A DNA stretch of 64,000 bases from Sediminibacterium sp. (GTDB lineage Bacteria; Bacteroidota; Bacteroidia; Chitinophagales; Chitinophagaceae), in NCBI RefSeq assembly GCF_030695065.1, contig NZ_JAUYTR010000016.1, positions 62,001-126,000 of the forward strand, written 5' to 3'. Within the stretch, counting starts at the first letter, position 1, and the number at the start of each line of letters is the position of its first letter. The translations under genes were made by a program, and so were the position numbers. Shown one piece after another: positions 1 through 64,000 of this stretch. Under the pieces are notes generated by a model. That model saw nothing but the letters and a program-made list of their open reading frames with translations. It ran no database searches and had not been told where the DNA came from.

Positions 1-701
1 AAAGAAATCCATCTTAGTTTGTTGGTGGTTATTTCATATCGTTCAATTTCTTTTGAACCGCTGTTGCCAGGTTGTTTAAATACCGATTGCAGGTAATCTA
101 ATGCAGTATTCTCATTCCAATTAAATAAAGGGTCTACCAATAATTGTGTGGTGTAAACAATAGACTCGTCGCCTTTGTATACTTTCATGTTTTGTTTTAC
201 GATATCGTCTTTATTGCCAACTCTAATTTTATAATTAACACCTGGTGCAATGCTTAACTCTTGTCCATAGGCAGTTGCAATAATACAAAAAGCAAGGTCT
301 GATTCAAGTAAGTTTTCGTTGTTTAAAGAAGATTTGATGGATCGGATGAATTCCGATTTTTCGTCTAATAAAATGACTCTGATACTAATTGCGCCAGTTA
401 CAATTGCGCCTGCATTATTAACAAAAGCATTGGGTGGTAAAATTAAACTGAAATGATCTGAAAAAATAATGGTTTTGCCATTTGACCCCAATAAGGTATC
501 GTTGTACTTATAAATAGATGTAGAATCACTGATTCTTTGTAATGCCAAACTGGTTATTGTAGAATAGGACCAGCTGGTATCATTCTGTTCATTACCTGCA
601 TAAGTAGTAAAATTTCCATCAGAAATCTCCTTATTGCAGGAAGCAATCAATACCAAGCCAATTGCTGCAAAAAGATAATATTTACTGAGTTTGAATAACA
701 T
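1..701 (-). CDS. Lipoprotein, 3' end outside window
   Basis: An open frame runs on the minus strand from ATG at 701 off the left edge (233 codons visible). The N-terminus is a lipoprotein signal: a charged start, a hydrophobic stretch (residues 8-20) and the lipobox LIASC with Cys22, followed by NKE, so an outer-membrane or periplasmic lipoprotein is inferred. The rest is beta-rich with no family I recognise. It starts 35 bases after the stop of the barrel-like protein at 737-2278, in the same orientation, so it is probably the third gene of the sigma-factor operon and may be part of, or a target of, that signalling unit. The C-terminus is not visible. Confidence 0.75.
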   Translation of the reverse strand, partial: MLFKLSKYYLFAAIGLVLIASCNKEISDGNFTTYAGNEQNDTSWSYSTITSLALQRISDSTSIYKYNDTLLGSNGKTIIFSDHFSLILPPNAFVNNAGAIVTGAISIRVILLDEKSEFIRSIKSSLNNENLLESDLAFCIIATAYGQELSIAPGVNYKIRVGNKDDIVKQNMKVYKGDESIVYTTQLLVDPLFNWNENTALDYLQSVFKQPGNSGSKEIERYEITTNKLRWIS

Positions 702-736
702 TACTATTGAGATACTTTGTTTGGTTTTATTGTTGC

Positions 737-2278
737 CTACCTTTTGTTTAAATTAAATCTAAGTCCCATTGCTAATCCACCAATACTGAAGCGTTGATTA
801 AAGGCAGCTTCAGGATTAGTCATATTAGATAAATTATACCTTAAGTAAGGTTCAAAAAATAATTGTGTAGCGTAATTAATTCTTTTAGTTACAGTTAATC
901 CTGCATACAATCCTAACCCAATATTACTTTTGTACACCATATTGGTTTCCTTGCTCAATGGCACTGCTGTTAAACTACTGTCTAGTATAACGCCTTGGTA
1001 CCAGCTAGATAAATTCACAATTACGCCTGCAGTTAATCCAATACTCAAATCGTCATTCCCAACTTGATAACTTGCCAATATTGGAATATCTAAACTTCTG
1101 AACCTGTTTTTAACTGTATTGGTCTTGTAACCAACTTGTGTTAAAATACTGGTATCTCTTACTAATAAAGTGTCTCCTGGCGCTCTAATAATAGATCGCA
1201 CTGTTACTACAGTTGTTGTTCTAGTTTCGTTTTCTGTTCTGTAGGTAAAGCGTTCGTTTATTTGAGAATATTGTAATCCCGTTTTAATGGCGAAGTTGTC
1301 GTTTAACGGTTTTACAATTCTAAATCCTGCAGAAAACCCTGGTCTTAAAGACTCACTACTGTCTTTTCTGCTCAATAATTGAGGACTGGCTGTATTATTT
1401 GTTACTGATTTAAATGGCATATCAGGTGAAACAAATACTTCTAAATCCCAATCCGTATTTCTCATCTTTCTATCAGTTGGACAAATCACTACATTTTTGA
1501 AACTAGATGCATGATTGTATGCGCTCATTTCTTTGTTAAAGAGGGCAGAGAGATTCCTTTTTTGTTTAATGAATGCATTCTCTGCTTTTTGAGATAATTC
1601 ATACATTTCTATGTCCTCGGTTAATTTAACTTCTTCAGTTAACTCGTTATTGTATGTATTCCGTTCTACAATTGCTTGGTTTTTATTTTTGATGGATTGA
1701 TCAAAAGGGAAAACCGACTCCGATTGCTTGAATGATTGAGTGATATTTTTCTTATTTAATTTCCAACTTATTTTGTTTTCGGTAGCTCTGTTAATTTTAG
1801 AATCTGTAGTTGTTTTTGTTGCGTTGTTTTCAATTACTAACGCAGACTCCGTTTTTTCTTGTATGCTGTCTAATTGGCTAGAAGAGGGTATTTCGTTGTT
1901 TACTTGCTTGTTTGCTGGGCTTTCTAACTGAACTGCTTCTGCTTCTTCATTGGTGAATGGGTTCCCGTTCATGAATAGGTATGCAGCTGAAGTACCTGCT
2001 AAAACAAGTAATAAGATAGATGCTGCAGCCATGTATTTTTTGGGGAGCCAAAAAAAGATTCTTCTTCTTTTTTCTTCCGCTGGTTTTATTCTATTCCAAA
2101 AATCGTTAGGAACAGCGGCACTATGGTTGTATAATTTGTGTTGGATGAATTCGTCAAAACCATCTTTAGGGCCAGATAGGTCTTGAGCTGCAATTTTATC
2201 CCATAACCCATTGGGCACACTTGAAGTGTACTGCTGTAGTTTTTGGTTAAAAATGATATCAAATTCCTTATTGGTCAT
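737..2278 (-). CDS. Membrane-anchored protein with C-terminal barrel-like region, possible anti-sigma/sensor
   Basis: 513 residues. Residues 1-80 are charged and presumably cytoplasmic. They hold two ungapped 24-residue repeats (6-29 and 41-64), each with a F-D start, K-L, V-P-N, W and final I. One transmembrane helix lies at about 83-103. A low-complexity, N/K/E-rich linker follows, and from about residue 275 a beta-rich region resembles the PorT/OMP_b-brl families, ending in alternating hydrophobic residues. Its ATG overlaps the stop of the ECF sigma gene by one base (TAATG), which suggests translational coupling. Cytoplasmic regions with W-x-x-I motifs next to ECF sigma genes are common in Bacteroidota. 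An anti-sigma role is inferred from context only; no classical zinc anti-sigma motif is present. Confidence 0.7.
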   Translation of the reverse strand: MTNKEFDIIFNQKLQQYTSSVPNGLWDKIAAQDLSGPKDGFDEFIQHKLYNHSAAVPNDFWNRIKPAEEKRRRIFFWLPKKYMAAASILLLVLAGTSAAYLFMNGNPFTNEEAEAVQLESPANKQVNNEIPSSSQLDSIQEKTESALVIENNATKTTTDSKINRATENKISWKLNKKNITQSFKQSESVFPFDQSIKNKNQAIVERNTYNNELTEEVKLTEDIEMYELSQKAENAFIKQKRNLSALFNKEMSAYNHASSFKNVVICPTDRKMRNTDWDLEVFVSPDMPFKSVTNNTASPQLLSRKDSSESLRPGFSAGFRIVKPLNDNFAIKTGLQYSQINERFTYRTENETRTTTVVTVRSIIRAPGDTLLVRDTSILTQVGYKTNTVKNRFRSLDIPILASYQVGNDDLSIGLTAGVIVNLSSWYQGVILDSSLTAVPLSKETNMVYKSNIGLGLYAGLTVTKRINYATQLFFEPYLRYNLSNMTNPEAAFNQRFSIGGLAMGLRFNLNKR

Positions 2279-2814
2279 TAAACGGCAATCTTTTGAAGTT
2301 GCAGGATTTGTGCCTGCAACATTTTTCGGGCTTTTACCAATTGACTTCTACTGGTTCCAGCTTGAATATTCAACATTTGGGCAATCTCGTCGTGACTATA
2401 ACCCTCAATCACACTTAGGTTAAACACCATCCTATATCCTTCGGGTAAAGCACCAATCAATTTCAATAAGTCTTCTTCGCCTAAATAAGTAAATGCACTT
2501 GGATCAATCGAAGGAAGGTCTGCATGATGGTCGTCAATCTCTTTAAAACTCATTTTCTTTCGTTCTAAATGCCTGATTGCCGTATTCACCACAATTCTTC
2601 TAATCCAGCCCTCAAATGAGCCTTCAAATTTGAATTGATTAATGTATTGGAACACTTTTACAAACGCATCTTGTAACATGTCTTCCGCTTCCATATTGTC
2701 CTGAGCATACCTCACACATACGCCCATCATTTTACCCGCGTGACGCTCAAATAGCGTACGCTGGCAGGAAGGGTCCTGTTTTATACAGCCTTTTATCAAC
2801 TCGTGCTCTGTCAA
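2278..2814 (-). CDS. ECF-type RNA polymerase sigma factor
   Basis: 178 residues, the normal ECF length. Region 2 lies at about 25-90 (the A-E-D-M-L-Q-D-A-F-x-K-V-F helix, then F-E-G-W-I-R-R-I-x-x-N). Region 4 lies at about 115-165 (L-P-E-G-Y-R-x-V-F-N, then G-Y-S-H-D-E-I-A and S-R-S-Q-L-x-K-A-R). It would recruit core RNA polymerase to a regulon that cannot be read from this window. The start is TTG at 2814: no in-frame ATG lies between it and the upstream stop at 2821-2823, and the residues after it match the family's usual beginning. It is followed directly by the membrane protein at 737-2278, its likely regulator or partner. Confidence 0.92.
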   Translation of the reverse strand: MTEHELIKGCIKQDPSCQRTLFERHAGKMMGVCVRYAQDNMEAEDMLQDAFVKVFQYINQFKFEGSFEGWIRRIVVNTAIRHLERKKMSFKEIDDHHADLPSIDPSAFTYLGEEDLLKLIGALPEGYRMVFNLSVIEGYSHDEIAQMLNIQAGTSRSQLVKARKMLQAQILQLQKIAV

Positions 2815-2900
2815 ATGAGGTTAATTTAGGGTTGACATAATATAGAGGGCCTGTTCAGTTAAAATGCTGCCTGAGTGGTCTAAACTAGACAAATATGACT

Positions 2901-2926
2901 AAAAAAGCCCCTATATGAGTAGGGGC
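2901..2926 (-). terminator. Rho-independent terminator of the carboxylate-amine ligase gene
   Basis: A 7-bp stem GCCCCTA/TAGGGGC (2907-2913 with 2920-2926) has a 6-base loop. On the minus strand it is followed by six T (A-run 2901-2906 on plus). It lies 27 bases beyond the stop of the gene at 2953-4062 and separates it from the sigma operon. Confidence 0.85.
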
Positions 2927-2952
2927 AGTATGATTTTATCATTATTTTAAGC

Positions 2953-4062
2953 TTAGACACTTAAAAATTGGTCGTGAATATAGTCTACCACACTAATTAA
3001 GCTCCCCGTTTCTTTATAAACTTTTAATTGTCTATCGGCACCTGTACCAACTTCAAATATTTTGGCTACATGTTCTACCACATGTCTACTACCTAGTTCG
3101 TCAACAACATCATCTACAAAATCAAGTAATTCATAAATCAAAGCCTTGGTATCTACTTCCGTTTCTTTCCCAAAATCAATCAATTTGCCTTCAATTCCAT
3201 ATCTGCTGGCTCTCCATTTATTCTCATTAATCAATGATCGTTGATAAATCATGAAGTTGAGGTTCTGGTTTCTGAGTTTATAAATTTTAGCACAAATAGC
3301 TTGAAACAAAGCTGCAATGGTCATGGTTTCCATTATATTCATTGGTACATCACATATTCTGAATTCCACTGTATTAAAAAAAGGATGTACCCTTAAGTCC
3401 CACCATATTTTCTTTGCGTTGTCTATGCAGTTGGTCTTAATTAAAAGGTTCACATAATTTTCATATGCTTCAAAACTTTCAAAATGATCTGGGATACCTG
3501 TTCTTGGGAACTTATCAAAAACTTTGGTTCGGAAAGATTTATAACCAGTATCCCTAGATTCCCAAAAAGGAGAGTTGGTACTTAATGCATATACATGCGG
3601 TAAAAAATAACGAGCTGTATTGGCTATATGAATGGCCATTTTTCGGTCTTCCATTCCAACATGTACATGAAGACCAAAAATTAGATTACTCCTTGCTGCT
3701 TCTTGTAATTCGTTTACTATTTGGTTGTACCGAACATGGTCTGTAATTAATTGATTTTCCCAATGGCTAAATGGATGTGTGCCAGATGCGCCAACCCAAA
3801 GACCTAATTCACCGGCAATTTGTGCAATATTCCCTCTAAGTGAAGCCACATCCTTAAAAGCCTCGTCTATATCTTTACAAATATCTGTTCCAACTTCTAC
3901 AACGGCTTGGTGCATTTCGGCTTTAACCTTGTCTTTCATAGAGAGCTGACCTACTTGTACTATTTTTTGCTCATGACTTTTTAACTCCCTAGAAATGGGA
4001 TCAATTACCATGTATTCTTCTTCAACTCCTAAAGTAAAATGCTTAAAACTTAAATTAGACAT
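2953..4062 (-). CDS. Carboxylate-amine ligase, GCS2/YbdK family
   Basis: 369 residues, typical of the YbdK-type glutamate-cysteine ligase family (ATP-dependent amide bond formation between a carboxylate and an amine). The glutamine-synthetase-like fold is marked by G-V-E-E-E at 12-16, G-A-S-G-T-H-P-F at 91-98 and H-V-H-V-G at 132-136, with E-F-R-I-C-D-V-P further on, all of which fit metal and ATP binding. Family members have weak gamma-glutamylcysteine ligase activity; the real substrate is generally unknown. It lies 23 bases downstream of the ATP-grasp gene (4086-5039) in the same direction, so the two ligases probably act in one pathway, with the divergent esterase at 5158 as a third member. 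Confidence 0.88.
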   Translation of the reverse strand: MSNLSFKHFTLGVEEEYMVIDPISRELKSHEQKIVQVGQLSMKDKVKAEMHQAVVEVGTDICKDIDEAFKDVASLRGNIAQIAGELGLWVGASGTHPFSHWENQLITDHVRYNQIVNELQEAARSNLIFGLHVHVGMEDRKMAIHIANTARYFLPHVYALSTNSPFWESRDTGYKSFRTKVFDKFPRTGIPDHFESFEAYENYVNLLIKTNCIDNAKKIWWDLRVHPFFNTVEFRICDVPMNIMETMTIAALFQAICAKIYKLRNQNLNFMIYQRSLINENKWRASRYGIEGKLIDFGKETEVDTKALIYELLDFVDDVVDELGSRHVVEHVAKIFEVGTGADRQLKVYKETGSLISVVDYIHDQFLSV

Positions 4063-4085
4063 ATGCTAAAACTGATATAGACTGA

Positions 4086-5039
4086 TTAATAAAGTGGCTT
4101 TCCGTTGGCGCTTCTTTTTATGTACTCACCCCAAGTTAAATTGTCTTTTCCGTCTTCTTGAGCCAGGGCTTTTTCAATTGCATAATTTGCTGCTGTTTCA
4201 ACTACCCAGTCAAAATTCTCTTGGCCAACACTTTTAATATCTGCATCTGGTGCAGGATTGCAAAAATCAATTGCATATGGAACTCCGTCTCTTAAAGCCA
4301 ATTCAACTGTATTAAAATCGTATCCTAGATATTGATTAATCTTAAGTACTATATCCGTCATCATTTTTAGCTTTTCTGCTGAAGGTTTAAAATCTGCAGC
4401 ATACCTGAGATGGTGTGGGTTTCTGGGTTCATAAGACATGATGCGTACATGCTTTCCTCCAATACAGTAACAACGATAATACTCTTCAAAAACAATTTCC
4501 TCTTGAAGCAACATGACCAACTGCCCTGTTTCGGCGTGCTTTTCAAAAAAGTCATTCATGTCGGTTAGTTTGTACACATTTTTCCATCCACCTCCAGCAA
4601 ATGGTTTCATGTATGCAGGGAATCCTACGTAGTTAAATATTCCTTCCCAATCTAATGGGTAAGACAAATTACTAAAAGATAATTCAGCTGTATCGGTTGG
4701 CAATTCTTTAGAAGGGAGAATTACCGTTTTGGGTACAGCTACTTCAATTTTTGTTGATAAACAGTTATTGAAAAATTTCTCATCGGCACTCCACCAAAAT
4801 GGATTATTAATCACAGCTGTTCCACAAAGTGCTGCGTTTTTTAAGTATGCTCTATAAAATGGTACATCTTGACTAATACGATCAATGATTACTGCATAAC
4901 CACTGCTTTCTCCTTGAACTACTTTATCTATTTTTACGGGCTCTGCTGTAATACCCTTTACTTGTTTGCTATTGATTCTTTCAACAAATGCATTAGGGAA
5001 ACTTCTTTCTTGCCCAAAGAGGATACCTATTTTTTTCAT
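4086..5039 (-). CDS. ATP-grasp family ligase
   Basis: 317 residues. The N-terminal third looks like a pre-ATP-grasp Rossmann-type domain. The ATP-binding core shows Y-M-K-P-F-A-G-G-G at 143-151 (phosphate loop), Q-E-E-I at 179-182, and the metal-binding end A-I-D-F-C-N-P-A-P-D at 256-265. ATP-grasp enzymes activate a carboxylate as an acyl phosphate and join it to an amine or thiol. No signal peptide, so cytosolic. It is first in a two-gene minus-strand unit with the GCS2-type ligase at 2953 and divergent from the esterase at 5158. I cannot assign a substrate; RimK, D-Ala-D-Ala ligase and glutathione synthetase are more distant. Confidence 0.8.
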   Translation of the reverse strand: MKKIGILFGQERSFPNAFVERINSKQVKGITAEPVKIDKVVQGESSGYAVIIDRISQDVPFYRAYLKNAALCGTAVINNPFWWSADEKFFNNCLSTKIEVAVPKTVILPSKELPTDTAELSFSNLSYPLDWEGIFNYVGFPAYMKPFAGGGWKNVYKLTDMNDFFEKHAETGQLVMLLQEEIVFEEYYRCYCIGGKHVRIMSYEPRNPHHLRYAADFKPSAEKLKMMTDIVLKINQYLGYDFNTVELALRDGVPYAIDFCNPAPDADIKSVGQENFDWVVETAANYAIEKALAQEDGKDNLTWGEYIKRSANGKPLY

Positions 5040-5157
5040 AATTGCAGTTTTTAAGGTTGATTTGTAATTTAAGCTATCTATACATAAATAAAAAAATATC
5101 GCTATCTATTTTTAATACGATGCCCTATTTTTCATTCATTACCCTATTTTTGATATT
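5040..5157. promoter_or_regulatory. Divergent control region with two pairs of direct repeats
   Basis: This 118-base AT-rich spacer lies between the ATP-grasp gene (minus) and the esterase (plus). GCTATCTAT occurs at 5073-5081 and 5101-5109 (28-base period). CCCTATTTTT occurs at 5123-5132 and 5142-5151 (19-base period). The second CCCTATTTTT contains a perfect Bacteroidota -7 box, TATTTTTG at 5145-5152, only 5 bases before the esterase ATG, so its transcript may have almost no leader. The repeats could bind a regulator of both units; that is inference. Confidence 0.45.
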
Positions 5158-5973
5158 ATGTCTAATCATATTATTATTCAACCACCTATAATGGAAATGG
5201 AGACCAGTGTGGTTCATTCTGAATATTTAGAACGAGATGTTGCCATCAATATTTACTTGCCATCTAAAATACATTACCTAGATCAGGTAAGTCTTTTATT
5301 AATAAATGATGGTCAAGATTTAATTAAAATGTCTTTTGATAAACTCTTTACTGAGTTATTAACCAATGGAAGTATTGAGCCAATTGTATGTGTAGGCATT
5401 CATTGTGGTCCGGAACGTAAAATGGAGTATGGCACTGCGTATTCTGCAGATTTTGATGGAAGAGGCGCTAAAGCAGGGTTGTATAGTAAATTTATTTTTG
5501 ATGAGCTATTGCCCTTTATTAGAAAGAAATACAATGCTCCATCATTCAAAGACAAATCATTTGCCGGATTTTCTTTAGGCGCATTAAGTGCTTTAGATAT
5601 TGCATGGAACAATGCCAGCGAGTTTAGAAAAATTGGATTATTTAGTCCTTCTCTTTGGTGGCGAAGAAAAGCCTATGAAGACGGTTATGATGATGAACAA
5701 GATAGATTGATGCATTTGCAAATTCGAAAGGGGAAGTTTCATCCATGGCTGCAATTTTTTATTGAATGCGGTGAATTAGATGAAACTGCAGATAGAAATA
5801 ATAACGGAATAATTGATTCTATTGATGATGCATTAGATTTAATTGTTGCTTTAAAAGCAAAGGGGTATACCGAAAACCATATTCAGTATTTGCAAGTGGA
5901 AGAAGGTAAACACGATATTGAAACTTGGGGTAAAATAATGCCTCAATTTCTACAATGGGGTTGGGGTAAATAA
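5158..5973 (+). CDS. Alpha/beta-hydrolase, putative esterase (esterase D-like) with EF-hand-like loop
   Basis: 271 residues in the putative esterase family (PF00756 type). The nucleophile elbow is G-F-S-L-G at 137-141 (Ser139). A C-terminal E-E-G-K-H-D at 248-253 supplies the likely catalytic His252. N-D-G-Q-D at 50-54 is the usual strand-end motif of this family. No signal peptide, so cytosolic. Residues 212-223 spell a canonical EF-hand-like loop (D, N, N, G, I, D, D at positions 1, 3, 5, 6, 8, 9, 12), which suggests bound calcium. It is divergent from the two amide-forming ligases at 2953 and 4086 and may hydrolyse or transfer their product. The gene ends at a strong bidirectional terminator. 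Confidence 0.85.
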   Translation: MSNHIIIQPPIMEMETSVVHSEYLERDVAINIYLPSKIHYLDQVSLLLINDGQDLIKMSFDKLFTELLTNGSIEPIVCVGIHCGPERKMEYGTAYSADFDGRGAKAGLYSKFIFDELLPFIRKKYNAPSFKDKSFAGFSLGALSALDIAWNNASEFRKIGLFSPSLWWRRKAYEDGYDDEQDRLMHLQIRKGKFHPWLQFFIECGELDETADRNNNGIIDSIDDALDLIVALKAKGYTENHIQYLQVEEGKHDIETWGKIMPQFLQWGWGK

Positions 5974-6010
5974 AACCTTGTATAATTTCTACTAATGGTA
6001 ATAAACAAAA

Positions 6011-6040
6011 GAGTCCCGAAAAAATTTCGGGACTCTTTTT
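6011..6040. terminator. Bidirectional terminator between esterase and receptor genes
   Basis: An 11-bp perfect stem GAGTCCCGAAA/TTTCGGGACTC (6011-6021 with 6025-6035) has a 3-base loop. It is followed by TTTTT on plus, with an A-rich run (6003-6010) that gives a T-run on minus. It serves both the plus-strand esterase and the minus-strand receptor ending at 6058. Confidence 0.92.
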
Positions 6041-6057
6041 ATTTGTAAGCAATTATA

Positions 6058-9000
6058 TTAGAAAATATAACGAACACCTAATTGCATAGACCATGTGCTG
6101 GCTAAGCTTAGGTTATCTTGCCATGGCTTAGTTACCAACTGGCCACCTTGTTGTTGTAAGTTGAATGTAGGACGACCTTGTGCATCATAACCTCTAAAGA
6201 GTAGGGGCTGAGCGGTAGTTACAATTTGTCTTACACCAGATGACTTGAACAACATATTTCCAAAGTTGAAAATGTCGGCTGTAACTTGAATGGTATGTTT
6301 GCGATTACCAATATTGGTGAAAATGTCTTGAACAACTCTTAAGTCAAAACGACTAACCCAAGGTAAATATGCTTCATTACGACCAGCATACTTGCCAATA
6401 TTTTTTCTTAAATATGGACTGTTTTGAACAAATTGTTGCCATGCAGCTGTTTGCTCAGCAACAGATCTTGCAGGGTTTCCACCACTAGCAGCTTGTGCAA
6501 CAAAATTTGGAACATAAGTAATATGCATTAAATCAGAAGCGTTATTTCCATCATTATTAATGTCTCCATTGTAAGTGTAGCTGAAGTTATTTCCTCTAGC
6601 AATCTCACCAAATAAGCTGAAAGTAGTAGCTAGATTTTTACCATAGTTAAGCTTGTAAGATAAAGACGTAATGATTCTGTCTGGATTCACATATGCTGAG
6701 TTGAATAATTGTTGGTCATTCTGTGTTCCAGTAGTTGGGTTACTCTGCCAAGTAGAAGTAGCCTGGCTACCTGGGTTAGCTGTTAACTCATTTGCATAAC
6801 TCTTAGTGTAAGCAATCATTCCAGAGAATCCACTTTGAGTGGTCTTAGTTAATTGAACAGTGAAAGATCCACTATTACCTTTAGATGCATTTTCTAATAT
6901 TATAGCAGATCCAATATTGCTGTATACTCTTCTATCAGCAGTTGTTGCAAATCTACCTCTGGTGTCATCTCCATTCGAAATTACAGCGTTAGTATTACGC
7001 TGGTTAGCATTTCTCATGATCACCGCGTTAATATCTTTGGTTAATAAGGCTTCAACTGTTAAACCCCAACCATTGCCTAGTTTTTTATCGAATGCGATAT
7101 TGGTTCTCCAAATTTGAGGGAAGCGGAATTCCTTGTCCATCAATACTACATTCGCATTATTTGGTAACACGCCTGCAACTGGGCTAAAGCTTCCGCGGTA
7201 AGCATCTGGATTTGGGTTGAATAAGAAATTACCTAATAGAGCAGGATTCGTAACCGCCTGACTAGCTTGGTACATTTGGCTATTACCTGGCATATTGGTT
7301 AAGTATACAAAAGGAATTCTTCCTGTAAATAAACCGGTACCTCCTCTAACAACAATGTTCTCATCGTCAATTTTGTAACGGAAACCAATTCTTGGAGAGA
7401 AATAAACAGAGTTTTGCTTAGGCCACTCACTGGTTTTGAAATTGGTTGGTACGCCATTTCTATCAGGGAATGAAAGTGCCGATACATTAGGATTCTCTAA
7501 TGGAGCTTCTGGGAATAATACTTTATCAATTCTTATTCCGTAAGTTAACTTGAAGTTTTCGTTCACGTTAAATTCATCCTGTGCATAAATGCCTAATTGA
7601 CCCACTTTTAAATCTGCTGCATAAACAGATGGTTTATTAGGATCTAAAGAGAAAGTATAAGAGAATGCTGCTGGAGCTCTGTTGGTAATAAAATCATTTA
7701 ATGAATTAAATGCATAGTAGCTAGCAGAACCTGGCATAAACATATTACCTACACTTTGGTACTCATAAGAAGCTCCACCTGTAATGGTGTGCTTACCAGC
7801 ATAGTAAGTAAAGTTATTGGTAACAGTGAACACATCATTTTTAACATCGTTGTTTCTGGTAAATGGATCTGAACCAGCTGACATATAGTTTTGTCCATTG
7901 TTATTGAAAATATCAATAGTAGGGAAGAAACCTCCATCAATTGAACGAGTTGCTTGAATCTTAGAGAAAGTAGCAATAAACTGGTTAGAGAATTTGCCAC
8001 CAAAAGATGAATTCAATTCCAATGATCCTGTTCTTACAACGTCTTTGAATTTATAGTTAGAATTAGAAAAAGACATTGAGTTCAAGCTGAAACGGTTATT
8101 CGGTAAACGTGATATTGAACCTCCGCCAGCAGGAGTAAATGTTGGGTTATTTGGAACACTTGATCCATTTAATTGCTGGTCGTTAAAGCTTGTTAAATCA
8201 CTATACTTCAAGGTTAACTTGTGATTGTTGTTGATGTTCCAGTCAATTTTAGCTAAGATTTTTGTATTCTTAGTACTAAAATTCGGGAAGTTGTCAAAAG
8301 AACCTGGGTCGTAACCGTAAGCAGTTCTTAAATGATTTGCAAATTTGTTTAATGAATCAACACTAGTATTACTAACATTACCAGCTCCAGAACCACCTCT
8401 TGGGCTGAATGTAATACCTGGTTGGCTTCTTTCTTCATTCTCGTATGAACCAAAGAAGAACAATTTGTTTTTAATAATAGCACCGCCTAAAGTAGCACCA
8501 TAAATTTTATTACTAGATTTTACTTGAGCAGGTAACTTAACATCACCTACATTGGTACCGTTGTAATCTTGGTTTCTATACAAACCATAAAATGTTCCTT
8601 TTAAAGTATTGGTACCGCTTTTAGTTACGGCGTTAATACCAGCACCTGTAAAACCAGATTGTCTTACGTCAAATGGAGCTATGTTAACAGAAACTTCTTC
8701 AATTGCATCAATTGATATAGGGCTTGCTCCACCACCAGGTAATGGATCAGAACTTAAACCAAAGTTGTTGTTTAAGTTAGCACCATCCACTTGTGTGTTG
8801 TTGAATCGGCCATCTCTACCAGCAAAGCTTGTACCGTTGGCTTGTGGGGTAACACGAGTGAAGTCTGTAATGCTACGACTGATGGTAGGCATTGTACTTA
8901 ACATGCGTTGATTAATCACAGTAGAAGCTCCACCAGATTTATCTCCACTAGATTTTTTCTTCAATGCATTTACCACTACTTCACTCAATACTTTAGACTC

Positions 9001-9333
9001 GTCAATTAAAGTAGGGTTAATTACATAAGGCTCACCCAATAAAAGATAGATATCATTTACTGTTTCTACCTTCAATCCAGTGAAAGTGATTTTTAATGTG
9101 TAAGGTCCACCTGTTCTTAATCCAGGTAAAGTAAACACACCGCCTTTTTTTGCAAGTGTAGAATACTGCGTACCAGAAGGGGTGTGTACAGCAACAAGGC
9201 TGGCTCCCTCAATGGGTTGCCCATCAGCAGTTTTTACAACCCCTGAGATACTACTTGTAGTAACCTGGGCGGTTGTGATCAAAGTTGCTAGTGCAGCAAC
9301 CATAATCATTGAAATTCTTTTAAAAATTCTCAT
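6058..9333 (-). CDS. TonB-dependent receptor, Oar-like, with carboxypeptidase-regulatory-like N-domain
   Basis: About 1091 residues. Signal peptide at 1-22, ending at T-T-A-Q. A carboxypeptidase-regulatory-like (CNA-B type) domain occupies about 25-115. The plug region follows, with D-G-A-N-L-N-N-N-F-G-L-S and G-A-G-I-N-A-V-T-K-S-G-T-N, and then a long beta-barrel ending R-Y-I-F, an aromatic C-terminus suited to BAM-dependent insertion. It belongs to the Oar/TonB-dependent receptor group of Bacteroidota outer membranes; the ligand is unknown and no SusD partner is adjacent. The start is placed at ATG 9333, not the in-frame TTG at 9354, because it gives a clean signal peptide. A second receptor of the same type lies directly upstream (9532-12696). 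Confidence 0.88.
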   Translation of the reverse strand: MRIFKRISMIMVAALATLITTAQVTTSSISGVVKTADGQPIEGASLVAVHTPSGTQYSTLAKKGGVFTLPGLRTGGPYTLKITFTGLKVETVNDIYLLLGEPYVINPTLIDESKVLSEVVVNALKKKSSGDKSGGASTVINQRMLSTMPTISRSITDFTRVTPQANGTSFAGRDGRFNNTQVDGANLNNNFGLSSDPLPGGGASPISIDAIEEVSVNIAPFDVRQSGFTGAGINAVTKSGTNTLKGTFYGLYRNQDYNGTNVGDVKLPAQVKSSNKIYGATLGGAIIKNKLFFFGSYENEERSQPGITFSPRGGSGAGNVSNTSVDSLNKFANHLRTAYGYDPGSFDNFPNFSTKNTKILAKIDWNINNNHKLTLKYSDLTSFNDQQLNGSSVPNNPTFTPAGGGSISRLPNNRFSLNSMSFSNSNYKFKDVVRTGSLELNSSFGGKFSNQFIATFSKIQATRSIDGGFFPTIDIFNNNGQNYMSAGSDPFTRNNDVKNDVFTVTNNFTYYAGKHTITGGASYEYQSVGNMFMPGSASYYAFNSLNDFITNRAPAAFSYTFSLDPNKPSVYAADLKVGQLGIYAQDEFNVNENFKLTYGIRIDKVLFPEAPLENPNVSALSFPDRNGVPTNFKTSEWPKQNSVYFSPRIGFRYKIDDENIVVRGGTGLFTGRIPFVYLTNMPGNSQMYQASQAVTNPALLGNFLFNPNPDAYRGSFSPVAGVLPNNANVVLMDKEFRFPQIWRTNIAFDKKLGNGWGLTVEALLTKDINAVIMRNANQRNTNAVISNGDDTRGRFATTADRRVYSNIGSAIILENASKGNSGSFTVQLTKTTQSGFSGMIAYTKSYANELTANPGSQATSTWQSNPTTGTQNDQQLFNSAYVNPDRIITSLSYKLNYGKNLATTFSLFGEIARGNNFSYTYNGDINNDGNNASDLMHITYVPNFVAQAASGGNPARSVAEQTAAWQQFVQNSPYLRKNIGKYAGRNEAYLPWVSRFDLRVVQDIFTNIGNRKHTIQVTADIFNFGNMLFKSSGVRQIVTTAQPLLFRGYDAQGRPTFNLQQQGGQLVTKPWQDNLSLASTWSMQLGVRYIF

Positions 9334-9531
9334 AATCTTGGTTTTGTGCGGCAAATATCCGACTAAAGGCTTATGAACCCAAAATCTTGTTAAAATAAAG
9401 CTCCATTTTGGTAAAGTTTATGAACATATGCTCATTAAATTGACGCAGATATTCTTATTTAAGTAATTGATATACAATATAATATGTAGTTTAATTCAAC
9501 CCAATTCGCGTTTGTTAAAAGCAACCGTTTG

Positions 9532-12500
9532 TTAATAAAAACTTAACCTACATCCAAGTTGGAACATCCAATTACCGCTATTTGCTGGGTTTAACGAGTT
9601 ATTCAACTCAAAAATTGACTTTTCTAATAGGGTAGGATCAAAGGAATAAATGGGAATTAAAAGTTGATTATTTCTGAATCCATGAAAAGAAATAAGTCTT
9701 ACTCTGCCTCCGGCAACTTGCAGTTGTTCTCCCCATTTTGAGTTGAATAAATTTGCCGCATTTAAAATTTCGAATGAAATATTTAAGTGAAGTTTTTCTG
9801 TGTGAATTTTTATTGGGATATACCAATTTGCTTTTAAATCTATCCGATGCATAAATGGAGCCCTGCTTCCATTTCTTTCGGCATATAAGCCTCTTCTTTT
9901 TTGTAGATATTTATTTGAGTTTATAAAAATATTTAAAGCTTCTTTTTGTTGATCACTGGTATAATAGCTGTCTTTTTTAAAAACTGGTTCAAAGAACATT
10001 TGATTTATTTCTGCTTCTCTTGGTATATAAATTAAATCGTAGCCAGTACTAGTTAAATCATCCCCTGATAAATTTCCTTTGCCATAAACAAAGCTAAATG
10101 GTGAACCAGATTGACCATTGTAATGAATAGAGCCACTGAATCGTTTATTTTTTCGTTGCTTTATTTGAATTTGGTATTCCGCATAAATTCGATGGCCTTT
10201 GCTAAAGTCTGAAGCAGACAAAGAAATAAGGTTTCTACCATTTGTTTGTTCCATTAATTTCCAATGATTCAATGCAATGGAATAGTTGCCATCATAAAAT
10301 GAATAAGCTTTTCCATACAAATATCTAATTAAGCCATTTGAAAGTTGTTGTTGGTGTTTTACTTGTAAAGACATTTCGTAACCATATCCATTTTTGCTAT
10401 TCGAATTCTTGATTAAGATAATATAATCATATGGATTAGTTCCATTTTGATTCATTGGAACTTTTAATGTATCGGTAGGAGCGTGAATTAATCTGTTATC
10501 AGGGCCCTCAAAATGTGAAGCCGCATTTCGGATATTAATATTTGGAAATTCAATTTCTGTTAGGTTACTGAAATACATTAATTGCATTGACCATTCTGTA
10601 CTGGGGGTTAACTTTTTCTCTACATTTAAAGTGGCTCTAAATAAAGTAGGAAGCTGCAGTTTCGCGGAACTTAGGTAAACTGTTCCTTTGTTTATTGTAT
10701 GATTTTGTGGGGGAATAAAATTGGTTAATGTATTGTTAGGATTAAAAGGATAGTTGATTAATTGATCTTGTTTCAATAGGTATTGTTCAATTTTATTTCC
10801 ATTGTTAGATACAATTCCTGCTAACCAAGCATAGGGTATTCTTCCTGAAAAAATTCCAGTCCCTATTTTTATTCGGGTATTCCATTTAGGCAAAAATATT
10901 TTTATAAATGCCCTAGGTGAAGGCGTGGATAAGAGTTTGGGTAATTTTCCTGAAATGGCACCCTGCAAATCATGTATATGACTTAGTAATGGAATTGCCG
11001 TGTTGTTGGTGAACGAATCTGATTGTGGGGAATTTAGAAATTGTTCTTCATTCCATCTAAGTCCACTATGTAACTGTATGTTTTTATTTAGATAGATTCT
11101 ATAATTAATAAAAAATGCCCATTTGAATAAATTCAACGTAGTTTCTATATCTTTTTGATTTTGTATGATTGAAAGTTTATTAATACTAAACGCTGCAGGA
11201 CTTCTGTTTTGTAAAAAATTACTAATACTATAATAGAAATATTGTCCATTTCCATTTAGCATAAAATTGTTTTTTAAAACTGTATAATCTGCATCAATTC
11301 CAATATCAAAAAAATGTTTTCCGCTTAACATACTCCATCTATTGTTGATGTTAATATTAGATTGACTAAGTTTATTCATAAACGTTTCTTCAGACGCACC
11401 TAGCACAATCATGCCGTCTCCGTCTAATAATCGTATTAAGGGAAATGCTTGATTTTTAGAGTTGGTTATAGAAGAGTGGTTGTTGTAAGAGAGTAGTAGT
11501 CTATTTTGTGTGTAACTATTTATTTTGTATTTCCACTCTAAGCTAGCCGATACATTTTTCTGATTTTGAATTTTGCCATTATTCGAGTAAATCAGCATGC
11601 TTTCTGTACTGCCAGCGTTGCTGTTCCTATATGCTTTCGTTGTTCTAAAATTAAATACGAATTGATTTTTAGGGTTTAGCATTCCGTCTATTCTCATTGC
11701 AAATTTATTAGAGGTAGTATGTACAACTTCGTCCAATGTGCCGGGGTCGTAGCCAAATCTTTCTTGCATGGTTTGTTTAAATCGATTGAGCTTATTAATT
11801 TGATTGGTTTCGCCTAGGTATTCTGCGATTGAATAAGGTCTTAAAATATATTCATTTGCATAATCGAAATTGAAAAAGTAAAAAAGTTTGTTATAAACTA
11901 TTGGACCTCCAATATTCATACCCATATGCTTATATAGATGCCTATTGCTTCTTATTGTTGTGTAAGCTTCTTGATATGGTTTGTTTTTGCCAGATTTTGT
12001 AACAATGTTAATGGCTGCCCCTGTAAAGTTTCCTAAGGATGCATCATAAGGTGATACCATTAATTGCATTTGTTCAAAACTTTCTGGTGCAGCAGCTAAA
12101 TTGCCTGTTTCGCCCATGATGGTTCCAGTAGGGGATAAACCAAATTGGTCATTTTGTAAAACTCCATCAATGTAATAGGAATTGAAACGATTATTCTGTC
12201 CTGAAAACGAAGGAGCTCCACTATGGTCTGTTTTAATATATGCTTCCGGATGATGCATGAGCAACCTACTTAATTCGTTCGACTTGATTGAATTATTTTG
12301 TAAAAGATCAATACTAGATGCTGCTTTAATAGTAGTAGAACTATACACTTGTATGGGGGTTAATTGTTTCTCTTTAGGTTGAAATGGGATATTTAATAAT
12401 ATATCTTCCCCAACAATAACTTGAATGAATTGGATACAAATGGTATCTGCTAATGGATAGCTTGCTTTTAGTGTATAATTGCTGCTGGGTTTTAGTTGAT

Positions 12501-12696
12501 AAAATCCATAAGCGCCGCTTTTATTGCTACTGGTTTTGATAATGGTTTGGGTGCTTTCATCTAACAAACTAATTTTGGCCCCATACACTCCTTTTTCATT
12601 AAATATTACTTTGCCACTGATAGCTCCAAATGTACTTTGTGCCATTGCCATATAATGCATTAATAGGATAGCGCTGATTAAACAAACCTTTTTCAT
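9532..12696 (-). CDS. TonB-dependent receptor, Oar-like (diverged paralogue)
   Basis: 1054 residues. Signal peptide at 1-19 (M-K-K start, cut after M-A-Q), a carboxypeptidase-regulatory-like domain at about 24-110, then plug and barrel ending L-S-F-Y. It shares landmark motifs with the receptor at 6058: Y-I-D-G-V-L-Q-N-D-Q-F-G-L-S, F-T-G-A-A-I-N-I-V-T-K-S-G-K-N and R-F-G-Y-D-P-G-T. Elsewhere it is clearly diverged and richer in Asn, Lys and Ile. The pair probably arose by an old tandem duplication and may take up different ligands. The genes are co-directional with a 198-base spacer that shows no terminator and no exact -7 box. Ligand unknown. Confidence 0.85.
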   Translation of the reverse strand: MKKVCLISAILLMHYMAMAQSTFGAISGKVIFNEKGVYGAKISLLDESTQTIIKTSSNKSGAYGFYQLKPSSNYTLKASYPLADTICIQFIQVIVGEDILLNIPFQPKEKQLTPIQVYSSTTIKAASSIDLLQNNSIKSNELSRLLMHHPEAYIKTDHSGAPSFSGQNNRFNSYYIDGVLQNDQFGLSPTGTIMGETGNLAAAPESFEQMQLMVSPYDASLGNFTGAAINIVTKSGKNKPYQEAYTTIRSNRHLYKHMGMNIGGPIVYNKLFYFFNFDYANEYILRPYSIAEYLGETNQINKLNRFKQTMQERFGYDPGTLDEVVHTTSNKFAMRIDGMLNPKNQFVFNFRTTKAYRNSNAGSTESMLIYSNNGKIQNQKNVSASLEWKYKINSYTQNRLLLSYNNHSSITNSKNQAFPLIRLLDGDGMIVLGASEETFMNKLSQSNININNRWSMLSGKHFFDIGIDADYTVLKNNFMLNGNGQYFYYSISNFLQNRSPAAFSINKLSIIQNQKDIETTLNLFKWAFFINYRIYLNKNIQLHSGLRWNEEQFLNSPQSDSFTNNTAIPLLSHIHDLQGAISGKLPKLLSTPSPRAFIKIFLPKWNTRIKIGTGIFSGRIPYAWLAGIVSNNGNKIEQYLLKQDQLINYPFNPNNTLTNFIPPQNHTINKGTVYLSSAKLQLPTLFRATLNVEKKLTPSTEWSMQLMYFSNLTEIEFPNINIRNAASHFEGPDNRLIHAPTDTLKVPMNQNGTNPYDYIILIKNSNSKNGYGYEMSLQVKHQQQLSNGLIRYLYGKAYSFYDGNYSIALNHWKLMEQTNGRNLISLSASDFSKGHRIYAEYQIQIKQRKNKRFSGSIHYNGQSGSPFSFVYGKGNLSGDDLTSTGYDLIYIPREAEINQMFFEPVFKKDSYYTSDQQKEALNIFINSNKYLQKRRGLYAERNGSRAPFMHRIDLKANWYIPIKIHTEKLHLNISFEILNAANLFNSKWGEQLQVAGGRVRLISFHGFRNNQLLIPIYSFDPTLLEKSIFELNNSLNPANSGNWMFQLGCRLSFY

Positions 12697-12797
12697 TCCA
12701 ACTATTTAATTTCAATGGTACTGTTATGAATTGTTAAAATGATTGGTATTTATACGGAACAAATTTGTTTTAAAGCGGTTCCATGGGTTGGTTTATG

Positions 12798-12805
12798 TAA
12801 TTTTG
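12798..12805 (+). promoter_or_regulatory. Bacteroidota -7 box of ribBA
   Basis: TAATTTTG fits the TAnnTTTG consensus exactly and lies 17 bases before the ATG at 12823. No good TTTG -33 element is visible at the usual distance. Its position inside the longest open frame supports the later start codon for ribBA. Confidence 0.6.
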
Positions 12806-12822
12806 CCGCTCAATTCCCAATT

Positions 12823-14028
12823 ATGTTAGATAGTATAGCTGCTGCCATTGATGATATTCGATTAGGTAAAATGGTTATTGTGGTAGATGATGAAGACCGT
12901 GAGAATGAAGGTGATTTTATAATGGCTGCACGATTTGCCACTCCGGAAGCTATTAATTTTATGAGTAAAGAAGGCCGTGGTTTAATTTGTGCAGCTTTAA
13001 CAGAAGAGCGTTGTGCAGATTTAGAACTAACACCAATGGTTAGTTCTAATACCTCTTTGCATGAAACTGCTTTTACTGTTTCTATCGATTTAATTGGTCA
13101 AGGAACTACAACTGGTATTTCTGCGCAGGATCGTTCAAAAACAATTTTAGCATTGGTTAATCCAAATACTAAAGCAAGTGATTTGGGTAGGCCAGGACAT
13201 ATTTTTCCGCTAAAAGCAAAAGCCGGTGGCGTTCTAAGAAGAAGTGGACATACAGAAGCTACGGTAGATTTAGCCAGATTAGCTGGATTAGAGCCTGCTG
13301 GGGTATTGGTAGAAGTGATGAACGAAGATGGAACTATGGCAAGATTGCCTCAACTGCTTGAAATTGCGCAGAAGTTTGGATTAAAAATCATTTCAATCAA
13401 AGATTTAATAGACTATCGATTAAAAGTCGATTCTTTAATTCAAGAATTGGTTCGCGTAAATATGCCCACTAAATATGGCCAGTTTCAACTAGTTGCTTTT
13501 AAAGAAAATTTATCTGGTGCAGAACATTTAGCTCTAGTAAAAGGTAATTGGGAAAAAGACGAACCGGTGCTTACTAGGGTTCACAGCAGTTGTTTTACAG
13601 GAGATATTTTGGGTAGTTTAAGATGCGATTGTGGAGAACAATTGCATAAAGCCATGCGTATGGTAGAAGCTGCAGGAACAGGGGTTATACTCTATATGAA
13701 TCAAGAAGGACGAGGTATTGGGTTAATCAATAAACTGCGCGCTTATCAGCTTCAAGAAGAAGGGATGGACACAGTTGAAGCCAATATTCATTTAGGTTTT
13801 GGTATGGATGAAAGAGATTATGGCGTAGGTGCACAAATTCTTCGTTCTCTTGGTATAACTAAACTGAAACTAATGAGTAACAATCCAAGAAAAAGGGCTG
13901 GACTAAAAGGATATGGTTTAGAAATAGTGGAGACCGTTCCAATAGAAGTGGTTCCAAATGAACACAACGAAAAATACCTCACAACTAAAAGAGATAAATT
14001 AGGGCATTCTATTTTAGGAGACCAATAA
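12823..14028 (+). CDS. ribBA: Bifunctional 3,4-dihydroxy-2-butanone-4-phosphate synthase / GTP cyclohydrolase II
   Basis: 401 residues from ATG 12823. The RibB half (about 1-200) shows [11 protein letters not shown] (metal and substrate acidic loop) and G-H-T-E-A-T-V-D-L. The RibA half (about 205-400) shows the zinc cluster H-S-S-C-F-T-G-D and L-R-C-D-C-G-E, then Q-E-G-R-G-I-G. It supplies both branches of riboflavin synthesis, from ribulose-5-phosphate and from GTP. The frame is open back to 12739, but that extension lacks homology and contains the -7 box. No FMN riboswitch is seen upstream. Its stop lies 5 bases from the stop of the convergent gene at 14034. Confidence 0.95.
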
Positions 14029-14033
14029 GAATA

Positions 14034-14855
14034 TTATTTTTTCTTCTTCTTAATGAGCTCCTTGGTTTCATCTAATTCTTTCTTTAGTTGAATCGTATAA
14101 AGGGTTAGCTCTTCTACTTTCTTTAGTAATAAGGCATTCATTTGACCAAGGTCTAATCCATCTTTCATTACTTCTGCTGTGGTTTGAATGCCTGGTAGGT
14201 GTTTATTGGTTTTGATGTATTCATCTAAAACATTTAATGGCATCAGTTGATAATCTTTGTTAAATACATGGTCGTACCAATCTTTAGAATTCTTTACTGC
14301 TACCTTTACTTTTTCTGTTAAAATACCTTGCTCAACATATAATTTGTATCCGTCCACTTGGGTATTTACATCTCCAATTTTTACTCTTCCTTCGTAAGAA
14401 TCAATAGAGAAAAATTCTTTTTCAATGGCATCGGAACCCGCTTTATGACTAATTTTAAAAGTTTGAGGCGTTTTTAAAACCTCATCGCCTGAAACCCTGG
14501 CGCCAATAGTCCAATAGCTTAAATTCTTTGGATTAGACACGTCTCCATTAGAGAACATAATTGAAGGTTCGTTTTGTCCGCCAGATGCCCATTCATTACT
14601 CAATTTCAATAAGATGTTCTTATTCCTTGTATTGCCTGCAGCTTTTTTTATTTCAATTGGAGCTCCAGGGTTTAAAATACCTATACCTACAAAACCTGCT
14701 TCGGGAAATATATTTTGCTTGTCTCCAGTTGCTGCAGCATTGGCGTCAACAGGAGCTGTTACTACTTTAGGTTTACCGCTAGTTGTGGGCCTTTGGGCTT
14801 GCACACCCATTTGAAACAATACAGTTGCGAGGGATAAGAGCAAAACTTTTTTCAT
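14034..14855 (-). CDS. Secreted protein with Bacteroidota tail-fibre/S74-like C-terminal module
   Basis: 273 residues with a signal peptide at 1-20 (M-K-K start, ends V-Q-A-Q). The middle part resembles repetitive fibre-like beta structure (N-I-L-L-K-L-S-N-E-W-A-S-G and similar). The C-terminal region from about 175 carries a module common in secreted Bacteroidota proteins: Y-K-L-Y-V-E-Q-G-I-L-T-E-K-V-K-V-A, then H-L-P-G-I-Q, E-V-x-K-D-G-L-D-L-G-Q-M-N, and a final coiled coil (V-E-E-L-T-L-Y to the poly-Lys end). That module is related to phage tail-fibre chaperone regions (peptidase S74), but I do not see the S74 catalytic pair with certainty. Function unknown; an exported trimeric fibre-like protein is plausible. 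Confidence 0.65.
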   Translation of the reverse strand: MKKVLLLSLATVLFQMGVQAQRPTTSGKPKVVTAPVDANAAATGDKQNIFPEAGFVGIGILNPGAPIEIKKAAGNTRNKNILLKLSNEWASGGQNEPSIMFSNGDVSNPKNLSYWTIGARVSGDEVLKTPQTFKISHKAGSDAIEKEFFSIDSYEGRVKIGDVNTQVDGYKLYVEQGILTEKVKVAVKNSKDWYDHVFNKDYQLMPLNVLDEYIKTNKHLPGIQTTAEVMKDGLDLGQMNALLLKKVEELTLYTIQLKKELDETKELIKKKKK

Positions 14856-14891
14856 ATATAACTGCTTATTCGGTTTAAAACGAAGTTAAAT

Positions 14892-14920
14892 CAAAATTAG
14901 TGTTAATGGGTATTGGCAAA
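14892..14920 (-). promoter_or_regulatory. Promoter of the fibre-like protein gene
   Basis: On the minus strand, -33 TTTG (CAAA at 14917-14920 on plus), a 17-base spacer and -7 TAATTTTG (CAAAATTA at 14892-14899) match the Bacteroidota sigma consensus in both parts. It lies about 36 bases before the ATG at 14855. This is the best two-part promoter in the window. Confidence 0.75.
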
Positions 14921-14924
14921 AATT

Positions 14925-14949
14925 AAAAAAGCGCCTTTTGGGCGCCTTC
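14925..14949 (-). terminator. Terminator of phoH
   Basis: On the minus strand, GCGCC and GGCGC pair around a CAAAA loop (14931-14935 and 14941-14945). A/T pairs extend the stem, and a T-run follows (A-run 14925-14930 on plus). It lies just beyond the phoH stop at 14955. Confidence 0.8.
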
Positions 14950-14954
14950 CTAAC

Positions 14955-15944
14955 TTATCTATGGTGATGGGGGGGATGGTCCGCATCTTCTCTTTCTTTT
15001 TCTTTGTCGTATGCTTTAATGATTGCTTTAACCAAACGATGTCTTACAACATCTTCTTCGGTTAATTCAATATGTGCAATCCCGTCAATATTTTTAAGTA
15101 TACGCGTAGATTTGTCTAATCCACTTCGCATATTTCTTGGCAAATCAATTTGGGTTGGATCACCCGTTATAATGGCTTTTGCATTGGCTCCAATTCTGGT
15201 TAGGAACATTTTTAATTGGAGGTCGTTGGTATTTTGTGCCTCATCTAAAATGATGAACGCATTGTCCAATGTTCTACCTCTCATATAAGCCAAAGGAGCA
15301 ATTTCAATGGTTCTAGTGCTCATATAATACCCCAATTTGTCTGCCGGAATCATATCGTCCAACGCATCATACAAAGGCCTTAAGTATGGGTCAATTTTTT
15401 CTTTTAAATCACCAGGTAAAAAACCCAGGCTTTCGCCAGCTTCAACTGCAGGTCGGGTCAAAATGATTTTTTTTACCACTTTGTTTTTTAATGCTCTCAC
15501 TGCAAGTGCAACTGCTGTATATGTTTTACCCGTACCTGCCGGACCAATAGCAAATACAATATCATTCCTATCGGCAGCATGCACCATCTTTTTTTGGTTC
15601 TGTGTTCTAGCCCGAACTGTTTTTCCATTAGGACCAAAAACCAAAATATCATTGGGGTTTCTGTCTACAAAATTATCTACCACTTCTGCATCATCTCCCC
15701 CTAATATTTGTTCAAAATAGCCTTCACTTAAATGACCATTTCTTTGCAAATATTGAACAATTAAGTCAATTTTTTCACGGGCAGTATCAATCTGTTCGGG
15801 TGCACCGCTCAGTTTTAATTGAGTGCCTCTTGATAGGATTTTTAATAAAGGAAATTTTTTCTTTAGTAAATCTAATTTGCCGTTGTTCACACCAAAAAAT
15901 TCAATAGGATTTACCGACTCTAGGCTAATGATTGTCTCTGTCAA
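14955..15944 (-). CDS. PhoH-like ATPase
   Basis: 329 residues, the usual length for PhoH/YbeZ-type proteins. An N-terminal KH-like region (about 1-80) is followed by a P-loop NTPase with Walker A G-P-A-G-T-G-K-T at 134-141 and Walker B F-I-I-L-D-E-A-Q-N near 230-238. G-D-P-T-Q-I-D-L-P follows, and the tail is His-rich. Family members are cytosolic RNA-associated ATPases or helicases, often linked to ribosome and RNA quality control. No ybeY neighbour is present here. A -7 box and a hairpin lie in its upstream region, and a terminator follows. Confidence 0.92.
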   Translation of the reverse strand: MTETIISLESVNPIEFFGVNNGKLDLLKKKFPLLKILSRGTQLKLSGAPEQIDTAREKIDLIVQYLQRNGHLSEGYFEQILGGDDAEVVDNFVDRNPNDILVFGPNGKTVRARTQNQKKMVHAADRNDIVFAIGPAGTGKTYTAVALAVRALKNKVVKKIILTRPAVEAGESLGFLPGDLKEKIDPYLRPLYDALDDMIPADKLGYYMSTRTIEIAPLAYMRGRTLDNAFIILDEAQNTNDLQLKMFLTRIGANAKAIITGDPTQIDLPRNMRSGLDKSTRILKNIDGIAHIELTEEDVVRHRLVKAIIKAYDKEKEREDADHPPHHHR

Positions 15945-15976
15945 TCTATAGGGTTTTAGTTAACGAATCAATGAAT

Positions 15977-16007
15977 AGAGGTTATAAAACCTCTTCTCTC
16001 AAATTTA
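15977..16007 (-). promoter_or_regulatory. phoH -7 box with a hairpin in the leader
   Basis: On the minus strand TAAATTTG (CAAATTTA on plus, 16000-16007) matches the -7 consensus. Just downstream a perfect 7-bp hairpin AGAGGTT/AACCTCT (15977-15983 with 15988-15994, 4-base loop) would sit at the very 5' end of the phoH mRNA. Such a hairpin may stabilise the transcript. No -33 element is evident. Confidence 0.45.
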
Positions 16008-16091
16008 ATTAATAGGGATACATATATCCTAATGATTCTTATTCACAGTTGTGGAAAGAATTAAAATTTAACCGTTTCTTAAAATACCTTT

Positions 16092-16739
16092 CTATAATGC
16101 TTTTAGTGCTGCAATAGTTGCAGTTGGATCTGCAGACTTAAAAACGGTATTGCCGGCAACCAGTACATCAGCACCTGCCGCAAGTATGGAAGGCGCATTT
16201 GCTAAAGTAACCCCTCCATCAATTTCAATTAAGCATTGGCTGTTTTTTTGAAGTATCAATTGTTTCAATGCCTTTATTTTTTCTAAAGTATGTAGAATAA
16301 AATGCTGTCCGCCAAAACCTGGATTTACACTCATTAAACATACTACATCAATGTCTTGAATTAAATCGCTTAATAATTGTATAGAAGTATGTGGATTCAC
16401 TGCCACACCTGCTTTCATTCCCAACGATTTTATTTCTTGAATATTTCTGTGTAAGTGATTACAAGCTTCAATGTGAACAGTTAAAATATCTGCCCCTGCT
16501 TCTTTAAATGCAGCCGTATAGTTTTCAGGCTTTTCAATCATCAAATGCACATCACACACTTTTTGGGTTGCTTTTCTAATATGACTAATTACTGGTAACC
16601 CAAAGCTAATATTTGGAACAAATTGTCCATCCATTACATCTAAATGAAACCAATCGGCTTGGCTATTATTAAGCATATTGCAATCTTGTTCTAAATTCAA
16701 AAAGTTGGCACTTAATAGGGAAGGGGCAATAATTGGCAT
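16092..16739 (-). CDS. rpe: Ribulose-phosphate 3-epimerase
   Basis: 215 residues, normal for this TIM-barrel enzyme, which interconverts ribulose-5-phosphate and xylulose-5-phosphate in the pentose phosphate pathway. Signatures: A-P-S-L-L-S-A-N-F at 5-13, H-L-D-V-M-D-G-x-F-V-P-N-I-S-F-G at about 33-48 (catalytic Asp and metal His), H-L-M-I near 66, M-S-V-N-P-G-F-G-G-Q-H-F near 136-147, and E-I-D-G-G-V (second catalytic Asp) near 172. It is transcribed alone, divergent from the TolB-like gene at 16898. Confidence 0.97.
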   Translation of the reverse strand: MPIIAPSLLSANFLNLEQDCNMLNNSQADWFHLDVMDGQFVPNISFGLPVISHIRKATQKVCDVHLMIEKPENYTAAFKEAGADILTVHIEACNHLHRNIQEIKSLGMKAGVAVNPHTSIQLLSDLIQDIDVVCLMSVNPGFGGQHFILHTLEKIKALKQLILQKNSQCLIEIDGGVTLANAPSILAAGADVLVAGNTVFKSADPTATIAALKAL

Positions 16740-16762
16740 GTATATTTTGGTTTAAATCTTTG

Positions 16763-16770
16763 CAAAAGTA
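16763..16770 (-). promoter_or_regulatory. -7 box of rpe
   Basis: On the minus strand TACTTTTG (CAAAAGTA on plus) matches TAnnTTTG exactly, 23 bases before the rpe ATG at 16739. No clear -33 partner. Confidence 0.55.
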
Positions 16771-16871
16771 ATTCCTTTTAGCACTTATTATAAAGCGAAT
16801 CTTTAAAAGCTGTTGAGCTAGTCAACATTTTTCTGTGACAGTTTTCTGACAATAATCAGCGTTGATAAATC

Positions 16872-16879
16872 TAATTTTG
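16872..16879 (+). promoter_or_regulatory. -7 box of the TolB-like gene
   Basis: TAATTTTG, an exact consensus match, lies 18 bases before the ATG at 16898. Its position argues against the longer open frame that begins with TTG at 16862. Confidence 0.55.
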
Positions 16880-16897
16880 CAGTTCATTCTCTTTATT

Positions 16898-17998
16898 ATG
16901 AAAAAAATCATCATTTCTTTTCTGTGTTTTTTTGTTGTAGCAAATCTAATTGCTCAACCGGCAATAGTTAGTGCGCCTACTGTAAAAGGCGACACTTTGC
17001 GTTTTGAAGGCGAAAAATTTTTCAAAAATGTACAACAACTAACATTTGGGGGAGACAATGCCGAAGCTTATTGGAGTTTTGATAGCAAGCATATCGTTTT
17101 TCAAAGAACCAATCCAAAAGAAGGAATTAATTGTGATCAAATTTTTGTTGGAAAAGTACCTACCAAAGCGGGTGAGAAATTCGAATATAAGTTAGTTGGA
17201 ACTGGAAAAGGTAGGTCTACTTGTGCTTATTTCATGCCCGATGGTAAGCATATAATTTATGCTTCAACACATGAGGGTGGTGACGATTGCCCTCCTGTGC
17301 CAGATAGAACTAAATACGGAAATAAATATATATGGCCTTTATATAATAGTTATGATATATATATGGCCGATTTAAATGGAAAGATTGTAAAGAAATTGAC
17401 CAATGCAAAGGGCTATGATGCCGAAGCAACTTTGTCTTACGATGGTAAAAAAATGATTTATTGCAGTGACAAAAGCGGTGATTTGGAATTATATATCATG
17501 GATTTGGCAAGTGGAAAGGAGAAGCAGATTACAAACGAATTGGGTTACGATGGGGGCGCATGGTTTAGCCCAGACGGTAAAAAAATTGTTTGGCGTGCAA
17601 GTAGGCCAAAAACCGATGCCGATGTAAAAGAGTACAAAGAATTATTAAAAGAAGGATTGGTAGCACCAACAAATATGGAAGTTTGGGTTGCAGATGCGGA
17701 TGGATCAAACCCTAAACAAATTACTAGTTGGGGGCAAGCCAATTGGGCACCCAATTTTACCCCTGATAGCAAGGGTATCATTATATCTAGTAATCATGAA
17801 TATTCAAGAGGGTTTCCTTTTAATATGTATTTAGTAGACTTAGAAGGAAACAATAAACAAAAAATTAGCAGAGATAAAGGCTTTGACGCATTTCCAATGG
17901 TAAGCCCTAACGGTAAGCGCATTGTTTTTGGGTCTAATAGAAATAATGGTGGTACAAGGGATACCAATTTATTTGTTGCAGATTGGGTTCAGCAATAA
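16898..17998 (+). CDS. Secreted TolB-like (PD40) beta-propeller protein
   Basis: 366 residues from ATG 16898, with a signal peptide of about 20 residues (M-K-K-I-I-I-S-F start, ends L-I-A-Q). The rest carries repeated PD40/WD40-like blades, each with a S-P-D-G-K-K-I or S-Y-D-G-K-K-M turn (A-Y-F-M-P-D-G-K-H, F-S-P-D-G-K-K, F-T-P-D-S-K-G, V-S-P-N-G-K-R). This is the TolB-type propeller fold seen in periplasmic or exported Bacteroidota proteins. No peptidase domain follows, so it is a stand-alone propeller of unknown ligand. The longer in-frame start at 16862 (TTG) overlaps the -7 box and was not used. Confidence 0.85.
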   Translation: MKKIIISFLCFFVVANLIAQPAIVSAPTVKGDTLRFEGEKFFKNVQQLTFGGDNAEAYWSFDSKHIVFQRTNPKEGINCDQIFVGKVPTKAGEKFEYKLVGTGKGRSTCAYFMPDGKHIIYASTHEGGDDCPPVPDRTKYGNKYIWPLYNSYDIYMADLNGKIVKKLTNAKGYDAEATLSYDGKKMIYCSDKSGDLELYIMDLASGKEKQITNELGYDGGAWFSPDGKKIVWRASRPKTDADVKEYKELLKEGLVAPTNMEVWVADADGSNPKQITSWGQANWAPNFTPDSKGIIISSNHEYSRGFPFNMYLVDLEGNNKQKISRDKGFDAFPMVSPNGKRIVFGSNRNNGGTRDTNLFVADWVQQ

Positions 17999-18024
17999 TT
18001 CAATTTTGTTTGTTTGTTTGGTTA

Positions 18025-18054
18025 GAATGGTTTACGCAATAGCGTAAACCATTT
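18025..18054 (+). terminator. Strong hairpin after the TolB-like gene
   Basis: A 12-bp perfect stem (18026-18037 with 18042-18053) closed by an AATA loop and extended by one G-T pair. The following T-run is weak (TTTCTGTT), so it may act as an inefficient terminator or as an mRNA 3'-end stabiliser. A TTTG-repeat tract precedes it (18005-18020). Confidence 0.6.
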
Positions 18055-18083
18055 CTGTTGTATCTTGCTTCAAAATATTTTTT

Positions 18084-18557
18084 ATGCAAACAGGATTTGT
18101 ACATCTTCATAATTTATTGCGTTGGATTATTGTTGTTTTATTGCTTGTATCGATAGTAAAAGCTTATACCGGGTGGTCGTCTAAAAAAGTATTTGCTGCT
18201 GGTGATAAAAAAGTATGGTTGTTTACCATGATTGCATCTCATATAACCTTGTTGCTTGGACTATATCAAGTTGCTTTGGGCAGGTATGGTATTTTCACTA
18301 CAACTTTACCAGAAGGTACTTCTTTTATGAAAGATAAATTCTACCGGTTCTTTTGGATGGAGCATCCAATTACTATGATAGGGGCAATTGTATTTATTAC
18401 TTTGGCGCATGGTATGGCAAAAAAATCGGTAGCAGATGAAGTGAAATACAAAAAAGCATTCTACTTCTTTTTAATAGCAGCCGTCTTATTGCTAGCAGGT
18501 GTTCCTTGGCCTTTCCGTGGCGAAATTATTGGCCGTCCTTTGTTTCCAGGTGCTTAA
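18084..18557 (+). CDS. Four-helix membrane protein, possible heme/cytochrome b-like
   Basis: 157 residues with four predicted transmembrane helices: about 10-28, 45-65, 92-110 and 125-142. Histidines sit at helix ends (H-L-H-N-L-L-R-W at the N-terminus, A-S-H-I-T, M-E-H-P, L-A-H-G), a pattern that fits heme ligation; homologues are often labelled cytochrome b-like. Inner membrane location is inferred. Homogentisate dioxygenase follows after 24 bases, so the two are probably co-transcribed, though a functional link is not established. Electron donor or acceptor unknown. Confidence 0.65.
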   Translation: MQTGFVHLHNLLRWIIVVLLLVSIVKAYTGWSSKKVFAAGDKKVWLFTMIASHITLLLGLYQVALGRYGIFTTTLPEGTSFMKDKFYRFFWMEHPITMIGAIVFITLAHGMAKKSVADEVKYKKAFYFFLIAAVLLLAGVPWPFRGEIIGRPLFPGA

Positions 18558-18581
18558 TTATGGTAACCTAAAATTATCGTT

Positions 18582-19739
18582 ATGCCTCATTATATAAAAT
18601 TGGGATCAGTTCCTCACAAGCGTCATACTCAGTTTAGAAAACCAGATGGTGGTTTGTATTCAGAGCAGTTGTTCTCTACTGAAGGATTTAGTGACGATTA
18701 TTCTTTGTTGTATCATATTCATCCGCCCACACAAATTATTCATACAGATGAACCCATTGTGGTTGCGCCTAAAGTGGCAGAAGAAAAAATGTTAAAGCAT
18801 AGAAGTTTTGAGGGCTTTAGCGTACAACCCGAAGCAGATTACTTAAATAGTCGTAAAGCGGTTTTGGTAAACAACGATTGCCATATTGTTTTAGCTGCAC
18901 CACAGCAAAGTATGTTCAATTACTTCTACAAGAATGCAGATGCCGATGAATTGATTTTTATTCATGAGGGAACAGGAAAGTTGCTTACCCAATATGGTCA
19001 ACTGGCTTTTTCTTATGGTGATTATATTGTTGTTCCTAGAGGTACTATTTATCAAATTCATTTTGATACACCAGACAATCGATTGTTTATTGTAGAAAGT
19101 TTTAGTCCTTTTAGGTATCCTAAAAGGTATTTAAGTAGACATGGACAATTATTGGAACACGCTCCTTATTGCGAGCGCGATATAAGAGGCCCTGAAAATT
19201 TAGTAACCATAGATGAAAAAGGAGACTTTTTAATTAAAACTAAAAAGAAAGGTGTTTTGTATGGGTTACATTATGGAACCCATCCTTTTGACGTGATTGG
19301 TTGGGATGGCTGTTGCTATCCCTATATTTTTAGTATACATGATTTTGAGCCCATCACTGGAAGGGTGCATCAACCACCTCCTGTGCACCAAACTTTTGAT
19401 GCACACAATTTTGTAGTCTGTAGTTTTTGTCCCCGATTATACGATTATCATCCAAATGCAATTCCTGCACCTTATAACCACAGTAATATTGATAGTGATG
19501 AAGTGTTGTATTATGTAGCTGGCGACTTTATGAGTAGAAAGCATGTTACCAGGGGGATGATTACTTTACACCCTGCCGGAATTCCTCATGGACCGCATCC
19601 GGGTGCTGTTGAAAAAAGCATTGGAAAGAAAGAGACCCAAGAATTGGCTGTTATGGTAGATACTTTTCATCCATTGCAATTAACCCAAGAAGCACTGCGA
19701 ATTGAAAACCAAGGTTATACTATGAGTTGGGCGGAATAA
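18582..19739 (+). CDS. hmgA: Homogentisate 1,2-dioxygenase
   Basis: 385 residues, somewhat shorter than the roughly 430-residue proteobacterial and human enzymes but with the complete cupin core. The C-terminal motif D-E-V-L-Y-Y-V-A-G-D-F-M-S-R, followed by G-M-I-T-L-H-P-A-G-I-P-H-G-P-H-P, supplies the Glu and His iron ligands and the active-site His. The enzyme opens homogentisate to maleylacetoacetate in tyrosine and phenylalanine breakdown. The other pathway genes (4-hydroxyphenylpyruvate dioxygenase, fumarylacetoacetase) are not in this window. Neighbours are a membrane protein upstream and a hypothetical protein 39 bases downstream. Confidence 0.92.
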   Translation: MPHYIKLGSVPHKRHTQFRKPDGGLYSEQLFSTEGFSDDYSLLYHIHPPTQIIHTDEPIVVAPKVAEEKMLKHRSFEGFSVQPEADYLNSRKAVLVNNDCHIVLAAPQQSMFNYFYKNADADELIFIHEGTGKLLTQYGQLAFSYGDYIVVPRGTIYQIHFDTPDNRLFIVESFSPFRYPKRYLSRHGQLLEHAPYCERDIRGPENLVTIDEKGDFLIKTKKKGVLYGLHYGTHPFDVIGWDGCCYPYIFSIHDFEPITGRVHQPPPVHQTFDAHNFVVCSFCPRLYDYHPNAIPAPYNHSNIDSDEVLYYVAGDFMSRKHVTRGMITLHPAGIPHGPHPGAVEKSIGKKETQELAVMVDTFHPLQLTQEALRIENQGYTMSWAE

Positions 19740-19778
19740 TCAAAATAATCCTTAACTTATGGCTTAAACGATTGCTAT

Positions 19779-20183
19779 ATGATTAAATTCAACGACATCA
19801 AAATTGGAGATTACATGATGGGTGAGTTTGAAGGCAAGCTATGGGAAGGAGAAGTAACTAGGTTAAATGGGGATGAGAAGCAAGTGTGTTTACTTACATC
19901 CGTTCAAGAGTTTTGGTTTTCTACTGATCACCTGCATCCGATTCCTTTGGATGAAAATGCGCTCCTAAACCTTCATTTTTCTAAACAGGCCGCAGATGAT
20001 GGTTCTGTAAAGTATTCAAAAGGTGCTTTTAGATTAGTAACGCCCAATGCAGGCGACTTTTCGTCAATTGAAATGTGGTACAGAGAAGACAGAAGGCATC
20101 ATCCTAACGTCCATTTTGTGCATCAGCTACAAAATCAATATCTAGATATGGTTAAAATACATTTAACTAGAGATGCCATGTAA
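19779..20183 (+). CDS. Conserved hypothetical protein
   Basis: 134 residues, soluble, no signal peptide or membrane helix. The first half reads like a small beta barrel (D-I-K-I-G-D-Y-M-M-G-E-F-E-G-K-L-W-E-G-E-V), followed by a His-rich stretch (R-R-H-H-P-N-V-H-F-V-H-Q). I recognise no family. It is last in the run hmgA to here and ends before a strong terminator. It may be a small adaptor or metal-dependent protein, but the sequence does not decide. Confidence 0.6.
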   Translation: MIKFNDIKIGDYMMGEFEGKLWEGEVTRLNGDEKQVCLLTSVQEFWFSTDHLHPIPLDENALLNLHFSKQAADDGSVKYSKGAFRLVTPNAGDFSSIEMWYREDRRHHPNVHFVHQLQNQYLDMVKIHLTRDAM

Positions 20184-20220
20184 TTCACACTCGTTTTACA
20201 ATTTGGCGGGTTAAAATAGT

Positions 20221-20250
20221 AAAAGCCAGAATGGAAGTTCTGGCTTTTTG
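20221..20250 (+). terminator. Rho-independent terminator
   Basis: An 11-bp perfect stem AAAAGCCAGAA/TTCTGGCTTTT (20221-20231 with 20238-20248) has a 6-base loop and runs into a T-run. It ends the hmgA unit and isolates it from the ribosomal operon. Confidence 0.92.
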
Positions 20251-20294
20251 CATTATTTTTGCACCCGAAAATGCCTTGTTTTAGCCCTTTTGGC

Positions 20295-20329
20295 TGTGGA
20301 AAACCTGTTTTCTTGATTTTTTTTCCACA
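20295..20329. other. Two inverted DnaA-box-like sites upstream of infA
   Basis: TGTGGAAAA at 20295-20303 and TTTTCCACA at 20321-20329 are exact matches to the relaxed DnaA-box consensus TTWTNCACA in opposite orientations, 17 bases apart. They could also be read as an 8-9 bp hairpin stem in RNA. There are only two boxes and no AT-rich unwinding array, so an origin is not supported. DnaA control of the operon or chance are the alternatives. Confidence 0.35.
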
Positions 20330-20378
20330 TTTTCAAGAGTTTTTTCCCCTTATTTTTCATAATTCGGTTGTATTCTAA

Positions 20379-20386
20379 TATCTTTG
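20379..20386 (+). promoter_or_regulatory. -7 box of the infA-ribosomal operon
   Basis: TATCTTTG matches TAnnTTTG exactly and sits 16 bases before the infA ATG. A second exact match, TATTTTTG, is at 20254-20261. Neither has a convincing TTTG at the -33 distance. Confidence 0.55.
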
Positions 20387-20402
20387 CAGCCCCAAAAATA
20401 GT

Positions 20403-20621
20403 ATGTCGAAACAACCATTGATTAAACAAGACGGAGTAATTCTGGAAGCATTAAGTAATGCTATGTTCAGGGTTAAATTAGAAAATGGTCATGAAATATT
20501 GGCCACTATTTCAGGAAAAATGCGGATGCACTATATCCGAATTTTACCAGGGGATAAAGTTGGGGTAGAAATGAGCCCTTATGACTTAAGTAGAGGAAGA
20601 ATCATTTTCAGATACAAATAA
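20403..20621 (+). CDS. infA: Translation initiation factor IF-1
   Basis: 72 residues, exact family length, a single OB fold of the S1 type: [17 protein letters not shown] then G-H[11 protein letters not shown] and [18 protein letters not shown]. It binds the ribosomal A site with IF-2 and IF-3 at initiation. It heads the run infA, rpmJ, rpsM, rpsK, rpsD, rpoA, rplQ, as usual in Bacteroidota. Confidence 0.98.
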
Positions 20622-20690
20622 GTAGCTGAAGTTGATATAACAAAGTAGAAAAGGAACGAAAAAGGAATATAACAGTTAAACAACCAAACA

Positions 20691-20807
20691 ATGAAAGTAA
20701 GAGCTTCCATTAAAAAACGCAGTGCCGATTGTAAGATCGTGAAGCGCAAGGGTAAATTATTTGTGATTAACAAAAAGAATCCTCGCTTTAAGCAGCGTCA
20801 AGGGTAA
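20691..20807 (+). CDS. rpmJ: Ribosomal protein L36, zinc-less form
   Basis: 38 codons from ATG 20691 to TAA 20805-20807, between infA and rpsM, the expected position. The sequence begins [10 protein letters not shown] and ends N-P-R-F-K-Q-R-Q-G, clearly L36. Of the four zinc-ribbon ligands of the C+ type (Cys11, Cys14, Cys27, His33), only Cys14 remains; the others are Ser, Asn and Phe. This is therefore a C- type L36 that cannot hold the usual zinc. Confidence 0.96.
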
Positions 20808-20845
20808 TTCGATTAATCAAATTAACAGCATAAAACAATAATAAT

Positions 20846-21226
20846 ATGGCTCGTATTGCCGGTATTGATTTGCCAAAAAACAAAAGAGGTGAGATTGGTT
20901 TAACCTACATTTTTGGTATTGGACGTTCAACAGCTCAGTATATCCTTGAAAAAGCAGGTATTGACTTTGATAAAAAAGTAAACCAGTGGAATGACGAAGA
21001 GCAGACTGCTATCCGTAATATCATTAACAATGAGTTTAAGGTAGAAGGTGCACTTAGAAGTGAAGTATCTATGAGTATCAAGCGTTTGTTAGACATTGCT
21101 TGTTACAGAGGATTGCGTCATCGTAAAGGACTTCCTGTTCGTGGTCAAAGAACCAAAACCAATAGCCGTACCAGAAAGGGTAAGCGTAAAACGGTTGCCG
21201 GCAAGAAGAAAGCAGCTAAAAAATAA
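20846..21226 (+). CDS. rpsM: 30S ribosomal protein S13
   Basis: 126 residues, normal length. The start [10 protein letters not shown] is diagnostic. The helix-two-turn-helix region and the basic tail ([21 protein letters not shown]) follow, with a Lys-rich end. It is a head protein of the small subunit, contacting 16S rRNA and the P-site tRNA. Unusually for this operon, a 153-base hairpin-rich spacer separates it from rpsK. Confidence 0.98.
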
Positions 21227-21232
21227 ATAGTT

Positions 21233-21358
21233 AGCCCGAAGTAACCACTTCGGGCTTTCTTACATAAATAAATCCTTCGTGTTGGATCTCTTTTAGTTTA
21301 AAGAGGGAGATACAAAGGTTCCGTTCCAACGGATTTTTTTTAACCATCCCTTCGGGGA
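21233..21358 (+). promoter_or_regulatory. Hairpin-rich spacer between rpsM and rpsK
   Basis: Four stem-loops in 126 bases: a 10-bp stem AGCCCGAAGT/ACTTCGGGCT (21233-21242 with 21247-21256); a 6-bp stem CTCTTT/AAAGAG (21288-21293 with 21300-21305); TCCGTT/AACGGA (21320-21333) followed by eight T (21334-21341), a terminator shape; and TCCC-TTCG-GGGA (21347-21358) with a UUCG tetraloop, 22 bases before rpsK. The third could attenuate transcription of the downstream genes, and the whole may be a ribosomal-protein-responsive leader. This is inference from structure. Confidence 0.55.
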
Positions 21359-21379
21359 AGATTACCTAAAAAAGCAACA

Positions 21380-21790
21380 ATGGCTAAACCACAAAAAGCG
21401 CAGAACAGTGCAAAAGCTGCTGCCAAAAAAAGAGTAGTAAAAGTAGATGCGGCCGGTGAGGTTAGAATCTCTGCTACATTCAACAACATCATTATCAGTT
21501 TTACCAACAAGACCGGTCAAGTAATTAGCTGGAGTAGTGCTGGTAAAATGGGTTTCAAAGGTTCAAAAAAGAATACTCCTTACGCTGCACAAATGGCTGC
21601 TGCTGACGCTGCTAAAGTTGCAATGGATGCTGGCTTAAAGCGCGTAGATGTATTTGTAAAAGGACCAGGTGCCGGACGTGAAGGAGCAATTCGCTCTATT
21701 GCACAATCAGGTATTGAAGTAACTTCTATTAAAGATGTTACCCCTATGCCTCACAATGGTTGTCGTCCTCCAAAACAAAGAAGAGTATAA
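21380..21790 (+). CDS. rpsK: 30S ribosomal protein S11
   Basis: 136 residues, with an Ala/Lys-rich N-terminal extension (about 1-25) before the conserved core [11 protein letters not shown] and [11 protein letters not shown]. The C-terminus [20 protein letters not shown] is diagnostic. It is a platform protein of the 30S subunit. It is flanked by unusually long structured spacers on both sides (153 and 143 bases), unlike the compact gene joins elsewhere in the window. Confidence 0.98.
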
Positions 21791-21800
21791 TAATCCTAAG

Positions 21801-21916
21801 CCCCAATAGGGGTAGTGGAAATAATATTGAGCCACAAGGTTTCATTTATCAAAAGGTTGCCCGATTCATTTTTTACGATTTTTAACCGATCGAAGCAACG
21901 AATTCTAAAAAAATCG
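21801..21916 (+). promoter_or_regulatory. Structured spacer between rpsK and rpsD
   Basis: A small hairpin CCCC-AATA-GGGG (21801-21812) follows the rpsK stop. Further on, CGATTTTT (21876-21883) can pair with AAAAATCG (21909-21916) across a 25-base loop that ends 17 bases before the rpsD ATG. S4, the product of rpsD, is a known autoregulator of alpha operons in other phyla, so a leader role is possible. The pairing is AT-rich and weak. Confidence 0.35.
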
Positions 21917-21933
21917 AAATGAAAATTTAAACT

Positions 21934-22539
21934 ATGGCACGTTACACAGGTCCTAAGACCAAAATCTCCAGAATCTTTGGCGAACCTATTTTAGGAAACG
22001 CAAAGTGGTTAGGCAAGAACTCTAACCCTCCAGGACAGCATGGTGCTGCCCGTAAACGCAAAACTTTAGGCGAATACGCACTACAGTTAAGAGAGAAACA
22101 AAAAGCAAAATACACTTATGGTGTATTGGAGCGCCAGTTCCGTAAAACTTTTGAAGAAGCTCAGCGTTTAAAAGGTGTTACCGGTGAAAACCTGATTAAA
22201 TTATTAGAAGCACGTTTAGACAATACAGTATTCCGTATGGGATTAACAGCTAGCCGCCCTGAAGCGCGTCAGTTAGTTAACCACAAGCATATTACTGTAA
22301 ACGGCGAAATCATGAATGTTCCTTCTTACACATGTAAGCCAGGTGACATTATTGCTTACCGTCCTAAGAGTGCCGACAACTCTGGTATTACTAGCAAAAC
22401 TCGTGGTAAGAACCCTAAGTTTGGTTGGTTAGATTGGAACGAAACCGAAAAGAAAGGTACGTTCATTACGATGCCAGAGCGCGAGCACGTTCCTGAAAAT
22501 ATTAAGGAGCAGTTGATCGTAGAATTGTACTCTAAGTAA
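21934..22539 (+). CDS. rpsD: 30S ribosomal protein S4
   Basis: 201 residues, normal length. [13 protein letters not shown] start, then an S4 RNA-binding domain at about 92-155 ([14 protein letters not shown] and [13 protein letters not shown]). The N-terminal zinc-type Cys motif is absent. It nucleates 16S rRNA folding and in several bacteria represses its own operon. It lies in the usual order before rpoA (38-base gap). Confidence 0.98.
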
Positions 22540-22577
22540 TTTTTTCTATTCACCTAATAAGTAAAACACGTTTTAAA

Positions 22578-23579
22578 ATGGCAATATTAAGCTTCCAAAA
22601 GCCAGACAAAATCGTTCTTCAGAAAGCAACTGATTTTGAAGGTCAGTTTGAATTTCGCCCTCTTGAGCCAGGATACGGTTTAACCGTTGGTAATGCACTT
22701 CGCAGAGTACTGTTGAGTTCATTAGAAGGTTATGCTATTGTAGGTATCAAAATTGATGGTGTAGACCATGAATTTGCTACTATCAAAGGTATTACCGAAG
22801 ATGTTACCGAAATGATCCTAAACTTAAAGCAGGTTCGTTTTAAAAGAAACGCAGAAATAGAGTTGACTTCAGAGAAGATTAACTTGTCTGTTAAAGGTCG
22901 CAGCGAATTCACTGCAGGAATGATAGGAGAGCAGTCTCCTAGTTTCCAGGTAATGAATCCTGAATTGTTGATCTGCACAATGGATCCTACTGCTAAGCTA
23001 GACATTGAATTGACTATTGCAAGAGGTCGTGGATATGTACCTGCTGAAGAAAATAAAGTAAAAGATGCGCCATTTGGTTACATCGCTATCGATTCTATTC
23101 ACACGCCAATCAAGAACGTTAAATACGCTATTGAAAACTATCGTGTTGAACAAAGAACCGATTATGAGAAATTAATCTTAGATGTTGCTACCGATGGTAC
23201 TATTCATCCTGAAGATGCTGTAAAGCAAGCTTCTCGTATTCTAATTCAACATTTGATGATCATTACTGATGAAAACATCACTTTTGACAACAAAGAAGAT
23301 AAGAAAGAAGATGTAGTAGACGAGCACGTTTTACAATTACGTAAAGTATTGAAGACTCCTCTAGAAGATTTAGATCTTTCTGTACGTGCATTCAATTGCT
23401 TAAAAGCCGCTAAAATTAACAGCTTGAGCGAATTGGTTCAGTATGAGCAAGAAGATTTGATGAAGTTTAGAAACTTTGGTCAGAAATCTTTATCTGAAAT
23501 TGAACAAGTATTAACTGAAAGAGGACTAAGCTTCGGAATGGATCTTGGTAAACTTGGACTAGATAATTTAGATAATTAA
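22578..23579 (+). CDS. rpoA: DNA-directed RNA polymerase subunit alpha
   Basis: 333 residues. The N-terminal dimerisation domain (about 1-230) carries [26 protein letters not shown] linker rich in Lys/Glu/Asp (about 240-250) leads to the C-terminal domain at about 260-325 ([12 protein letters not shown] and [12 protein letters not shown]). It assembles core polymerase and contacts activators and upstream DNA. It is followed by rplQ, the standard pairing. Confidence 0.98.
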
Positions 23580-23659
23580 TTCATCACGCTGTTTCAAATT
23601 AATTTGGAATGGCACCCTCCACAAATCCTGACACGGTGTGGAGCTAAAACTTAAATGTC

Positions 23660-24172
23660 ATGCGTCACGGAGACAAAATCAACAACCTAGGCCGTAAAAA
23701 GGCACACAGAGTAGCATTATTGCAAAACCTTGCAAGTCAATTAATCACGCATAAGCGTATCGTTACTACTTTAGCAAAAGCTAAAGCATTAAGAGCTTAT
23801 GTTGAGCCATTGATCACTAAGACAAAAAAGAATGAGTCTGCATCTCAAATCAGTCACAATCACCGCTTAGTATTTGCTGAATTACAAGATAAAGCTGCAG
23901 TTAAAGAACTTTTTACTGTTGTAGGTCCTAAAGTTGCTTTTCGTCCGGGTGGTTACACTCGTATTTTGAAACTCGGTATTCGTCCGGGTGACAACGCAGA
24001 AAAAGCAATGATTGAATTAGTAGACTTCAATGAAATCTACGGTAAATCTGTTGCTTCTGCTACTGAGCCAGCTAAGAAAACTCGTCGTAGTCGTGCTCCT
24101 AAAAAAGCAGAAAACGAAGAAACTGTAGTTGCTCCTGAAGCTACTTCAACTGAAGAAAAAGCTGCTGAATAA
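23660..24172 (+). CDS. rplQ: 50S ribosomal protein L17 with acidic C-terminal tail
   Basis: 170 residues. The core (1-128) is standard L17, starting [12 protein letters not shown] and containing [13 protein letters not shown]. Residues 129-170 form a low-complexity tail, first basic ([11 protein letters not shown]) then Glu/Ala-rich, that the ordinary roughly 120-residue bacterial L17 lacks; such tails are common in Bacteroidota ribosomal proteins. It is the last gene of the ribosomal run and precedes a strong terminator. Confidence 0.97.
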
Positions 24173-24194
24173 TATATGAAGCGGTATTAAAAAT

Positions 24195-24227
24195 AAAAGG
24201 CAAAATCGTTTCGGTTTTGCCTTTTTT
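24195..24227 (+). terminator. Terminator of the ribosomal/rpoA operon
   Basis: An 11-bp stem AAAAGGCAAAA/TTTTGCCTTTT (24195-24205 with 24215-24225), 9-base loop, running into a T tract. It lies 23 bases beyond the rplQ stop. Confidence 0.92.
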
Positions 24228-24252
24228 CATATCATCAATGTTAGCAACTTCA

Positions 24253-24284
24253 TTGGTTTTTTTAATAAAATTGATTTTCTTTTG
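24253..24284 (+). promoter_or_regulatory. Probable promoter of carA
   Basis: TTGG (24253-24256), a 20-base spacer, then TTCTTTTG (24277-24284), one mismatch from TAnnTTTG. It lies 17 bases before the carA ATG. Both elements are imperfect, but the spacing is right. Confidence 0.45.
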
Positions 24285-24301
24285 CACTCATAAAAGCTAC
24301 T

Positions 24302-25405
24302 ATGCCTCAGTCTACTACATCTAGAAAACCCGCAGTATTAGTTCTTGCAGATGGACATGTTTTTCATGGCTTGTCTTTTGGTAAAATAGGTACTGCAACT
24401 GGTGAAATTTGTTTTAATACCGGAATGACTGGATACCAAGAAGTATTCACCGACCCTAGTTATACTGGTCAGGTTCTTATTATGAATACCGTTCATATTG
24501 GAAACTATGGGGTAAAAGATACCGATGTAGAGAGTAGTTCAGTTAAAATTCACGGCTTAATTGCCAGAAATTTAGAAGAGCAATTTAGTAGGCATCAGGC
24601 CAATCAAGATTTGAACGCTTACTTAGTAGATAATAATATTGTTGCCATTGATGGAATAGATACCAGGGCATTGGTGGCTCATATTAGAACAGAGGGGGCA
24701 ATGAACTGCATTATTTCTTCAGAAGATTTATCTGTTGAACAATTAAAAGAGCAATTGAAAGCAGTGCCTAATATGGATGGTCAAGAATTGGCTAGTACAG
24801 TTAGCACTACAACTGAATATGAAATGGGGGATACTAATTCTGCCATTAAAGTAGCAGTATTAGACTTTGGTGTTAAACAACATATTCTTCAATGTTTAGT
24901 TAGTAGAGGCGCCCATATCAGAGTGCACCCTGCTAAAACAACTTTAAGTAGGTTAAAGGAATTTAACCCAACTGGTTATTTTATTTCGAATGGCCCGGGC
25001 GATCCTGCTGCAATGCCTTATGCGGTAACTACTGTTAAAGATATTTTAGCAGAAAAGAAACCAGTATTTGGTATATGTTTAGGACATCAACTCTTGGCAT
25101 TAGCGAATGATATCCCAACCTTTAAAATGCACCATGGGCACAGAGGCTTAAATCACCCAGTAAAAAATATCATTACTGGTCAGTGCGAAATAACCACTCA
25201 AAACCACGGTTTTGGTGTTGACCCTGTTGCGGTAAATAATCATCCTAACGTAGAAGTCACTCACTTGAATTTAAATGACGACTCTATTGAAGGTATTAGA
25301 TTGAAAGATCGTCCTGCATTTAGTGTTCAATACCATCCCGAGAGTACGCCAGGTCCTCATGATAGCCGTTATTTATTTGATCGTTTTGTAGAAATGATGC
25401 AGTAA
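24302..25405 (+). CDS. carA: Carbamoyl-phosphate synthase small (glutaminase) subunit
   Basis: 367 residues. N-terminal CPSase small-subunit domain (about 11-140, with G-E-I-C-F-N-T-G-M-T-G-Y-Q-E). Class I glutamine amidotransferase domain (about 180-365) with nucleophile Cys259 in G-I-C-L-G-H-Q and the His-Glu pair in Q-Y-H-P-E-S. It frees ammonia from glutamine for CarB in arginine and pyrimidine synthesis. carB is not nearby. It is followed after 9 bases by aroQ, probably in one transcript. Confidence 0.97.
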   Translation: MPQSTTSRKPAVLVLADGHVFHGLSFGKIGTATGEICFNTGMTGYQEVFTDPSYTGQVLIMNTVHIGNYGVKDTDVESSSVKIHGLIARNLEEQFSRHQANQDLNAYLVDNNIVAIDGIDTRALVAHIRTEGAMNCIISSEDLSVEQLKEQLKAVPNMDGQELASTVSTTTEYEMGDTNSAIKVAVLDFGVKQHILQCLVSRGAHIRVHPAKTTLSRLKEFNPTGYFISNGPGDPAAMPYAVTTVKDILAEKKPVFGICLGHQLLALANDIPTFKMHHGHRGLNHPVKNIITGQCEITTQNHGFGVDPVAVNNHPNVEVTHLNLNDDSIEGIRLKDRPAFSVQYHPESTPGPHDSRYLFDRFVEMMQ

Positions 25406-25414
25406 TTTCAATAA

Positions 25415-25843
25415 ATGAAAATAGCCATCATCAATGGACCTAATTTAAACCTGCTGGGTAAGCGGGAGCCGGATATTTATGGAAATCTATCTTTTGAATC
25501 TTTCTTTGAAGCACTTCAAACAAAATTTCCTACCATTCAGCTGGTTTATTTTCAATCTAATGTAGAAGGCGAATTAATTGATGCCCTTCAATTACATGGA
25601 TTTGATGCCAATGGTATCATTATTAATCCTGGTGGGTATACGCATACCAGTATTGCAATAGGAGATGCCATTGCAGCCATACCAGCTAAAGTAATTGAAG
25701 TGCATATCAGTAATATTCATGCTAGAGAAGATTTTAGAAAATTATCGCATGTTTCTGCCAAAGCTGTGGGTACTATAGCAGGATTAGGCTTAATTGGTTA
25801 TACCCTTGCAATTGAATGGTTTATTCAGCATAAATCTGCTTAA
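25415..25843 (+). CDS. aroQ: 3-Dehydroquinate dehydratase, type II
   Basis: 142 residues, normal for the type II dodecameric enzyme of the shikimate pathway. N-G-P-N-L-N-L-L-G-K-R-E-P-x-I-Y-G at 7-23 holds the catalytic Arg and Tyr lid. I-I-N-P-G-G-Y-T-H-T-S near 70-80 and E-V-H-I-S-N-I-H-A-R-E near 95-105 follow. It lies 9 bases after carA and 54 bases before the glycosyltransferase at 25898. Confidence 0.97.
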   Translation: MKIAIINGPNLNLLGKREPDIYGNLSFESFFEALQTKFPTIQLVYFQSNVEGELIDALQLHGFDANGIIINPGGYTHTSIAIGDAIAAIPAKVIEVHISNIHAREDFRKLSHVSAKAVGTIAGLGLIGYTLAIEWFIQHKSA

Positions 25844-25897
25844 AAACACTTCAATCAATTTTTACGTACTTTAGCCTTTAAAATTCCAGCTTCCCCC

Positions 25898-27445
25898 ATG
25901 CTGTTGGTAAAATCCTATACAAGACCAGTATTATTCCTAATTGGGTTTAATATTATTATCAAATTATTGTTGGCTCCGCTAATGGAGTTGGGCAATGATG
26001 AAGTGTATTACTGGACTTATTTACTTAGACCCGATTGGAATTATTTTGATCACCCTCCAATGGTTGGCTGGTTAATGCGGGTTTTTACACTGAATGGTTT
26101 TTGGGCTTCTGAAACGTCTTTACGTTTAGGTAGTATTGTAGCTTCTACCATATCAATTTGGTTCATATTTAAAATTGGCAAGCTTTTATCTAGTGAAAGA
26201 ATGGGTTGGTATGCAGCCATTTTGTATTCGGCTTCTATTTATACTGGATTTATTGCAGGTTTCTTTATTTTACCCGATTCTCCACAAATGCCTTTTTGGA
26301 CCGGAGCTCTTTATATTATGGGGCATTTGATGTTGCGTAAATCAGATGAAAACAATTGGGGTATTTGGATATTATTGGGTTTGGTAATTGGATTGGCGGC
26401 ACTTTGTAAAGTGCATGCTTTATTTCTTTGGGCTGGCTTTGGCTTATTTATTCTGCTTCAGAAAAGACAATGGTTAACCAATCCTAGATTGTATATTTCT
26501 GCATTCATTACTATTCTTTGTTTAGCACCTATTTTGTATTGGAATATACAATACGATTTTATCACTTACCGGTTTCACTCAGAAAGGGTAACCAATACAG
26601 GGGTTCAAATTGATTCTTTTATTCAAGAAATTATAGGAGAGTTTGCTTACCAAAATCCCGTTGTTTTTGTATTGGTTTGGATTGCTGTGATCTTATTTGC
26701 CATGCGAAAATTTCGATTCAGACAAAATAGAATTGGCATTTGGTTATTGTGTATGAGTTTGCCCATGCTACTAATATTTTGGGGTATTGCTTTATTTAAT
26801 CCCACACTGCCGCATTGGTCGGGCCCAGCCTATATTCCACTTTATTTTTTAGTAGCAGCTTGGTTTGAACAAGGGAAGCCAATTTTTTTTCCATTTGTAT
26901 TTAAAATGGCTATAGCCTTAGTGGCAACTGTTTTAATTGTTGCTACAGTTGCAGTTAAATTTTCTCCTGTCAATTTTGGATCAAAGTCTCCTGAATCTTA
27001 TGGAGAATACTGTCCTACATTAGACCTTTCTGGTTGGAAAAAATTGGGCGAAAATTTCAAAACGATGGTGGCTGAAGATATTGAAAACGGCGAAATGAAA
27101 GAGGGTGCAGTATTGCTTACCAATAAATGGTTCCCTGGAGGACATATAGAATTTTATGTTGCTAAACCAATGGGGATGCCTTTAATAGGAATTGGTGAAT
27201 TACAAGACCTTCATCAATTTGCTTGGTTAAATAAAGAACGCAGTCCATTACAATTAGGACAAGATGCATATGCAATTGTTCCTTCTAATTTGCCTTTGAA
27301 TGTAGCAGTTGCATATGGAGACTATTTTAAAGTAATTGAAAAACCAGAAAAACTATTACAACAGCGGGGTGGGGGTGTTGTTCGATATTTTTATGTTTAC
27401 AAATTGAAAGATTGTAAAAAAATACCTGCGCCTTTAATTCACTAA
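25898..27445 (+). CDS. Integral membrane glycosyltransferase, GT39/ArnT-like
   Basis: 515 residues with about ten transmembrane helices in the first 350 residues and a soluble C-terminal part. The first periplasmic loop holds L-G-N-D-E-V-Y-Y-W-T-Y and F-D-H-P-P-M-V-G-W, the acidic and D-H-P-P motifs of the PMT/GT39 family, which moves sugars from polyprenyl phosphate to lipids or proteins on the periplasmic side. The acceptor is unknown. A near -7 box (TACTTTAG, 25867-25874) lies upstream, so it may be transcribed separately from aroQ. Its stop interlocks with that of the TamB-like gene (27442-27445). Confidence 0.85.
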   Translation: MLLVKSYTRPVLFLIGFNIIIKLLLAPLMELGNDEVYYWTYLLRPDWNYFDHPPMVGWLMRVFTLNGFWASETSLRLGSIVASTISIWFIFKIGKLLSSERMGWYAAILYSASIYTGFIAGFFILPDSPQMPFWTGALYIMGHLMLRKSDENNWGIWILLGLVIGLAALCKVHALFLWAGFGLFILLQKRQWLTNPRLYISAFITILCLAPILYWNIQYDFITYRFHSERVTNTGVQIDSFIQEIIGEFAYQNPVVFVLVWIAVILFAMRKFRFRQNRIGIWLLCMSLPMLLIFWGIALFNPTLPHWSGPAYIPLYFLVAAWFEQGKPIFFPFVFKMAIALVATVLIVATVAVKFSPVNFGSKSPESYGEYCPTLDLSGWKKLGENFKTMVAEDIENGEMKEGAVLLTNKWFPGGHIEFYVAKPMGMPLIGIGELQDLHQFAWLNKERSPLQLGQDAYAIVPSNLPLNVAVAYGDYFKVIEKPEKLLQQRGGGVVRYFYVYKLKDCKKIPAPLIH

Positions 27446-30400
27446 TTTTTTTGAATAGGAGTTTGAATAATGATTTCTTTTTCTTTATTACCCCAAAGCT
27501 TTTCGAAGTCTCTTCTATAAGAAATACTGGCACCTGTTCTGTTCCTTCTTCCAAAATTGGAGCCACTTATATCTAAGCTGTTTTTATTAAAAATAATGGC
27601 CCTTAGTTTTCTGTCTTTGGTTAATATGATTTCAATGTTTAAGTCGGGTAGCCATTGGAAATTACCATTTTGAACACTGGAACTTGCGCCTAAATTAAAG
27701 TCTAAGTCTCCGCCAAATGTGACTATTACATTGTTATTCAAAAAGCTTTTACCCAATTTAAAGTTTACCCTAGATCGGTCTAATACACTGCTATTTGATT
27801 GTACATTTCCACCTGTAGTTCCAAAAATACTTGAACTATTGTATAAAGATGCCCCTAGGTCAAATCGCAAACTTCTATCTCCAGTTAGCTTGTACAATAA
27901 TCCTGATAAGGCTTTGTTAACTTCATTGGTTAAAACCTGAGATAAGGTATTTATACCAAGTGAGCTGATATTATAAGGGTTGCTGCCACTTCTATTGCTA
28001 AATTCTCCGGGAGGAGCAAATGTTCCAAACACAATTAAGAACGAAACTTGTTTTAATATTTCGTTTTCGTCTCTTTGTATTCTGTTTAAGAATGCGGCAA
28101 ATTCATTGTCGTTTTTTACTGGACTTCCTTGAGGAAAATCTAGTCTAAAACTAATATCGGGTTTACTTAGTTGGTTTCTTAATTCTGCTATAACATATAC
28201 ATCTCCTCTATAGCCCTTTACTGAACCACTGAATATATTGTTCCCAATTAAATCGGAAAGAGAAATTCGTTCTGCAGTGTATTGTGCGTCTATACTCATT
28301 ACTGCCTTAAATGGATCCCCATTCCATTCTATGAAATTATTTGAATTAGGTAATAATTCAAATGGTTTTTTTAATAAAGATTGGAAATTGAAATCGTAGT
28401 TACCCCTTTCTATATTGTACCTGCCTTTGATGGTTAATGGTTCAACTGTTCCTGCTTTTATTATTAATCTTCCATTGCCTTCTGCCTTAATGATATCCCC
28501 GTTTATTTCATCTAGTATAACATCAATCTGTACTTTATTATTGGCAGTAACATCAAGGTCTACTGTTAAATTGAAATTACTTTTTTTACTTGACTCTTGT
28601 AATTCGGTTCCATAGGTTTTAAAAACAATAAAGTCGGCAAAACCGCTTTCTTTACTTTGCTTATTCGGGATGGTGATATGCGAACTATCATTGGCTTCAG
28701 CTACAATATTCATTCTGCAGTCGTATTCAGGTCCTTTAAAACTGAGTGTAGCTTTACCTATTGCTTTTCCATAAAATTGTTCATTGTCTTTGGCTTTGGT
28801 ATCTATCATCAGTAACTTTTCTGTTCTAAGGTCAAAATCAAATGCCATATTCTTGAAACCTTTTTCTAGTAGTTTCCCGGTTACTGTGCCAGTATTTCCA
28901 TACATGTCTTTAATGGTGAGCCTTCCAAAGTCTATGCCATCGTCTCTAAATTTGAGTTCTGCAGAATCAATGGTATATTCTACTTGGGTAAACTCTACCT
29001 TAAGTTTTGCATTGCGTAAACTAATATCTCCTAAAAGTTGAGGGGCGTTTAAGTCTCCACTAATACTTAAATTACCTTTTGCCAATCCATCTAAATTGCT
29101 AAACAGTCCGGTTAGTAAACTCTCTATAATATCAATTTTTGTTTCATTCAATTGAATATTGGTATTGAATGAATTTCCTGTACTGTCTTTTATATTGTAT
29201 GATCCATTGGCAACTAAATCATAGTTTTTATTGGGTGAATTAATTTTAAATGGAATTAATCCTGTTTTGCTGTCGTAGCCAGCATCAATATTGACTACTC
29301 CAATAGAATCTTGCTCATAACTAAATTCTGTTGCTTGTAATGTTGCTTTTGCAGAAAAGTCTCCTAAGAATTCTGTAAGTGTAATTTCTCCACTTACAAC
29401 ACCTTCCAAGGTTTCCTTTTTCATGAAGAGGGAAGTGATATCGCCGAGTACAATATTTTTTAATTTAACCAATAAGTTGCTGGTATTTCCACCATCTTCT
29501 TCCTCCGTTTCAATTTTAATTTCTTGGAAACCACCTTGAGAAAACTGAACATTATTAGCTCTTAATAAATGTTTTCGAATGATTAATTCCCCTTTTTCTT
29601 CAATTGTCCAACGTTTATCGTTTAATACAAAACTAGATGGCCTGAACATAATCCTAACCCCATCTTCTAGGGTATAAACATCTGCTAAAAGAGAAGCATC
29701 ATCTAAAGTGCTATTTGCTTTGGTATTGATGGAAACTATGGAATGATCATTTGCTGAAGTAATATTAATGACCGAATTCGGTAAATTTAAACTGTCTCCA
29801 ATTTCAATGTTTTTAATATTGGTTGTTACACTTAAGGAGTCAAAATTTCCTTTGCCCTCTAATTGAAATCCGGTAGTTGCATATTGATCATATTTACCAT
29901 AAGGCACATAAGCATTTACCCCTAGAGCAATATTTTTAGTATCAATAGACCCATTTATATTAACATCATTGAATCCACTTATTTTATTGGTGAAAATTTT
30001 AAAATAAGGTTCTATATAAAAACTGTTAAAAGTAAAATTGAACTGCTGATTTTTTGGGGTCGTTTTTGGAGACTTTATGTAAGCAGGGTAGTAGTTGTGC
30101 AAAAACGCTTCAAAGCTTGAGGGTAATTCTGCTATATTGAATTTGCCAATAATACTTGCATTAAAATCGTTACTTCCTACATGTAGGGTTTTTATAGAAT
30201 CCGTATAACTAGAAGTTAAATTTAAAGAGTCAAACTGTATGCTGGTATTTGGATTTTGAATACTTGCATTTAATAATTTAGCAGAACCTATAAATTGGTC
30301 TATATTTTTTCCGGAAAAGTTTACATCTAATAAGCCAGCTACTTTTATTTCATTTTTAATGAGATTTAGTGCAAACAAATCTGCTTTTGAAAGATCACCT

Positions 30401-32196
30401 ACAATATTAAACAAAGGGAGCTCTTTACTAAAATCAACTTCCACATTGCTCGTAAATCCTAAATTGGGATCGTCAATTTCTAATTCACCATTAAATGATT
30501 TTTTCTGAATGGTGCCATTTGCAATGATATTGGTATAAGTGTAATTATTGAAATTGACTGAATGAACCGTGCCGTCAAATGTTGTTTTTAATTTATCAAT
30601 ATTGAAACTACTTCCTGTTAATTTTCCACTGAAGTTAATTAGCCCCAAAGAATCAATTTTCAAAAACTTCCCTAGATTAAACCGTTTAGTACTTATGAAG
30701 CCATCAAATGAAGGTTCTCCTACTGATGGCAAATTCAAGCTAATATTGGTTTGTACTCCTCCCAATTTTGTGGAGAATACGCCAGCTGTATTAAAGTTCT
30801 GAATGGTGCCACTGAAATTACCTCTATAAATAATATTGCCCAGCGCACTTAAATTTGGATTGGTAATGCCCTTTAGTTCAGGAACAAATATTCCCAAATC
30901 GTAGGCATTGGTTAAAAGTGTGCCATTACTTAGTTTAATTTGGGTAGTATTTATTTCTGGCAATCCTTTCATCATTAGATTACCTGTTAATTGGGTGCTT
31001 GCTCCAATATTTGCATTAAGCGCGGTAACATTAAATGCTGCTACAACTCCCTCAAAATTTCCTCCTATATCAATACGTTTATTCCAATTCTTTAATTCTG
31101 GGGCAAAATAAGCGATATCATCGCTATGTATGGTTGCTTTATTGAACTTTGCAACCATTGTTACTTTATTAATGTAGTCTGCAAAATCCTTATTGAAATC
31201 TTTATACCGCATTGCATAATAGTTCCCCAATTTGCTCTTAGTTGTTTGCAAATCGAGATTGCGGAATTCCATTATTTGTGGGGTAAACTTAATATCTGCA
31301 GCTAATTTTCTTAATTCAAAACCACTTCTGTCTTTTACCCTAATTTTTGCTTTTGCAGAAATAGTGTCTTTATTCATTTCGAGCGAACTGAGTGTTCCAT
31401 TCAAATTGAACAATTCAATATGTGCTTCATCAAAACCTTTTTTAGCCTTGTTAGCATTGCCCTCAATAAATAATGAGCCATCTTTAATTTGAATGTTTTT
31501 TACCTTGATACCTATGCCGCCTGGATTGAAATACAATTCTTTGCCATCATAATAAGGAGTACTTTTTTTAAGTTTTGGGGGTCTTAAACCTTCTAAGTTC
31601 TGTAGTATGACCCTTGGCTCTGTTAGTGTGATATCATTTATATGGTATAGATTTTTTACAAAATCAATTTTTTCCGCATCAACTTCTAATGCCCCCACAT
31701 TAAGTGTATTTTGAGTGCCAACCCATAAATCATTTTGAAAAAAATGAACGTTTTTAAGATTGATTTTTTTCAAATTCAAGTTGAACCCATTTTTCTTCTT
31801 CTTAGTAGAGTTGGGAGAGCTAAAATAATCAGCTATAAACTGGTAGTTCCAGATGGAGTCTTTTCTCTGCAATTTAACTACTGCATTTTCTAAGCCAATA
31901 AATTTTAATTCAGCCTTGTCTTTTAAGAAAAACCAATCGGTGATATTTAATTTTAAACTACCGGCATATAATAGCGTATCTTTTTGTTGGTCTCTAATTA
32001 AAGTACCATCCATGCTTACTTTACTGAATAGAGAAATACTGACTTTATTAATGCGAATTTCTACACCTAAAGAATTGCTCAGTTTCCCAGTTGCATACTT
32101 AACCAATGCATTTTGCACTACATCTGTTTGTATAGCTAGATACAATAGAATTAGTACCGTTAATAGGATCAATATAAATTTCCTGAATATGATCAA
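27442..32196 (-). CDS. TamB-like translocation/assembly module protein (DUF490)
   Basis: 1584 residues. A short N-terminal membrane anchor at about 5-24 (I-L-I-L-L-T-V-L-I-L-L-Y-L-A-I) is followed by a very long beta-helical AsmA/TamB-type periplasmic repeat region. The C-terminal DUF490 domain, about 1180-1570, includes G-R-Y-N-I-E-R-G-N-Y-D-F-N-F and D-I-S-F-R-L-D-F-P. TamB-like proteins bridge the inner and outer membrane and help move lipids or assemble outer-membrane proteins. The start is TTG at 32196; no in-frame ATG exists before residue 58, and starting there would lose the anchor. It lies downstream of purB (67-base gap), with no terminator between. Confidence 0.88.
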   Translation of the reverse strand: MIIFRKFILILLTVLILLYLAIQTDVVQNALVKYATGKLSNSLGVEIRINKVSISLFSKVSMDGTLIRDQQKDTLLYAGSLKLNITDWFFLKDKAELKFIGLENAVVKLQRKDSIWNYQFIADYFSSPNSTKKKKNGFNLNLKKINLKNVHFFQNDLWVGTQNTLNVGALEVDAEKIDFVKNLYHINDITLTEPRVILQNLEGLRPPKLKKSTPYYDGKELYFNPGGIGIKVKNIQIKDGSLFIEGNANKAKKGFDEAHIELFNLNGTLSSLEMNKDTISAKAKIRVKDRSGFELRKLAADIKFTPQIMEFRNLDLQTTKSKLGNYYAMRYKDFNKDFADYINKVTMVAKFNKATIHSDDIAYFAPELKNWNKRIDIGGNFEGVVAAFNVTALNANIGASTQLTGNLMMKGLPEINTTQIKLSNGTLLTNAYDLGIFVPELKGITNPNLSALGNIIYRGNFSGTIQNFNTAGVFSTKLGGVQTNISLNLPSVGEPSFDGFISTKRFNLGKFLKIDSLGLINFSGKLTGSSFNIDKLKTTFDGTVHSVNFNNYTYTNIIANGTIQKKSFNGELEIDDPNLGFTSNVEVDFSKELPLFNIVGDLSKADLFALNLIKNEIKVAGLLDVNFSGKNIDQFIGSAKLLNASIQNPNTSIQFDSLNLTSSYTDSIKTLHVGSNDFNASIIGKFNIAELPSSFEAFLHNYYPAYIKSPKTTPKNQQFNFTFNSFYIEPYFKIFTNKISGFNDVNINGSIDTKNIALGVNAYVPYGKYDQYATTGFQLEGKGNFDSLSVTTNIKNIEIGDSLNLPNSVINITSANDHSIVSINTKANSTLDDASLLADVYTLEDGVRIMFRPSSFVLNDKRWTIEEKGELIIRKHLLRANNVQFSQGGFQEIKIETEEEDGGNTSNLLVKLKNIVLGDITSLFMKKETLEGVVSGEITLTEFLGDFSAKATLQATEFSYEQDSIGVVNIDAGYDSKTGLIPFKINSPNKNYDLVANGSYNIKDSTGNSFNTNIQLNETKIDIIESLLTGLFSNLDGLAKGNLSISGDLNAPQLLGDISLRNAKLKVEFTQVEYTIDSAELKFRDDGIDFGRLTIKDMYGNTGTVTGKLLEKGFKNMAFDFDLRTEKLLMIDTKAKDNEQFYGKAIGKATLSFKGPEYDCRMNIVAEANDSSHITIPNKQSKESGFADFIVFKTYGTELQESSKKSNFNLTVDLDVTANNKVQIDVILDEINGDIIKAEGNGRLIIKAGTVEPLTIKGRYNIERGNYDFNFQSLLKKPFELLPNSNNFIEWNGDPFKAVMSIDAQYTAERISLSDLIGNNIFSGSVKGYRGDVYVIAELRNQLSKPDISFRLDFPQGSPVKNDNEFAAFLNRIQRDENEILKQVSFLIVFGTFAPPGEFSNRSGSNPYNISSLGINTLSQVLTNEVNKALSGLLYKLTGDRSLRFDLGASLYNSSSIFGTTGGNVQSNSSVLDRSRVNFKLGKSFLNNNVIVTFGGDLDFNLGASSSVQNGNFQWLPDLNIEIILTKDRKLRAIIFNKNSLDISGSNFGRRNRTGASISYRRDFEKLWGNKEKEIIIQTPIQKN

Positions 32197-32263
32197 AAAT
32201 TTACGCAGGGCTGAGCATTTTACTTTTTAATAATCAGGTTAATGAAGCAATTTAAATACCAAA

Positions 32264-33610
32264 CTAATAAGCAGGGTTTACGCCTGTATAATTAGAAGGG
32301 GAAATGGCTTTTAATTCTTTTTTGAGTGCAGGGCTAATTTTTAATGAATTGATAAATTGATGAATTGCCGCTTTATCAATTTTTTGTTTGCCCCTTGTTA
32401 AGTCTTTTAAAGCCTCATATGGATTGGGATAGTTTTCTCTTCTTAAAATGGTTTGAATGGCTTCAGCAACAACAGGCCAATTGTTTTCTAAATCTGCTTT
32501 AATAGCTTGCTCATTTAATATAAGTTTAGATAATCCTTTTTCTAAGGATTGAATAGCTATACTAATATGGCCCATTGGAACACCCATATTTCTTAATACA
32601 GTAGAATCGGTTAAATCTCGCTGCAATCTACTAATGGGTAATTTGCCACTTAAGTGCTCTAGCAATGCATTGGCAATACCTAAATTGCCTTCTGCATTTT
32701 CAAAATCAATTGGATTTACTTTATGTGGCATAGCCGAAGATCCAATTTCTCCTTTTTTGGTTTGTTGTTTAAAATAATCCATACTAATATAGGTCCAAAT
32801 ATCTCTGCACAAGTCTATCAAAATATTATTGATTCTTTTTAATGCATCAAAATGAGCAGCTAATGAATCATAGTGTTCAATTTGTGTTGTAAACTGCATT
32901 CTTTGTAACCCTAATACTTCCTCCACAAATTTGTTTCCAAGTAATACCCAGTTTTTCTTTGGGAATGCAATATGGTGGGCATTGAAATTGCCTGTTGCTC
33001 CCCCAAATTTTGCTGCATAAGGAATGCTGCTAAATAATTCAATTTGGTTGTGTATGCGTTCTACATACACCATAAACTCTTTGCCTAGTTTAGTAGGTGA
33101 AGCAGCTTGACCATGGGTTCTTGCCAACAAGGGAATATCCTTCCATTGAGATGCAAGCGAATAGATCATGTTTTGTAAATTAATCAAAGCAGGTAAGTAT
33201 TCATGTTCCATAGCATGTTTCCAGCTTAGTGGAATAGCCGTATTGTTGATATCCTGAGAAGTTAATCCAAAGTGAATCCATTCTTTCAAATGGGTTATAC
33301 CCGCTTTTTCTACTTGCTCTTTTAAAAAATATTCAACCGCTTTTACATCATGATTGGTAACCGACTCTAATTGCTTAATTTGATTGGCATCGTCTACACT
33401 AAAGTTTTCCAACATAGTACGAAGCGCTTGTTTAGCTTTTATTGGAAGTTTAAAGAATTTCTGGTCTGCTAAAAAAAAGAAATACTCTACTTCAACCAAT
33501 ACCCTGTATTTAATTAGGGCGTATTCTGCAAAATATTCGTCTAAATGTTCCACTTTTTTTCTATATCTGCCATCTATGGGCGAAAGCGCTGTTAATTGAG
33601 TCAGTTCCAT
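32264..33610 (-). CDS. purB: Adenylosuccinate lyase
   Basis: 448 residues in the fumarase/aspartase superfamily. The signature S-S-A-M-P-H-K-V-N-P-I-D-F-E-N appears near 290-304 with its catalytic Ser loop; T-H-G-Q-A-A-S-P-T and the early S-P-I-D-G-R-Y also match PurB. It releases fumarate from SAICAR and adenylosuccinate in purine synthesis. It is divergent from mqnA; the promoters overlap at 33653-33670. Confidence 0.97.
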   Translation of the reverse strand: MELTQLTALSPIDGRYRKKVEHLDEYFAEYALIKYRVLVEVEYFFFLADQKFFKLPIKAKQALRTMLENFSVDDANQIKQLESVTNHDVKAVEYFLKEQVEKAGITHLKEWIHFGLTSQDINNTAIPLSWKHAMEHEYLPALINLQNMIYSLASQWKDIPLLARTHGQAASPTKLGKEFMVYVERIHNQIELFSSIPYAAKFGGATGNFNAHHIAFPKKNWVLLGNKFVEEVLGLQRMQFTTQIEHYDSLAAHFDALKRINNILIDLCRDIWTYISMDYFKQQTKKGEIGSSAMPHKVNPIDFENAEGNLGIANALLEHLSGKLPISRLQRDLTDSTVLRNMGVPMGHISIAIQSLEKGLSKLILNEQAIKADLENNWPVVAEAIQTILRRENYPNPYEALKDLTRGKQKIDKAAIHQFINSLKISPALKKELKAISPSNYTGVNPAY

Positions 33611-33652
33611 GTGATTTTTAAATAGGGAATAGTTAAATAGTATAATTAATCT

Positions 33653-33670
33653 TTTCTTTGTACAAAAGTA
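33653..33670. promoter_or_regulatory. Overlapping divergent -7 boxes of purB and mqnA
   Basis: TTTCTTTG (33653-33660) points toward mqnA, and CAAAAGTA (33663-33670), which is TACTTTTG on minus, points toward purB. Together they form the perfect 10-bp palindrome TTTGTACAAA (33657-33666). Two polymerases could hardly bind at once, so the two genes may be expressed in competition. Confidence 0.5.
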
Positions 33671-33676
33671 GCTGAA

Positions 33677-34438
33677 TTGAACAAGAAGATACGTGTTGGG
33701 GCCGTAAGTTATTTAAATACTAAACCTATGATGTTTGGTATCAAAAGGTCGGGCTTATTAGACCGCATAATTCTAACCGAAGATTACCCTGCCAGAATTG
33801 CTGCTGATTTAAAAAACGACCAGATAGACATAGGTCTAATTCCGGTGGCTATGATCCCTTCTATCAAAAATGCCCATATAGTTGCCGATTATTGTATTTC
33901 TGCAGAAGAAAATGTAGCATCGGTAGCTATTTTTAGCGAAGTGCCTTTGCAGGAAGTTAAAAAAGTATTGCTCGATTATCAAAGTCGTACTTCGGTTAAT
34001 TTGGCCAGAATTTTATTAAAAGAATATTGGCAGTTAAACGTTGAATTAGAGTCGGCTTCATTGGATTTCAGGGAACAAATAAAGGGAACAACGGCCGGAG
34101 TAGTAATTGGGGATCGGGCCTTAGAGCAACGGTTGATTTCTCCTTATATGTATGACCTTGCTACGGCTTGGAATAACCATACTGGGTTGCCCTTTGTTTT
34201 TGCAGCTTGGGTTGCCAATAAACCGATTGATCCTGATTTTATTGATGCTTTTAATAGGGCTTTGGGCTATGGGTTAAAACATTTAGATGAGGTAGTGGCA
34301 GAGCAGTCTTTCCCTCACTATGATTTGAAAACCTATTACACCCAAAATATTCAATATAATTTGAGCCCAGAAAAATTAATCGCTATTGAGTTATTCCACC
34401 AAAAATTGAAACAATTACAATCAGTAGAACTTTCATGA
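33677..34438 (+). CDS. mqnA: Chorismate dehydratase (futalosine pathway)
   Basis: 253 residues, typical MqnA, a periplasmic-binding-protein-like fold working in the cytosol. R-V-G-A-V-S-Y-L-N-T-K-P-M near the start, D-I-G-L-I-P-V-A in the middle, and T-G-L-P-F-V-F-A-A-W-V later are family motifs. It converts chorismate to 3-enolpyruvylbenzoate, the first step of the alternative menaquinone route. The start is TTG at 33677: no ATG lies upstream in frame, and the next ATG would remove the conserved N-terminus. Its stop overlaps the start of the GT2 gene (ATGA at 34435-34438). MqnB-E are not in the window. Confidence 0.93.
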   Translation: MNKKIRVGAVSYLNTKPMMFGIKRSGLLDRIILTEDYPARIAADLKNDQIDIGLIPVAMIPSIKNAHIVADYCISAEENVASVAIFSEVPLQEVKKVLLDYQSRTSVNLARILLKEYWQLNVELESASLDFREQIKGTTAGVVIGDRALEQRLISPYMYDLATAWNNHTGLPFVFAAWVANKPIDPDFIDAFNRALGYGLKHLDEVVAEQSFPHYDLKTYYTQNIQYNLSPEKLIAIELFHQKLKQLQSVELS

Positions 34439-35217
34439 ATGCAATAACTGTCATTTCTATTTGTTTTAATAATCTATCCGATTTACAAAAAACCTGTATT
34501 TCTGTAGATGAACAAACAGTACATCCCAATGAACACTTGATTATTAATGGCTCTACTACTGATGAAATTGCCAATTGGTTAATAAGCCATCCACAACCGA
34601 GTTATAGAAGATGGATTAATGAACGGGATAAGGGCATTGGAGATGCGTTCAATAAGGGAATCCAAAACGCCCGTTTTTCAATCACCCATTTATTACATGC
34701 GGGGGATAGTTACGCTTCAGAAAATGTTTTAGGAATTGTGAAGTCTTATTACAATGAACACCCTTTTGTTCAATGGACCAGTGGAAATATCAGGGTAACA
34801 AGAGGTGGCGAAATGGTGGTAGTAGGAAAGCCCTTTGACGCAACTAAACTTTATCGAGGAATGAGAAGTGTGGCTCATCCTACCTGGTTTGTGAAGAGAG
34901 AAGTGTACAACCGAATAGGGCTATTCAATAATGATTTCAAAATAGCCATGGATTATGACTTAATGTGTAGAATAGCCAATGAACCTTATGGTTATATTAA
35001 CGAAACCATTGCCATATTTGATGATTCGGGCATCAGTACAAAAAATTATCTTCAGTCTTTAAAAGATAATATTGCTATATACGAGCACTATTTTGGGTTC
35101 TCCGTCAAATGCAGAATTTGGCAATTGCGATTACGCATTTTGCATTGGTTATTGCAAACGCGTTTTGGAAAATGGTTGTTTAAAATTAAAAAGGGCTTGG
35201 GATTGGCCAATGCATAA
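34435..35217 (+). CDS. Glycosyltransferase family 2
   Basis: 260 residues with the GT-A fold of family 2: I-T-V-I-S-I-C-F-N-N at 3-12, N-E-R-D-K-G-I-G-D-A-F-N-K-G-I at about 61-75 (the usual nucleotide-sugar loop), H-A-G-D-S (metal-binding acidic site) near 86-90, and H-P-T-W-F-V-K-R-E near 148. It would use a nucleotide-sugar donor at the cytoplasmic face. It overlaps mqnA by 4 bases, which implies coupling with a gene of unrelated function, and it faces the methyltransferase at 35223 (stops 5 bases apart). It opens the small glycan cluster that runs to 38835. Confidence 0.88.
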   Translation: MNAITVISICFNNLSDLQKTCISVDEQTVHPNEHLIINGSTTDEIANWLISHPQPSYRRWINERDKGIGDAFNKGIQNARFSITHLLHAGDSYASENVLGIVKSYYNEHPFVQWTSGNIRVTRGGEMVVVGKPFDATKLYRGMRSVAHPTWFVKREVYNRIGLFNNDFKIAMDYDLMCRIANEPYGYINETIAIFDDSGISTKNYLQSLKDNIAIYEHYFGFSVKCRIWQLRLRILHWLLQTRFGKWLFKIKKGLGLANA

Positions 35218-35222
35218 AATGC

Positions 35223-35969
35223 TTACGGCTTTACTGCCGACCTTCCTGTTTCATCCATTCTATGCAATAGAATCCCAATTTGGTTTGCTGCTAAATATTC
35301 ATCTACTGCTTTTCTAGAGCCTTTCCAAAAACCATAATCATCAATAATTAGCACACCTTTAGATACTAAGAGTGGATAGAGTTGTTCCATTTCGTGTTTG
35401 GTAGATTCATACCAGTCGGTGTCTAATCTTAATAAAGCCGTTTTGCCTGGTAAAGTGGCAGGTATGGTCTTCAAAATATCTCCTTGAACGAAATGAATTT
35501 TTTCTGTTGGGTAACCAGTTAATGCAATATTTCTTTTTACTTCTTCTAAACCAGAATAAGCCCAAACCACGCTAGCTGTTTTTTTATTCAGGTCTTGTTT
35601 TAACTGAGAAGCTGCATCTCTATTGAGCTGATCTACATCTTCGGCAGTAGGTGCTGTCATACCTTCAAAAGTATCATAGAGGTACAAATCTCTATCATTC
35701 ACACCCAAGGTTAATAAGGTTTCTGCAATAGCCATCATAGACCCGCCCTTCCAAACACCGCATTCTACTAAAGCCCCCGGAATTTGGTTATTTACAACGT
35801 ATTGCACACTTTCAATTAACCCATACAGTCGTTCAGGGCTAGTCATAGTATAAGGTCTTACTTTGGCAATAATGTTTTGGTGAATGGTTTCAAAATCAGG
35901 AGGCAATGCTGCTTTTTGTTCGTCTTTACCAAAAAAAACTTTGAGTGCCTTTATAGGTTTAATCTTCAT
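35223..35969 (-). CDS. TylF/MycF-type SAM-dependent O-methyltransferase
   Basis: 248 residues. After a basic N-terminus, the sequence follows the macrocin O-methyltransferase family: T-S-P-E-R-L-Y-G-L-I near 43-52, A-L-V-E-C-G-V-W-K-G-G-S near 65-75 (SAM-binding loop), Y-D-T-F-E-G-M near 100, L-R-L-D-T-D-W-Y-E-S-T near 180-190 (metal Asp), and I-D-D-Y-G. Family members methylate sugar hydroxyls. Between glycosyltransferases, a role in capping a surface glycan is plausible; the exact sugar is unknown. It may follow the GT4 gene at 36004-37098 in one transcript (34-base gap). Confidence 0.87.
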   Translation of the reverse strand: MKIKPIKALKVFFGKDEQKAALPPDFETIHQNIIAKVRPYTMTSPERLYGLIESVQYVVNNQIPGALVECGVWKGGSMMAIAETLLTLGVNDRDLYLYDTFEGMTAPTAEDVDQLNRDAASQLKQDLNKKTASVVWAYSGLEEVKRNIALTGYPTEKIHFVQGDILKTIPATLPGKTALLRLDTDWYESTKHEMEQLYPLLVSKGVLIIDDYGFWKGSRKAVDEYLAANQIGILLHRMDETGRSAVKP

Positions 35970-36003
35970 TACTATAACTTAAGAAAGTAAAAATAACTGC
36001 TAT

Positions 36004-37098
36004 TTAAATAGCTTGATACAATTTGAGGGTTTGATTGGCTGTTTTGTCCCAATTAAATAAATGCGCTCTATTATGGCCTAATTGTACCAATTGATTTTGC
36101 AGGGATTCATTGTATAATAACTCATTCATTTTTTGGGTCATTTCATCGGTATTATTTGGGTTGATTAATACCGCCGCGTCACCAGCAATCTCTCCAGTAC
36201 TTGAACCCATTGAAGTAATAACCGGACAGCCACAAGCAAATGCTTCAATAATAGGAAGGCCAAATCCTTCATATAAACTAGGATATACCAAACATTGCGC
36301 ATGATTGTACAATGATGCCAGTTGTTCGTTGTTGTGAATGGGTTGGTATATTACTCTATGATTGAGTTGTAGTTTATTCAGTTGATTTAATTCTGCTTTT
36401 TTAAATGCGCCTCCACCTGCACAAACCAGCCATAAGTCTGGGTTGGCTTTCATAATGGGTATTAAGCTTTGCAAAAAGCGGTCAAAATTTTTATAGGCAT
36501 AACGCTTACCAGTGTAAAGCAGGTATGGCTGTTCAATTAACTTGGGTTGAGTAAATCTGTCAATATTCAAATTAAAACTGTTCCCATGATAAATGGTTTC
36601 AATTTTATTGGGGTCTACTCCGCATAATTCAATTAAATCATTTCGGGTATTTTCGGAAACGGCAATAATTTTATCGGCTTGACTAATATGTTTGGCCCTT
36701 AGTGCAATGATGTTCTCATAGGCAACTTGGCCTTTATGAAATCGCTCATCTATCATATCATGAATGGTAATGACCATTGGCTTGCCAGCCGTTCTGTTCA
36801 AGGATGTTTTACTGTAATAGGTTGGATGAAATACATCGAAGGGTTGCATTCTTGCAGCAAAACTATCATAGGCATTCGAAAGCAATCGGTTCAAGTCTTT
36901 TTTGCCTTTGAATTGCAATTCATTCCAAAAATTCTTCCCTTTTAACTGCTCTAAGAATATATTGTCTGCAGATAATATGTCCAATTGAATATGGATGCCA
37001 GGTTTCTGCTGTAGTCTATATATTAATTCATAATAGTATCTAGAAATACCACCGTAGGGTTGTTCGCAAAAAATCTGGTAATCATACCTAATTGTCAT
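36004..37098 (-). CDS. Glycosyltransferase family 4 (GT-B)
   Basis: About 364 residues from ATG 37098. Q-P-Y-G-G-I-S-R-Y-Y-Y-E-L near the start is the GT4 acceptor loop. Y-T-G-K-R-Y-A-Y-K-N near 197-206 and P-S-L-Y-E-G-F-G-L-P-I-I-E-A-F-A-C-G-C-P-V near 276-296 form the nucleotide-sugar site (E-x7-E type). The start at 37126-37128 is possible, but it runs into the divergent methyltransferase region and adds nonconserved residues. It is transcribed away from 37137 and toward the TylF-like gene. Confidence 0.88.
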   Translation of the reverse strand: MTIRYDYQIFCEQPYGGISRYYYELIYRLQQKPGIHIQLDILSADNIFLEQLKGKNFWNELQFKGKKDLNRLLSNAYDSFAARMQPFDVFHPTYYSKTSLNRTAGKPMVITIHDMIDERFHKGQVAYENIIALRAKHISQADKIIAVSENTRNDLIELCGVDPNKIETIYHGNSFNLNIDRFTQPKLIEQPYLLYTGKRYAYKNFDRFLQSLIPIMKANPDLWLVCAGGGAFKKAELNQLNKLQLNHRVIYQPIHNNEQLASLYNHAQCLVYPSLYEGFGLPIIEAFACGCPVITSMGSSTGEIAGDAAVLINPNNTDEMTQKMNELLYNESLQNQLVQLGHNRAHLFNWDKTANQTLKLYQAI

Positions 37099-37136
37099 AT
37101 TCCGTATCTTGCCCTGCAATTGCTGCATTTGATAAT

Positions 37137-37850
37137 ATGGTACCTAAAAACTTCAACCCCTCGTATAAACATCCTCTTTATTTTATAAGAAAGGGTTTGT
37201 ACCGTAAAATTAGTTTATATGCGCCACAACTCAAGGGTAAACTCCTCGATTTTGGTTGTGGCGAAAAGCCATACCAATCATTGTTTACAAATGTGACTGA
37301 TTATATTGGATTAGATTATGATGGGGAAGGGCATGATCACCAAAACGAAGCCGTTGATATTTATTATGATGGCAAGACCATTCCATTTGAGAACGAATAT
37401 TTTGATTCGGTCTTTACCAGTGAAGTATTCGAACATGTATTTGGATTACAACAAATATTACCCGAAATAAACCGTGTAATGAAGCCTGGGGCACAAATTT
37501 TACTCACTTGCCCCTTTGCCTGGGAGGAACACGAAATACCTATAGACTATGCAAGGTATACCCAGTTTGCTTTAAAAGATATGGTAGAAAAAAACGGGTT
37601 TAAAATAATCCAAATAGATAAGAATGGTCATTTTATGAGTGCTCTGCATCAGTTATTTGTTTTGTACATTCACGACCATTGGATGCATAAGGTGCCTATT
37701 TTGGGTAAGTCTAATTTTTTTAAAAAAATGGTTCGCCAAATTGGAATACCCATTATGAATATGGGATTTAGTTTAGTTGAGCCATTTTGGCCTAAGTCTG
37801 ATCGGTTTTATTTAAATACCATTGTAATTGCTGAGAAAATAGCTCACTAA
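37137..37850 (+). CDS. Class I SAM-dependent methyltransferase
   Basis: About 237 residues from ATG 37137; a longer frame from TTG 37092 would overlap the divergent GT4 start and was not used. Motif I is K-L-L-D-F-G-C-G-E-K-P-Y (about 35-46). An acidic Y-I-G-L-D-Y-D and F-D-S-V-F-T-S-E-V-F-E-H-V (post-motif) follow, with hydrophobic C-terminal stretches that may touch the membrane. This is the methyltransferase 11 type common in glycan clusters. The GT8-like gene follows after 7 bases. Confidence 0.82.
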   Translation: MVPKNFNPSYKHPLYFIRKGLYRKISLYAPQLKGKLLDFGCGEKPYQSLFTNVTDYIGLDYDGEGHDHQNEAVDIYYDGKTIPFENEYFDSVFTSEVFEHVFGLQQILPEINRVMKPGAQILLTCPFAWEEHEIPIDYARYTQFALKDMVEKNGFKIIQIDKNGHFMSALHQLFVLYIHDHWMHKVPILGKSNFFKKMVRQIGIPIMNMGFSLVEPFWPKSDRFYLNTIVIAEKIAH

Positions 37851-37857
37851 AACAAGC

Positions 37858-38835
37858 ATGAAAAAAATTGTTTATACCGTTTGTTCTGCCAATCATTTAG
37901 CGCATTGTAAAACAATGGCAGATTCATTTGTTCAATTCAATTCAGGGTATGAGTTATTCATTATTTTGATTGACCAGGTAAATGAAAGGTTTAATTTAAA
38001 TTCATTTAGCCCTTATAGTATATTGGAAATCAGTAAATTGGATATTCCTGATTTTGATTTAATGGCTGGTCAGTATTCTGTTATAGAATTGAATTGTGCC
38101 ATGAAGCCCTTTGTTGCTAAATGGCTTTTTGAGCAATTTCATCCAGACATTTTATTATATATCGATTCAGACACATGGGTTTTTTCTCCTTTTGTAGAAG
38201 TAGAAAAGAGTTTACTTGAATACGATTTAGTGATTACGCCTCATTTTACCAATGCCTATCCAGACAATGAGTTACTTCCTAGAGAACGCGATATTTTACG
38301 ATCTGGTTTATACAATGCAGGCTTTTTAGGCATGCGTAATTCTGCCAATACCCATGATTTTTTAAATTGGTGGGCCGGGCATATGAGAACTGAATGTTAT
38401 TACAATTTTGCGGAAGGGATGGGGGTAGATCAAATCTGGATTAATTTGGTTCCCTTATTATTTAATCAAGTTCAAATTAATCAAGACCCTGGTTTAAATA
38501 TGGCTTATTGGAATTTACATGAAAGAACTCTCCATGTTAAAGATGGGCTTTATTGGGTGAACAATAACCATCCATTGGTTTTCTTGCATATAAGTGGATA
38601 CCAGTTTAATACGCCATTTATTATATCTAAGCACCAAAACAGGTATTCTTTTGCTGATCATGGGGTATTAGAAGAATTGTTTGCGATTTACACAACAAAA
38701 GTGAAAGAGAATGGATTCGATTTTTATTCAAACCTTGCTTGTGCTTATGCCATTCCTAAAAAGAAAAGTAGGGGGATTATGAAAACCCTGAATCAATTCA
38801 TTAAACCTTTAGGAATCAAAATTACTGACCTTTAA
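37858..38835 (+). CDS. Glycosyltransferase, GT8-like (GT-A fold)
   Basis: 325 residues. Y-T-V-C-S-A-N-H-L at 6-14 starts the nucleotide-binding domain. D-I-L-L-Y-I-D-S-D-T-W-V-F near 98-110 contains the D-x-D metal motif. Y-N-A-G-F-L-G near 154-160 and M-G-V-D-Q-I-W near 191-197 are typical acceptor-site motifs of sugar transferases of this fold. I do not recognise a more exact family or sugar. It is the last gene of the plus-strand glycan pair, and its stop interlocks with the convergent gene at 38832. Confidence 0.75.
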   Translation: MKKIVYTVCSANHLAHCKTMADSFVQFNSGYELFIILIDQVNERFNLNSFSPYSILEISKLDIPDFDLMAGQYSVIELNCAMKPFVAKWLFEQFHPDILLYIDSDTWVFSPFVEVEKSLLEYDLVITPHFTNAYPDNELLPRERDILRSGLYNAGFLGMRNSANTHDFLNWWAGHMRTECYYNFAEGMGVDQIWINLVPLLFNQVQINQDPGLNMAYWNLHERTLHVKDGLYWVNNNHPLVFLHISGYQFNTPFIISKHQNRYSFADHGVLEELFAIYTTKVKENGFDFYSNLACAYAIPKKKSRGIMKTLNQFIKPLGIKITDL

Positions 38836-39515
38836 TTGCCGGTTCTTCCCGTAACAACTGGTTTATTTTTCTTTGATTGTTTTTTATTGAAATCCATTAC
38901 TTCTTTGGGAAGTATTTTGGTTGCCGTTTTTTTTGCTGTATCTGCCGATTGTTTGGTAACAGAACTATTAACTAGTTTTTCTGCTTCAACATCCGCTTTT
39001 AATTTTCCCATGATATATTCTTCGGTTTCTATCAAAGCGCCTTTATTGGGTGAGTAGGTTTTCCAGATTCCATGTTTAATTGAATTGCCATCGTTTTTTA
39101 CAACAATTCGTTCGTATTGGTTGGGATTGCCCGGATCTACCACATCTAATGTATCATATGCTTTATCTGGATTCACCGCTCTCCAACTTTCTTCTCTGGC
39201 TAATCCTGCTAGCGTAAAATATAAGCATCTGCCATTTTTATTACCCCATTTAAAGTTTTCCTGTGCAATTAGGTCTCCCATTAAATTAAAGGTTCTCCAC
39301 AATCCCTCTTTTCGATTGTTTTTAAATACACCTTCAGCTTCAAACCCTGGTTCGCCTCTTAATTTGGGAGTGGTTACAATCCATCTGCCTTGTTTTAAAT
39401 CATTAAAATCTACACAGTTTAACGTATCTCCATTACTAGAAAGTTTATACGATTTACACTGTGAAAAAATGGTATTCACCGAAAAAATGAGCAGTGGTAG
39501 CAATAGAAATCTCAT
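38832..39515 (-). CDS. Secreted MORN/YwqK-like repeat protein
   Basis: 227 residues with a signal peptide at 1-18. The middle holds toxin_YwqK/MORN-type units, each with a G-x-W or G-x-x-x-G turn (Q-G-R-W-I-V, K-E-G-L-W-R-T-F, K-N-G-R-C-L-Y-F, K-H-G-I-W-K-T-Y). The C-terminal 50 residues are Lys/Thr/Ser-rich and probably disordered. No membrane helix beyond the signal, so periplasmic or exported. Function unknown. Its 3' end overlaps the GT8-like gene by 4 bases, and its start is 36 bases from the divergent propeller gene. Confidence 0.68.
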   Translation of the reverse strand: MRFLLLPLLIFSVNTIFSQCKSYKLSSNGDTLNCVDFNDLKQGRWIVTTPKLRGEPGFEAEGVFKNNRKEGLWRTFNLMGDLIAQENFKWGNKNGRCLYFTLAGLAREESWRAVNPDKAYDTLDVVDPGNPNQYERIVVKNDGNSIKHGIWKTYSPNKGALIETEEYIMGKLKADVEAEKLVNSSVTKQSADTAKKTATKILPKEVMDFNKKQSKKNKPVVTGRTGN

Positions 39516-39551
39516 ATTACTTACATTCGGATTCGAAAATACAAAGCCGAT

Positions 39552-42053
39552 ATGAGAAAAACACTATTGTCACTGTTAATCATTTCTTCAATTTTTGCAG
39601 AAGCGCAGGTAAAACCTACTAGTCCTGCGGAAAGATTGAAGAGTATAGAACTGCGCAAACAACTAAGTCAGCAGTCCGTAGCCAATAAAACGGAGTTCCG
39701 TAATATAGGTCCTAGTATACAAAGTGGTAGAGTGGTAGACATTGATGTAAACCCCGCTGATCCAACAGAATTTTATGTGGCTTATGCTACTGGTGGTTTA
39801 TGGCATACCTTAAATAATGGTATGAGTTTTACACCCATTTTTGATTCAGAAGACATTATTGGAATTGGGGATATTGCGGTAAACTGGAAAACCAAAGAGA
39901 TTTGGGTGGGTACTGGTGAAGTGAATAGTAGTAGATCTACTTATGCTGGTTTAGGTGTTTACAAATCGAACGATAATGGTAAAACCTGGACTTGGTTAGG
40001 TCTTGCAGACAGTCATCATATTGGTGAAATAAAATTACATGCTACAGACCCCAATACTGCCTGGGTGGCCGTTTTAGGACATTTATACTCCCCCAATAAA
40101 GAAAGAGGTATTTATAAAACATCCGATGGAGGTAAAACATGGAAGCAAACGCTTTATGTAGACGAAAATACAGGTGCAGTTGATTTAGATATTAACCCAG
40201 CCAACTCTAATGAATTGTATGCGGGTATGTGGTACCGTACACGTAAAGCTTGGAATTTTGAAGAAAGCGGGAAGTCTGGTGGAATCTTTAAAAGCACTGA
40301 TGGTGGCGAAACTTGGCAAAAAATTTCTGTTGAAGGTGCTGGTTTCCCAACAGGGGATGGTGTTGGCAGAATTGGTTTAGCCATTTATCCTAAGAACCCT
40401 AATATTGTTTATGCAGTGGTGGATAATAATGAAAAAAGAGCTGCAAGAACAACAGCCGCTAGCACAACTGATACAAGTGCTTATATTTTGGATATGTTCA
40501 AAGGAATTACTAAAGAACAATTTGCTGCTTTAGACAATAAGAAATTAAATGCCTTTTTACGTAATCCAAGAAATAGGATTCCCGTTGAATATACTGCTGA
40601 AAACATTAAAGCTGGGGTTGCCGCTGATAAGTATGCACCAAATGTACTTTGGGATTATTTGTACGATGCCAATGCCGCTATAACTGCTGCAGAAGTAAAA
40701 GGTTGTGAATTATATAGAAGCGATGATGCAGGTAAAACCTGGAGAAAAACACATGCTGATCCTATTAATATCTATAGCTCGTATGGTTATTATTTTGGAA
40801 AAGTATTTGTGAGTCCTATCAATGAAAACAATGTGGTTTTAACTGGTGTTGACCTTTTATTAAGTAACGATGGCGGTAAAAAATTCAAATCAATTGGTGG
40901 ACCAACTGTTCACTCCGATCACCATTCTTTCTGGTTCAGCAATACAAAAGACAATCATGTAATTAATGGGAATGATGGTGGGTTGAATATGAGTTATGAC
41001 GCTGGCCAAAATTGGTCAAAATTGAATACTCCTTCTGTTGGACAATTCTATGCAATTGAAGTTGATATGGCTAAGCCTTACAATGTATATGGTGGCTTAC
41101 AAGACAATGGAACTTGGTTTGGGCCTAGCACCAATAGAGAGAATATTCGTTGGCATTCAGGAGGAGACTATCCTTTCAAGAGTATTGGTGGCGGAGATGG
41201 TATGCAAGTGCAAGTAGATTGGAGAGACAATCGTACGGTTTATAGTGGCTCTCAATTTGGTGCATATAGTAGACAAGTGCTTGGTGCACCTGCAGCAGCA
41301 GGTAGAGGTGCAAGAGGAAACTCTGTTAGACCTTCTAGAGCATTAGGTGAGTCTGCATTGCGTTTTAACTGGCAGTCTCCCATTTTATTAAGTAAGCACA
41401 ACCAAGATGTATTTTATTTTGGTAGCAATAAATTCCATCGCTCTTTTAGTAAAGGGGATAGTTTGGTATCTATGAGTGGCGACCTTACTACTAATCCGCA
41501 ACAAGGTGATGTGCCATTTGGAACATTGTCTACCATGAGCGAAAGCCCTATTCGTTTTGGGTTAATTTATACTGGCTCCGATGACGGGTTGATTCATGTA
41601 ACCAAAGACGGTGGATATTCTTGGAATAATATCAATGGTAAATTACCAAAGGGCTTATATATAAGTAGGGTAGTGGCTAGTAAGTTTAAAGAAAGTAGGG
41701 TTTATGTTACTTTAAACGGCTATAGAAACGATTACTTTAATGCTTTGGTTTATGTTAGCGATGATTATGGAACAACATGGAAACAAATTGCCAAAGATCT
41801 TCCATATGAATCTGTAAACGTTATTAGAGAAGATCCAACCAATGAAAATATTTTATACATAGGAACAGATGGTGGATTATACGTTAGCTTAAATGGTGGT
41901 AATACTTGTATGATGTGGAACAAAGGGTTACCATACAGTATTCCTGTACACGATATAGCCATTCAACCAAGAGACAATGAAATTGTTTTGGGTACACACG
42001 GAAGAAGCTTATATATTGCTGGTTTAGGAGACATTCAAAAAGCAGCTAAATAA
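39552..42053 (+). CDS. Secreted Asp-box (BNR/sortilin-like) beta-propeller protein
   Basis: 833 residues with a signal peptide at 1-19 (M-R-K start, ends A-E-A-Q). About nine Asp-box turns (S/T-x-D-x-G-x-x-W) are visible, for example S-N-D-N-G-K-T-W, T-S-D-G-G-K-T-W, S-T-D-G-G-E-T-W, S-D-D-A-G-K-T-W and S-D-D-Y-G-T-T-W, which suggests one or two seven- to ten-bladed propellers. Proteins of this VPS10/sortilin-like type are often labelled glycosyl hydrolases in Bacteroidota, but I see no catalytic pair. It is probably periplasmic or surface-exposed. It ends at a terminator inside the opposing gene. Confidence 0.82.
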   Translation: MRKTLLSLLIISSIFAEAQVKPTSPAERLKSIELRKQLSQQSVANKTEFRNIGPSIQSGRVVDIDVNPADPTEFYVAYATGGLWHTLNNGMSFTPIFDSEDIIGIGDIAVNWKTKEIWVGTGEVNSSRSTYAGLGVYKSNDNGKTWTWLGLADSHHIGEIKLHATDPNTAWVAVLGHLYSPNKERGIYKTSDGGKTWKQTLYVDENTGAVDLDINPANSNELYAGMWYRTRKAWNFEESGKSGGIFKSTDGGETWQKISVEGAGFPTGDGVGRIGLAIYPKNPNIVYAVVDNNEKRAARTTAASTTDTSAYILDMFKGITKEQFAALDNKKLNAFLRNPRNRIPVEYTAENIKAGVAADKYAPNVLWDYLYDANAAITAAEVKGCELYRSDDAGKTWRKTHADPINIYSSYGYYFGKVFVSPINENNVVLTGVDLLLSNDGGKKFKSIGGPTVHSDHHSFWFSNTKDNHVINGNDGGLNMSYDAGQNWSKLNTPSVGQFYAIEVDMAKPYNVYGGLQDNGTWFGPSTNRENIRWHSGGDYPFKSIGGGDGMQVQVDWRDNRTVYSGSQFGAYSRQVLGAPAAAGRGARGNSVRPSRALGESALRFNWQSPILLSKHNQDVFYFGSNKFHRSFSKGDSLVSMSGDLTTNPQQGDVPFGTLSTMSESPIRFGLIYTGSDDGLIHVTKDGGYSWNNINGKLPKGLYISRVVASKFKESRVYVTLNGYRNDYFNALVYVSDDYGTTWKQIAKDLPYESVNVIREDPTNENILYIGTDGGLYVSLNGGNTCMMWNKGLPYSIPVHDIAIQPRDNEIVLGTHGRSLYIAGLGDIQKAAK

Positions 42054-42109
42054 ATTGACCCTTGTAGGCCAATCTACCTAAAGAAAAATTTTCTTGAATT
42101 GATGATATT

Positions 42110-42943
42110 TTAATCCCGGTTGCCGTTGGTGGCCGGGATTATTTTTTTGATTACCCAGCAGTCTTGTCCGCCCATTTTTTCAGGGTGCTGCTTGCCTTCC
42201 CAACACTGTACAATGCTGAAATGTTTTTGCAGCATTGCTATTAAATGGCTTGCTGTATGATAGGTGGTTAATGAACGATGACCTGCTTGTTTAAACGAAT
42301 TGGTAAATGCACCTTCATTGTGCAATTGCATTTGTTGCTGTTGACTAAGTTGCTGAAAATATTGGGTCCCGTGGGTTGAGAGAATGGCTATTCCATTAGG
42401 TAGTAAAACTCTATTCAATTCGTTCACCCAATTTTGGGTAAGTGTATGAGGTATATGGGTTAATACGGAAATGCCATATACCATATGAAAGTAATTGCTA
42501 GGGTAGGGTAGGGTTTGGTGTTCAATACAATCAAAATAAACAGATTCTATAGATTGTCTGCACCATTGAATGATGTTGCAATCAATATCTGCTCCGTAGC
42601 AAATTGCCTCTTTTTTTAAATAAGGAATATGCCTAATTACTCTTCCTGTTCCGCATCCCCAGTCTAATACAACTGGTTGTTGCATGGTTTTGATTCCGCC
42701 CCAATCAATCATTTCCTCTGCTGCTAAAAGTCCATCTTCGTAATACTTTTTATGATCTAGTTGAAAGGTATTAAAAAGCGCTCTGTCTGTTGGAAAGACA
42801 AAGCGCTTTAATGGTTGTTTGTAAGTCTTGTTTTTTCTTAAAGACCAAATTTGTTGAAAGCGGAAGTTTAATTCGTTCATTATTGGGATGGCTCCCATTA
42901 ATTCAACTATTTTTTTCCCTGCTTGCTTCAAACGGCTATTCAT
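42110..42943 (-). CDS. Class I SAM-dependent methyltransferase
   Basis: 277 residues. Motif I is V-V-L-D-W-G-C-G-T-G-R-V near 90-101, then C-Y-G-A-D-I-D (motif II) and M-V-Y-G-I-S-V-L-T-H-I-P (motif III-like); the C-terminus is less conserved. The substrate is unknown, and the glycan cluster with similar enzymes is only 3 kb away. It starts 9 bases after the M16 protease stop in the same direction. A -7 box (TAACTTTG on minus, 42948-42955) sits just 4 bases before its ATG. The last dozen codons contain a terminator for the opposite strand. Confidence 0.82.
   Translation of the reverse strand: MNSRLKQAGKKIVELMGAIPIMNELNFRFQQIWSLRKNKTYKQPLKRFVFPTDRALFNTFQLDHKKYYEDGLLAAEEMIDWGGIKTMQQPVVLDWGCGTGRVIRHIPYLKKEAICYGADIDCNIIQWCRQSIESVYFDCIEHQTLPYPSNYFHMVYGISVLTHIPHTLTQNWVNELNRVLLPNGIAILSTHGTQYFQQLSQQQQMQLHNEGAFTNSFKQAGHRSLTTYHTASHLIAMLQKHFSIVQCWEGKQHPEKMGGQDCWVIKKIIPATNGNRD
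42111..42148 (+). terminator. Terminator of the propeller gene, inside the opposing coding sequence
   Basis: A 9-bp perfect stem TAATCCCGG/CCGGGATTA (42111-42119 with 42133-42141) has a 13-base loop and seven T (42142-42148) on the plus strand, 58 bases past the stop of 39552-42053. The same bases encode the last residues of the minus-strand methyltransferase (its stop is at 42110-42112). Confidence 0.85.
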
Positions 42944-42952
42944 TTTCCAAAG

Positions 42953-45772
42953 TTACTTCTCTGGAAATAAAACGGCATTAATCATATTTTTACTATCAAA
43001 TACGGTTGTAGCTGCTTTTTTAATGTCCTCGATGCTCACTTCTGAAACAATGTTTTTGTAGTTCAGTATTCTATTGGGGTCATTTTCAGAAAAATAAATT
43101 CCCTGTAATACACCACTCCAATAACGGTTGTCTTTCATGTTCACCGCGTATTTTTCGAGTAGCGATTTTTTTACCTTGTCGAGGTCTTTTTGCTCTGGTC
43201 CGTTTTGTTTTATTTTTTCAATCTCTGCTGTTGCGGCTACACTTAATTTTTCTACATTTTCAGGTCCACATGGCAATTGTAATACCATGGTATATCCCTG
43301 AAATGGATATTTATTTAAGGACCCACTTACACCTCCACCATAGATGCCGCCAATTTTTTCTCTAAGTTCTTCTATAATTTTAATATTCAAAATTTCGGCT
43401 AGCATTTCTGTATGTAATGCATCTTGTTCAGAATAAGTGGCATTACCCGAGTAAATATTAAATATGAAACTCTTGGGCTCTTTTCCTTTGTAAAATTCCA
43501 ACTTTTTTTGGCCAGGTAATATGCGCAAACCATTGTCTACAAATGCACCTTTATTTCCTTTTGAAGGCAGTCCTCCAATATAAGTGGCCAATAGTGGCTT
43601 AACTGTATTGAGGTCAATATTGCCCACCATAATAAAGGTATAGTCGCTCGCATCATTGGTTTGTTCCTTAAAAATTTCAATGGCCCTATCTAAATTAATT
43701 TGATCAAAATCTGTTGCATTGGGAATAGCAGAAGGAGCCAATGGATTGCCTCCATACATTACTTTGTACACAGAATCTATAAATGCACTGGTAGGGTCAG
43801 CCATCATGAATTGAACTTGGCTTTTAATTTTTTCTTTCCATCCATTAAACAATGGCTGATCTTTTCTTACCTGCGTAAAATTCAAATACATTAATTGGAA
43901 CATGGTTTCCATGTCTTTGATACTGCTGTTGCCGCTTACTCTAGTACTTAATGCGTTTAAGCCTATATTGGCATTGGCTGTTTTGCCCGACAAGAATTTT
44001 CTTAAATCAACTGGATTGAAATCTCCCACACCCATTTGCTGTATAGCTGAAGTGGCGTAAGCAGCACTGTATTTATCTGCCAATCCATATGCATTGGTGC
44101 CTCCTTTTTTAAAGCCAGTTAAAATAATTTCATCCTGTTTAAATGAAGTGTTTTTTACAATCACTTTTGTGCCATTACTGAAGGTTAATTCAGTAATATC
44201 TAATGCTTCATTCTTAGTCTCATTAACTAAACTGCCTGCTTTAGGCATTGATTTAAGTAAAGAAGCTGCAATGGCTTTTTCTTCGTATGCCTTAACGGGA
44301 ATAGAAGAAGCGGTTTCTGCAGCAGCAATTAATTGCGATTTATTGGGCAAAGTGAAATTGCTTTTTTCTGGTCCTTGAAAAGCAATGAATAATTTTTCAT
44401 TCTTCTTTAATTCGTTAGCCAATGCATTTACTTCAGCTAACTGAACCCCTGGCATTAATGCGTTTTTGTATTCAAATTCGCGTTCTATACCAGGAATGGG
44501 TTCTTGTTGTAAAAAGTTTCTGATGTATTCTTCTACCAATATTCCTGACTCTGTTTTGTCTCTATTGTTGTATGATCTTTCAATAGATGCTAATTGTTGT
44601 TTTTTGGCTCTTTCTAATTCGCCTTGTGTGAATCCAAATTTTTTAACTCTTTCCAATTCTGTTAATACTGCATGTAACGCAGTGTCAGGCCCTTTTGGTC
44701 CAGGAATGGCAAAAGCATTAAATGCTTCGTGTCCCCGTGCATAAGATCCAAAATTACCTCCAGCAAAGCTGAATGGCGGATTACCACTTTGAGACAATTC
44801 ATTCATGCGTTGATTTAGCATGCTGGTGAACAATGACTTAATGATAGAATTTTTTCGATAATCTTCAACAGTAAGTTCTGGTTTTGTTTTAACTGTTGAA
44901 TAGTTCAATTCTATTTGAAAATTTGTTGCTTCTTTGTCTGTAACAACTAATGCATCGTTTTTGGTTCTTGCGGGAACAGTTGCATTTATTCGTGGTCTTA
45001 GATTGGCTGGGTTCTTTAATCCACCAAAATATTGTTTAATTAATTTTTCTGTTTCCGCTATTTCAATATCTCCTACAACCATTACTGCCATTAAGTTAGG
45101 ACGATACCAGTCTGCATAAAAACGCTTGATAGCGCTGTGTTTAAACGTTTTTAATAAACTGTCTTTACCAATTGGTAAGCGTTGTGCATACCTTGAGCCT
45201 TCGTATTGTTTGGGATAAATTTTTCTGAACATTCTATCTTCTGCACCCTTACCTAATCTGCTTTCTTCTAAAATGATTCCTCTTTCGTCGTCAATTTGTT
45301 TTCCTTCAAAGCTGATTCCTCCTGCCCAGTCTTGTAAAATTTGTAATCCCTTATTGAAGTTTTTTGGGTCACTTAAGGGGATGGGTAAAATGTAAACGGT
45401 TTCATCAAAACCTGTATAGGCATTTAAATCTGCACCAAAATCTACGCCAATACTTTGTAAAAAATTAACCAATTCGTTTTTCTTAAAATTCTTGGTGCCA
45501 TTGAAAGCCATATGCTCAGTAAAATGGGCCAATCCCTGTTGGTCATTGTCTTCTAATATGGATCCTGCATTTACTACTAAACGGAGTTCTACTTTTTTCT
45601 CTGGTTTACTATTCTGTCGAATATAATAGGTTAATCCATTGGCAAGTTTGCCTATTTTAACCTTGTTATCTAGCGGAAGTTTCTCCGATAAATTGATTTG
45701 TGCGGTTACTTGAAAACTAAATGAAATGCAAAGCAGTAAAGCGATTGCGAAAAATGATATTCGTTTGATCAT
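42953..45772 (-). CDS. M16 family zinc metallopeptidase (PqqL-like)
   Basis: 939 residues from ATG 45772. Signal peptide of about 24 residues. The N-terminal catalytic M16 domain holds the inverted zinc motif H-F-T-E-H at 83-87 (H-x-x-E-H) and, downstream, the third ligand in the D-E-R-G-I-I-L-E-E-S region. A second, inactive half carries the partner fold (about 520-930), as in pitrilysin/PqqL proteins of Bacteroidota. It would cleave peptides in the periplasm. The in-frame TTG at 45799 lies inside a terminator hairpin and is unlikely. The ATG directly follows that hairpin's T-run. Confidence 0.9.
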   Translation of the reverse strand: MIKRISFFAIALLLCISFSFQVTAQINLSEKLPLDNKVKIGKLANGLTYYIRQNSKPEKKVELRLVVNAGSILEDNDQQGLAHFTEHMAFNGTKNFKKNELVNFLQSIGVDFGADLNAYTGFDETVYILPIPLSDPKNFNKGLQILQDWAGGISFEGKQIDDERGIILEESRLGKGAEDRMFRKIYPKQYEGSRYAQRLPIGKDSLLKTFKHSAIKRFYADWYRPNLMAVMVVGDIEIAETEKLIKQYFGGLKNPANLRPRINATVPARTKNDALVVTDKEATNFQIELNYSTVKTKPELTVEDYRKNSIIKSLFTSMLNQRMNELSQSGNPPFSFAGGNFGSYARGHEAFNAFAIPGPKGPDTALHAVLTELERVKKFGFTQGELERAKKQQLASIERSYNNRDKTESGILVEEYIRNFLQQEPIPGIEREFEYKNALMPGVQLAEVNALANELKKNEKLFIAFQGPEKSNFTLPNKSQLIAAAETASSIPVKAYEEKAIAASLLKSMPKAGSLVNETKNEALDITELTFSNGTKVIVKNTSFKQDEIILTGFKKGGTNAYGLADKYSAAYATSAIQQMGVGDFNPVDLRKFLSGKTANANIGLNALSTRVSGNSSIKDMETMFQLMYLNFTQVRKDQPLFNGWKEKIKSQVQFMMADPTSAFIDSVYKVMYGGNPLAPSAIPNATDFDQINLDRAIEIFKEQTNDASDYTFIMVGNIDLNTVKPLLATYIGGLPSKGNKGAFVDNGLRILPGQKKLEFYKGKEPKSFIFNIYSGNATYSEQDALHTEMLAEILNIKIIEELREKIGGIYGGGVSGSLNKYPFQGYTMVLQLPCGPENVEKLSVAATAEIEKIKQNGPEQKDLDKVKKSLLEKYAVNMKDNRYWSGVLQGIYFSENDPNRILNYKNIVSEVSIEDIKKAATTVFDSKNMINAVLFPEK

Positions 45773-45853
45773 AAAAAAAGGTTGTACCGCAAGATACAAC
45801 CTTGATTGAATAGTTTTTTATTATATTAAAACTATTGTGAATATTTTATTCAC
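45773..45853 (-). terminator. Three tandem hairpins ending in a terminator at the start codon of the M16 gene
   Basis: Three tandem stems between the PafA-like stop and the M16 ATG, in minus-strand order: 7-bp GTGAATA/TATTCAC (45837-45853), 9-bp AATAGTTTT/AAAACTATT (45809-45836), and 9-bp AAGGTTGTA/TACAACCTT (45778-45803). The last is followed on minus by a T-run that ends one base before the ATG at 45772. It ends the upstream transcript and could also attenuate or mask the downstream start. Confidence 0.8.
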
Positions 45854-47523
45854 TACTTTAATACTTCTACTATTGGGTTCCCAATATTACCACTGGGTTC
45901 TTGAATTTTGAGAAGGCTGGCTAACGTTGATGCTATATCGTGCATGTAAACTCTTTTACTTGAACGTCCATGTTTTATACCAAAACCATACCACAATAAT
46001 GGAATATGGGCGTCGTATGAATACCAAAGTCCATGCGTAGTTCCAGTTGCGCCACCATCAATATATCCAGACTTCAACACCATTTGAATATCTCCGCTTC
46101 TATTATATAAAAAGCCATTGGCTATTTTTTCTCTTAAATACTGAGGCATTGGACTGGTGAGGATTTCATTGGTAGGAAAAGCATTTAATATATAGTCCTT
46201 CTTCATTAAATATCGAACCATAAATTGGTTAATGGCTTTTGTATCAGCATTTAAGCTGTCTAATAAATCTCTATTAAAGTGTACTTGATAATTGGTTAAG
46301 CTTACCACCAGTTTGTCTATACCAAATTTAGCTTTAATAGCTGCATTCATTTCATTCATTGCTGCTTTATCATCTAACAAACCTCCTGGTAATTTATTCT
46401 CTTTCATGAAACCTGGAACATGCGCAACAGCATGGTCGGCACTTAGAAATGCGGTATACTTACCCTTGCCTACAGTTGCATCTAAAAAGTCGAACATTCT
46501 TCCGAGTTCTTCATCTAGTTTAATGTAATTGTCTACTACTTCCCATGAGTTTGGGCCAAAACTATGACCAACATAATCGGGTGAAGAAAAGCTAACTGCT
46601 AGCATATCGGTAACTGCATCCTTTCCCATGTCTTCAGCCAATACTGCAGCTTTTGCTAATTCAACTGTTAAGGTGTTTCCCCATGGGGTGCTGCTTAATT
46701 TTCCAAAACCTTCATTGGCAGTTCTGGTTAATTCATAAGGCATTTTTGTTTGATTGGCGCCAAATGGCTTGCCCTCATAGTTCTTTTCATCAGCTGTAGC
46801 ATATTGCAAATAAACAGCATCAGTTAACGATTTATTCCAACCCAATTTCATTAACGAGTCTGGAATATGTCTATCATTAAACTGCTTAACCCAATTGGGT
46901 AATTCTTTATAATAATAAGTACTGGTAATAAAATTGCCCGACTTTGCATCAAACCAATAGGCGCCATTAGCGCTATGGCCTGCTGGTAATATGGCTCCTC
47001 TGTCTTTTAAGGCAATTCCTATTACTTTGCTCTTAAAATTATTGGCCATTCTCAATTCATCTGCAATGCTGGTAGTGAGCATATTTTTTGGACTCATCTT
47101 GCCATCACTTGCACCCGCTGCACCAACGCCATCTACCGTTCTGTCTTCACTACAGTATACATTTCTTTTAAGTTGTGTATCGTACCACCCATTTCCTGTT
47201 ATTCCATGAATAGCTGGTACAGTTCCTGTATAAATTCCGGTATGTCCACATGCGGTAACAGATGGGGTATATCCAATTTGGCAGTTGTCGTTACTAAAAC
47301 CCTGGTTCATCATTCGATTGAATCCACCATTGGCTTTGAATAGGGGCGCAAATCTTTCTAAGTAGTCCCAACGCATTTGATCTACCACAATTCCTACTAC
47401 TAAACGAGGCCCTTTTTCTGTATTTGTAATGGCTTTAGTTTTTTGGGCATCAATTGAATTGGTAGCAGAAATAGCTAGCATTGCAAAGAGCACCAAGCCC
47501 GATTTTATTTGTTGCGTTAACAA
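45853..47523 (-). CDS. PafA-like alkaline phosphatase/phosphodiesterase, secreted
   Basis: 556 residues with a signal peptide of about 26 residues. Alkaline-phosphatase superfamily: metal ligand Asp49 in V-V-D-Q-M-R-W-D, probable nucleophile Thr90 in T-P-S-V-T-A-C-G-H, G-H-S-F-G-P near 305, S-A-D-H-A-V-A near 362, and T-H-G-L-W near 500. The order matches the PafA-type enzyme of Flavobacteria, a periplasmic monoesterase; diesterase members differ little, so the substrate class is inferred. The start is TTG at 47523; no in-frame ATG precedes residue 15. It is divergent from the sphingolipid-type synthase at 47650 and ends in the hairpin cluster before the M16 gene. Confidence 0.88.
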   Translation of the reverse strand: MLTQQIKSGLVLFAMLAISATNSIDAQKTKAITNTEKGPRLVVGIVVDQMRWDYLERFAPLFKANGGFNRMMNQGFSNDNCQIGYTPSVTACGHTGIYTGTVPAIHGITGNGWYDTQLKRNVYCSEDRTVDGVGAAGASDGKMSPKNMLTTSIADELRMANNFKSKVIGIALKDRGAILPAGHSANGAYWFDAKSGNFITSTYYYKELPNWVKQFNDRHIPDSLMKLGWNKSLTDAVYLQYATADEKNYEGKPFGANQTKMPYELTRTANEGFGKLSSTPWGNTLTVELAKAAVLAEDMGKDAVTDMLAVSFSSPDYVGHSFGPNSWEVVDNYIKLDEELGRMFDFLDATVGKGKYTAFLSADHAVAHVPGFMKENKLPGGLLDDKAAMNEMNAAIKAKFGIDKLVVSLTNYQVHFNRDLLDSLNADTKAINQFMVRYLMKKDYILNAFPTNEILTSPMPQYLREKIANGFLYNRSGDIQMVLKSGYIDGGATGTTHGLWYSYDAHIPLLWYGFGIKHGRSSKRVYMHDIASTLASLLKIQEPSGNIGNPIVEVLK

Positions 47524-47588
47524 GGGATTAAAGTTTAATATGATTAGTTAAATAAGGTCTGCAAGATACAGTATGCAATACAATATGC

Positions 47589-47619
47589 CTTGTGCTTTGG
47601 TGCTTTATTGTTAAATTTG
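47589..47619 (+). promoter_or_regulatory. Promoter of the alpha-oxoamine synthase gene
   Basis: CTTG (47589-47592), a 19-base spacer and a perfect -7 box TAAATTTG (47612-47619), about 30 bases before the ATG at 47650. This fits the Bacteroidota two-part pattern with one mismatch in the -33 element. Confidence 0.6.
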
Positions 47620-47649
47620 CAAAAAATTAATAACCAATCAATTGTTTGT

Positions 47650-48909
47650 ATGGCAGACATTTTTGAGAAATTGTTGAAGAATGCGGGTCCACTAGGACAA
47701 CATCGCGAAAGAGCACATGGATATTTTGCTTTCCCTAAGTTAGAGGGTGAAATTAATAGTCGCATGAAATTTCGCGGTAAAGAAATGATAGTTTGGAGCC
47801 TGAACAATTACTTGGGATTGGCCAATCATCCTGAAATTAGAAAAGTAGATGCTGATGCATCAAAAGAGTTTGGTTTGGCTTACCCAATGGGTGCCAGAAT
47901 GATGAGTGGAAATTCTACCTATCATGAACAATTAGAAAGTGAATTGGCTGCATTTGAACATAAGGAAGACGCCATTTTAATGAACTTTGGTTACCAAGGT
48001 ATCATGAGTGCAATTGATGCTATATGTGGTCGTCATGATGTTATTGTGTATGATGCAGAAAGTCATGCATGTATTATTGATGGGTTAAGATTGCATCCAG
48101 GTCATAGATATGTATTTAAGCACAATGATTTGGAAGATTGCGAAAAGCAATTGAATAGAGCAACTCAATTAATTGAGAAGCAGGGTGCAGGCGGAATTCT
48201 ATTGATTACGGAAGGTGTTTTTGGTATGGCAGGAGACCAAGGTAAATTAAAAGAGATAGCCGAATTAAAACACAAATATCAATTCAGGTTATTGGTAGAT
48301 GATGCACATGGCTTTGGCACCTTGGGTAAAACCGGTGCTGGAGCAGGGGAGGCACAAGGTTGTCAAGACGCTATCGATTTATACTTTTCTACTTTTGCCA
48401 AAAGCATGGCTTCTATAGGTGCATTCATGGCTGGTGATAAAGCCATCATCGATTTTATTCGTTACAATATTCGCAGTCAAATTTTTGCAAAGAGTTTACC
48501 AATGCCTATTGTTATTGGAAATTTAAAGCGTTTAGATATGCTGCGCACCATGCCAGAGTTGAAAGACAAACTTTGGAGCAATGCATTGAAGTTGCAAAAT
48601 GGTTTAAAAGAAAAAGGATTTGATATTGGGAATACCAATACACCTGTTACCCCTGTTTATATGAAAGGTGGGGTAGAGGAAGCCACTGCAATGGTGATGG
48701 ACCTCAGGGAGAATTATGGCATATTTGCTTCAATTGTAGTGTACCCAGTTATACCAAAGGGACATATCATTTTCCGCTTAATACCTTCTGCTGCACATAC
48801 TGATGCAGATATAGATGAAACACTAAAAGCATTTAGCGAAACCAAAGCCAAGTTAGATGCTGGTGCATATAAATCTGAATTAATACCAGATATGGCAGAG
48901 AGTAAATAA
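47650..48909 (+). CDS. PLP-dependent alpha-oxoamine synthase, serine palmitoyltransferase-like
   Basis: 419 residues from ATG 47650; the frame is open back to 47590 but would include the promoter. Type I PLP fold: S-N-N-Y-L-G-L near the start, E-S-H-A-C-I-I-D-G (PLP-ring His), L-V-D-D-A-H-G-F-G (Asp to the pyridine N), and T-F-A-K-S-M-A-S-I-G with the Schiff-base Lys. The family condenses an amino acid with an acyl-CoA. In Bacteroidota this group makes sphinganine precursors (serine plus palmitoyl-CoA) or, with cysteate, sulfonolipid precursors; glycine C-acetyltransferase is a third option. The sphingolipid or sulfonolipid choice cannot be made from sequence alone. Confidence 0.85.
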   Translation: MADIFEKLLKNAGPLGQHRERAHGYFAFPKLEGEINSRMKFRGKEMIVWSLNNYLGLANHPEIRKVDADASKEFGLAYPMGARMMSGNSTYHEQLESELAAFEHKEDAILMNFGYQGIMSAIDAICGRHDVIVYDAESHACIIDGLRLHPGHRYVFKHNDLEDCEKQLNRATQLIEKQGAGGILLITEGVFGMAGDQGKLKEIAELKHKYQFRLLVDDAHGFGTLGKTGAGAGEAQGCQDAIDLYFSTFAKSMASIGAFMAGDKAIIDFIRYNIRSQIFAKSLPMPIVIGNLKRLDMLRTMPELKDKLWSNALKLQNGLKEKGFDIGNTNTPVTPVYMKGGVEEATAMVMDLRENYGIFASIVVYPVIPKGHIIFRLIPSAAHTDADIDETLKAFSETKAKLDAGAYKSELIPDMAESK

Positions 48910-48950
48910 CTATGATTATTATAAAATTGTACGCACTTATTTGATAAAAT

Positions 48951-48983
48951 AAAAGACCCGAAATATGACTTTCGGGTCTTTTT
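48951..48983. terminator. Bidirectional terminator
   Basis: A 13-bp stem (48951-48963 with 48970-48982) has core GACCCGAAA/TTTCGGGTC, a 6-base loop, T-run on both strands. It serves the synthase (plus) and probably also the DUF2911 gene that ends at 49056 (minus). The rest of the 146-base spacer shows nothing else. Confidence 0.9.
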
Positions 48984-49055
48984 ATTGAAACTAGATATTT
49001 GTTTTAGTTAGGGTGTAGGGTGCTATGTAAATATTAAAACCCTCACATTGTCAAT

Positions 49056-49898
49056 TTATAATTTCGCAATCAATTCTTTAGCCATTCTAACATAGTCTGC
49101 ATTCTTAGCTTCTGTGGCAATAGTGATACACTTCTCTGCACTTGCTTTTGCATCTGCTTTTTGACCCATGTCTTTTTGAATTTTAGCAGTTAATAAAAAC
49201 AACCAAAATGCTTTTGGATTGGCCTCAGTAGATTTAATTGCATTTTGTAATGCTTTAGCATAATCCTTGTCCCACTCATAGTAAAAATTAGCAGCAGCTT
49301 GATAAGCATTTGGGTTTACTTTCTCTGCACCTAAGGCAGCTTCCACTTGTGCACGTAGTCTATCTTTTACATTGGTGCTGATTGGAATACTCACAGCTAC
49401 TTTGCCCCAAGTAAGGTGTAGATCAATACTTTCTGCTTCTACATTGGCAAACTGAAAAGTAAAAGTTTCAACATTGCTATTGGTTTTTGCGGCTTTTACT
49501 TTAAAACGTACAACGTCTTCGCTTTGTTTGTATCCATCGGTACCCCAGTTGGTTAATCCTTTGTTTACTAAAACTTCCCAATATTCTGTTCCTGGAATGG
49601 TATACAATACATATGCACCTGTATCAAGTGTAGAGCCCCCCATGGTTACTTTATCAGAAAAATGGATTCTAGTTGCAGCATTGGCACCTGTTCTCCATAG
49701 TTGGTTTAATGGTACTAATTCTGAATTCTCTTTTAACATTGCTCTTCCTTTCATATTCGGACGAGAGTAGGTCAATTCAATTTTTCCCATTCCAAAGTCT
49801 TGACTGATTTTTTGAGTGGTACTGGGTTGTGGCATTCTTATTTGTGCAAAACCCATTACGCTGCATAATAGCGCAGCTGCAAGCAAAGTCTTTTTCAT
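49056..49898 (-). CDS. DUF2911 family secreted protein
   Basis: About 280 residues from ATG 49898 (the longer frame adds 13 nonconserved residues). Signal peptide at 1-19. The DUF2911 domain covers about 25-165 (K-I-S-Q-D-F-G-M-G-K-I-E-L-T-Y-S-R-P, then L-W-R-T-G-A-N-A-A-T and F-S-D-K-V). The C-terminal part from 175 is helical and TPR-like (W-D-K-D-Y-A-K-A-L, A-S-A-E-K-C). This fits the usual Bacteroidota architecture; the function is not known. Probably periplasmic. Confidence 0.87.
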   Translation of the reverse strand: MKKTLLAAALLCSVMGFAQIRMPQPSTTQKISQDFGMGKIELTYSRPNMKGRAMLKENSELVPLNQLWRTGANAATRIHFSDKVTMGGSTLDTGAYVLYTIPGTEYWEVLVNKGLTNWGTDGYKQSEDVVRFKVKAAKTNSNVETFTFQFANVEAESIDLHLTWGKVAVSIPISTNVKDRLRAQVEAALGAEKVNPNAYQAAANFYYEWDKDYAKALQNAIKSTEANPKAFWLFLLTAKIQKDMGQKADAKASAEKCITIATEAKNADYVRMAKELIAKL

Positions 49899-49919
49899 AT
49901 TCAATAAATGTTTGAACGC

Positions 49920-49927
49920 CAAACTTA
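49920..49927 (-). promoter_or_regulatory. -7 box of the DUF2911 gene
   Basis: On minus TAAGTTTG (CAAACTTA on plus) matches the consensus exactly, 21 bases before the chosen ATG at 49898. It lies inside the longer frame, which supports that choice. The nearest CAAA (49940) is too close for a -33 element. Confidence 0.5.
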
Positions 49928-49998
49928 GGTTTTCCATCTCAAATACAGCAATTTTTTTAAAAAATTAGGATAGATGGAAGAGGATTTAACAAATGCGA

Positions 49999-50898
49999 TT
50001 ATTTGAATCCAGGATGAAAACGCTGTAGGGTATCTTTTAAAAAATGACTGTCTAAATGAGTATAAATTTCCGTAGTAGTAATGCTTTCGTGTCCCAACAT
50101 TTCTTGAACTGCTCTTAAATCGGCTCCTCCTTCTACTAAGTGAGTGGCAAATGAATGCCTAAAAGTATGTGGGGAAATGATTTTGGTTATACCTGCTTTT
50201 AGCGCAAGGTCTTTAATGATATAAAAAATCATTACCCGACTTAATTTTTTACCCCTTCTATTCAAAAATAAAATGTCTTCGGACCCCATTTGTATGGGTT
50301 GATGTACCCTGATTTTATCTTTATAAATTTTGATGCATTTAATTGCTTCTGTACCAATGGGGACTAGTCTTTCCTTATCTCCCTTGCCCGTTACTTTCAC
50401 AAAACCCACGTCAAAATAAAGCCCCGATATTTTGAGATTAACCACTTCGCTTACCCTTAGGCCACAACTGTACATGGTTTCTAAAATGGCTTTATTCCTG
50501 CCTCCTTCAGGGCTACTTAAGTCAATTTGACTAATGATTAATTCAATTTCATCAAAATGTAATGTGTCGGGTAGCTTTCTTTTAGATTTTGGTGCATTTA
50601 ATAAAATGGAAGGGTCCAATGTACATATTTGCTCTAATAAACAATATTTAAAAAAACTGCGTATGCCCGAAATAACCCTTGCTTGTGAAGTAGCAGTCAT
50701 GCCTAATTCACTTACCCATTTAACAAATGCTTGTAAATCTTTTAATACAATATCAGTCGGGGCTTTGGTTTGATTAGTTGCTAATAAAAAGGAGGTCAGC
50801 ATTTCAATATCGTGCAAGTAAGCTTCCACAGAGTTTTCGCTCAAAGATTTCTCTAATTGCAAATATGCTTTAAATCCTTTTTTATATGCATTCCACAT
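49999..50898 (-). CDS. xerD: Tyrosine site-specific recombinase XerD
   Basis: 299 residues. N-terminal SAM-like DNA-binding domain (about 5-90). Catalytic domain with Arg in S-C-G-L-R-V-S-E, Lys in G-K-G-D-K-E-R, H-T-F-R-H-S-F-A-T-H-L (H-x-x-R), L-G-H-E-S (second His) and the nucleophile Tyr in T-T-E-I-Y-T-H. Length and motifs fit XerC/XerD for chromosome dimer resolution at dif. Nothing nearby suggests an integron or prophage. The XerD label is preferred by sequence feel; XerC cannot be fully excluded. Confidence 0.9.
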   Translation of the reverse strand: MWNAYKKGFKAYLQLEKSLSENSVEAYLHDIEMLTSFLLATNQTKAPTDIVLKDLQAFVKWVSELGMTATSQARVISGIRSFFKYCLLEQICTLDPSILLNAPKSKRKLPDTLHFDEIELIISQIDLSSPEGGRNKAILETMYSCGLRVSEVVNLKISGLYFDVGFVKVTGKGDKERLVPIGTEAIKCIKIYKDKIRVHQPIQMGSEDILFLNRRGKKLSRVMIFYIIKDLALKAGITKIISPHTFRHSFATHLVEGGADLRAVQEMLGHESITTTEIYTHLDSHFLKDTLQRFHPGFK

Positions 50899-50965
50899 GA
50901 TTGATAAAGATAACAGCTATATGATTATATTCGCTTTTAGTCTATTTTAAAAGTACGGCAGTTTT

Positions 50966-51478
50966 ATGCAAGTTAATCTTAGATCGTTTAAACAGAAAGT
51001 ACATCATCATGCAAAGGGCATGAAAAAGTTTTTAGGGAAGCTTGAAAAGAATCCTCCGAAAGGCTTAGATAAAATGGCAGAGAAAATTGATGCAGAAGTG
51101 TGGAAAGAAGTAGACTGTTTAAGTTGTGCCAATTGCTGCAAAAGCATGAGCCCTACTTTTACTGCAAAAGACTTGAAAAGGATTGCTGCACATGCTGATA
51201 TGTCTGTTGCTGAATTCAAAGAGAAATGGTTGTATTTTGATGAAGAAGATGGAGATTGGATGAATAAAAAACAACCCTGTCAGTTTTTAAACTTGACTAC
51301 CAATATGTGTAGCATTTATGAAGTGAGGCCCGATGATTGTGCAGGGTTTCCTCATTTGAAGAAAAAGAAAATGGTGGAATACATTCATGTTCACCAGCAA
51401 AATATCAGTTATTGTCCAGCTACCTATAAAATGGTAGAAAAATTTCAAGAATTATTGGCGCCAGCAGTAAAAAAATAA
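50966..51478 (+). CDS. YkgJ family cysteine-cluster protein (copy 1)
   Basis: 170 residues, cytosolic. Cys pattern D-C-L-S-C-A-N-C-C-K near 50-60, then P-C-Q-F near 107, M-C-S-I-Y-E-V-R-P-D-D-C near 118-130 and Y-C-P-A-T near 152, the zinc/iron-chelating YkgJ fold (PF03692). Its metal and role are unknown. The basic N-terminus (K-Q-K-V-H-H-H-A-K-G) may bind nucleic acid or is just charged. It is divergent from xerD, and its stop lies 3 bases from that of the convergent gene at 51482. Confidence 0.87.
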   Translation: MQVNLRSFKQKVHHHAKGMKKFLGKLEKNPPKGLDKMAEKIDAEVWKEVDCLSCANCCKSMSPTFTAKDLKRIAAHADMSVAEFKEKWLYFDEEDGDWMNKKQPCQFLNLTTNMCSIYEVRPDDCAGFPHLKKKKMVEYIHVHQQNISYCPATYKMVEKFQELLAPAVKK

Positions 51479-51481
51479 GGA

Positions 51482-52525
51482 TTAATAATTGATAGCTAGT
51501 TGGGCTATTTTTCCATTGCCACCAGCTAAATAAACAGCTTTTCCGTTTTTGGCTTTCTGAACAACATGAAAGCTTTGTGTAGAAATATTCTCCCAATTCA
51601 TCCCTCCATCTTTAGATAGGTCTACGCCTGAAGTGCCGCATGCAACCAAGGTTTTGTTGGTTAGGTAAATTACGCATGACCGATATCCAAATGGCGGTGT
51701 TTGTGGTTGGTTAAACTGAATACTTGGTTCTAAGTTAACAGCAATGGAGTTGCCAGCTCTAAGGGTGTCTTTTGCGAAATCTCCTCCAACTATAAATGCA
51801 TTTTTACCTGATGGGCTTAGGGCAATAGAGTTGGCGCCTGTAGATTCCTTTCCTTGCAAAAGGGGCAATGGATATTGGTCTCGTTGGTCTCTTGCATTCA
51901 ATAACCTTGAAACTTTACCTCCTGTTACCATGAATGTTCCTTTCTTAAAAGTATTGGAGGATTTGCTAATTTGTAAATTGGTTCCACTTGAAGCAAAAAA
52001 TGCTTCTCCTTCATTTAATTCAATGCCATCTAACTTATTGGTTTCCCAGGTTTCTCCTAAATTGTTACTCAATGCAAAAAAGGCTTTTCCATTTATTGGA
52101 TCGCCAATTACTTGAATCGTTTTTGCTTCTGCATGCATTGCATCTAAAAACATTCCTTTTGTGCTGTCTTCAAATACTTTGTACCAGTTTTCTCCACCAT
52201 CAATTGTTTTTAAAATAAGCGCTGGTTCTGCAACCGCCATAATTATGGCTGTTTTATGATTGTATGCTTCAATATCCCTGAAATCTCTTTTTTCGTATCC
52301 TTTTATGGTCATCCATTTAAATGTTTTGCCTCCATCAATAGACTTCCCAACAGAACCGGCACTTCCAGATACCCATATTATTTTATTGGAAACTACACTC
52401 AGCCCTCTAATACTGGTTTTTCTTCCTTGTTCAATCAATTGAACGGGATTATTAGTTTGTGAAAAAACAATAAGACTGTTCAGGAAAACTGTCAAGCTTA
52501 AAAAGATTTTAAAATATGGCTTCAT
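51482..52525 (-). CDS. Secreted Ycf48-like/BNR beta-propeller protein
   Basis: 347 residues with a signal peptide at 1-22. Asp-box turns S-I-D-G-G-K-T-F, T-I-D-G-G-E-N-W, S-N-N-L-G-E-T-W and S-K-D-G-G-M-N-W are spaced through the protein, giving a propeller like photosystem II assembly factor Ycf48. In non-photosynthetic Bacteroidota such proteins are exported and of unknown function. Unrelated in neighbours but similar in fold to the larger propeller at 39552. Confidence 0.82.
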   Translation of the reverse strand: MKPYFKIFLSLTVFLNSLIVFSQTNNPVQLIEQGRKTSIRGLSVVSNKIIWVSGSAGSVGKSIDGGKTFKWMTIKGYEKRDFRDIEAYNHKTAIIMAVAEPALILKTIDGGENWYKVFEDSTKGMFLDAMHAEAKTIQVIGDPINGKAFFALSNNLGETWETNKLDGIELNEGEAFFASSGTNLQISKSSNTFKKGTFMVTGGKVSRLLNARDQRDQYPLPLLQGKESTGANSIALSPSGKNAFIVGGDFAKDTLRAGNSIAVNLEPSIQFNQPQTPPFGYRSCVIYLTNKTLVACGTSGVDLSKDGGMNWENISTQSFHVVQKAKNGKAVYLAGGNGKIAQLAINY

Positions 52526-52595
52526 ACATTCATTTTTGTGTATTCATCAACAAGTTAAACTAATTCCTTTTTCCCATTTTTAATTTTAGCAAGAT

Positions 52596-53321
52596 ATGAT
52601 CCCGTATTGGATGAGTAGAACACAATTATTGCTCGGTGATGAGCCATTAGAAGCATTAATGAATAAACATGTATTGATAGTGGGTCTTGGGGGCGTAGGA
52701 GGTATTTGTGCTGAAATGATAGTTCGCGCTGGAGTAGGGAAAATCACCATTGTAGATGCCGACACGGTAGACTTGAGTAATGCCAATCGTCAGATACCTG
52801 CCTTGCATTCTACAGCTGGTAAATTAAAATCTGAAGTAATGGCCGAACGATTAAAAGACATTAATCCTCAATTAGAAATCATTGTTAAATCTATTTATAT
52901 TAAAGAAGAGCTTACCCAAGATTTATTGGATGAAGCCCCGTACGATTATGCGGTAGACTGTATTGATACTTTGTCTCCCAAAGTGTTTTTTATAAAGGGT
53001 TGCCTAGATCGAAATATTCCTATTGTGAGTTCTTTAGGAGCTGGTGGCAAATTAGACCCTTCTCTAGTAGTGATAACAGATATTTCTAAAACTTATCAAT
53101 GTAACCTAGCTAGTTATGTACGAAAAAAATTACATGGCTTAGGTATCTATAAAGGTTTGACTGTTGTATTTAGTGCCGAAAAAGTAGATCAATCAAAAAT
53201 TATTGAAACCGAAAAAGCTTATCCTAAAAAATCAATCATTGGCACCATGTCTTATATGCCTGCAATTTTTGGTTGTATGGCGGCTAGTGTGGTTGTTAGA
53301 GGGTTATTAAAACAATACTAG
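52596..53321 (+). CDS. tcdA: tRNA threonylcarbamoyladenosine dehydratase
   Basis: 241 residues in the ThiF/E1-like family. Nucleotide-binding G-L-G-G-V-G at 30-35, D-A-D-T-V-D-L-S-N-A-N-R-Q near 52-64, and later Y-A-V-D-C-I-D-T (substrate Asp). It lacks the ubiquitin-like partner and the conserved Cys pairs of ThiF/MoeB; this fits TcdA/CsdL, which cyclises t6A to ct6A on tRNA using ATP. A Met at residue 6 is an alternative start. The stop interlocks with the NamZ-like gene (53318-53321). Confidence 0.9.
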   Translation: MIPYWMSRTQLLLGDEPLEALMNKHVLIVGLGGVGGICAEMIVRAGVGKITIVDADTVDLSNANRQIPALHSTAGKLKSEVMAERLKDINPQLEIIVKSIYIKEELTQDLLDEAPYDYAVDCIDTLSPKVFFIKGCLDRNIPIVSSLGAGGKLDPSLVVITDISKTYQCNLASYVRKKLHGLGIYKGLTVVFSAEKVDQSKIIETEKAYPKKSIIGTMSYMPAIFGCMAASVVVRGLLKQY

Positions 53322-54499
53322 TATAGTAAATAATTGCTTACTTGCAATTCCCAATCGGCCACTTTGGTTTCCTTGGTGCATTTTTGAATAAAAGTATGCA
53401 TGGGTAGTTCAAATAATTCCTCTGCATTAAAGATTCCCAATAGTTTAGTTAAATGATTAATTCCTCCTGGATTAACATGTGTTTTATAAGGAGCCCATTC
53501 AAATTTTTCGGGGTGTAAGTCTTTGATAATCCTAATTAAAAATAGGCCAAAAAAAACTGGTTTAAATTGACAAGGGTCATTCACTGTAAAATGAACGCCA
53601 TTGCATTGCTCTCCTGCAAACTTGTTTAGGTATGGTATAAAATGAACTGGCCTACAGCTTAATTCATCGCCAATAAATAAGTTGATCTGTTGAGCTACTG
53701 CTTCAGCATTTAGCCAAGGGGATCCAACTGCTTCAAATGAAAAATCAGTTGACCTGCCTTCAGATAAATTAGTTGCTTCTAAAAAACATAAACCCGGATA
53801 AAGCAAGGTAGATTCAACCCGCTGAATAGCTGGAGAAGTTGGTACAAAAGGAATTCCCCAATCCAACTGAAACATTGTTCTATTCCAATGTTTGCAGGCA
53901 ACAATTTCTAGCGTTGCGTTTATATTTCTCTCTGTATTATAATATAAAGCCAATTCTCCTAAAGTGCATCCATGTCTAATAGGCATGGGCCATCTTCCAA
54001 TAAATGAGGCGCATTGGGGGTCTAACCATGGTCCTTCATTTAAATCCATTGATCCTGATATAGGATTGGGTCTGTCTAAAATGATTAATTGAATTTCATT
54101 GCTTGCTGCTGATTCTAATAGATAACTCAAGGTCCACAAGTAAGTATAAAATCGAACCCCTATATCTGGCACATCAAATAGAATAATATCTATGTCTGCT
54201 AAGTCTTCTGCTGTAGGAGCCAGCTTTTGTCCGTATAAACTAATTATGGGTAAATCGGTTAATTCATCAACACCATTTAGCATGGGTGCGCCATCGGCCC
54301 CTTTTGCTGATATTCCATGCTCGGGCGAAAACAATTTTTTTAAATTGAATCCTGCTTGTTGTAATGCCAATCTAGAAGGAACCAACGATTGAGTGGTTGC
54401 GGCTTCATTGGTAACCATTGCTATGCGCTGGTTTTTCCATGGAATTATTTCAGTAGCAAGTAATACATCAACACCAAATAAAACAGACATGGGTATCAT
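53318..54499 (-). CDS. DUF1343/NamZ-like exo-N-acetylmuramidase, no signal peptide
   Basis: 393 residues, nearly all of it the DUF1343 domain: V-T-N-E-A-A-T-T (near 29), F-S-P-E-H-G near 57-62, S-L-Y-G-Q near 88, F-D-V-P-D-I-G-V-R-F-Y-T-Y-L-W-T-L-S-Y near 108-126, D-R-P-N-P-I-S-G near 142-150, and M-P-I-R-H-G-C-T-L-G-E-L-A near 171-183. NamZ enzymes remove terminal MurNAc from peptidoglycan fragments. Most are exported, but this one begins M-I-P-M-S-V-L-F-G-V-D and has no signal peptide (a second ATG at 54490 does not change that). It follows the YkgJ gene after 4 bases, so it is probably co-translated. It may work on recycled muropeptides in the cytosol. Confidence 0.87.
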   Translation of the reverse strand: MIPMSVLFGVDVLLATEIIPWKNQRIAMVTNEAATTQSLVPSRLALQQAGFNLKKLFSPEHGISAKGADGAPMLNGVDELTDLPIISLYGQKLAPTAEDLADIDIILFDVPDIGVRFYTYLWTLSYLLESAASNEIQLIILDRPNPISGSMDLNEGPWLDPQCASFIGRWPMPIRHGCTLGELALYYNTERNINATLEIVACKHWNRTMFQLDWGIPFVPTSPAIQRVESTLLYPGLCFLEATNLSEGRSTDFSFEAVGSPWLNAEAVAQQINLFIGDELSCRPVHFIPYLNKFAGEQCNGVHFTVNDPCQFKPVFFGLFLIRIIKDLHPEKFEWAPYKTHVNPGGINHLTKLLGIFNAEELFELPMHTFIQKCTKETKVADWELQVSNYLLY

Positions 54500-54503
54500 T
54501 TAA

Positions 54504-55031
54504 TTATTGTGGTAATGCGCGCTCAAAGTTCATTTCTTTCTTGAGTTGCTCCACTACATTAAAAATAATGGGGCATCTATCGTAATGCATGAATGTGGTA
54601 AATACCCTTCTTTTAAAATGGGGCAAATGCAAAGCTGGAAATTCTTTACAACCCTCAAATCGATATTCATATACCGTACACTTATTGTTATGCAAAAAAT
54701 GACAGGGCATTTGATTCATAATCATCATTCCATTGCTGCCCTTCTCTAGGTATTTTTGATCAAAACTTGGTCTGTCCATTTTTAAATGGCTCGATAAATT
54801 ATCTGCTTCTTGTTCGTTTAAACAAACCATTAAACTTTTACAGCAATTTCCACAGTCGGTGCATGATATAGTAGGGCTGATTAATGCATCTAATTCCTGC
54901 ACTTTTGCATCAATTGCCTCATCGTTGAATTCTTTAATAAATGCGCTAAACCGATCGTTCTCTGCCTGGTGGGCATTGGCATATGCCGAAATTGCTTTGA
55001 GGTCTATTTGGGGTTCAAAAGGGGGCTTCAT
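54504..55031 (-). CDS. YkgJ family cysteine-cluster protein (copy 2)
   Basis: 175 residues. Same Cys architecture as the copy at 50966: S-C-T-D-C-G-N-C-C-K near 55-64, P-C-H-F near 113, K-C-T-V-Y-E-Y-R-F-E-G-C near 121-132 and R-C-P-I near 154. Cytosolic. It lies directly upstream of the NamZ-like gene (4-base gap) and so is probably expressed with it. Function unknown. Confidence 0.86.
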   Translation of the reverse strand: MKPPFEPQIDLKAISAYANAHQAENDRFSAFIKEFNDEAIDAKVQELDALISPTISCTDCGNCCKSLMVCLNEQEADNLSSHLKMDRPSFDQKYLEKGSNGMMIMNQMPCHFLHNNKCTVYEYRFEGCKEFPALHLPHFKRRVFTTFMHYDRCPIIFNVVEQLKKEMNFERALPQ

Positions 55032-55079
55032 TACTATAAAGGTACTATTTGACGTATAAAATCCACCAAAAACAGCTAT

Positions 55080-55088
55080 TTATCCACA
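55080..55088 (+). other. Perfect DnaA box upstream of parE
   Basis: TTATCCACA is an exact match to the E. coli DnaA box, 90 bases before the parE ATG and 29 bases upstream of the proposed -33 element. Single site, so chance is possible. Confidence 0.4.
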
Positions 55089-55116
55089 TATAATCGGCAT
55101 TTGTAGAAAAGTAAAA

Positions 55117-55146
55117 TTGGGCTGCGATTTGAGGGACTTAGATTTG
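55117..55146 (+). promoter_or_regulatory. Promoter of the parE operon
   Basis: TTGG (55117-55120), 18-base spacer, then a perfect -7 box TAGATTTG (55139-55146), 31 bases before the parE ATG. AAGGAAAT just before the ATG resembles a weak Shine-Dalgarno site, uncommon in this window. Confidence 0.6.
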
Positions 55147-55177
55147 CCATAAGCAAAAAGGATCTTAAAAAGGAAAT

Positions 55178-57058
55178 ATGGCAGAAGATAAGAATTTGGT
55201 CAGGTACGATGAAGACTCTATTCGGTCATTAGACTGGAAAGAACATATTCGGTTACGCCCTGGAATGTATATTGGTAAACTAGGGGATGGTTCCGCTGCA
55301 GACGATGGAATTTATGTACTTATAAAAGAAGTCATAGATAACTGTATTGATGAATATACAATGGGTCATGGTAAACAAGTAGAACTAACCATTGAAGGCC
55401 AAACAGTTACTGTAAGAGATTATGGTCGTGGTATACCATTGGGCAAAGTAATTGATGTAGTTAGTAAAATAAATACGGGTGCCAAATACGATAGCAAGGC
55501 TTTTCAAAAAAGTGTAGGATTAAATGGAGTTGGTACCAAAGCTGTTAATGCACTCAGTAGTCATTTTTTAGTTACTTCATTTAGAGAGGGTAAGTGCAAG
55601 ACCGCTGAGTTTGAGAAAGGAGAATTAGTTAAAGACCATAAAGAAGTTAAAACAGATGAGCCCAATGGTACACTGGTGGTATTTACTCCTGATGATACGG
55701 TTTTTAGAAATTTCCATTTTATACATGAATACCTAGATAATCAGCTTTGGAATTACTGTTATTTAAATGCCGGGCTTGCCATGCATTTTAATGGTAAAAA
55801 ATATGTGAGCAAGAATGGGTTGTTAGACCTTTTGCAACGCAAAACCAATCCAGATGAGTTAAGGTATCCCATCATACATTTAAAAGGAGATGATATTGAA
55901 GTGGCCATTTCTCATAATAATGATTATGGAGAAGACATTTTCTCTTTTGTAAATGGTCAATATACAACACAGGGTGGAACCCATCAGCATGCTTTTAGAG
56001 AAGCATTTGTAAAAGTAATACGAGACTTTTTTAAAAAGGATTATGATGTTTCAGATATAAGAACAAGCATTGTTGCTGCTGTTTCTGTAAGGGTTCAAGA
56101 GCCTGTATTTGAGAGCCAAACAAAAACCAAATTGGGTTCTCAAAATGTAGCTGAAGGTGGTCAAAGTATGAAGTCGTTTGTACTAGATTTTTTGGCAAAG
56201 GAATTAGACAATTTTTTGCATAGAAATACCGCTACAGCCGATGCATTAAAAAAGCGGATTGAGCAAAACGAAAGAGAAAGAAAGGAGTTAGCTGGGATTA
56301 AAAAGTTGGCCAATGAAAGAGCCAAAAAAGCCAATTTGCACAATAAAAAATTGCGCGATTGTAGGGTTCATTTAAATGATGAGCTTCCTGCAAAAAATAA
56401 AGAAGCGTTTATTGCAATCCAAAAAGATACTACCATCTTTATTACCGAAGGCGATAGTGCAAGTGGAAGTATTACCAAGAGTAGAAATGTGGATACGCAG
56501 GCGGTATTTAGTTTAAGGGGTAAGCCGCTCAACTCATTTGGAGAAACCAAAAAAGTGGTTTACCAAAATGAAGAATTTAATTTATTGCAACATGCATTAA
56601 ATATAGAAGATGGTTTAGAAGGGCTTCGTTACAATAATATCGTAATTGCTACAGATGCCGATGTGGATGGAATGCATATTCGCTTATTATTGATGACGTT
56701 CTTTTTACAGTTTTTTCCTGACCTTGTTAAAAAGGGCCATGTTTATATTTTAGAAACTCCTTTGTTTAGGGTTAGAAATAAACAAGAAACCATTTACTGC
56801 TATGATGAAACAGAGAAACAAGCTGCTTCAAAAAAGTTGGGGAATAAACCTGAAATAACTCGATTCAAAGGTTTAGGTGAAATTTCTCCTGAAGAGTTTG
56901 GACGGTTTATTGGAAGAGATATTAGATTGCAACCTGTTATTTTAGAGCAAGGAGATCATATTCAGGATTTCTTAGAATATTATATGGGTAAAAATACCAT
57001 GGAAAGACAAGAGTTCATTATTAACAACCTTAGAGTTGAATTAGATTTAATTGATTAA
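55178..57058 (+). CDS. parE: DNA topoisomerase IV subunit B (type IIA ATPase subunit)
   Basis: 626 residues. GHKL ATPase at about 25-230 (R-P-G-M-Y-I-G, catalytic E and Mg-Asn in [25 protein letters not shown]), the transducer domain, then Toprim at about 420-540 ([11 protein letters not shown] and T-D-A-D-V-D-G-M-H). The C-terminus [11 protein letters not shown] is standard. It lacks the GyrB insert, and pairing with parC downstream supports topo IV, which decatenates daughter chromosomes. It heads a five-gene operon. Confidence 0.93.
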
Positions 57059-57069
57059 AAAAGATATAG

Positions 57070-57879
57070 ATGATTCATATTGTTTTTGAAACAGCCAATG
57101 TAAAAGCTTTGCAAACAGCCATGGAAATGGATGAATTGTTGCAAGGTGAAATATTGGAAATAAAAGATGATTTTGCAGTTGGGCCAATTGAGCGAATTTT
57201 TGAAACCGAAGGGTATCAGCAGCGTAGAGATTGGTGGAAAGAAGTTGTTCAGTATTCCCCTTATGAAAATCAAGTAGACATTGTAGATGATAAATTAACA
57301 GTGCATAATTTAACCAATGCGTTAACCCAAAACGAAACCGAAGAAGCCTGGATATGGATGGGGCAAAATGCACATGATGTTTCGGGTTACTACTGGTTGA
57401 TGAGTCAGTTAGCTGCTTTTGCCGGAAGAATTCAAGTTTTGTATTTAAATAACCTACCTTTTTTTAATGAAAAAGGAAGTATTTTCTATCCAACTCACCT
57501 TCATGAAATTCAACCAAGAGAGTTTTTAAAAGCAAAGAAATTGGCAAGACCTATTACATTAAGTGAGTTTGAGTTGGATCCGGATGAATGGAAAAAAATA
57601 TGTACAGAAAATGCCATGGTTCGTTTTTTAGAAGGGGGTAAAAAATTAGTTGGAAAAGAAGTGACTTATTTTGATAAATCATTGTTGTCTCATATTACTA
57701 AAGATGCACAAAAGTTGAATAAGGTAATTGGTTCGGCATTAAATAAAATGACTGTACTAACTGGAGATGCTTTCTTGGTTTGGCGATTGAGAGAATTATC
57801 CAAAGAAGGGGTATTGGTTATTAACGGAGAATTTTCAAAGGGATGGAAAGAATTGACTGTTCAGTTGGCAATAGCCTAA
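57070..57879 (+). CDS. DUF1835/DUF3658 domain protein
   Basis: 269 residues. M-I-H-I-V-F-E-T-A-N-V-K-A-L at 1-14 and E-I-K-D-D-F-A-V-G-P-I near 35-45 form the DUF1835 domain (about 1-120); the second half, including V-G-K-E-V-T-Y-F-D and W-R-L-R-E-L-S-K-E-G, matches the DUF3658 end. Cytosolic. Biochemical function is unknown. It starts 11 bases after parE and ends 10 bases before the cupin gene, so it sits inside the topoisomerase IV operon. Confidence 0.82.
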   Translation: MIHIVFETANVKALQTAMEMDELLQGEILEIKDDFAVGPIERIFETEGYQQRRDWWKEVVQYSPYENQVDIVDDKLTVHNLTNALTQNETEEAWIWMGQNAHDVSGYYWLMSQLAAFAGRIQVLYLNNLPFFNEKGSIFYPTHLHEIQPREFLKAKKLARPITLSEFELDPDEWKKICTENAMVRFLEGGKKLVGKEVTYFDKSLLSHITKDAQKLNKVIGSALNKMTVLTGDAFLVWRLRELSKEGVLVINGEFSKGWKELTVQLAIA

Positions 57880-57889
57880 AAATATTTAA

Positions 57890-58255
57890 ATGGTAAGGGT
57901 AACAAGATTAGATAAAATAGGTGAAGATGAACGGGGCGCAACTCATTATTTTGATATGGATCGGTCGGGTCAATTCATTGTTGCTTACAGAAAAGCGGGT
58001 AGCGTGAGTGGTCAACATTATCATAAAGGGATTGCTCCAAAAAAGAATCCTGAAAAAATCATTGTGATGCAGGGTGAAGCTATATTAAATTGGAGAGATG
58101 TTCAATCTAATACAGTTGGTTCTGTTGTAATACAAGCACCTGCGTTGGTTGAAATTGATCCGTACGCATGGCATGAAGTAATTTCTAAAACCGATATCAT
58201 CATTTTTGAGATGAACGGATTAGAAGATGCCAAAGAAGACACTTTTAGATTGTAG
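57890..58255 (+). CDS. Small cupin-fold protein
   Basis: 121 residues. Single cupin barrel with S-G-Q-H-Y-H-K-G near 38-45 (metal-type His) and the second motif P-Y-A-W-H-E-V near 94-100. The pattern recalls sugar ketoisomerase or cupin_2 proteins, but I cannot name a substrate. It is 15 bases upstream of parC and 10 bases after the DUF1835 gene, so it is part of the topoisomerase operon by position only. A metal-dependent enzyme or binding protein is plausible. Confidence 0.75.
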   Translation: MVRVTRLDKIGEDERGATHYFDMDRSGQFIVAYRKAGSVSGQHYHKGIAPKKNPEKIIVMQGEAILNWRDVQSNTVGSVVIQAPALVEIDPYAWHEVISKTDIIIFEMNGLEDAKEDTFRL

Positions 58256-58270
58256 TATTAAGTAAAAAGC

Positions 58271-60784
58271 ATGGCTAAAGAGAAAATAGATAGAAGGGTT
58301 TTTGAAAACGAAACCGGAGTTCAGGGGCAGTATAAAAACTGGTTCTTAGAGTATGCATCCTATGTAATACTCGAAAGGGCTGTGCCTGCATTAGAGGATG
58401 GCCTTAAGCCAGTTCAGAGAAGAATACTTCATTCCATGAAAGAAATGGATGATGGTAGATTCAATAAAGTGGCCAATATTATTGGTCAAAGCATGCAATA
58501 CCATCCTCACGGGGATGCCAGTATTGGAGACGCTTTGGTTAATTTGGGCCAAAAGGATTTATTAATTGAAACTCAGGGTAACTGGGGAGATGTTAGAACG
58601 GGAGATGCAGCCGCTGCTTCTCGTTATATTGAAGCCAGATTATCAAAGTTTGCTTTAGAAGTGGCATTTAATGCCAAAACTACTGAGTGGCAATTAAGTT
58701 ATGATGGACGAAAAAATGAGCCGGTAAACTTGCCTATGAAATTCCCTTTGTTATTGGCTCAGGGAGCAGATGGTATTGCAGTTGGATTGTCTACTAAAAT
58801 TTTACCCCATAATTTTTGTGAATTAATTGATGCATCTATTAAATATTTAAGAGGCAAAAAATTTGAATTATTCCCCGATTTTCAAACAGGTGGAATGATT
58901 GATGTTTCAGCATACAATGAAGGTAAAAGAGGTGGGAAAGTTCGCGTGAGAGCGCATGTAGAGGAGTTGGATAAAAAAACATTGGTTATTAGAGATGTAC
59001 CTTACGGCGTTACTACTACCCAGTTAATGGAAAGTATTACCAAAGCCAATGATCAAGGTAAGATCAAGATTAAAAAAGTAGTTGATGTTACTGCTAAGGA
59101 AGTAGAAATTCAAATTGACTTAGCACCTGGTATATCACCAGATATTACAATTGATGCTTTGTATGCATTTACCGATTGTGAAGTAAGTATTTCACCTAAT
59201 GCTTGTGTAATTGAAAATCATAAACCTAGGTTTATGGGTGTTCAAGATTTATTGCGTTGTTCTGTAGACAATACCAAGCATTTGTTGAAGCGAGAATTAG
59301 AGATTAGACTTAGTGAATTAGAAGACAAATGGCATTATACTTCTTTAGAAAAAATATTCTTCGAAGAAAAAATATACAAAGAGTTAGAGCAAAAACATGA
59401 AACCTGGGAACATGTTATTGAAGCTATAGATAAAGGGTTCGCTCCATTCAAAAAGAAATTGAAAAGACCCATTGAAAGAGAAGATATTTTAAAATTGACC
59501 GAAAAGCCCGTTAGAAGAATCTATCGTTTAGATATTAACGAGTTGAATCAACAAATAAAAGGGATAGAGGCAGATATTATAGAAGTGAACCACCATTTGG
59601 AACATTTAACAGATTATGCGGTGGCTTATTACGATAGTTTACTAAAGAAGTTTGGTAAAGGAAGGGAGCGTAGAACGGAGATTAAAGAGTTTGATACCAT
59701 TCAAGTAAAACAGGTTGCCATTGCCAATACCAAATTGTATATTAATAGGGCCGAAGGTTTTATTGGAACAGGACTAAAGAAAGATGAGTTTTTATGCGAG
59801 TGTTCCGATTACGATGACATTATTGCATTTACCAAAACTGGTACAATGAAAGTGGTTAAAGTGTCTGATAAAACATTTATTGGCAAAGACATTATACATG
59901 CGGCCATTTTTGAGAAAAATGATGAACGTACTACCTATAATATGATTTACTTGGATGGTAAATCTGGAGTTAGCTACGCTAAACGTTTTAATGTAACTGG
60001 AGTTACCCGAGAAAAAGAATACGATTTAACAAAAGGGTCAGAAAAAAGCAAAGTACATTATTTAACTGCAAATCCAAATGGCGAAGCTGAAACATTAAAA
60101 ATTATTTTGAGTCCCAATTGTACAGCCCGAATTAAAGAACTTGATTTTTATTTTGAAGAATTAGAAATCAAAGGAAGAAGCAGTATGGGTAATCAGGTTA
60201 CCAAATACCCTATTAAAACGGTTAAATTAAAAGAAGCTGGTAAGAGCACATTAGCAGGCAGAAAACTTTGGTTTGACGATAAATTTGGAAGATTAAATAC
60301 CGAAGAGAAAGGGCAATACCTTGGAATGTTTGAAGATGAAAAAATTGTTGTTATTTATAATGATGGTTCCTATGAATTAACAGATACAGAAATCACTCAA
60401 AGATTTGAACCTGAAAAAGTTGCTTTGGTTGAGCAATTCAATCCAGAAAAAACCATCACTGCAGTTTATTTAGATGCCGATAAAGGGCAGTACAATATAA
60501 AGCGTTTCAAAATAGAAACGACTACTTTGAAAACCCAGTTTGTGTTTATAAAAGAAGGGAAAGACAATCGATTAGAAGCAGTAACTACAGAACAAGAACC
60601 CATATTAGTGGTGCAAACAGGACGAGGACAACAGGTAAGAAAAGCCAAGTTTAAAGTGGCTAAAATGGTAGAAGTTATGGGTTGGAAGGCTGTAGGAGCT
60701 AAATTAACTGATTTTAATAAGAGCATTGAAATGGAGTGGGAAGTAAGGCCAGTTTCAGACACAGCTCAAACAGAATTATTTTAA
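58271..60784 (+). CDS. parC: DNA topoisomerase IV subunit A
   Basis: 837 residues. The breakage-reunion domain shows L-E-D-G-L-K-P-V-Q-R-R at 41-51, H-P-H-G-D-A-S-I-G-D at 78-87 and the catalytic Tyr119 in A-A-S-R-Y-I-E-A-R-L. The C-terminal part holds a beta-pinwheel (about 530-820) that binds DNA, ending in T-E-L-F. The residue equal to Ser83 of E. coli GyrA (Ser80 of ParC) is Ala83, a natural change at the quinolone contact in this group. It decatenates chromosomes with ParE. It is followed after 9 bases by the CvfB-like gene. Confidence 0.93.
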   Translation: MAKEKIDRRVFENETGVQGQYKNWFLEYASYVILERAVPALEDGLKPVQRRILHSMKEMDDGRFNKVANIIGQSMQYHPHGDASIGDALVNLGQKDLLIETQGNWGDVRTGDAAAASRYIEARLSKFALEVAFNAKTTEWQLSYDGRKNEPVNLPMKFPLLLAQGADGIAVGLSTKILPHNFCELIDASIKYLRGKKFELFPDFQTGGMIDVSAYNEGKRGGKVRVRAHVEELDKKTLVIRDVPYGVTTTQLMESITKANDQGKIKIKKVVDVTAKEVEIQIDLAPGISPDITIDALYAFTDCEVSISPNACVIENHKPRFMGVQDLLRCSVDNTKHLLKRELEIRLSELEDKWHYTSLEKIFFEEKIYKELEQKHETWEHVIEAIDKGFAPFKKKLKRPIEREDILKLTEKPVRRIYRLDINELNQQIKGIEADIIEVNHHLEHLTDYAVAYYDSLLKKFGKGRERRTEIKEFDTIQVKQVAIANTKLYINRAEGFIGTGLKKDEFLCECSDYDDIIAFTKTGTMKVVKVSDKTFIGKDIIHAAIFEKNDERTTYNMIYLDGKSGVSYAKRFNVTGVTREKEYDLTKGSEKSKVHYLTANPNGEAETLKIILSPNCTARIKELDFYFEELEIKGRSSMGNQVTKYPIKTVKLKEAGKSTLAGRKLWFDDKFGRLNTEEKGQYLGMFEDEKIVVIYNDGSYELTDTEITQRFEPEKVALVEQFNPEKTITAVYLDADKGQYNIKRFKIETTTLKTQFVFIKEGKDNRLEAVTTEQEPILVVQTGRGQQVRKAKFKVAKMVEVMGWKAVGAKLTDFNKSIEMEWEVRPVSDTAQTELF

Positions 60785-60793
60785 ACATCAATT

Positions 60794-61633
60794 ATGGAAA
60801 CAGTTAAGGTTGGTCAATTCAATACATTAAGGGTTAGTAGGAAAGTGGAATTTGGCTTCTATTTAGAAGACGGGGCAGAAGGAATTCTTTTACCCAAAAG
60901 ATTTGCTCCCAACCACTTGAATATTGATGATGAAATTGAAGTTTTTGTTTACCATGATTCAGATAATCGACTCATTGCAACAACCCAAAAACCCAAAGCA
61001 GTAGTGGGAGAAATTGCAAAAATGAAAGTGGTATCTGTTACTAAGCAAGGTGCATTTTTAGATTGGGGGCTCATGAAAGATTTATTTGTTCCTGCTTCTA
61101 AGCAAGTTTCAGGTATGAGGCTAGGCGGCGAGTATTTAGTAATGCTATATATTGATGAAATGACTGGGCGAGTTGCTGCTACAGAAAAAGTGGAGAACCT
61201 GATGAGCAATGATGAGTTAACTGTAAAAGAAATGGAGCAGGTAGACTTATTGGTATATAGAACCTCTGAGTTGGGATATGTAATGATCATCAATAATAAA
61301 CATATTGGAATTTTACATGGAAATGAAGTATTTCAGCAATTAGAAATTGGCGAAAAAGTGAAAGGGTTTATAAAAAAAATAAGACCCGATAATAAAATTG
61401 ATTTGATTTTAGGTAAGCCCGGATATACCAAGGTAGAAGATGAGAGCGCTAAAATTTTAAGACTCTTAAATGAAAATAATGGATACCTGCCGTACAACGA
61501 CAAGTCTGATCCCACCGATATCTATGCTTTTTTTGGAATGAGTAAAAAAGCTTTCAAAATGACTACTGGAAATTTATACAAGCAAAAAAAGATTCAATTT
61601 ACCCAAACTGGGATTCAATTAATTGAGCAATAA
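60794..61633 (+). CDS. S1-domain RNA-binding protein, CvfB/YitL-like
   Basis: 279 residues. Three to four S1-like OB folds: residues about 1-65 (G-F-Y-L-E-D-G-A-E-G-I-L-L-P), 70-135 (A-F-L-D-W-G-L-M-K-D-L-F-V-P-A-S-K-Q), 145-210 (H-I-G-I-L-H-G-N-E-V, then I-R-P-D-N-K-I-D-L), and a winged-helix end from about 220 (A-F-F-G-M-S-K-K-A-F-K). CvfB binds RNA in Firmicutes. It is the last gene of the topoisomerase run; its stop codon lies inside a 34-bp palindrome. Confidence 0.85.
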   Translation: METVKVGQFNTLRVSRKVEFGFYLEDGAEGILLPKRFAPNHLNIDDEIEVFVYHDSDNRLIATTQKPKAVVGEIAKMKVVSVTKQGAFLDWGLMKDLFVPASKQVSGMRLGGEYLVMLYIDEMTGRVAATEKVENLMSNDELTVKEMEQVDLLVYRTSELGYVMIINNKHIGILHGNEVFQQLEIGEKVKGFIKKIRPDNKIDLILGKPGYTKVEDESAKILRLLNENNGYLPYNDKSDPTDIYAFFGMSKKAFKMTTGNLYKQKKIQFTQTGIQLIEQ

Positions 61634-61662
61634 TTTAACTAACGCGTGTTAGTTAAATTATT
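61629..61662. repeat. 34-bp near-perfect palindrome, candidate operator
   Basis: Arms 61629-61643 and 61648-61662 are perfectly inverted (15 bp each), around a GCGT centre. It overlaps the cvfB-like stop codon and abuts the thiolase -7 box. The ACTAAC-N4-GTTAGT core looks like a TetR-family operator. As RNA it is a long hairpin, but no T-run follows, so it is a poor terminator. Confidence 0.6.
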
Positions 61663-61669
61663 AACTTTG
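61662..61669 (+). promoter_or_regulatory. -7 box of the thiolase gene
   Basis: TAACTTTG is an exact TAnnTTTG match, 19 bases before the ATG at 61689. The region where a -33 element should lie is inside the palindrome at 61629-61662, so a bound repressor would block this promoter. Confidence 0.6.
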
Positions 61670-61688
61670 CGCTTCAAAATCATTTACT

Positions 61689-62873
61689 ATGTCTACTAAA
61701 GTTGTTTACATTGTTTCTGCTGTAAGAACGCCTATAGGAAGTTTCGGAGGAAGTTTGAAAGATTTTTCTGCTACTCAATTAGGGGCAGTTGCCATTAAAG
61801 GTGCAATCAATAAAGCAGGGATAGATGGGGCTTTAGTAAACGAAGTGTTGATGGGTTGCGTAATTCAAGCTAATACTGGTCAAGCTCCTGCCAGACAAGC
61901 TGCAAAATTTGCTGGTCTTCCAGACTCAGTAATTGCTACTACTGTAAATAAAGTGTGTGCAAGTGGAATGAAAGCCATTGCGCAAGGAGCGCAAGCCATC
62001 TTATTAGGTGATGCCGATATTATTGTTGCCGGCGGTATGGAGAGCATGAGTAATGTTCCTTATTACAGCCCGAATATGCGTTGGGGTAATAAGTATGGCA
62101 ATGTTCAATTGGTAGATGGATTGTCAAAAGATGGGTTAACAGATGTGTATCATAATTATGCAATGGGAAACTCTGCAGAATTATGTGCCAAAGAGTGCAA
62201 TATTTCTAGAGCAGACCAAGATGCTTTTGCCATTGAAAGTTATCAGAGAAGTCAATTAGCATGGAACAAAGGTTGGTTTAATGAAGAAATTGTTCCTGTT
62301 GAAATTCCTCAAAGAAAAGGGGATCCTATTTTATTTGCTAAAGACGAAGAACCGTTTAATGTTAAGTTCGATAAAATTCCTGAATTAAAACCTGCATTTA
62401 TTAAAGATGGAACTGTAACTGCTGCAAATGCAAGTACCATGAACGATGGAGCTGCTGCAGTGGTATTAATGAGTAAAGAAAAAGCAGAAGAGTTAGGCAT
62501 TAAGCCGTTGGCAATTATTAAGTCATATGCAGATGCGGAGCAAGCTCCCGAATGGTTTACCACTACGCCTTCATTGGCGATACCTAAAGCAGTTGCCAAA
62601 GCAGGATTATCTATGGGAGATATTGACTTTGTTGAATTAAACGAAGCATTTTCTGTTGTGGGTATTGCCAATACACAAAAATTGGGTTTAAACCCTGCAA
62701 AAGTAAATGCACATGGTGGGGCAGTTTCTATTGGGCATCCATTGGGTTGCAGTGGTGCCAGAATTATTGTTACATTAATTAATGTGTTGAAGCAGCAAGG
62801 AGGTAAAATAGGAGCGGCTGGTATTTGCAATGGAGGTGGAGGTGCTAGTGCAATGGTGATAGAACTGGCTTAG
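61689..62873 (+). CDS. Acetyl-CoA C-acetyltransferase (thiolase)
   Basis: 394 residues, normal for the biosynthetic/degradative thiolase family. Acyl-accepting Cys90 in N-K-V-C-A-S-G-M-K, then H-G-G-A-V-S-I-G-H-P-L-G-C-S-G-A with the catalytic His near 350, and G-I-C-N-G-G-G-G-A-S with the second Cys near 381. It makes or splits acetoacetyl-CoA, or cleaves 3-ketoacyl-CoA in beta-oxidation. No other fatty-acid gene is adjacent. Its promoter carries a palindrome typical of a TetR-type repressor, which fits regulated lipid or amino-acid breakdown. Confidence 0.93.
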   Translation: MSTKVVYIVSAVRTPIGSFGGSLKDFSATQLGAVAIKGAINKAGIDGALVNEVLMGCVIQANTGQAPARQAAKFAGLPDSVIATTVNKVCASGMKAIAQGAQAILLGDADIIVAGGMESMSNVPYYSPNMRWGNKYGNVQLVDGLSKDGLTDVYHNYAMGNSAELCAKECNISRADQDAFAIESYQRSQLAWNKGWFNEEIVPVEIPQRKGDPILFAKDEEPFNVKFDKIPELKPAFIKDGTVTAANASTMNDGAAAVVLMSKEKAEELGIKPLAIIKSYADAEQAPEWFTTTPSLAIPKAVAKAGLSMGDIDFVELNEAFSVVGIANTQKLGLNPAKVNAHGGAVSIGHPLGCSGARIIVTLINVLKQQGGKIGAAGICNGGGGASAMVIELA

Positions 62874-63508
62874 TAATTACTAATACCCACTCTTTGTTGA
62901 ATATATTCTTGATTGGTTGCTGCTTTTAGCATGGCCATTGCAAGGTCTCCGGCATTTATTCTAAAATGGTTGGGGTCTGGTGCATAGTTAACACTGGTTA
63001 TAAAAATGCCTGTTTCGTCTTTATCATGAATATCTGCCGGACAAAAAAAGGTCCAATCTAAATTGCTTTCTAACAAAAGTTCAAATGCTTTTAAGTGTTC
63101 CATTCCTACTGCAAGATATTCTTCGGGATAATCTTCGGCGTGTAATAATAAAGTGTTGTCTTCTGCATTTAATATGCCCATTCCTCCCAAAGCAATGATT
63201 CTTTTCTTTCCTTTTTTTTGCATCTGTTTGATGATCTGTTTTATTCCTAAACTTCTGGTTTTATCTGAACCATCTGAAGCGCCACCTAAAACAGAGATGA
63301 TAACGTCTGCTTTGTCTATTGCTTTTGCAACATCTTTTTCATCAAAAAGGTACCCTTTTTGAGCGGTCAATTTTTCATTTATATTGTCTTGATCAATCAA
63401 TGATTCCACATTTCTTCCAAAGGCAGTTACTTGATTCCCTTGGTTTAATGCCTGTTGAACAATTCTTTTACCCACCTGGCCTGTTGCTCCAAAAACAGTG
63501 ATATGCAT
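62870..63508 (-). CDS. NAD(P)-binding protein, atypical SDR family
   Basis: 212 residues from ATG 63508 (an in-frame TTG at 63517 adds three residues). N-terminal Rossmann motif V-F-G-A-T-G-Q-V-G near 4-12, then A-F-G-R-N (phosphate contact) and V-I-S-V-L-G-G near 74-80; it resembles NmrA/NAD(P)H-binding proteins that use NADPH or only bind it. No catalytic Tyr-x-x-x-Lys of classical SDR is evident. It is 21 bases downstream of ytxJ in the same direction and likely co-transcribed. The stop interlocks with that of the thiolase. Confidence 0.82.
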   Translation of the reverse strand: MHITVFGATGQVGKRIVQQALNQGNQVTAFGRNVESLIDQDNINEKLTAQKGYLFDEKDVAKAIDKADVIISVLGGASDGSDKTRSLGIKQIIKQMQKKGKKRIIALGGMGILNAEDNTLLLHAEDYPEEYLAVGMEHLKAFELLLESNLDWTFFCPADIHDKDETGIFITSVNYAPDPNHFRINAGDLAMAMLKAATNQEYIQQRVGISNY

Positions 63509-63529
63509 ACAATACAATTTAAAAGCAAA

Positions 63530-63859
63530 CTATGCTACTTGTTCCGCAATTTCATTCATGTTAATGCCTTGATGACTCTCGTCGTATATGCATTCTCCAT
63601 TTTTGATAACTAAGATTTGTGGAGACTCATGATACACATTAAACCGTTCGGCTATTAAACCAGAAATTGTACGAAATTTAATAAGGTCAAGGTAATAAAA
63701 ATCGATATTAGATGGGGGAGTTTCTCTTTCAAGTCTATTTAAAGCCATAGAACTGATACTGCAACGAGTACTATGTTTAAAAATAACCTGAGGAGCTTCA
63801 AATGATTTTTTGCTGATATTATCTAGTTGATCTAATTCTGTTAAAGGAATCCAATTCAT
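63530..63859 (-). CDS. ytxJ: Bacilliredoxin-like protein YtxJ
   Basis: 109 residues, a small thioredoxin-fold protein. The redox motif is T-R-C-S-I-S at 31-36 with one active Cys33. The family (monothiol bacilliredoxin, YtxJ) is linked to bacillithiol, which many Bacteroidota make. It would reduce or bacillithiolate protein thiols in the cytosol. A -7 box TAATTTTG on minus (63874-63881) lies 14 bases before its ATG. The NAD(P)-binding gene follows. Confidence 0.88.
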   Translation of the reverse strand: MNWIPLTELDQLDNISKKSFEAPQVIFKHSTRCSISSMALNRLERETPPSNIDFYYLDLIKFRTISGLIAERFNVYHESPQILVIKNGECIYDESHQGINMNEIAEQVA

Positions 63860-63864
63860 GCAAA

Positions 63865-63881
63865 TATTTTTTGCAAAATTA
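63865..63881. promoter_or_regulatory. Overlapping divergent -7 boxes at the ytxJ start
   Basis: CAAAATTA on plus (63874-63881), TAATTTTG on minus, directs ytxJ. TATTTTTTG (63865-63873), one base longer than consensus, points to the right. They share the 10-bp palindrome TTTTGCAAAA (63869-63878), the same arrangement as at purB/mqnA. Confidence 0.45.
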
Positions 63882-63913
63882 ATTCATTTACAGCTTATCC
63901 CCTGAAATATCGT

Positions 63914-64000
63914 GGGTTGGTGGTAGGGCAACCTTTGCCTTTAACAGATGCGCAAGAACTCACAAGTACACTTGTAAAAACGGCAAGTAAAATGATGAAA
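63914..64000 (+). CDS. Possible gene start, cut by the right edge
   Basis: A frame open to the window end reads L-V-V-G-Q-P-L-P-L-T-D-A-Q-E-L-T-S-T-L and on to K-M-M-K. It is also open upstream to about 63860 (peptide T-A-Y-P-L-K-Y-R-G before the TTG), but no ATG is present in frame, so the start is uncertain (TTG 63914 or a rarer codon upstream). No family recognised. Support is the reading frame and a nearby rightward -7-like box only. Confidence 0.3.

Follow-up and report, generated by a model that had tools for sequence, protein, structure and literature searches.

Stand-alone ligases of different fold beside a divergent esterase in Sediminibacterium: part of a candidate pathway to a gamma-glutamyl-type peptide in Bacteroidota

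What might two amide-forming ligases of different folds produce when their genes lie side by side and next to a divergently oriented esterase gene, and do the three belong together at all? The question is raised by a locus in Sediminibacterium sp., which was studied within a window of 64,000 nt, that is, the whole stretch of DNA that was analysed (Table 1). The open reading frames have the positions and strands given in the initial annotation of this window, and the gap of 23 bases between F0 and the downstream F1 (4063-4085) as well as the divergent orientation of F5 were confirmed.

Table 1. Features of the locus, with positions in the window.
Feature	Position	Strand	Basis
F1: GCS2/YbdK-type carboxylate-amine ligase, 369 aa	2953..4062	-	ORF + PF04107, NF010039
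F0: RimK/LysX-fold ATP-grasp ligase, 317 aa, gene 1 of two-gene unit	4086..5039	-	ORF + model
Divergent control region common to F0 and F5	5040..5157	.	118 bases
F5: esterase of family PF00756, 271 aa, transcribed away from F0	5158..5973	+	ORF + PF00756
EF-hand-like loop of F5 esterase, residues 212-223 (DRNNNGIIDSID)	5791..5826	+	conserved residues

F1 is a predicted carboxylate-amine ligase of the GCS2/YbdK type, as initially annotated; it exceeds the cut-offs of the GCS2 family PF04107 (194.5 bits, cut-off 21) and of the equivalog model NF010039 'carboxylate-amine ligase' (522.9, cut-off 371), and its relatives in the PDB are YbdK (1r8g) and 1tt4. It thus shares the family of the YbdK/EgtA-type ligases, but differs from them in its operon partners. 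E14-E16, E49, H51, H132, H134, R224, E233, R235 and further residues are invariant in the 18 GCS2 sequences aligned out of 56. We know of no physiological substrate for GCS2 ligases of the NF010039 type.

For F0, sequence models alone are insufficient, and the ATP-grasp label proved right because the AlphaFold2 model (pLDDT 89.8) aligns to RimK (5zct) with a Z-score of 22.9 over 264 residues (rmsd 2.8). As modelled, F0 is an ATP-grasp protein of the RimK/LysX type: ArgX and LysX align with Z-scores of about 22, and the best Foldseek match is 3vpc (E 5.1e-14). Across RimK, LysX and ArgX the same fold is found (Z 22.9-21.7, 260-266 residues), but identity is 13-17%, and F0 stays below the cut-off of the RimK family model TIGR00768 (alpha-L-glutamate ligase; 20.6, cut-off 143.4), for which a relative of F0 (L076) scores 36.6. 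No Pfam gathering or NCBIfam cut-off for ATP-grasp was reached by F0, including that of R2K_2 (PF18299; 13.2, cut-off 26.2), and a phmmer search of the PDB with F0 alone gave chance hits only. Membership in the R2K clade was rejected as sub-threshold; five of 37 members match at E <=0.01, the best at 4.8e-4. K145, R189, E246, D258 and N261 are kept in at least 90% of the 37 copies aligned out of 108, and by analogy we take them to be ATP- and metal-binding residues. As a further difference from these ligases, no gene for a LysW-type carrier was noticed in the F0 operon among ORFs of at least 70 aa.

The esterase call for F5 is borne out by PF00756 (79 bits, gathering cut-off 22); a siderophore (enterochelin-type) esterase was rejected, as NF007758 gave 29.5 with a cut-off of 222. 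S139 (in GFSLG), D208 and H252, presumably the catalytic triad by analogy, are invariant in the 11 copies that were aligned from the 21 of cluster F5. The 'calcium loop' for which this esterase had been singled out is present as an EF-hand-like sequence motif, D212-x-N214-x-N216-G217-x-I219-D220-x-x-D223, all named residues of which are invariant in the 11 of 21 copies. We regard it as a putative calcium loop that matches the canonical EF-hand at positions 1, 3, 5, 6, 8 and 12; unlike in the canonical EF-hand, the residue after the loop is D and not hydrophobic. In the shared control region, CTATTTTT is repeated three times with a period of 19 bases. In part of the 40 relatives compared out of 59, a similar A/T-rich stretch recurs beside the esterase start, and the triple repeat was not seen in these 40; a conserved operator was rejected, since the copies of CTATTTTT do not recur there and the k-mers that stand out are A/T-rich 8-mers.

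Of 296 genomes sampled from the phylum, 108 have a match to F0, including four weak matches (G007, G087, G160 and G287; 32-44% identity) with all three partners absent, and five matches interrupted by an in-frame stop (G086, G113, G204, G272 and G290); among 72,556 plasmid records no F0 match was found. F1 occurs in 103 of the 296 genomes, and two further families are frequent partners: a second ATP-grasp ligase, F2 (92 of 296; 89 of the 108 with F0), and F4, a glutamine amidotransferase of class I (70 of 296; 69 of 108). F0 shares 91 genomes with F1 and 89 with F2 (Fisher p < 1e-40, uncorrected for shared ancestry), although such genome-level p-values are inflated because the families are co-inherited along the species tree. 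GCS2 proteins of at least 52% identity were found in 87 genomes, all of which also have F2 and 84 of which have F0. GCS2, F2 and F4 are missing from 17, 19 and 39 of the 108 F0 genomes, respectively. Distances between the families correlate with r 0.68 to 0.88, values reached by 0 of 999 permutations; we do not count this tree congruence as a sign of joint function, since any vertically inherited genes would be expected to show it.

The two ligase folds are paired in gene order as well. Of the 91 genomes that have both genes, 55 have GCS2 immediately downstream of F0 and on the same strand (gaps of -113 to 387 bases); beyond these, one GCS2 lies 3.3 kb from F0 and one is a fragment at a contig end. 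Among the 108 loci, of which 103 are in the main F0 cluster, the order F0-F1 was found in 55, F0-F1-F2 in 11, F0-F1-F4-F2 in 27 and F3-F0-F1-F4-F2 in 23, all of which are lower bounds because some ORF calls are over-extended or split. F3 is another PF00756 esterase, which stands immediately before F0 in 41 of 108 loci. F5 orthologues occur in 25 of 296 genomes, every one with F0 (the copy in G037 has an in-frame stop), and are placed upstream of F0 and divergent in 22 of the 25. A divergent upstream esterase is also found in 75 of 76 named loci, which stem from the best 80 of 574 confirmed stretches and are close relatives by construction because they are the best-scoring ones. At E <=0.001, matches to F5, most of them weak, are spread over 161 of the 296 genomes, in many of which the ligases are absent, and F5 may act on something else than the ligase product.

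Lineages mostly gain and lose these families jointly. Counted by family within the window's class, six of 29 genomes of family f5 have all four genes (F0, F1, F2 and F4), 22 have none and one has three; f1, f2, f3, f8 and f9 likewise include genomes that lack all four. Four of the five sampled genomes of f2 have F0, F2 and F4, with GCS2 absent, and in the Chitinophagaceae (f1), the family of the window, the F0-F1 pair is usually apart from F4/F2. In 12 genomes a CP_ATPgrasp_2 protein (F6) lies beside F0 and F2 is absent. Three genomes (G144, G154 and G220) have F2 and GCS2 without F0; a contig-end artefact was rejected for G154, in which GCS2-F4-F2 lie together midway along a 21.6-kb contig and other genes follow; loss can thus be confined to F0. 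An M17-like gene, named by eye, lies close to the operon in family f4.

These distributions bear on whether the neighbours in the window are unrelated housekeeping enzymes that became adjacent by accident. Within the window itself the argument does come from location, and the flanking genes for an ECF sigma factor and an outer-membrane protein (737-2814), rejected as parts of the system, have matches in no more than 14 and 12, respectively, of the 74 named loci compared (again from the best 80 of 574). Order and orientation are, however, conserved in many families, and presence is near all-or-none; chance adjacency of F0, GCS2 and F5 was rejected on the grounds of conserved adjacency, co-occurrence and gene order, and we consider an accidental origin extremely improbable. 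The initial annotation had proposed the three genes as one candidate small-molecule system, in which the esterase might trim or transfer the product. Conserved adjacency, divergent orientation and largely joint gain and loss argue for the functional link, but not for a unit of these three: GCS2 is absent from some F0 genomes, F5 is present in only 25 of the 108, and the frequent partners F2 and F4 are encoded elsewhere in this genome.

There, F4 and F2 are adjacent on another contig (G000:C17). The model of the genome's own F2 aligns with E. coli YgiC (Z 26.6), YjfC (26.3) and GspS (24.2) over 341-348 residues, but at only 10-13% identity, and with human glutathione synthetase (24.2); the yeast enzyme was matched as well. 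As modelled, the fold of F2 is that of the group formed by YgiC/YjfC, glutathionylspermidine synthetase and eukaryotic-type glutathione synthetase. This assignment relies on fold comparison because the F2 profile found YgiC in the PDB at E 0.031 only; the genome's own F2 had no NCBIfam match, and an F2 relative (L066:11366-12562) scored 20.3 against the Glutathionylspermidine synthase family PF03738 (cut-off 29.3). K299 is invariant in 21 aligned copies (21 of 47 in the cluster or own copy), and we take the loop K-P-x-x-x-x-x-G-x-G to resemble the nucleotide loop of the YgiC/GspS fold.

Gamma-glutamylcysteine ligases of plants and of some bacteria also have the GCS2 fold, and together with the match of F2 to glutathione synthetases this invites a simple reading, in which GCS2 would make gamma-glutamylcysteine and F2 would add glycine, to give glutathione or another thiol. 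F1, however, scores far below the cut-offs for gshA_cyano (TIGR02048; 60, cut-off 249.05) and the plant ligase (TIGR01436; 15.8, cut-off 463.15), and F0 and F4 would be without a role. The genome of the window probably has another thiol, because its BshC for bacillithiol synthesis exceeds the cut-off (386.7, cut-off 265.8). Glutathione synthesis was therefore rejected as the main reading and is very unlikely.

F4 can be read in two ways. A relative (L065:5422-6240) exceeds the cut-off of PF00117 (40.7, cut-off 22.8), and the triad Cys111/His214/Glu216 is invariant in 18 aligned copies, the own copy included. PuuA and PuuD offer a parallel for amine scavenging with a gamma-glutamyl hydrolase. 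By this analogy, GCS2 and F2 would gamma-glutamylate or peptidylate an amine for scavenging or detoxification, and F4, with its complete triad, would be the hydrolase. An M29 peptidase takes the F4 slot in four loci, and F4 is absent from all four genomes, a replacement more in keeping with a hydrolase than with a supplier of ammonia; four cases are few, however (hypergeometric p 0.015). YgiC and YjfC are reported to be peptide-spermidine ligases (Pederick 2023, cited in the available text of PMC12568646), which also fits. Yet simple glutamylation would not call for as many as three ligases, and no oxidase, dehydrogenase, aminotransferase or transporter was found among the annotated recurrent families (F0-F8, F12 and F37), so we regard amine scavenging as quite unlikely.

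The peptidases also bear on a role in protein modification. RimK, the nearest fold to F0, modifies RpsF, and F0 might likewise add glutamate or other residues to a protein, with GCS2, F2 and F4 building, extending or removing the tag and nearby peptidases (M29, M42-like) recycling it. Peptidase genes do recur: besides M29 in the F4 slot and the M17-like gene, an M42-like gene adjoins F4 in the window's genome and a sister genome (sub-threshold NCBIfam matches). In the available text of PMC4431377, other ATP-grasp clades are predicted to carry out protein-peptide ligation. F2, on the other hand, is nearest to small-peptide ligases, and no gene for a small carrier or target protein was noticed among the recurrent families (ORFs of at least 70 aa); protein modification is therefore rather unlikely.

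We slightly favour a pathway of stand-alone ligases that leads to a small gamma-glutamyl-type peptide or peptide-amine conjugate, with F0 and F1 as its 'first half' in the window. The ligases F0, F1 and F2 would act successively: GCS2 would activate glutamate, or a similar acid, at its gamma-carboxylate and join it to an amine or amino acid, and F2 would add the next amino acid or amine, as the enzymes nearest to it in fold use glycine, beta-alanine or spermidine to cap a gamma-glutamyl peptide. F0 would form a further amide bond, its nearest folds adding amino acids via acyl-phosphates, and F4 might supply ammonia for an amide or hydrolyse the gamma-glutamyl bond. The esterases F3 and F5 could take off an acyl group or transfer it. 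What F0 or F2 acts on does not follow from fold similarity, and no single chemistry suits all lineages because GCS2, F2 or F4 is missing from part of the F0 genomes. We are aware of no product, substrate or mutant phenotype for the gene set, and our literature search found no product for the combination of F0, F1, F2 and F4.

A precedent for such a pathway is E-64, a pseudo-tripeptide made without an NRPS by successive ATP-dependent stand-alone ligases of different fold (PMC12568646, available text). According to the same text, the closest structures to the E-64 ligase Cp1B are human glutathione synthetase and YgiC/YjfC, and Cp1B matches the F2 fold in our comparison (Z 22.8). The E-64/dapdiamide systems differ, however, in their second ligase, an adenylating amide bond synthetase, and that text names no GCS2 or glutamine amidotransferase. 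Likewise, the partners of F2 are GCS2, a RimK-like ligase and a glutamine amidotransferase, whereas a glutathionylspermidine-synthetase-related ligase has PspA-type neighbours in the part of PMC11237479 available to us. Linked peptide ligases have been described in amidoligase neighbourhoods (Iyer et al. 2009, Mol Biosyst 5:1636, as cited in the available text of PMC4431377).

A bolder and more doubtful extension of the favoured ligase pathway is a new metabolite found throughout the Bacteroidota, a gamma-glutamyl tri- or tetrapeptide or a peptide-polyamine conjugate, made by three ligase architectures with a glutamine amidotransferase and a calcium-loop esterase. Within this extension, the product could be glutathionylspermidine-like, in bacteria that use bacillithiol, and the divergently controlled esterase could serve its release or turnover. 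F0 and F2 are each carried by roughly one in three of the genomes sampled from the phylum, and a pathway with a real physiological product is suggested because genomes largely keep or lose the ligases as a set. The gene set also provides a pathway context for the NF010039-type GCS2 ligases, which so far have only generic annotations.

The initial annotation had linked two co-directional ligase genes, separated by 23 bases, with a divergent esterase gene. The three open reading frames and this gap were borne out (see the table), and the divergent region spans 118 bases. The assigned families also hold: GCS2 for the ligase F1 and PF00756 for the esterase F5 were each found above curated cut-offs, and the ATP-grasp assignment of F0, which scores above no curated cut-off, is upheld by its predicted structure (pLDDT 89.8). 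In this model F0 takes the fold seen in RimK (Z 22.9, 264 residues, rmsd 2.8) and in LysX/ArgX (Z about 22). In F5, S139, D208 and H252 are retained, and the key positions of an EF-hand-like loop (212-223) are invariant in 11 aligned copies. The window (G000:C1:62001-126000) belongs to a 3.3-Mb genome, and among the matches listed the nearest named relatives of F0 are Chitinophagaceae, followed by Pedobacter and Mucilaginibacter; a Chitinophagaceae bacterium MAG (92%), Sediminibacterium, Ferruginibacter, Hydrotalea and Niabella are among the nearest. These matches point to Chitinophagaceae as the family of the window. C-terminal tails rich in lysine and alanine occur in several F0 proteins, the longest in L065 (L065:7505-8803) and shorter ones in L055, L060 and L135; a histone-H1-like HC2 model matched one of 37 aligned F0 members, and neither feature is present in the F0 protein of the window.

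Genes and sequence features of the window locus and of the recurrent neighbourhood of F0
Feature	Position	Strand	Loci	Remark
F1, GCS2/YbdK-type ligase	2953-4062	-	56	
F0, RimK/LysX-fold ATP-grasp ligase	4086-5039	-	103	loci in cluster
CTATTTTT, three copies	5106-5113, 5125-5132, 5144-5151	+		exact 19-base period, between divergent genes
F5, PF00756 esterase	5158-5973	+		
TonB/Oar-like outer-membrane receptor gene	6058-9354			tail-to-tail with F5; named by eye
F3, second PF00756 esterase			46	237 aa
F4, class-I glutamine amidotransferase			45	
F2, YgiC/glutathione-synthetase-fold ATP-grasp ligase			47	about 396 aa
M42-like aminopeptidase ORF	L140:124-642			flanks F4/F2 on C17; below NCBIfam cut-off
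MiaE-like gene	L140:2694-3323			flanks F4/F2 on C17; below NCBIfam cut-off

The proposed adjacency recurs widely. F0 is present in 108 of the 296 genomes sampled across the phylum, and the neighbourhoods of all 108 F0 loci, in which gene-order counts are lower bounds, contain GCS2 in 57 cases, always downstream and on the same strand (57/57). It follows F0 immediately in 55 loci, with gaps of -113 to 387 bases; one of the other two copies lies 3.3 kb away, and one is a fragment at a contig end. Among the named loci (the best 80 of 574 confirmed stretches, which are close relatives through their selection), GCS2 lies behind F0 and in its direction in 73 of the 74 with downstream room, and within 400 bases in 61 of them. 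The esterase stands upstream and divergent in 75 of the 76 with upstream room, within 1.5 kb in 74, and was not found in one.

Of the 296 genomes, 25 encode an orthologue of F5 (at least 36% across 220 residues or more); all 25 carry F0, F2 and F4, and 23 carry GCS2. F5 is divergent and upstream of F0 in 22 of the 25. It is the gene next to F0 in nine loci, and otherwise F3 or other genes intervene, at distances up to 3.6 kb. In G178, F0 lies on a different contig, yet F5 and F3 still form a divergent pair. Matches of any strength (E 0.001 or better) to F5 were found in 161 and matches to F3 in 139 of the 296 genomes, in both cases partly in genomes without the ligases; thus, neither family of esterases is specific when taken as a whole.

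Clustering of the ORFs neighbouring F0 revealed a longer operon. The complete order F3-F0-F1-F4-F2 is found in 23 of 108 loci, nine of which have the divergent F5 ahead; F0-F1-F4-F2 occurs in 27 loci and F0-F1-F2 in 11, and F3 immediately precedes F0 in 41. The predicted fold of F2 (pLDDT 91.7) is that of YgiC (Z 26.6), YjfC (Z 26.3), glutathionylspermidine synthetase and human glutathione synthetase (both Z 24.2), and F4 retains Cys111, His214 and Glu216 in 18 aligned copies. In the window's genome, F4 adjoins F2 on contig C17, in an M42-F4-F2 arrangement common to the sister genome G150, and contig C15 encodes an esterase resembling F3 (31% identity). In five loci of family f4 (L046, L051, L062, L069, L070), two further genes stand ahead of the operon: F7, also of the ATP-grasp type, and F12, which judged by eye resembles leucyl aminopeptidases.

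These genes are largely gained and lost jointly. Among the 296 genomes, F0 is found in 108, F1 in 103, F2 in 92 and F4 in 70, with overlaps of 89 (F0 and F2), 91 (F0 and F1), 87 (F1 and F2) and 69 (F0 and F4); all four occur in 50 genomes and F0-F1-F2 in 34 more. The p-values for these overlaps leave shared ancestry out of account. All 87 genomes with a GCS2 of at least 52% identity possess F2 and 84 possess F0; wherever GCS2 occurs without F2 (16 genomes), its identity is just 32-46%. Likewise, the four partnerless F0 matches are the four weakest genome-best ones. In family f5 (29 genomes), six carry all four genes, 22 none and one three; the set is likewise missing from some genomes of f1, f2, f3, f8 and f9. 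Since joint gain and loss extends to Chitinophagaceae (f1), where F0-F1 is mostly separated from F4/F2, it is not wholly a by-product of linkage.

Several genomes depart from the full set. No F0 match was found in three genomes carrying F2 and GCS2 (G144, G154, G220). G154 keeps F2, F4 and GCS2 together (L248, G154:C60) without an adjoining F0, well within a 21.6-kb contig and with other genes beyond the group; single loss of F0 is therefore possible, as for GCS2 and F4, and G154 is a natural variant in which F0 looks dispensable. Four of five genomes of family f2 have F0, F2 and F4 without GCS2. In 12 genomes, a CP_ATPgrasp_2 protein (F6) occupies the usual GCS2 position downstream of F0, and seven of these encode a more distant GCS2 (37-46%) elsewhere. 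An M29 peptidase (F37) lies between GCS2 and F2, in the usual F4 slot, in L083, L090, L128 and L130. F2 is absent from all 12 genomes with F6 (hypergeometric p 2e-11) and F4 from all four with the M29 peptidase in its slot (p 0.015).

Between the divergent genes of the window, the third CTATTTTT copy extends to TATTTTTG, which matches the Bacteroidota -7 box; none of the 40 relatives inspected, out of 59, showed the triple repeat. The receptor gene lies tail-to-tail within 600 bases of the esterase in 33 of 74 named loci (from the best 80 of 574), in constant orientation, so synteny partly reaches past the pathway.

No description of this gene set was found in the literature searched, which did not cover Iyer et al. 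2009, the likeliest source of any earlier prediction. That study is cited in PMC4431377. E-64 biosynthesis (PMC12568646) is an example of pseudo-peptide formation by a stand-alone ligase with the F2 fold, and a title cited in that paper reports YgiC and YjfC as peptide-spermidine ligases. Judged by their families, GCS2 and F2 would correspond to both steps of glutathione synthesis and to the capping reaction of the glutathionylspermidine route. Glutathione itself is unlikely as the product: gshA-type models score far under cut-off, and BshC is present. Linkage, folds and retained catalytic residues are observed; by family, F4 may supply ammonia or hydrolyse, and the three ligases would use ATP-dependent acyl-phosphate chemistry, so that a single product would contain two or three amide bonds.
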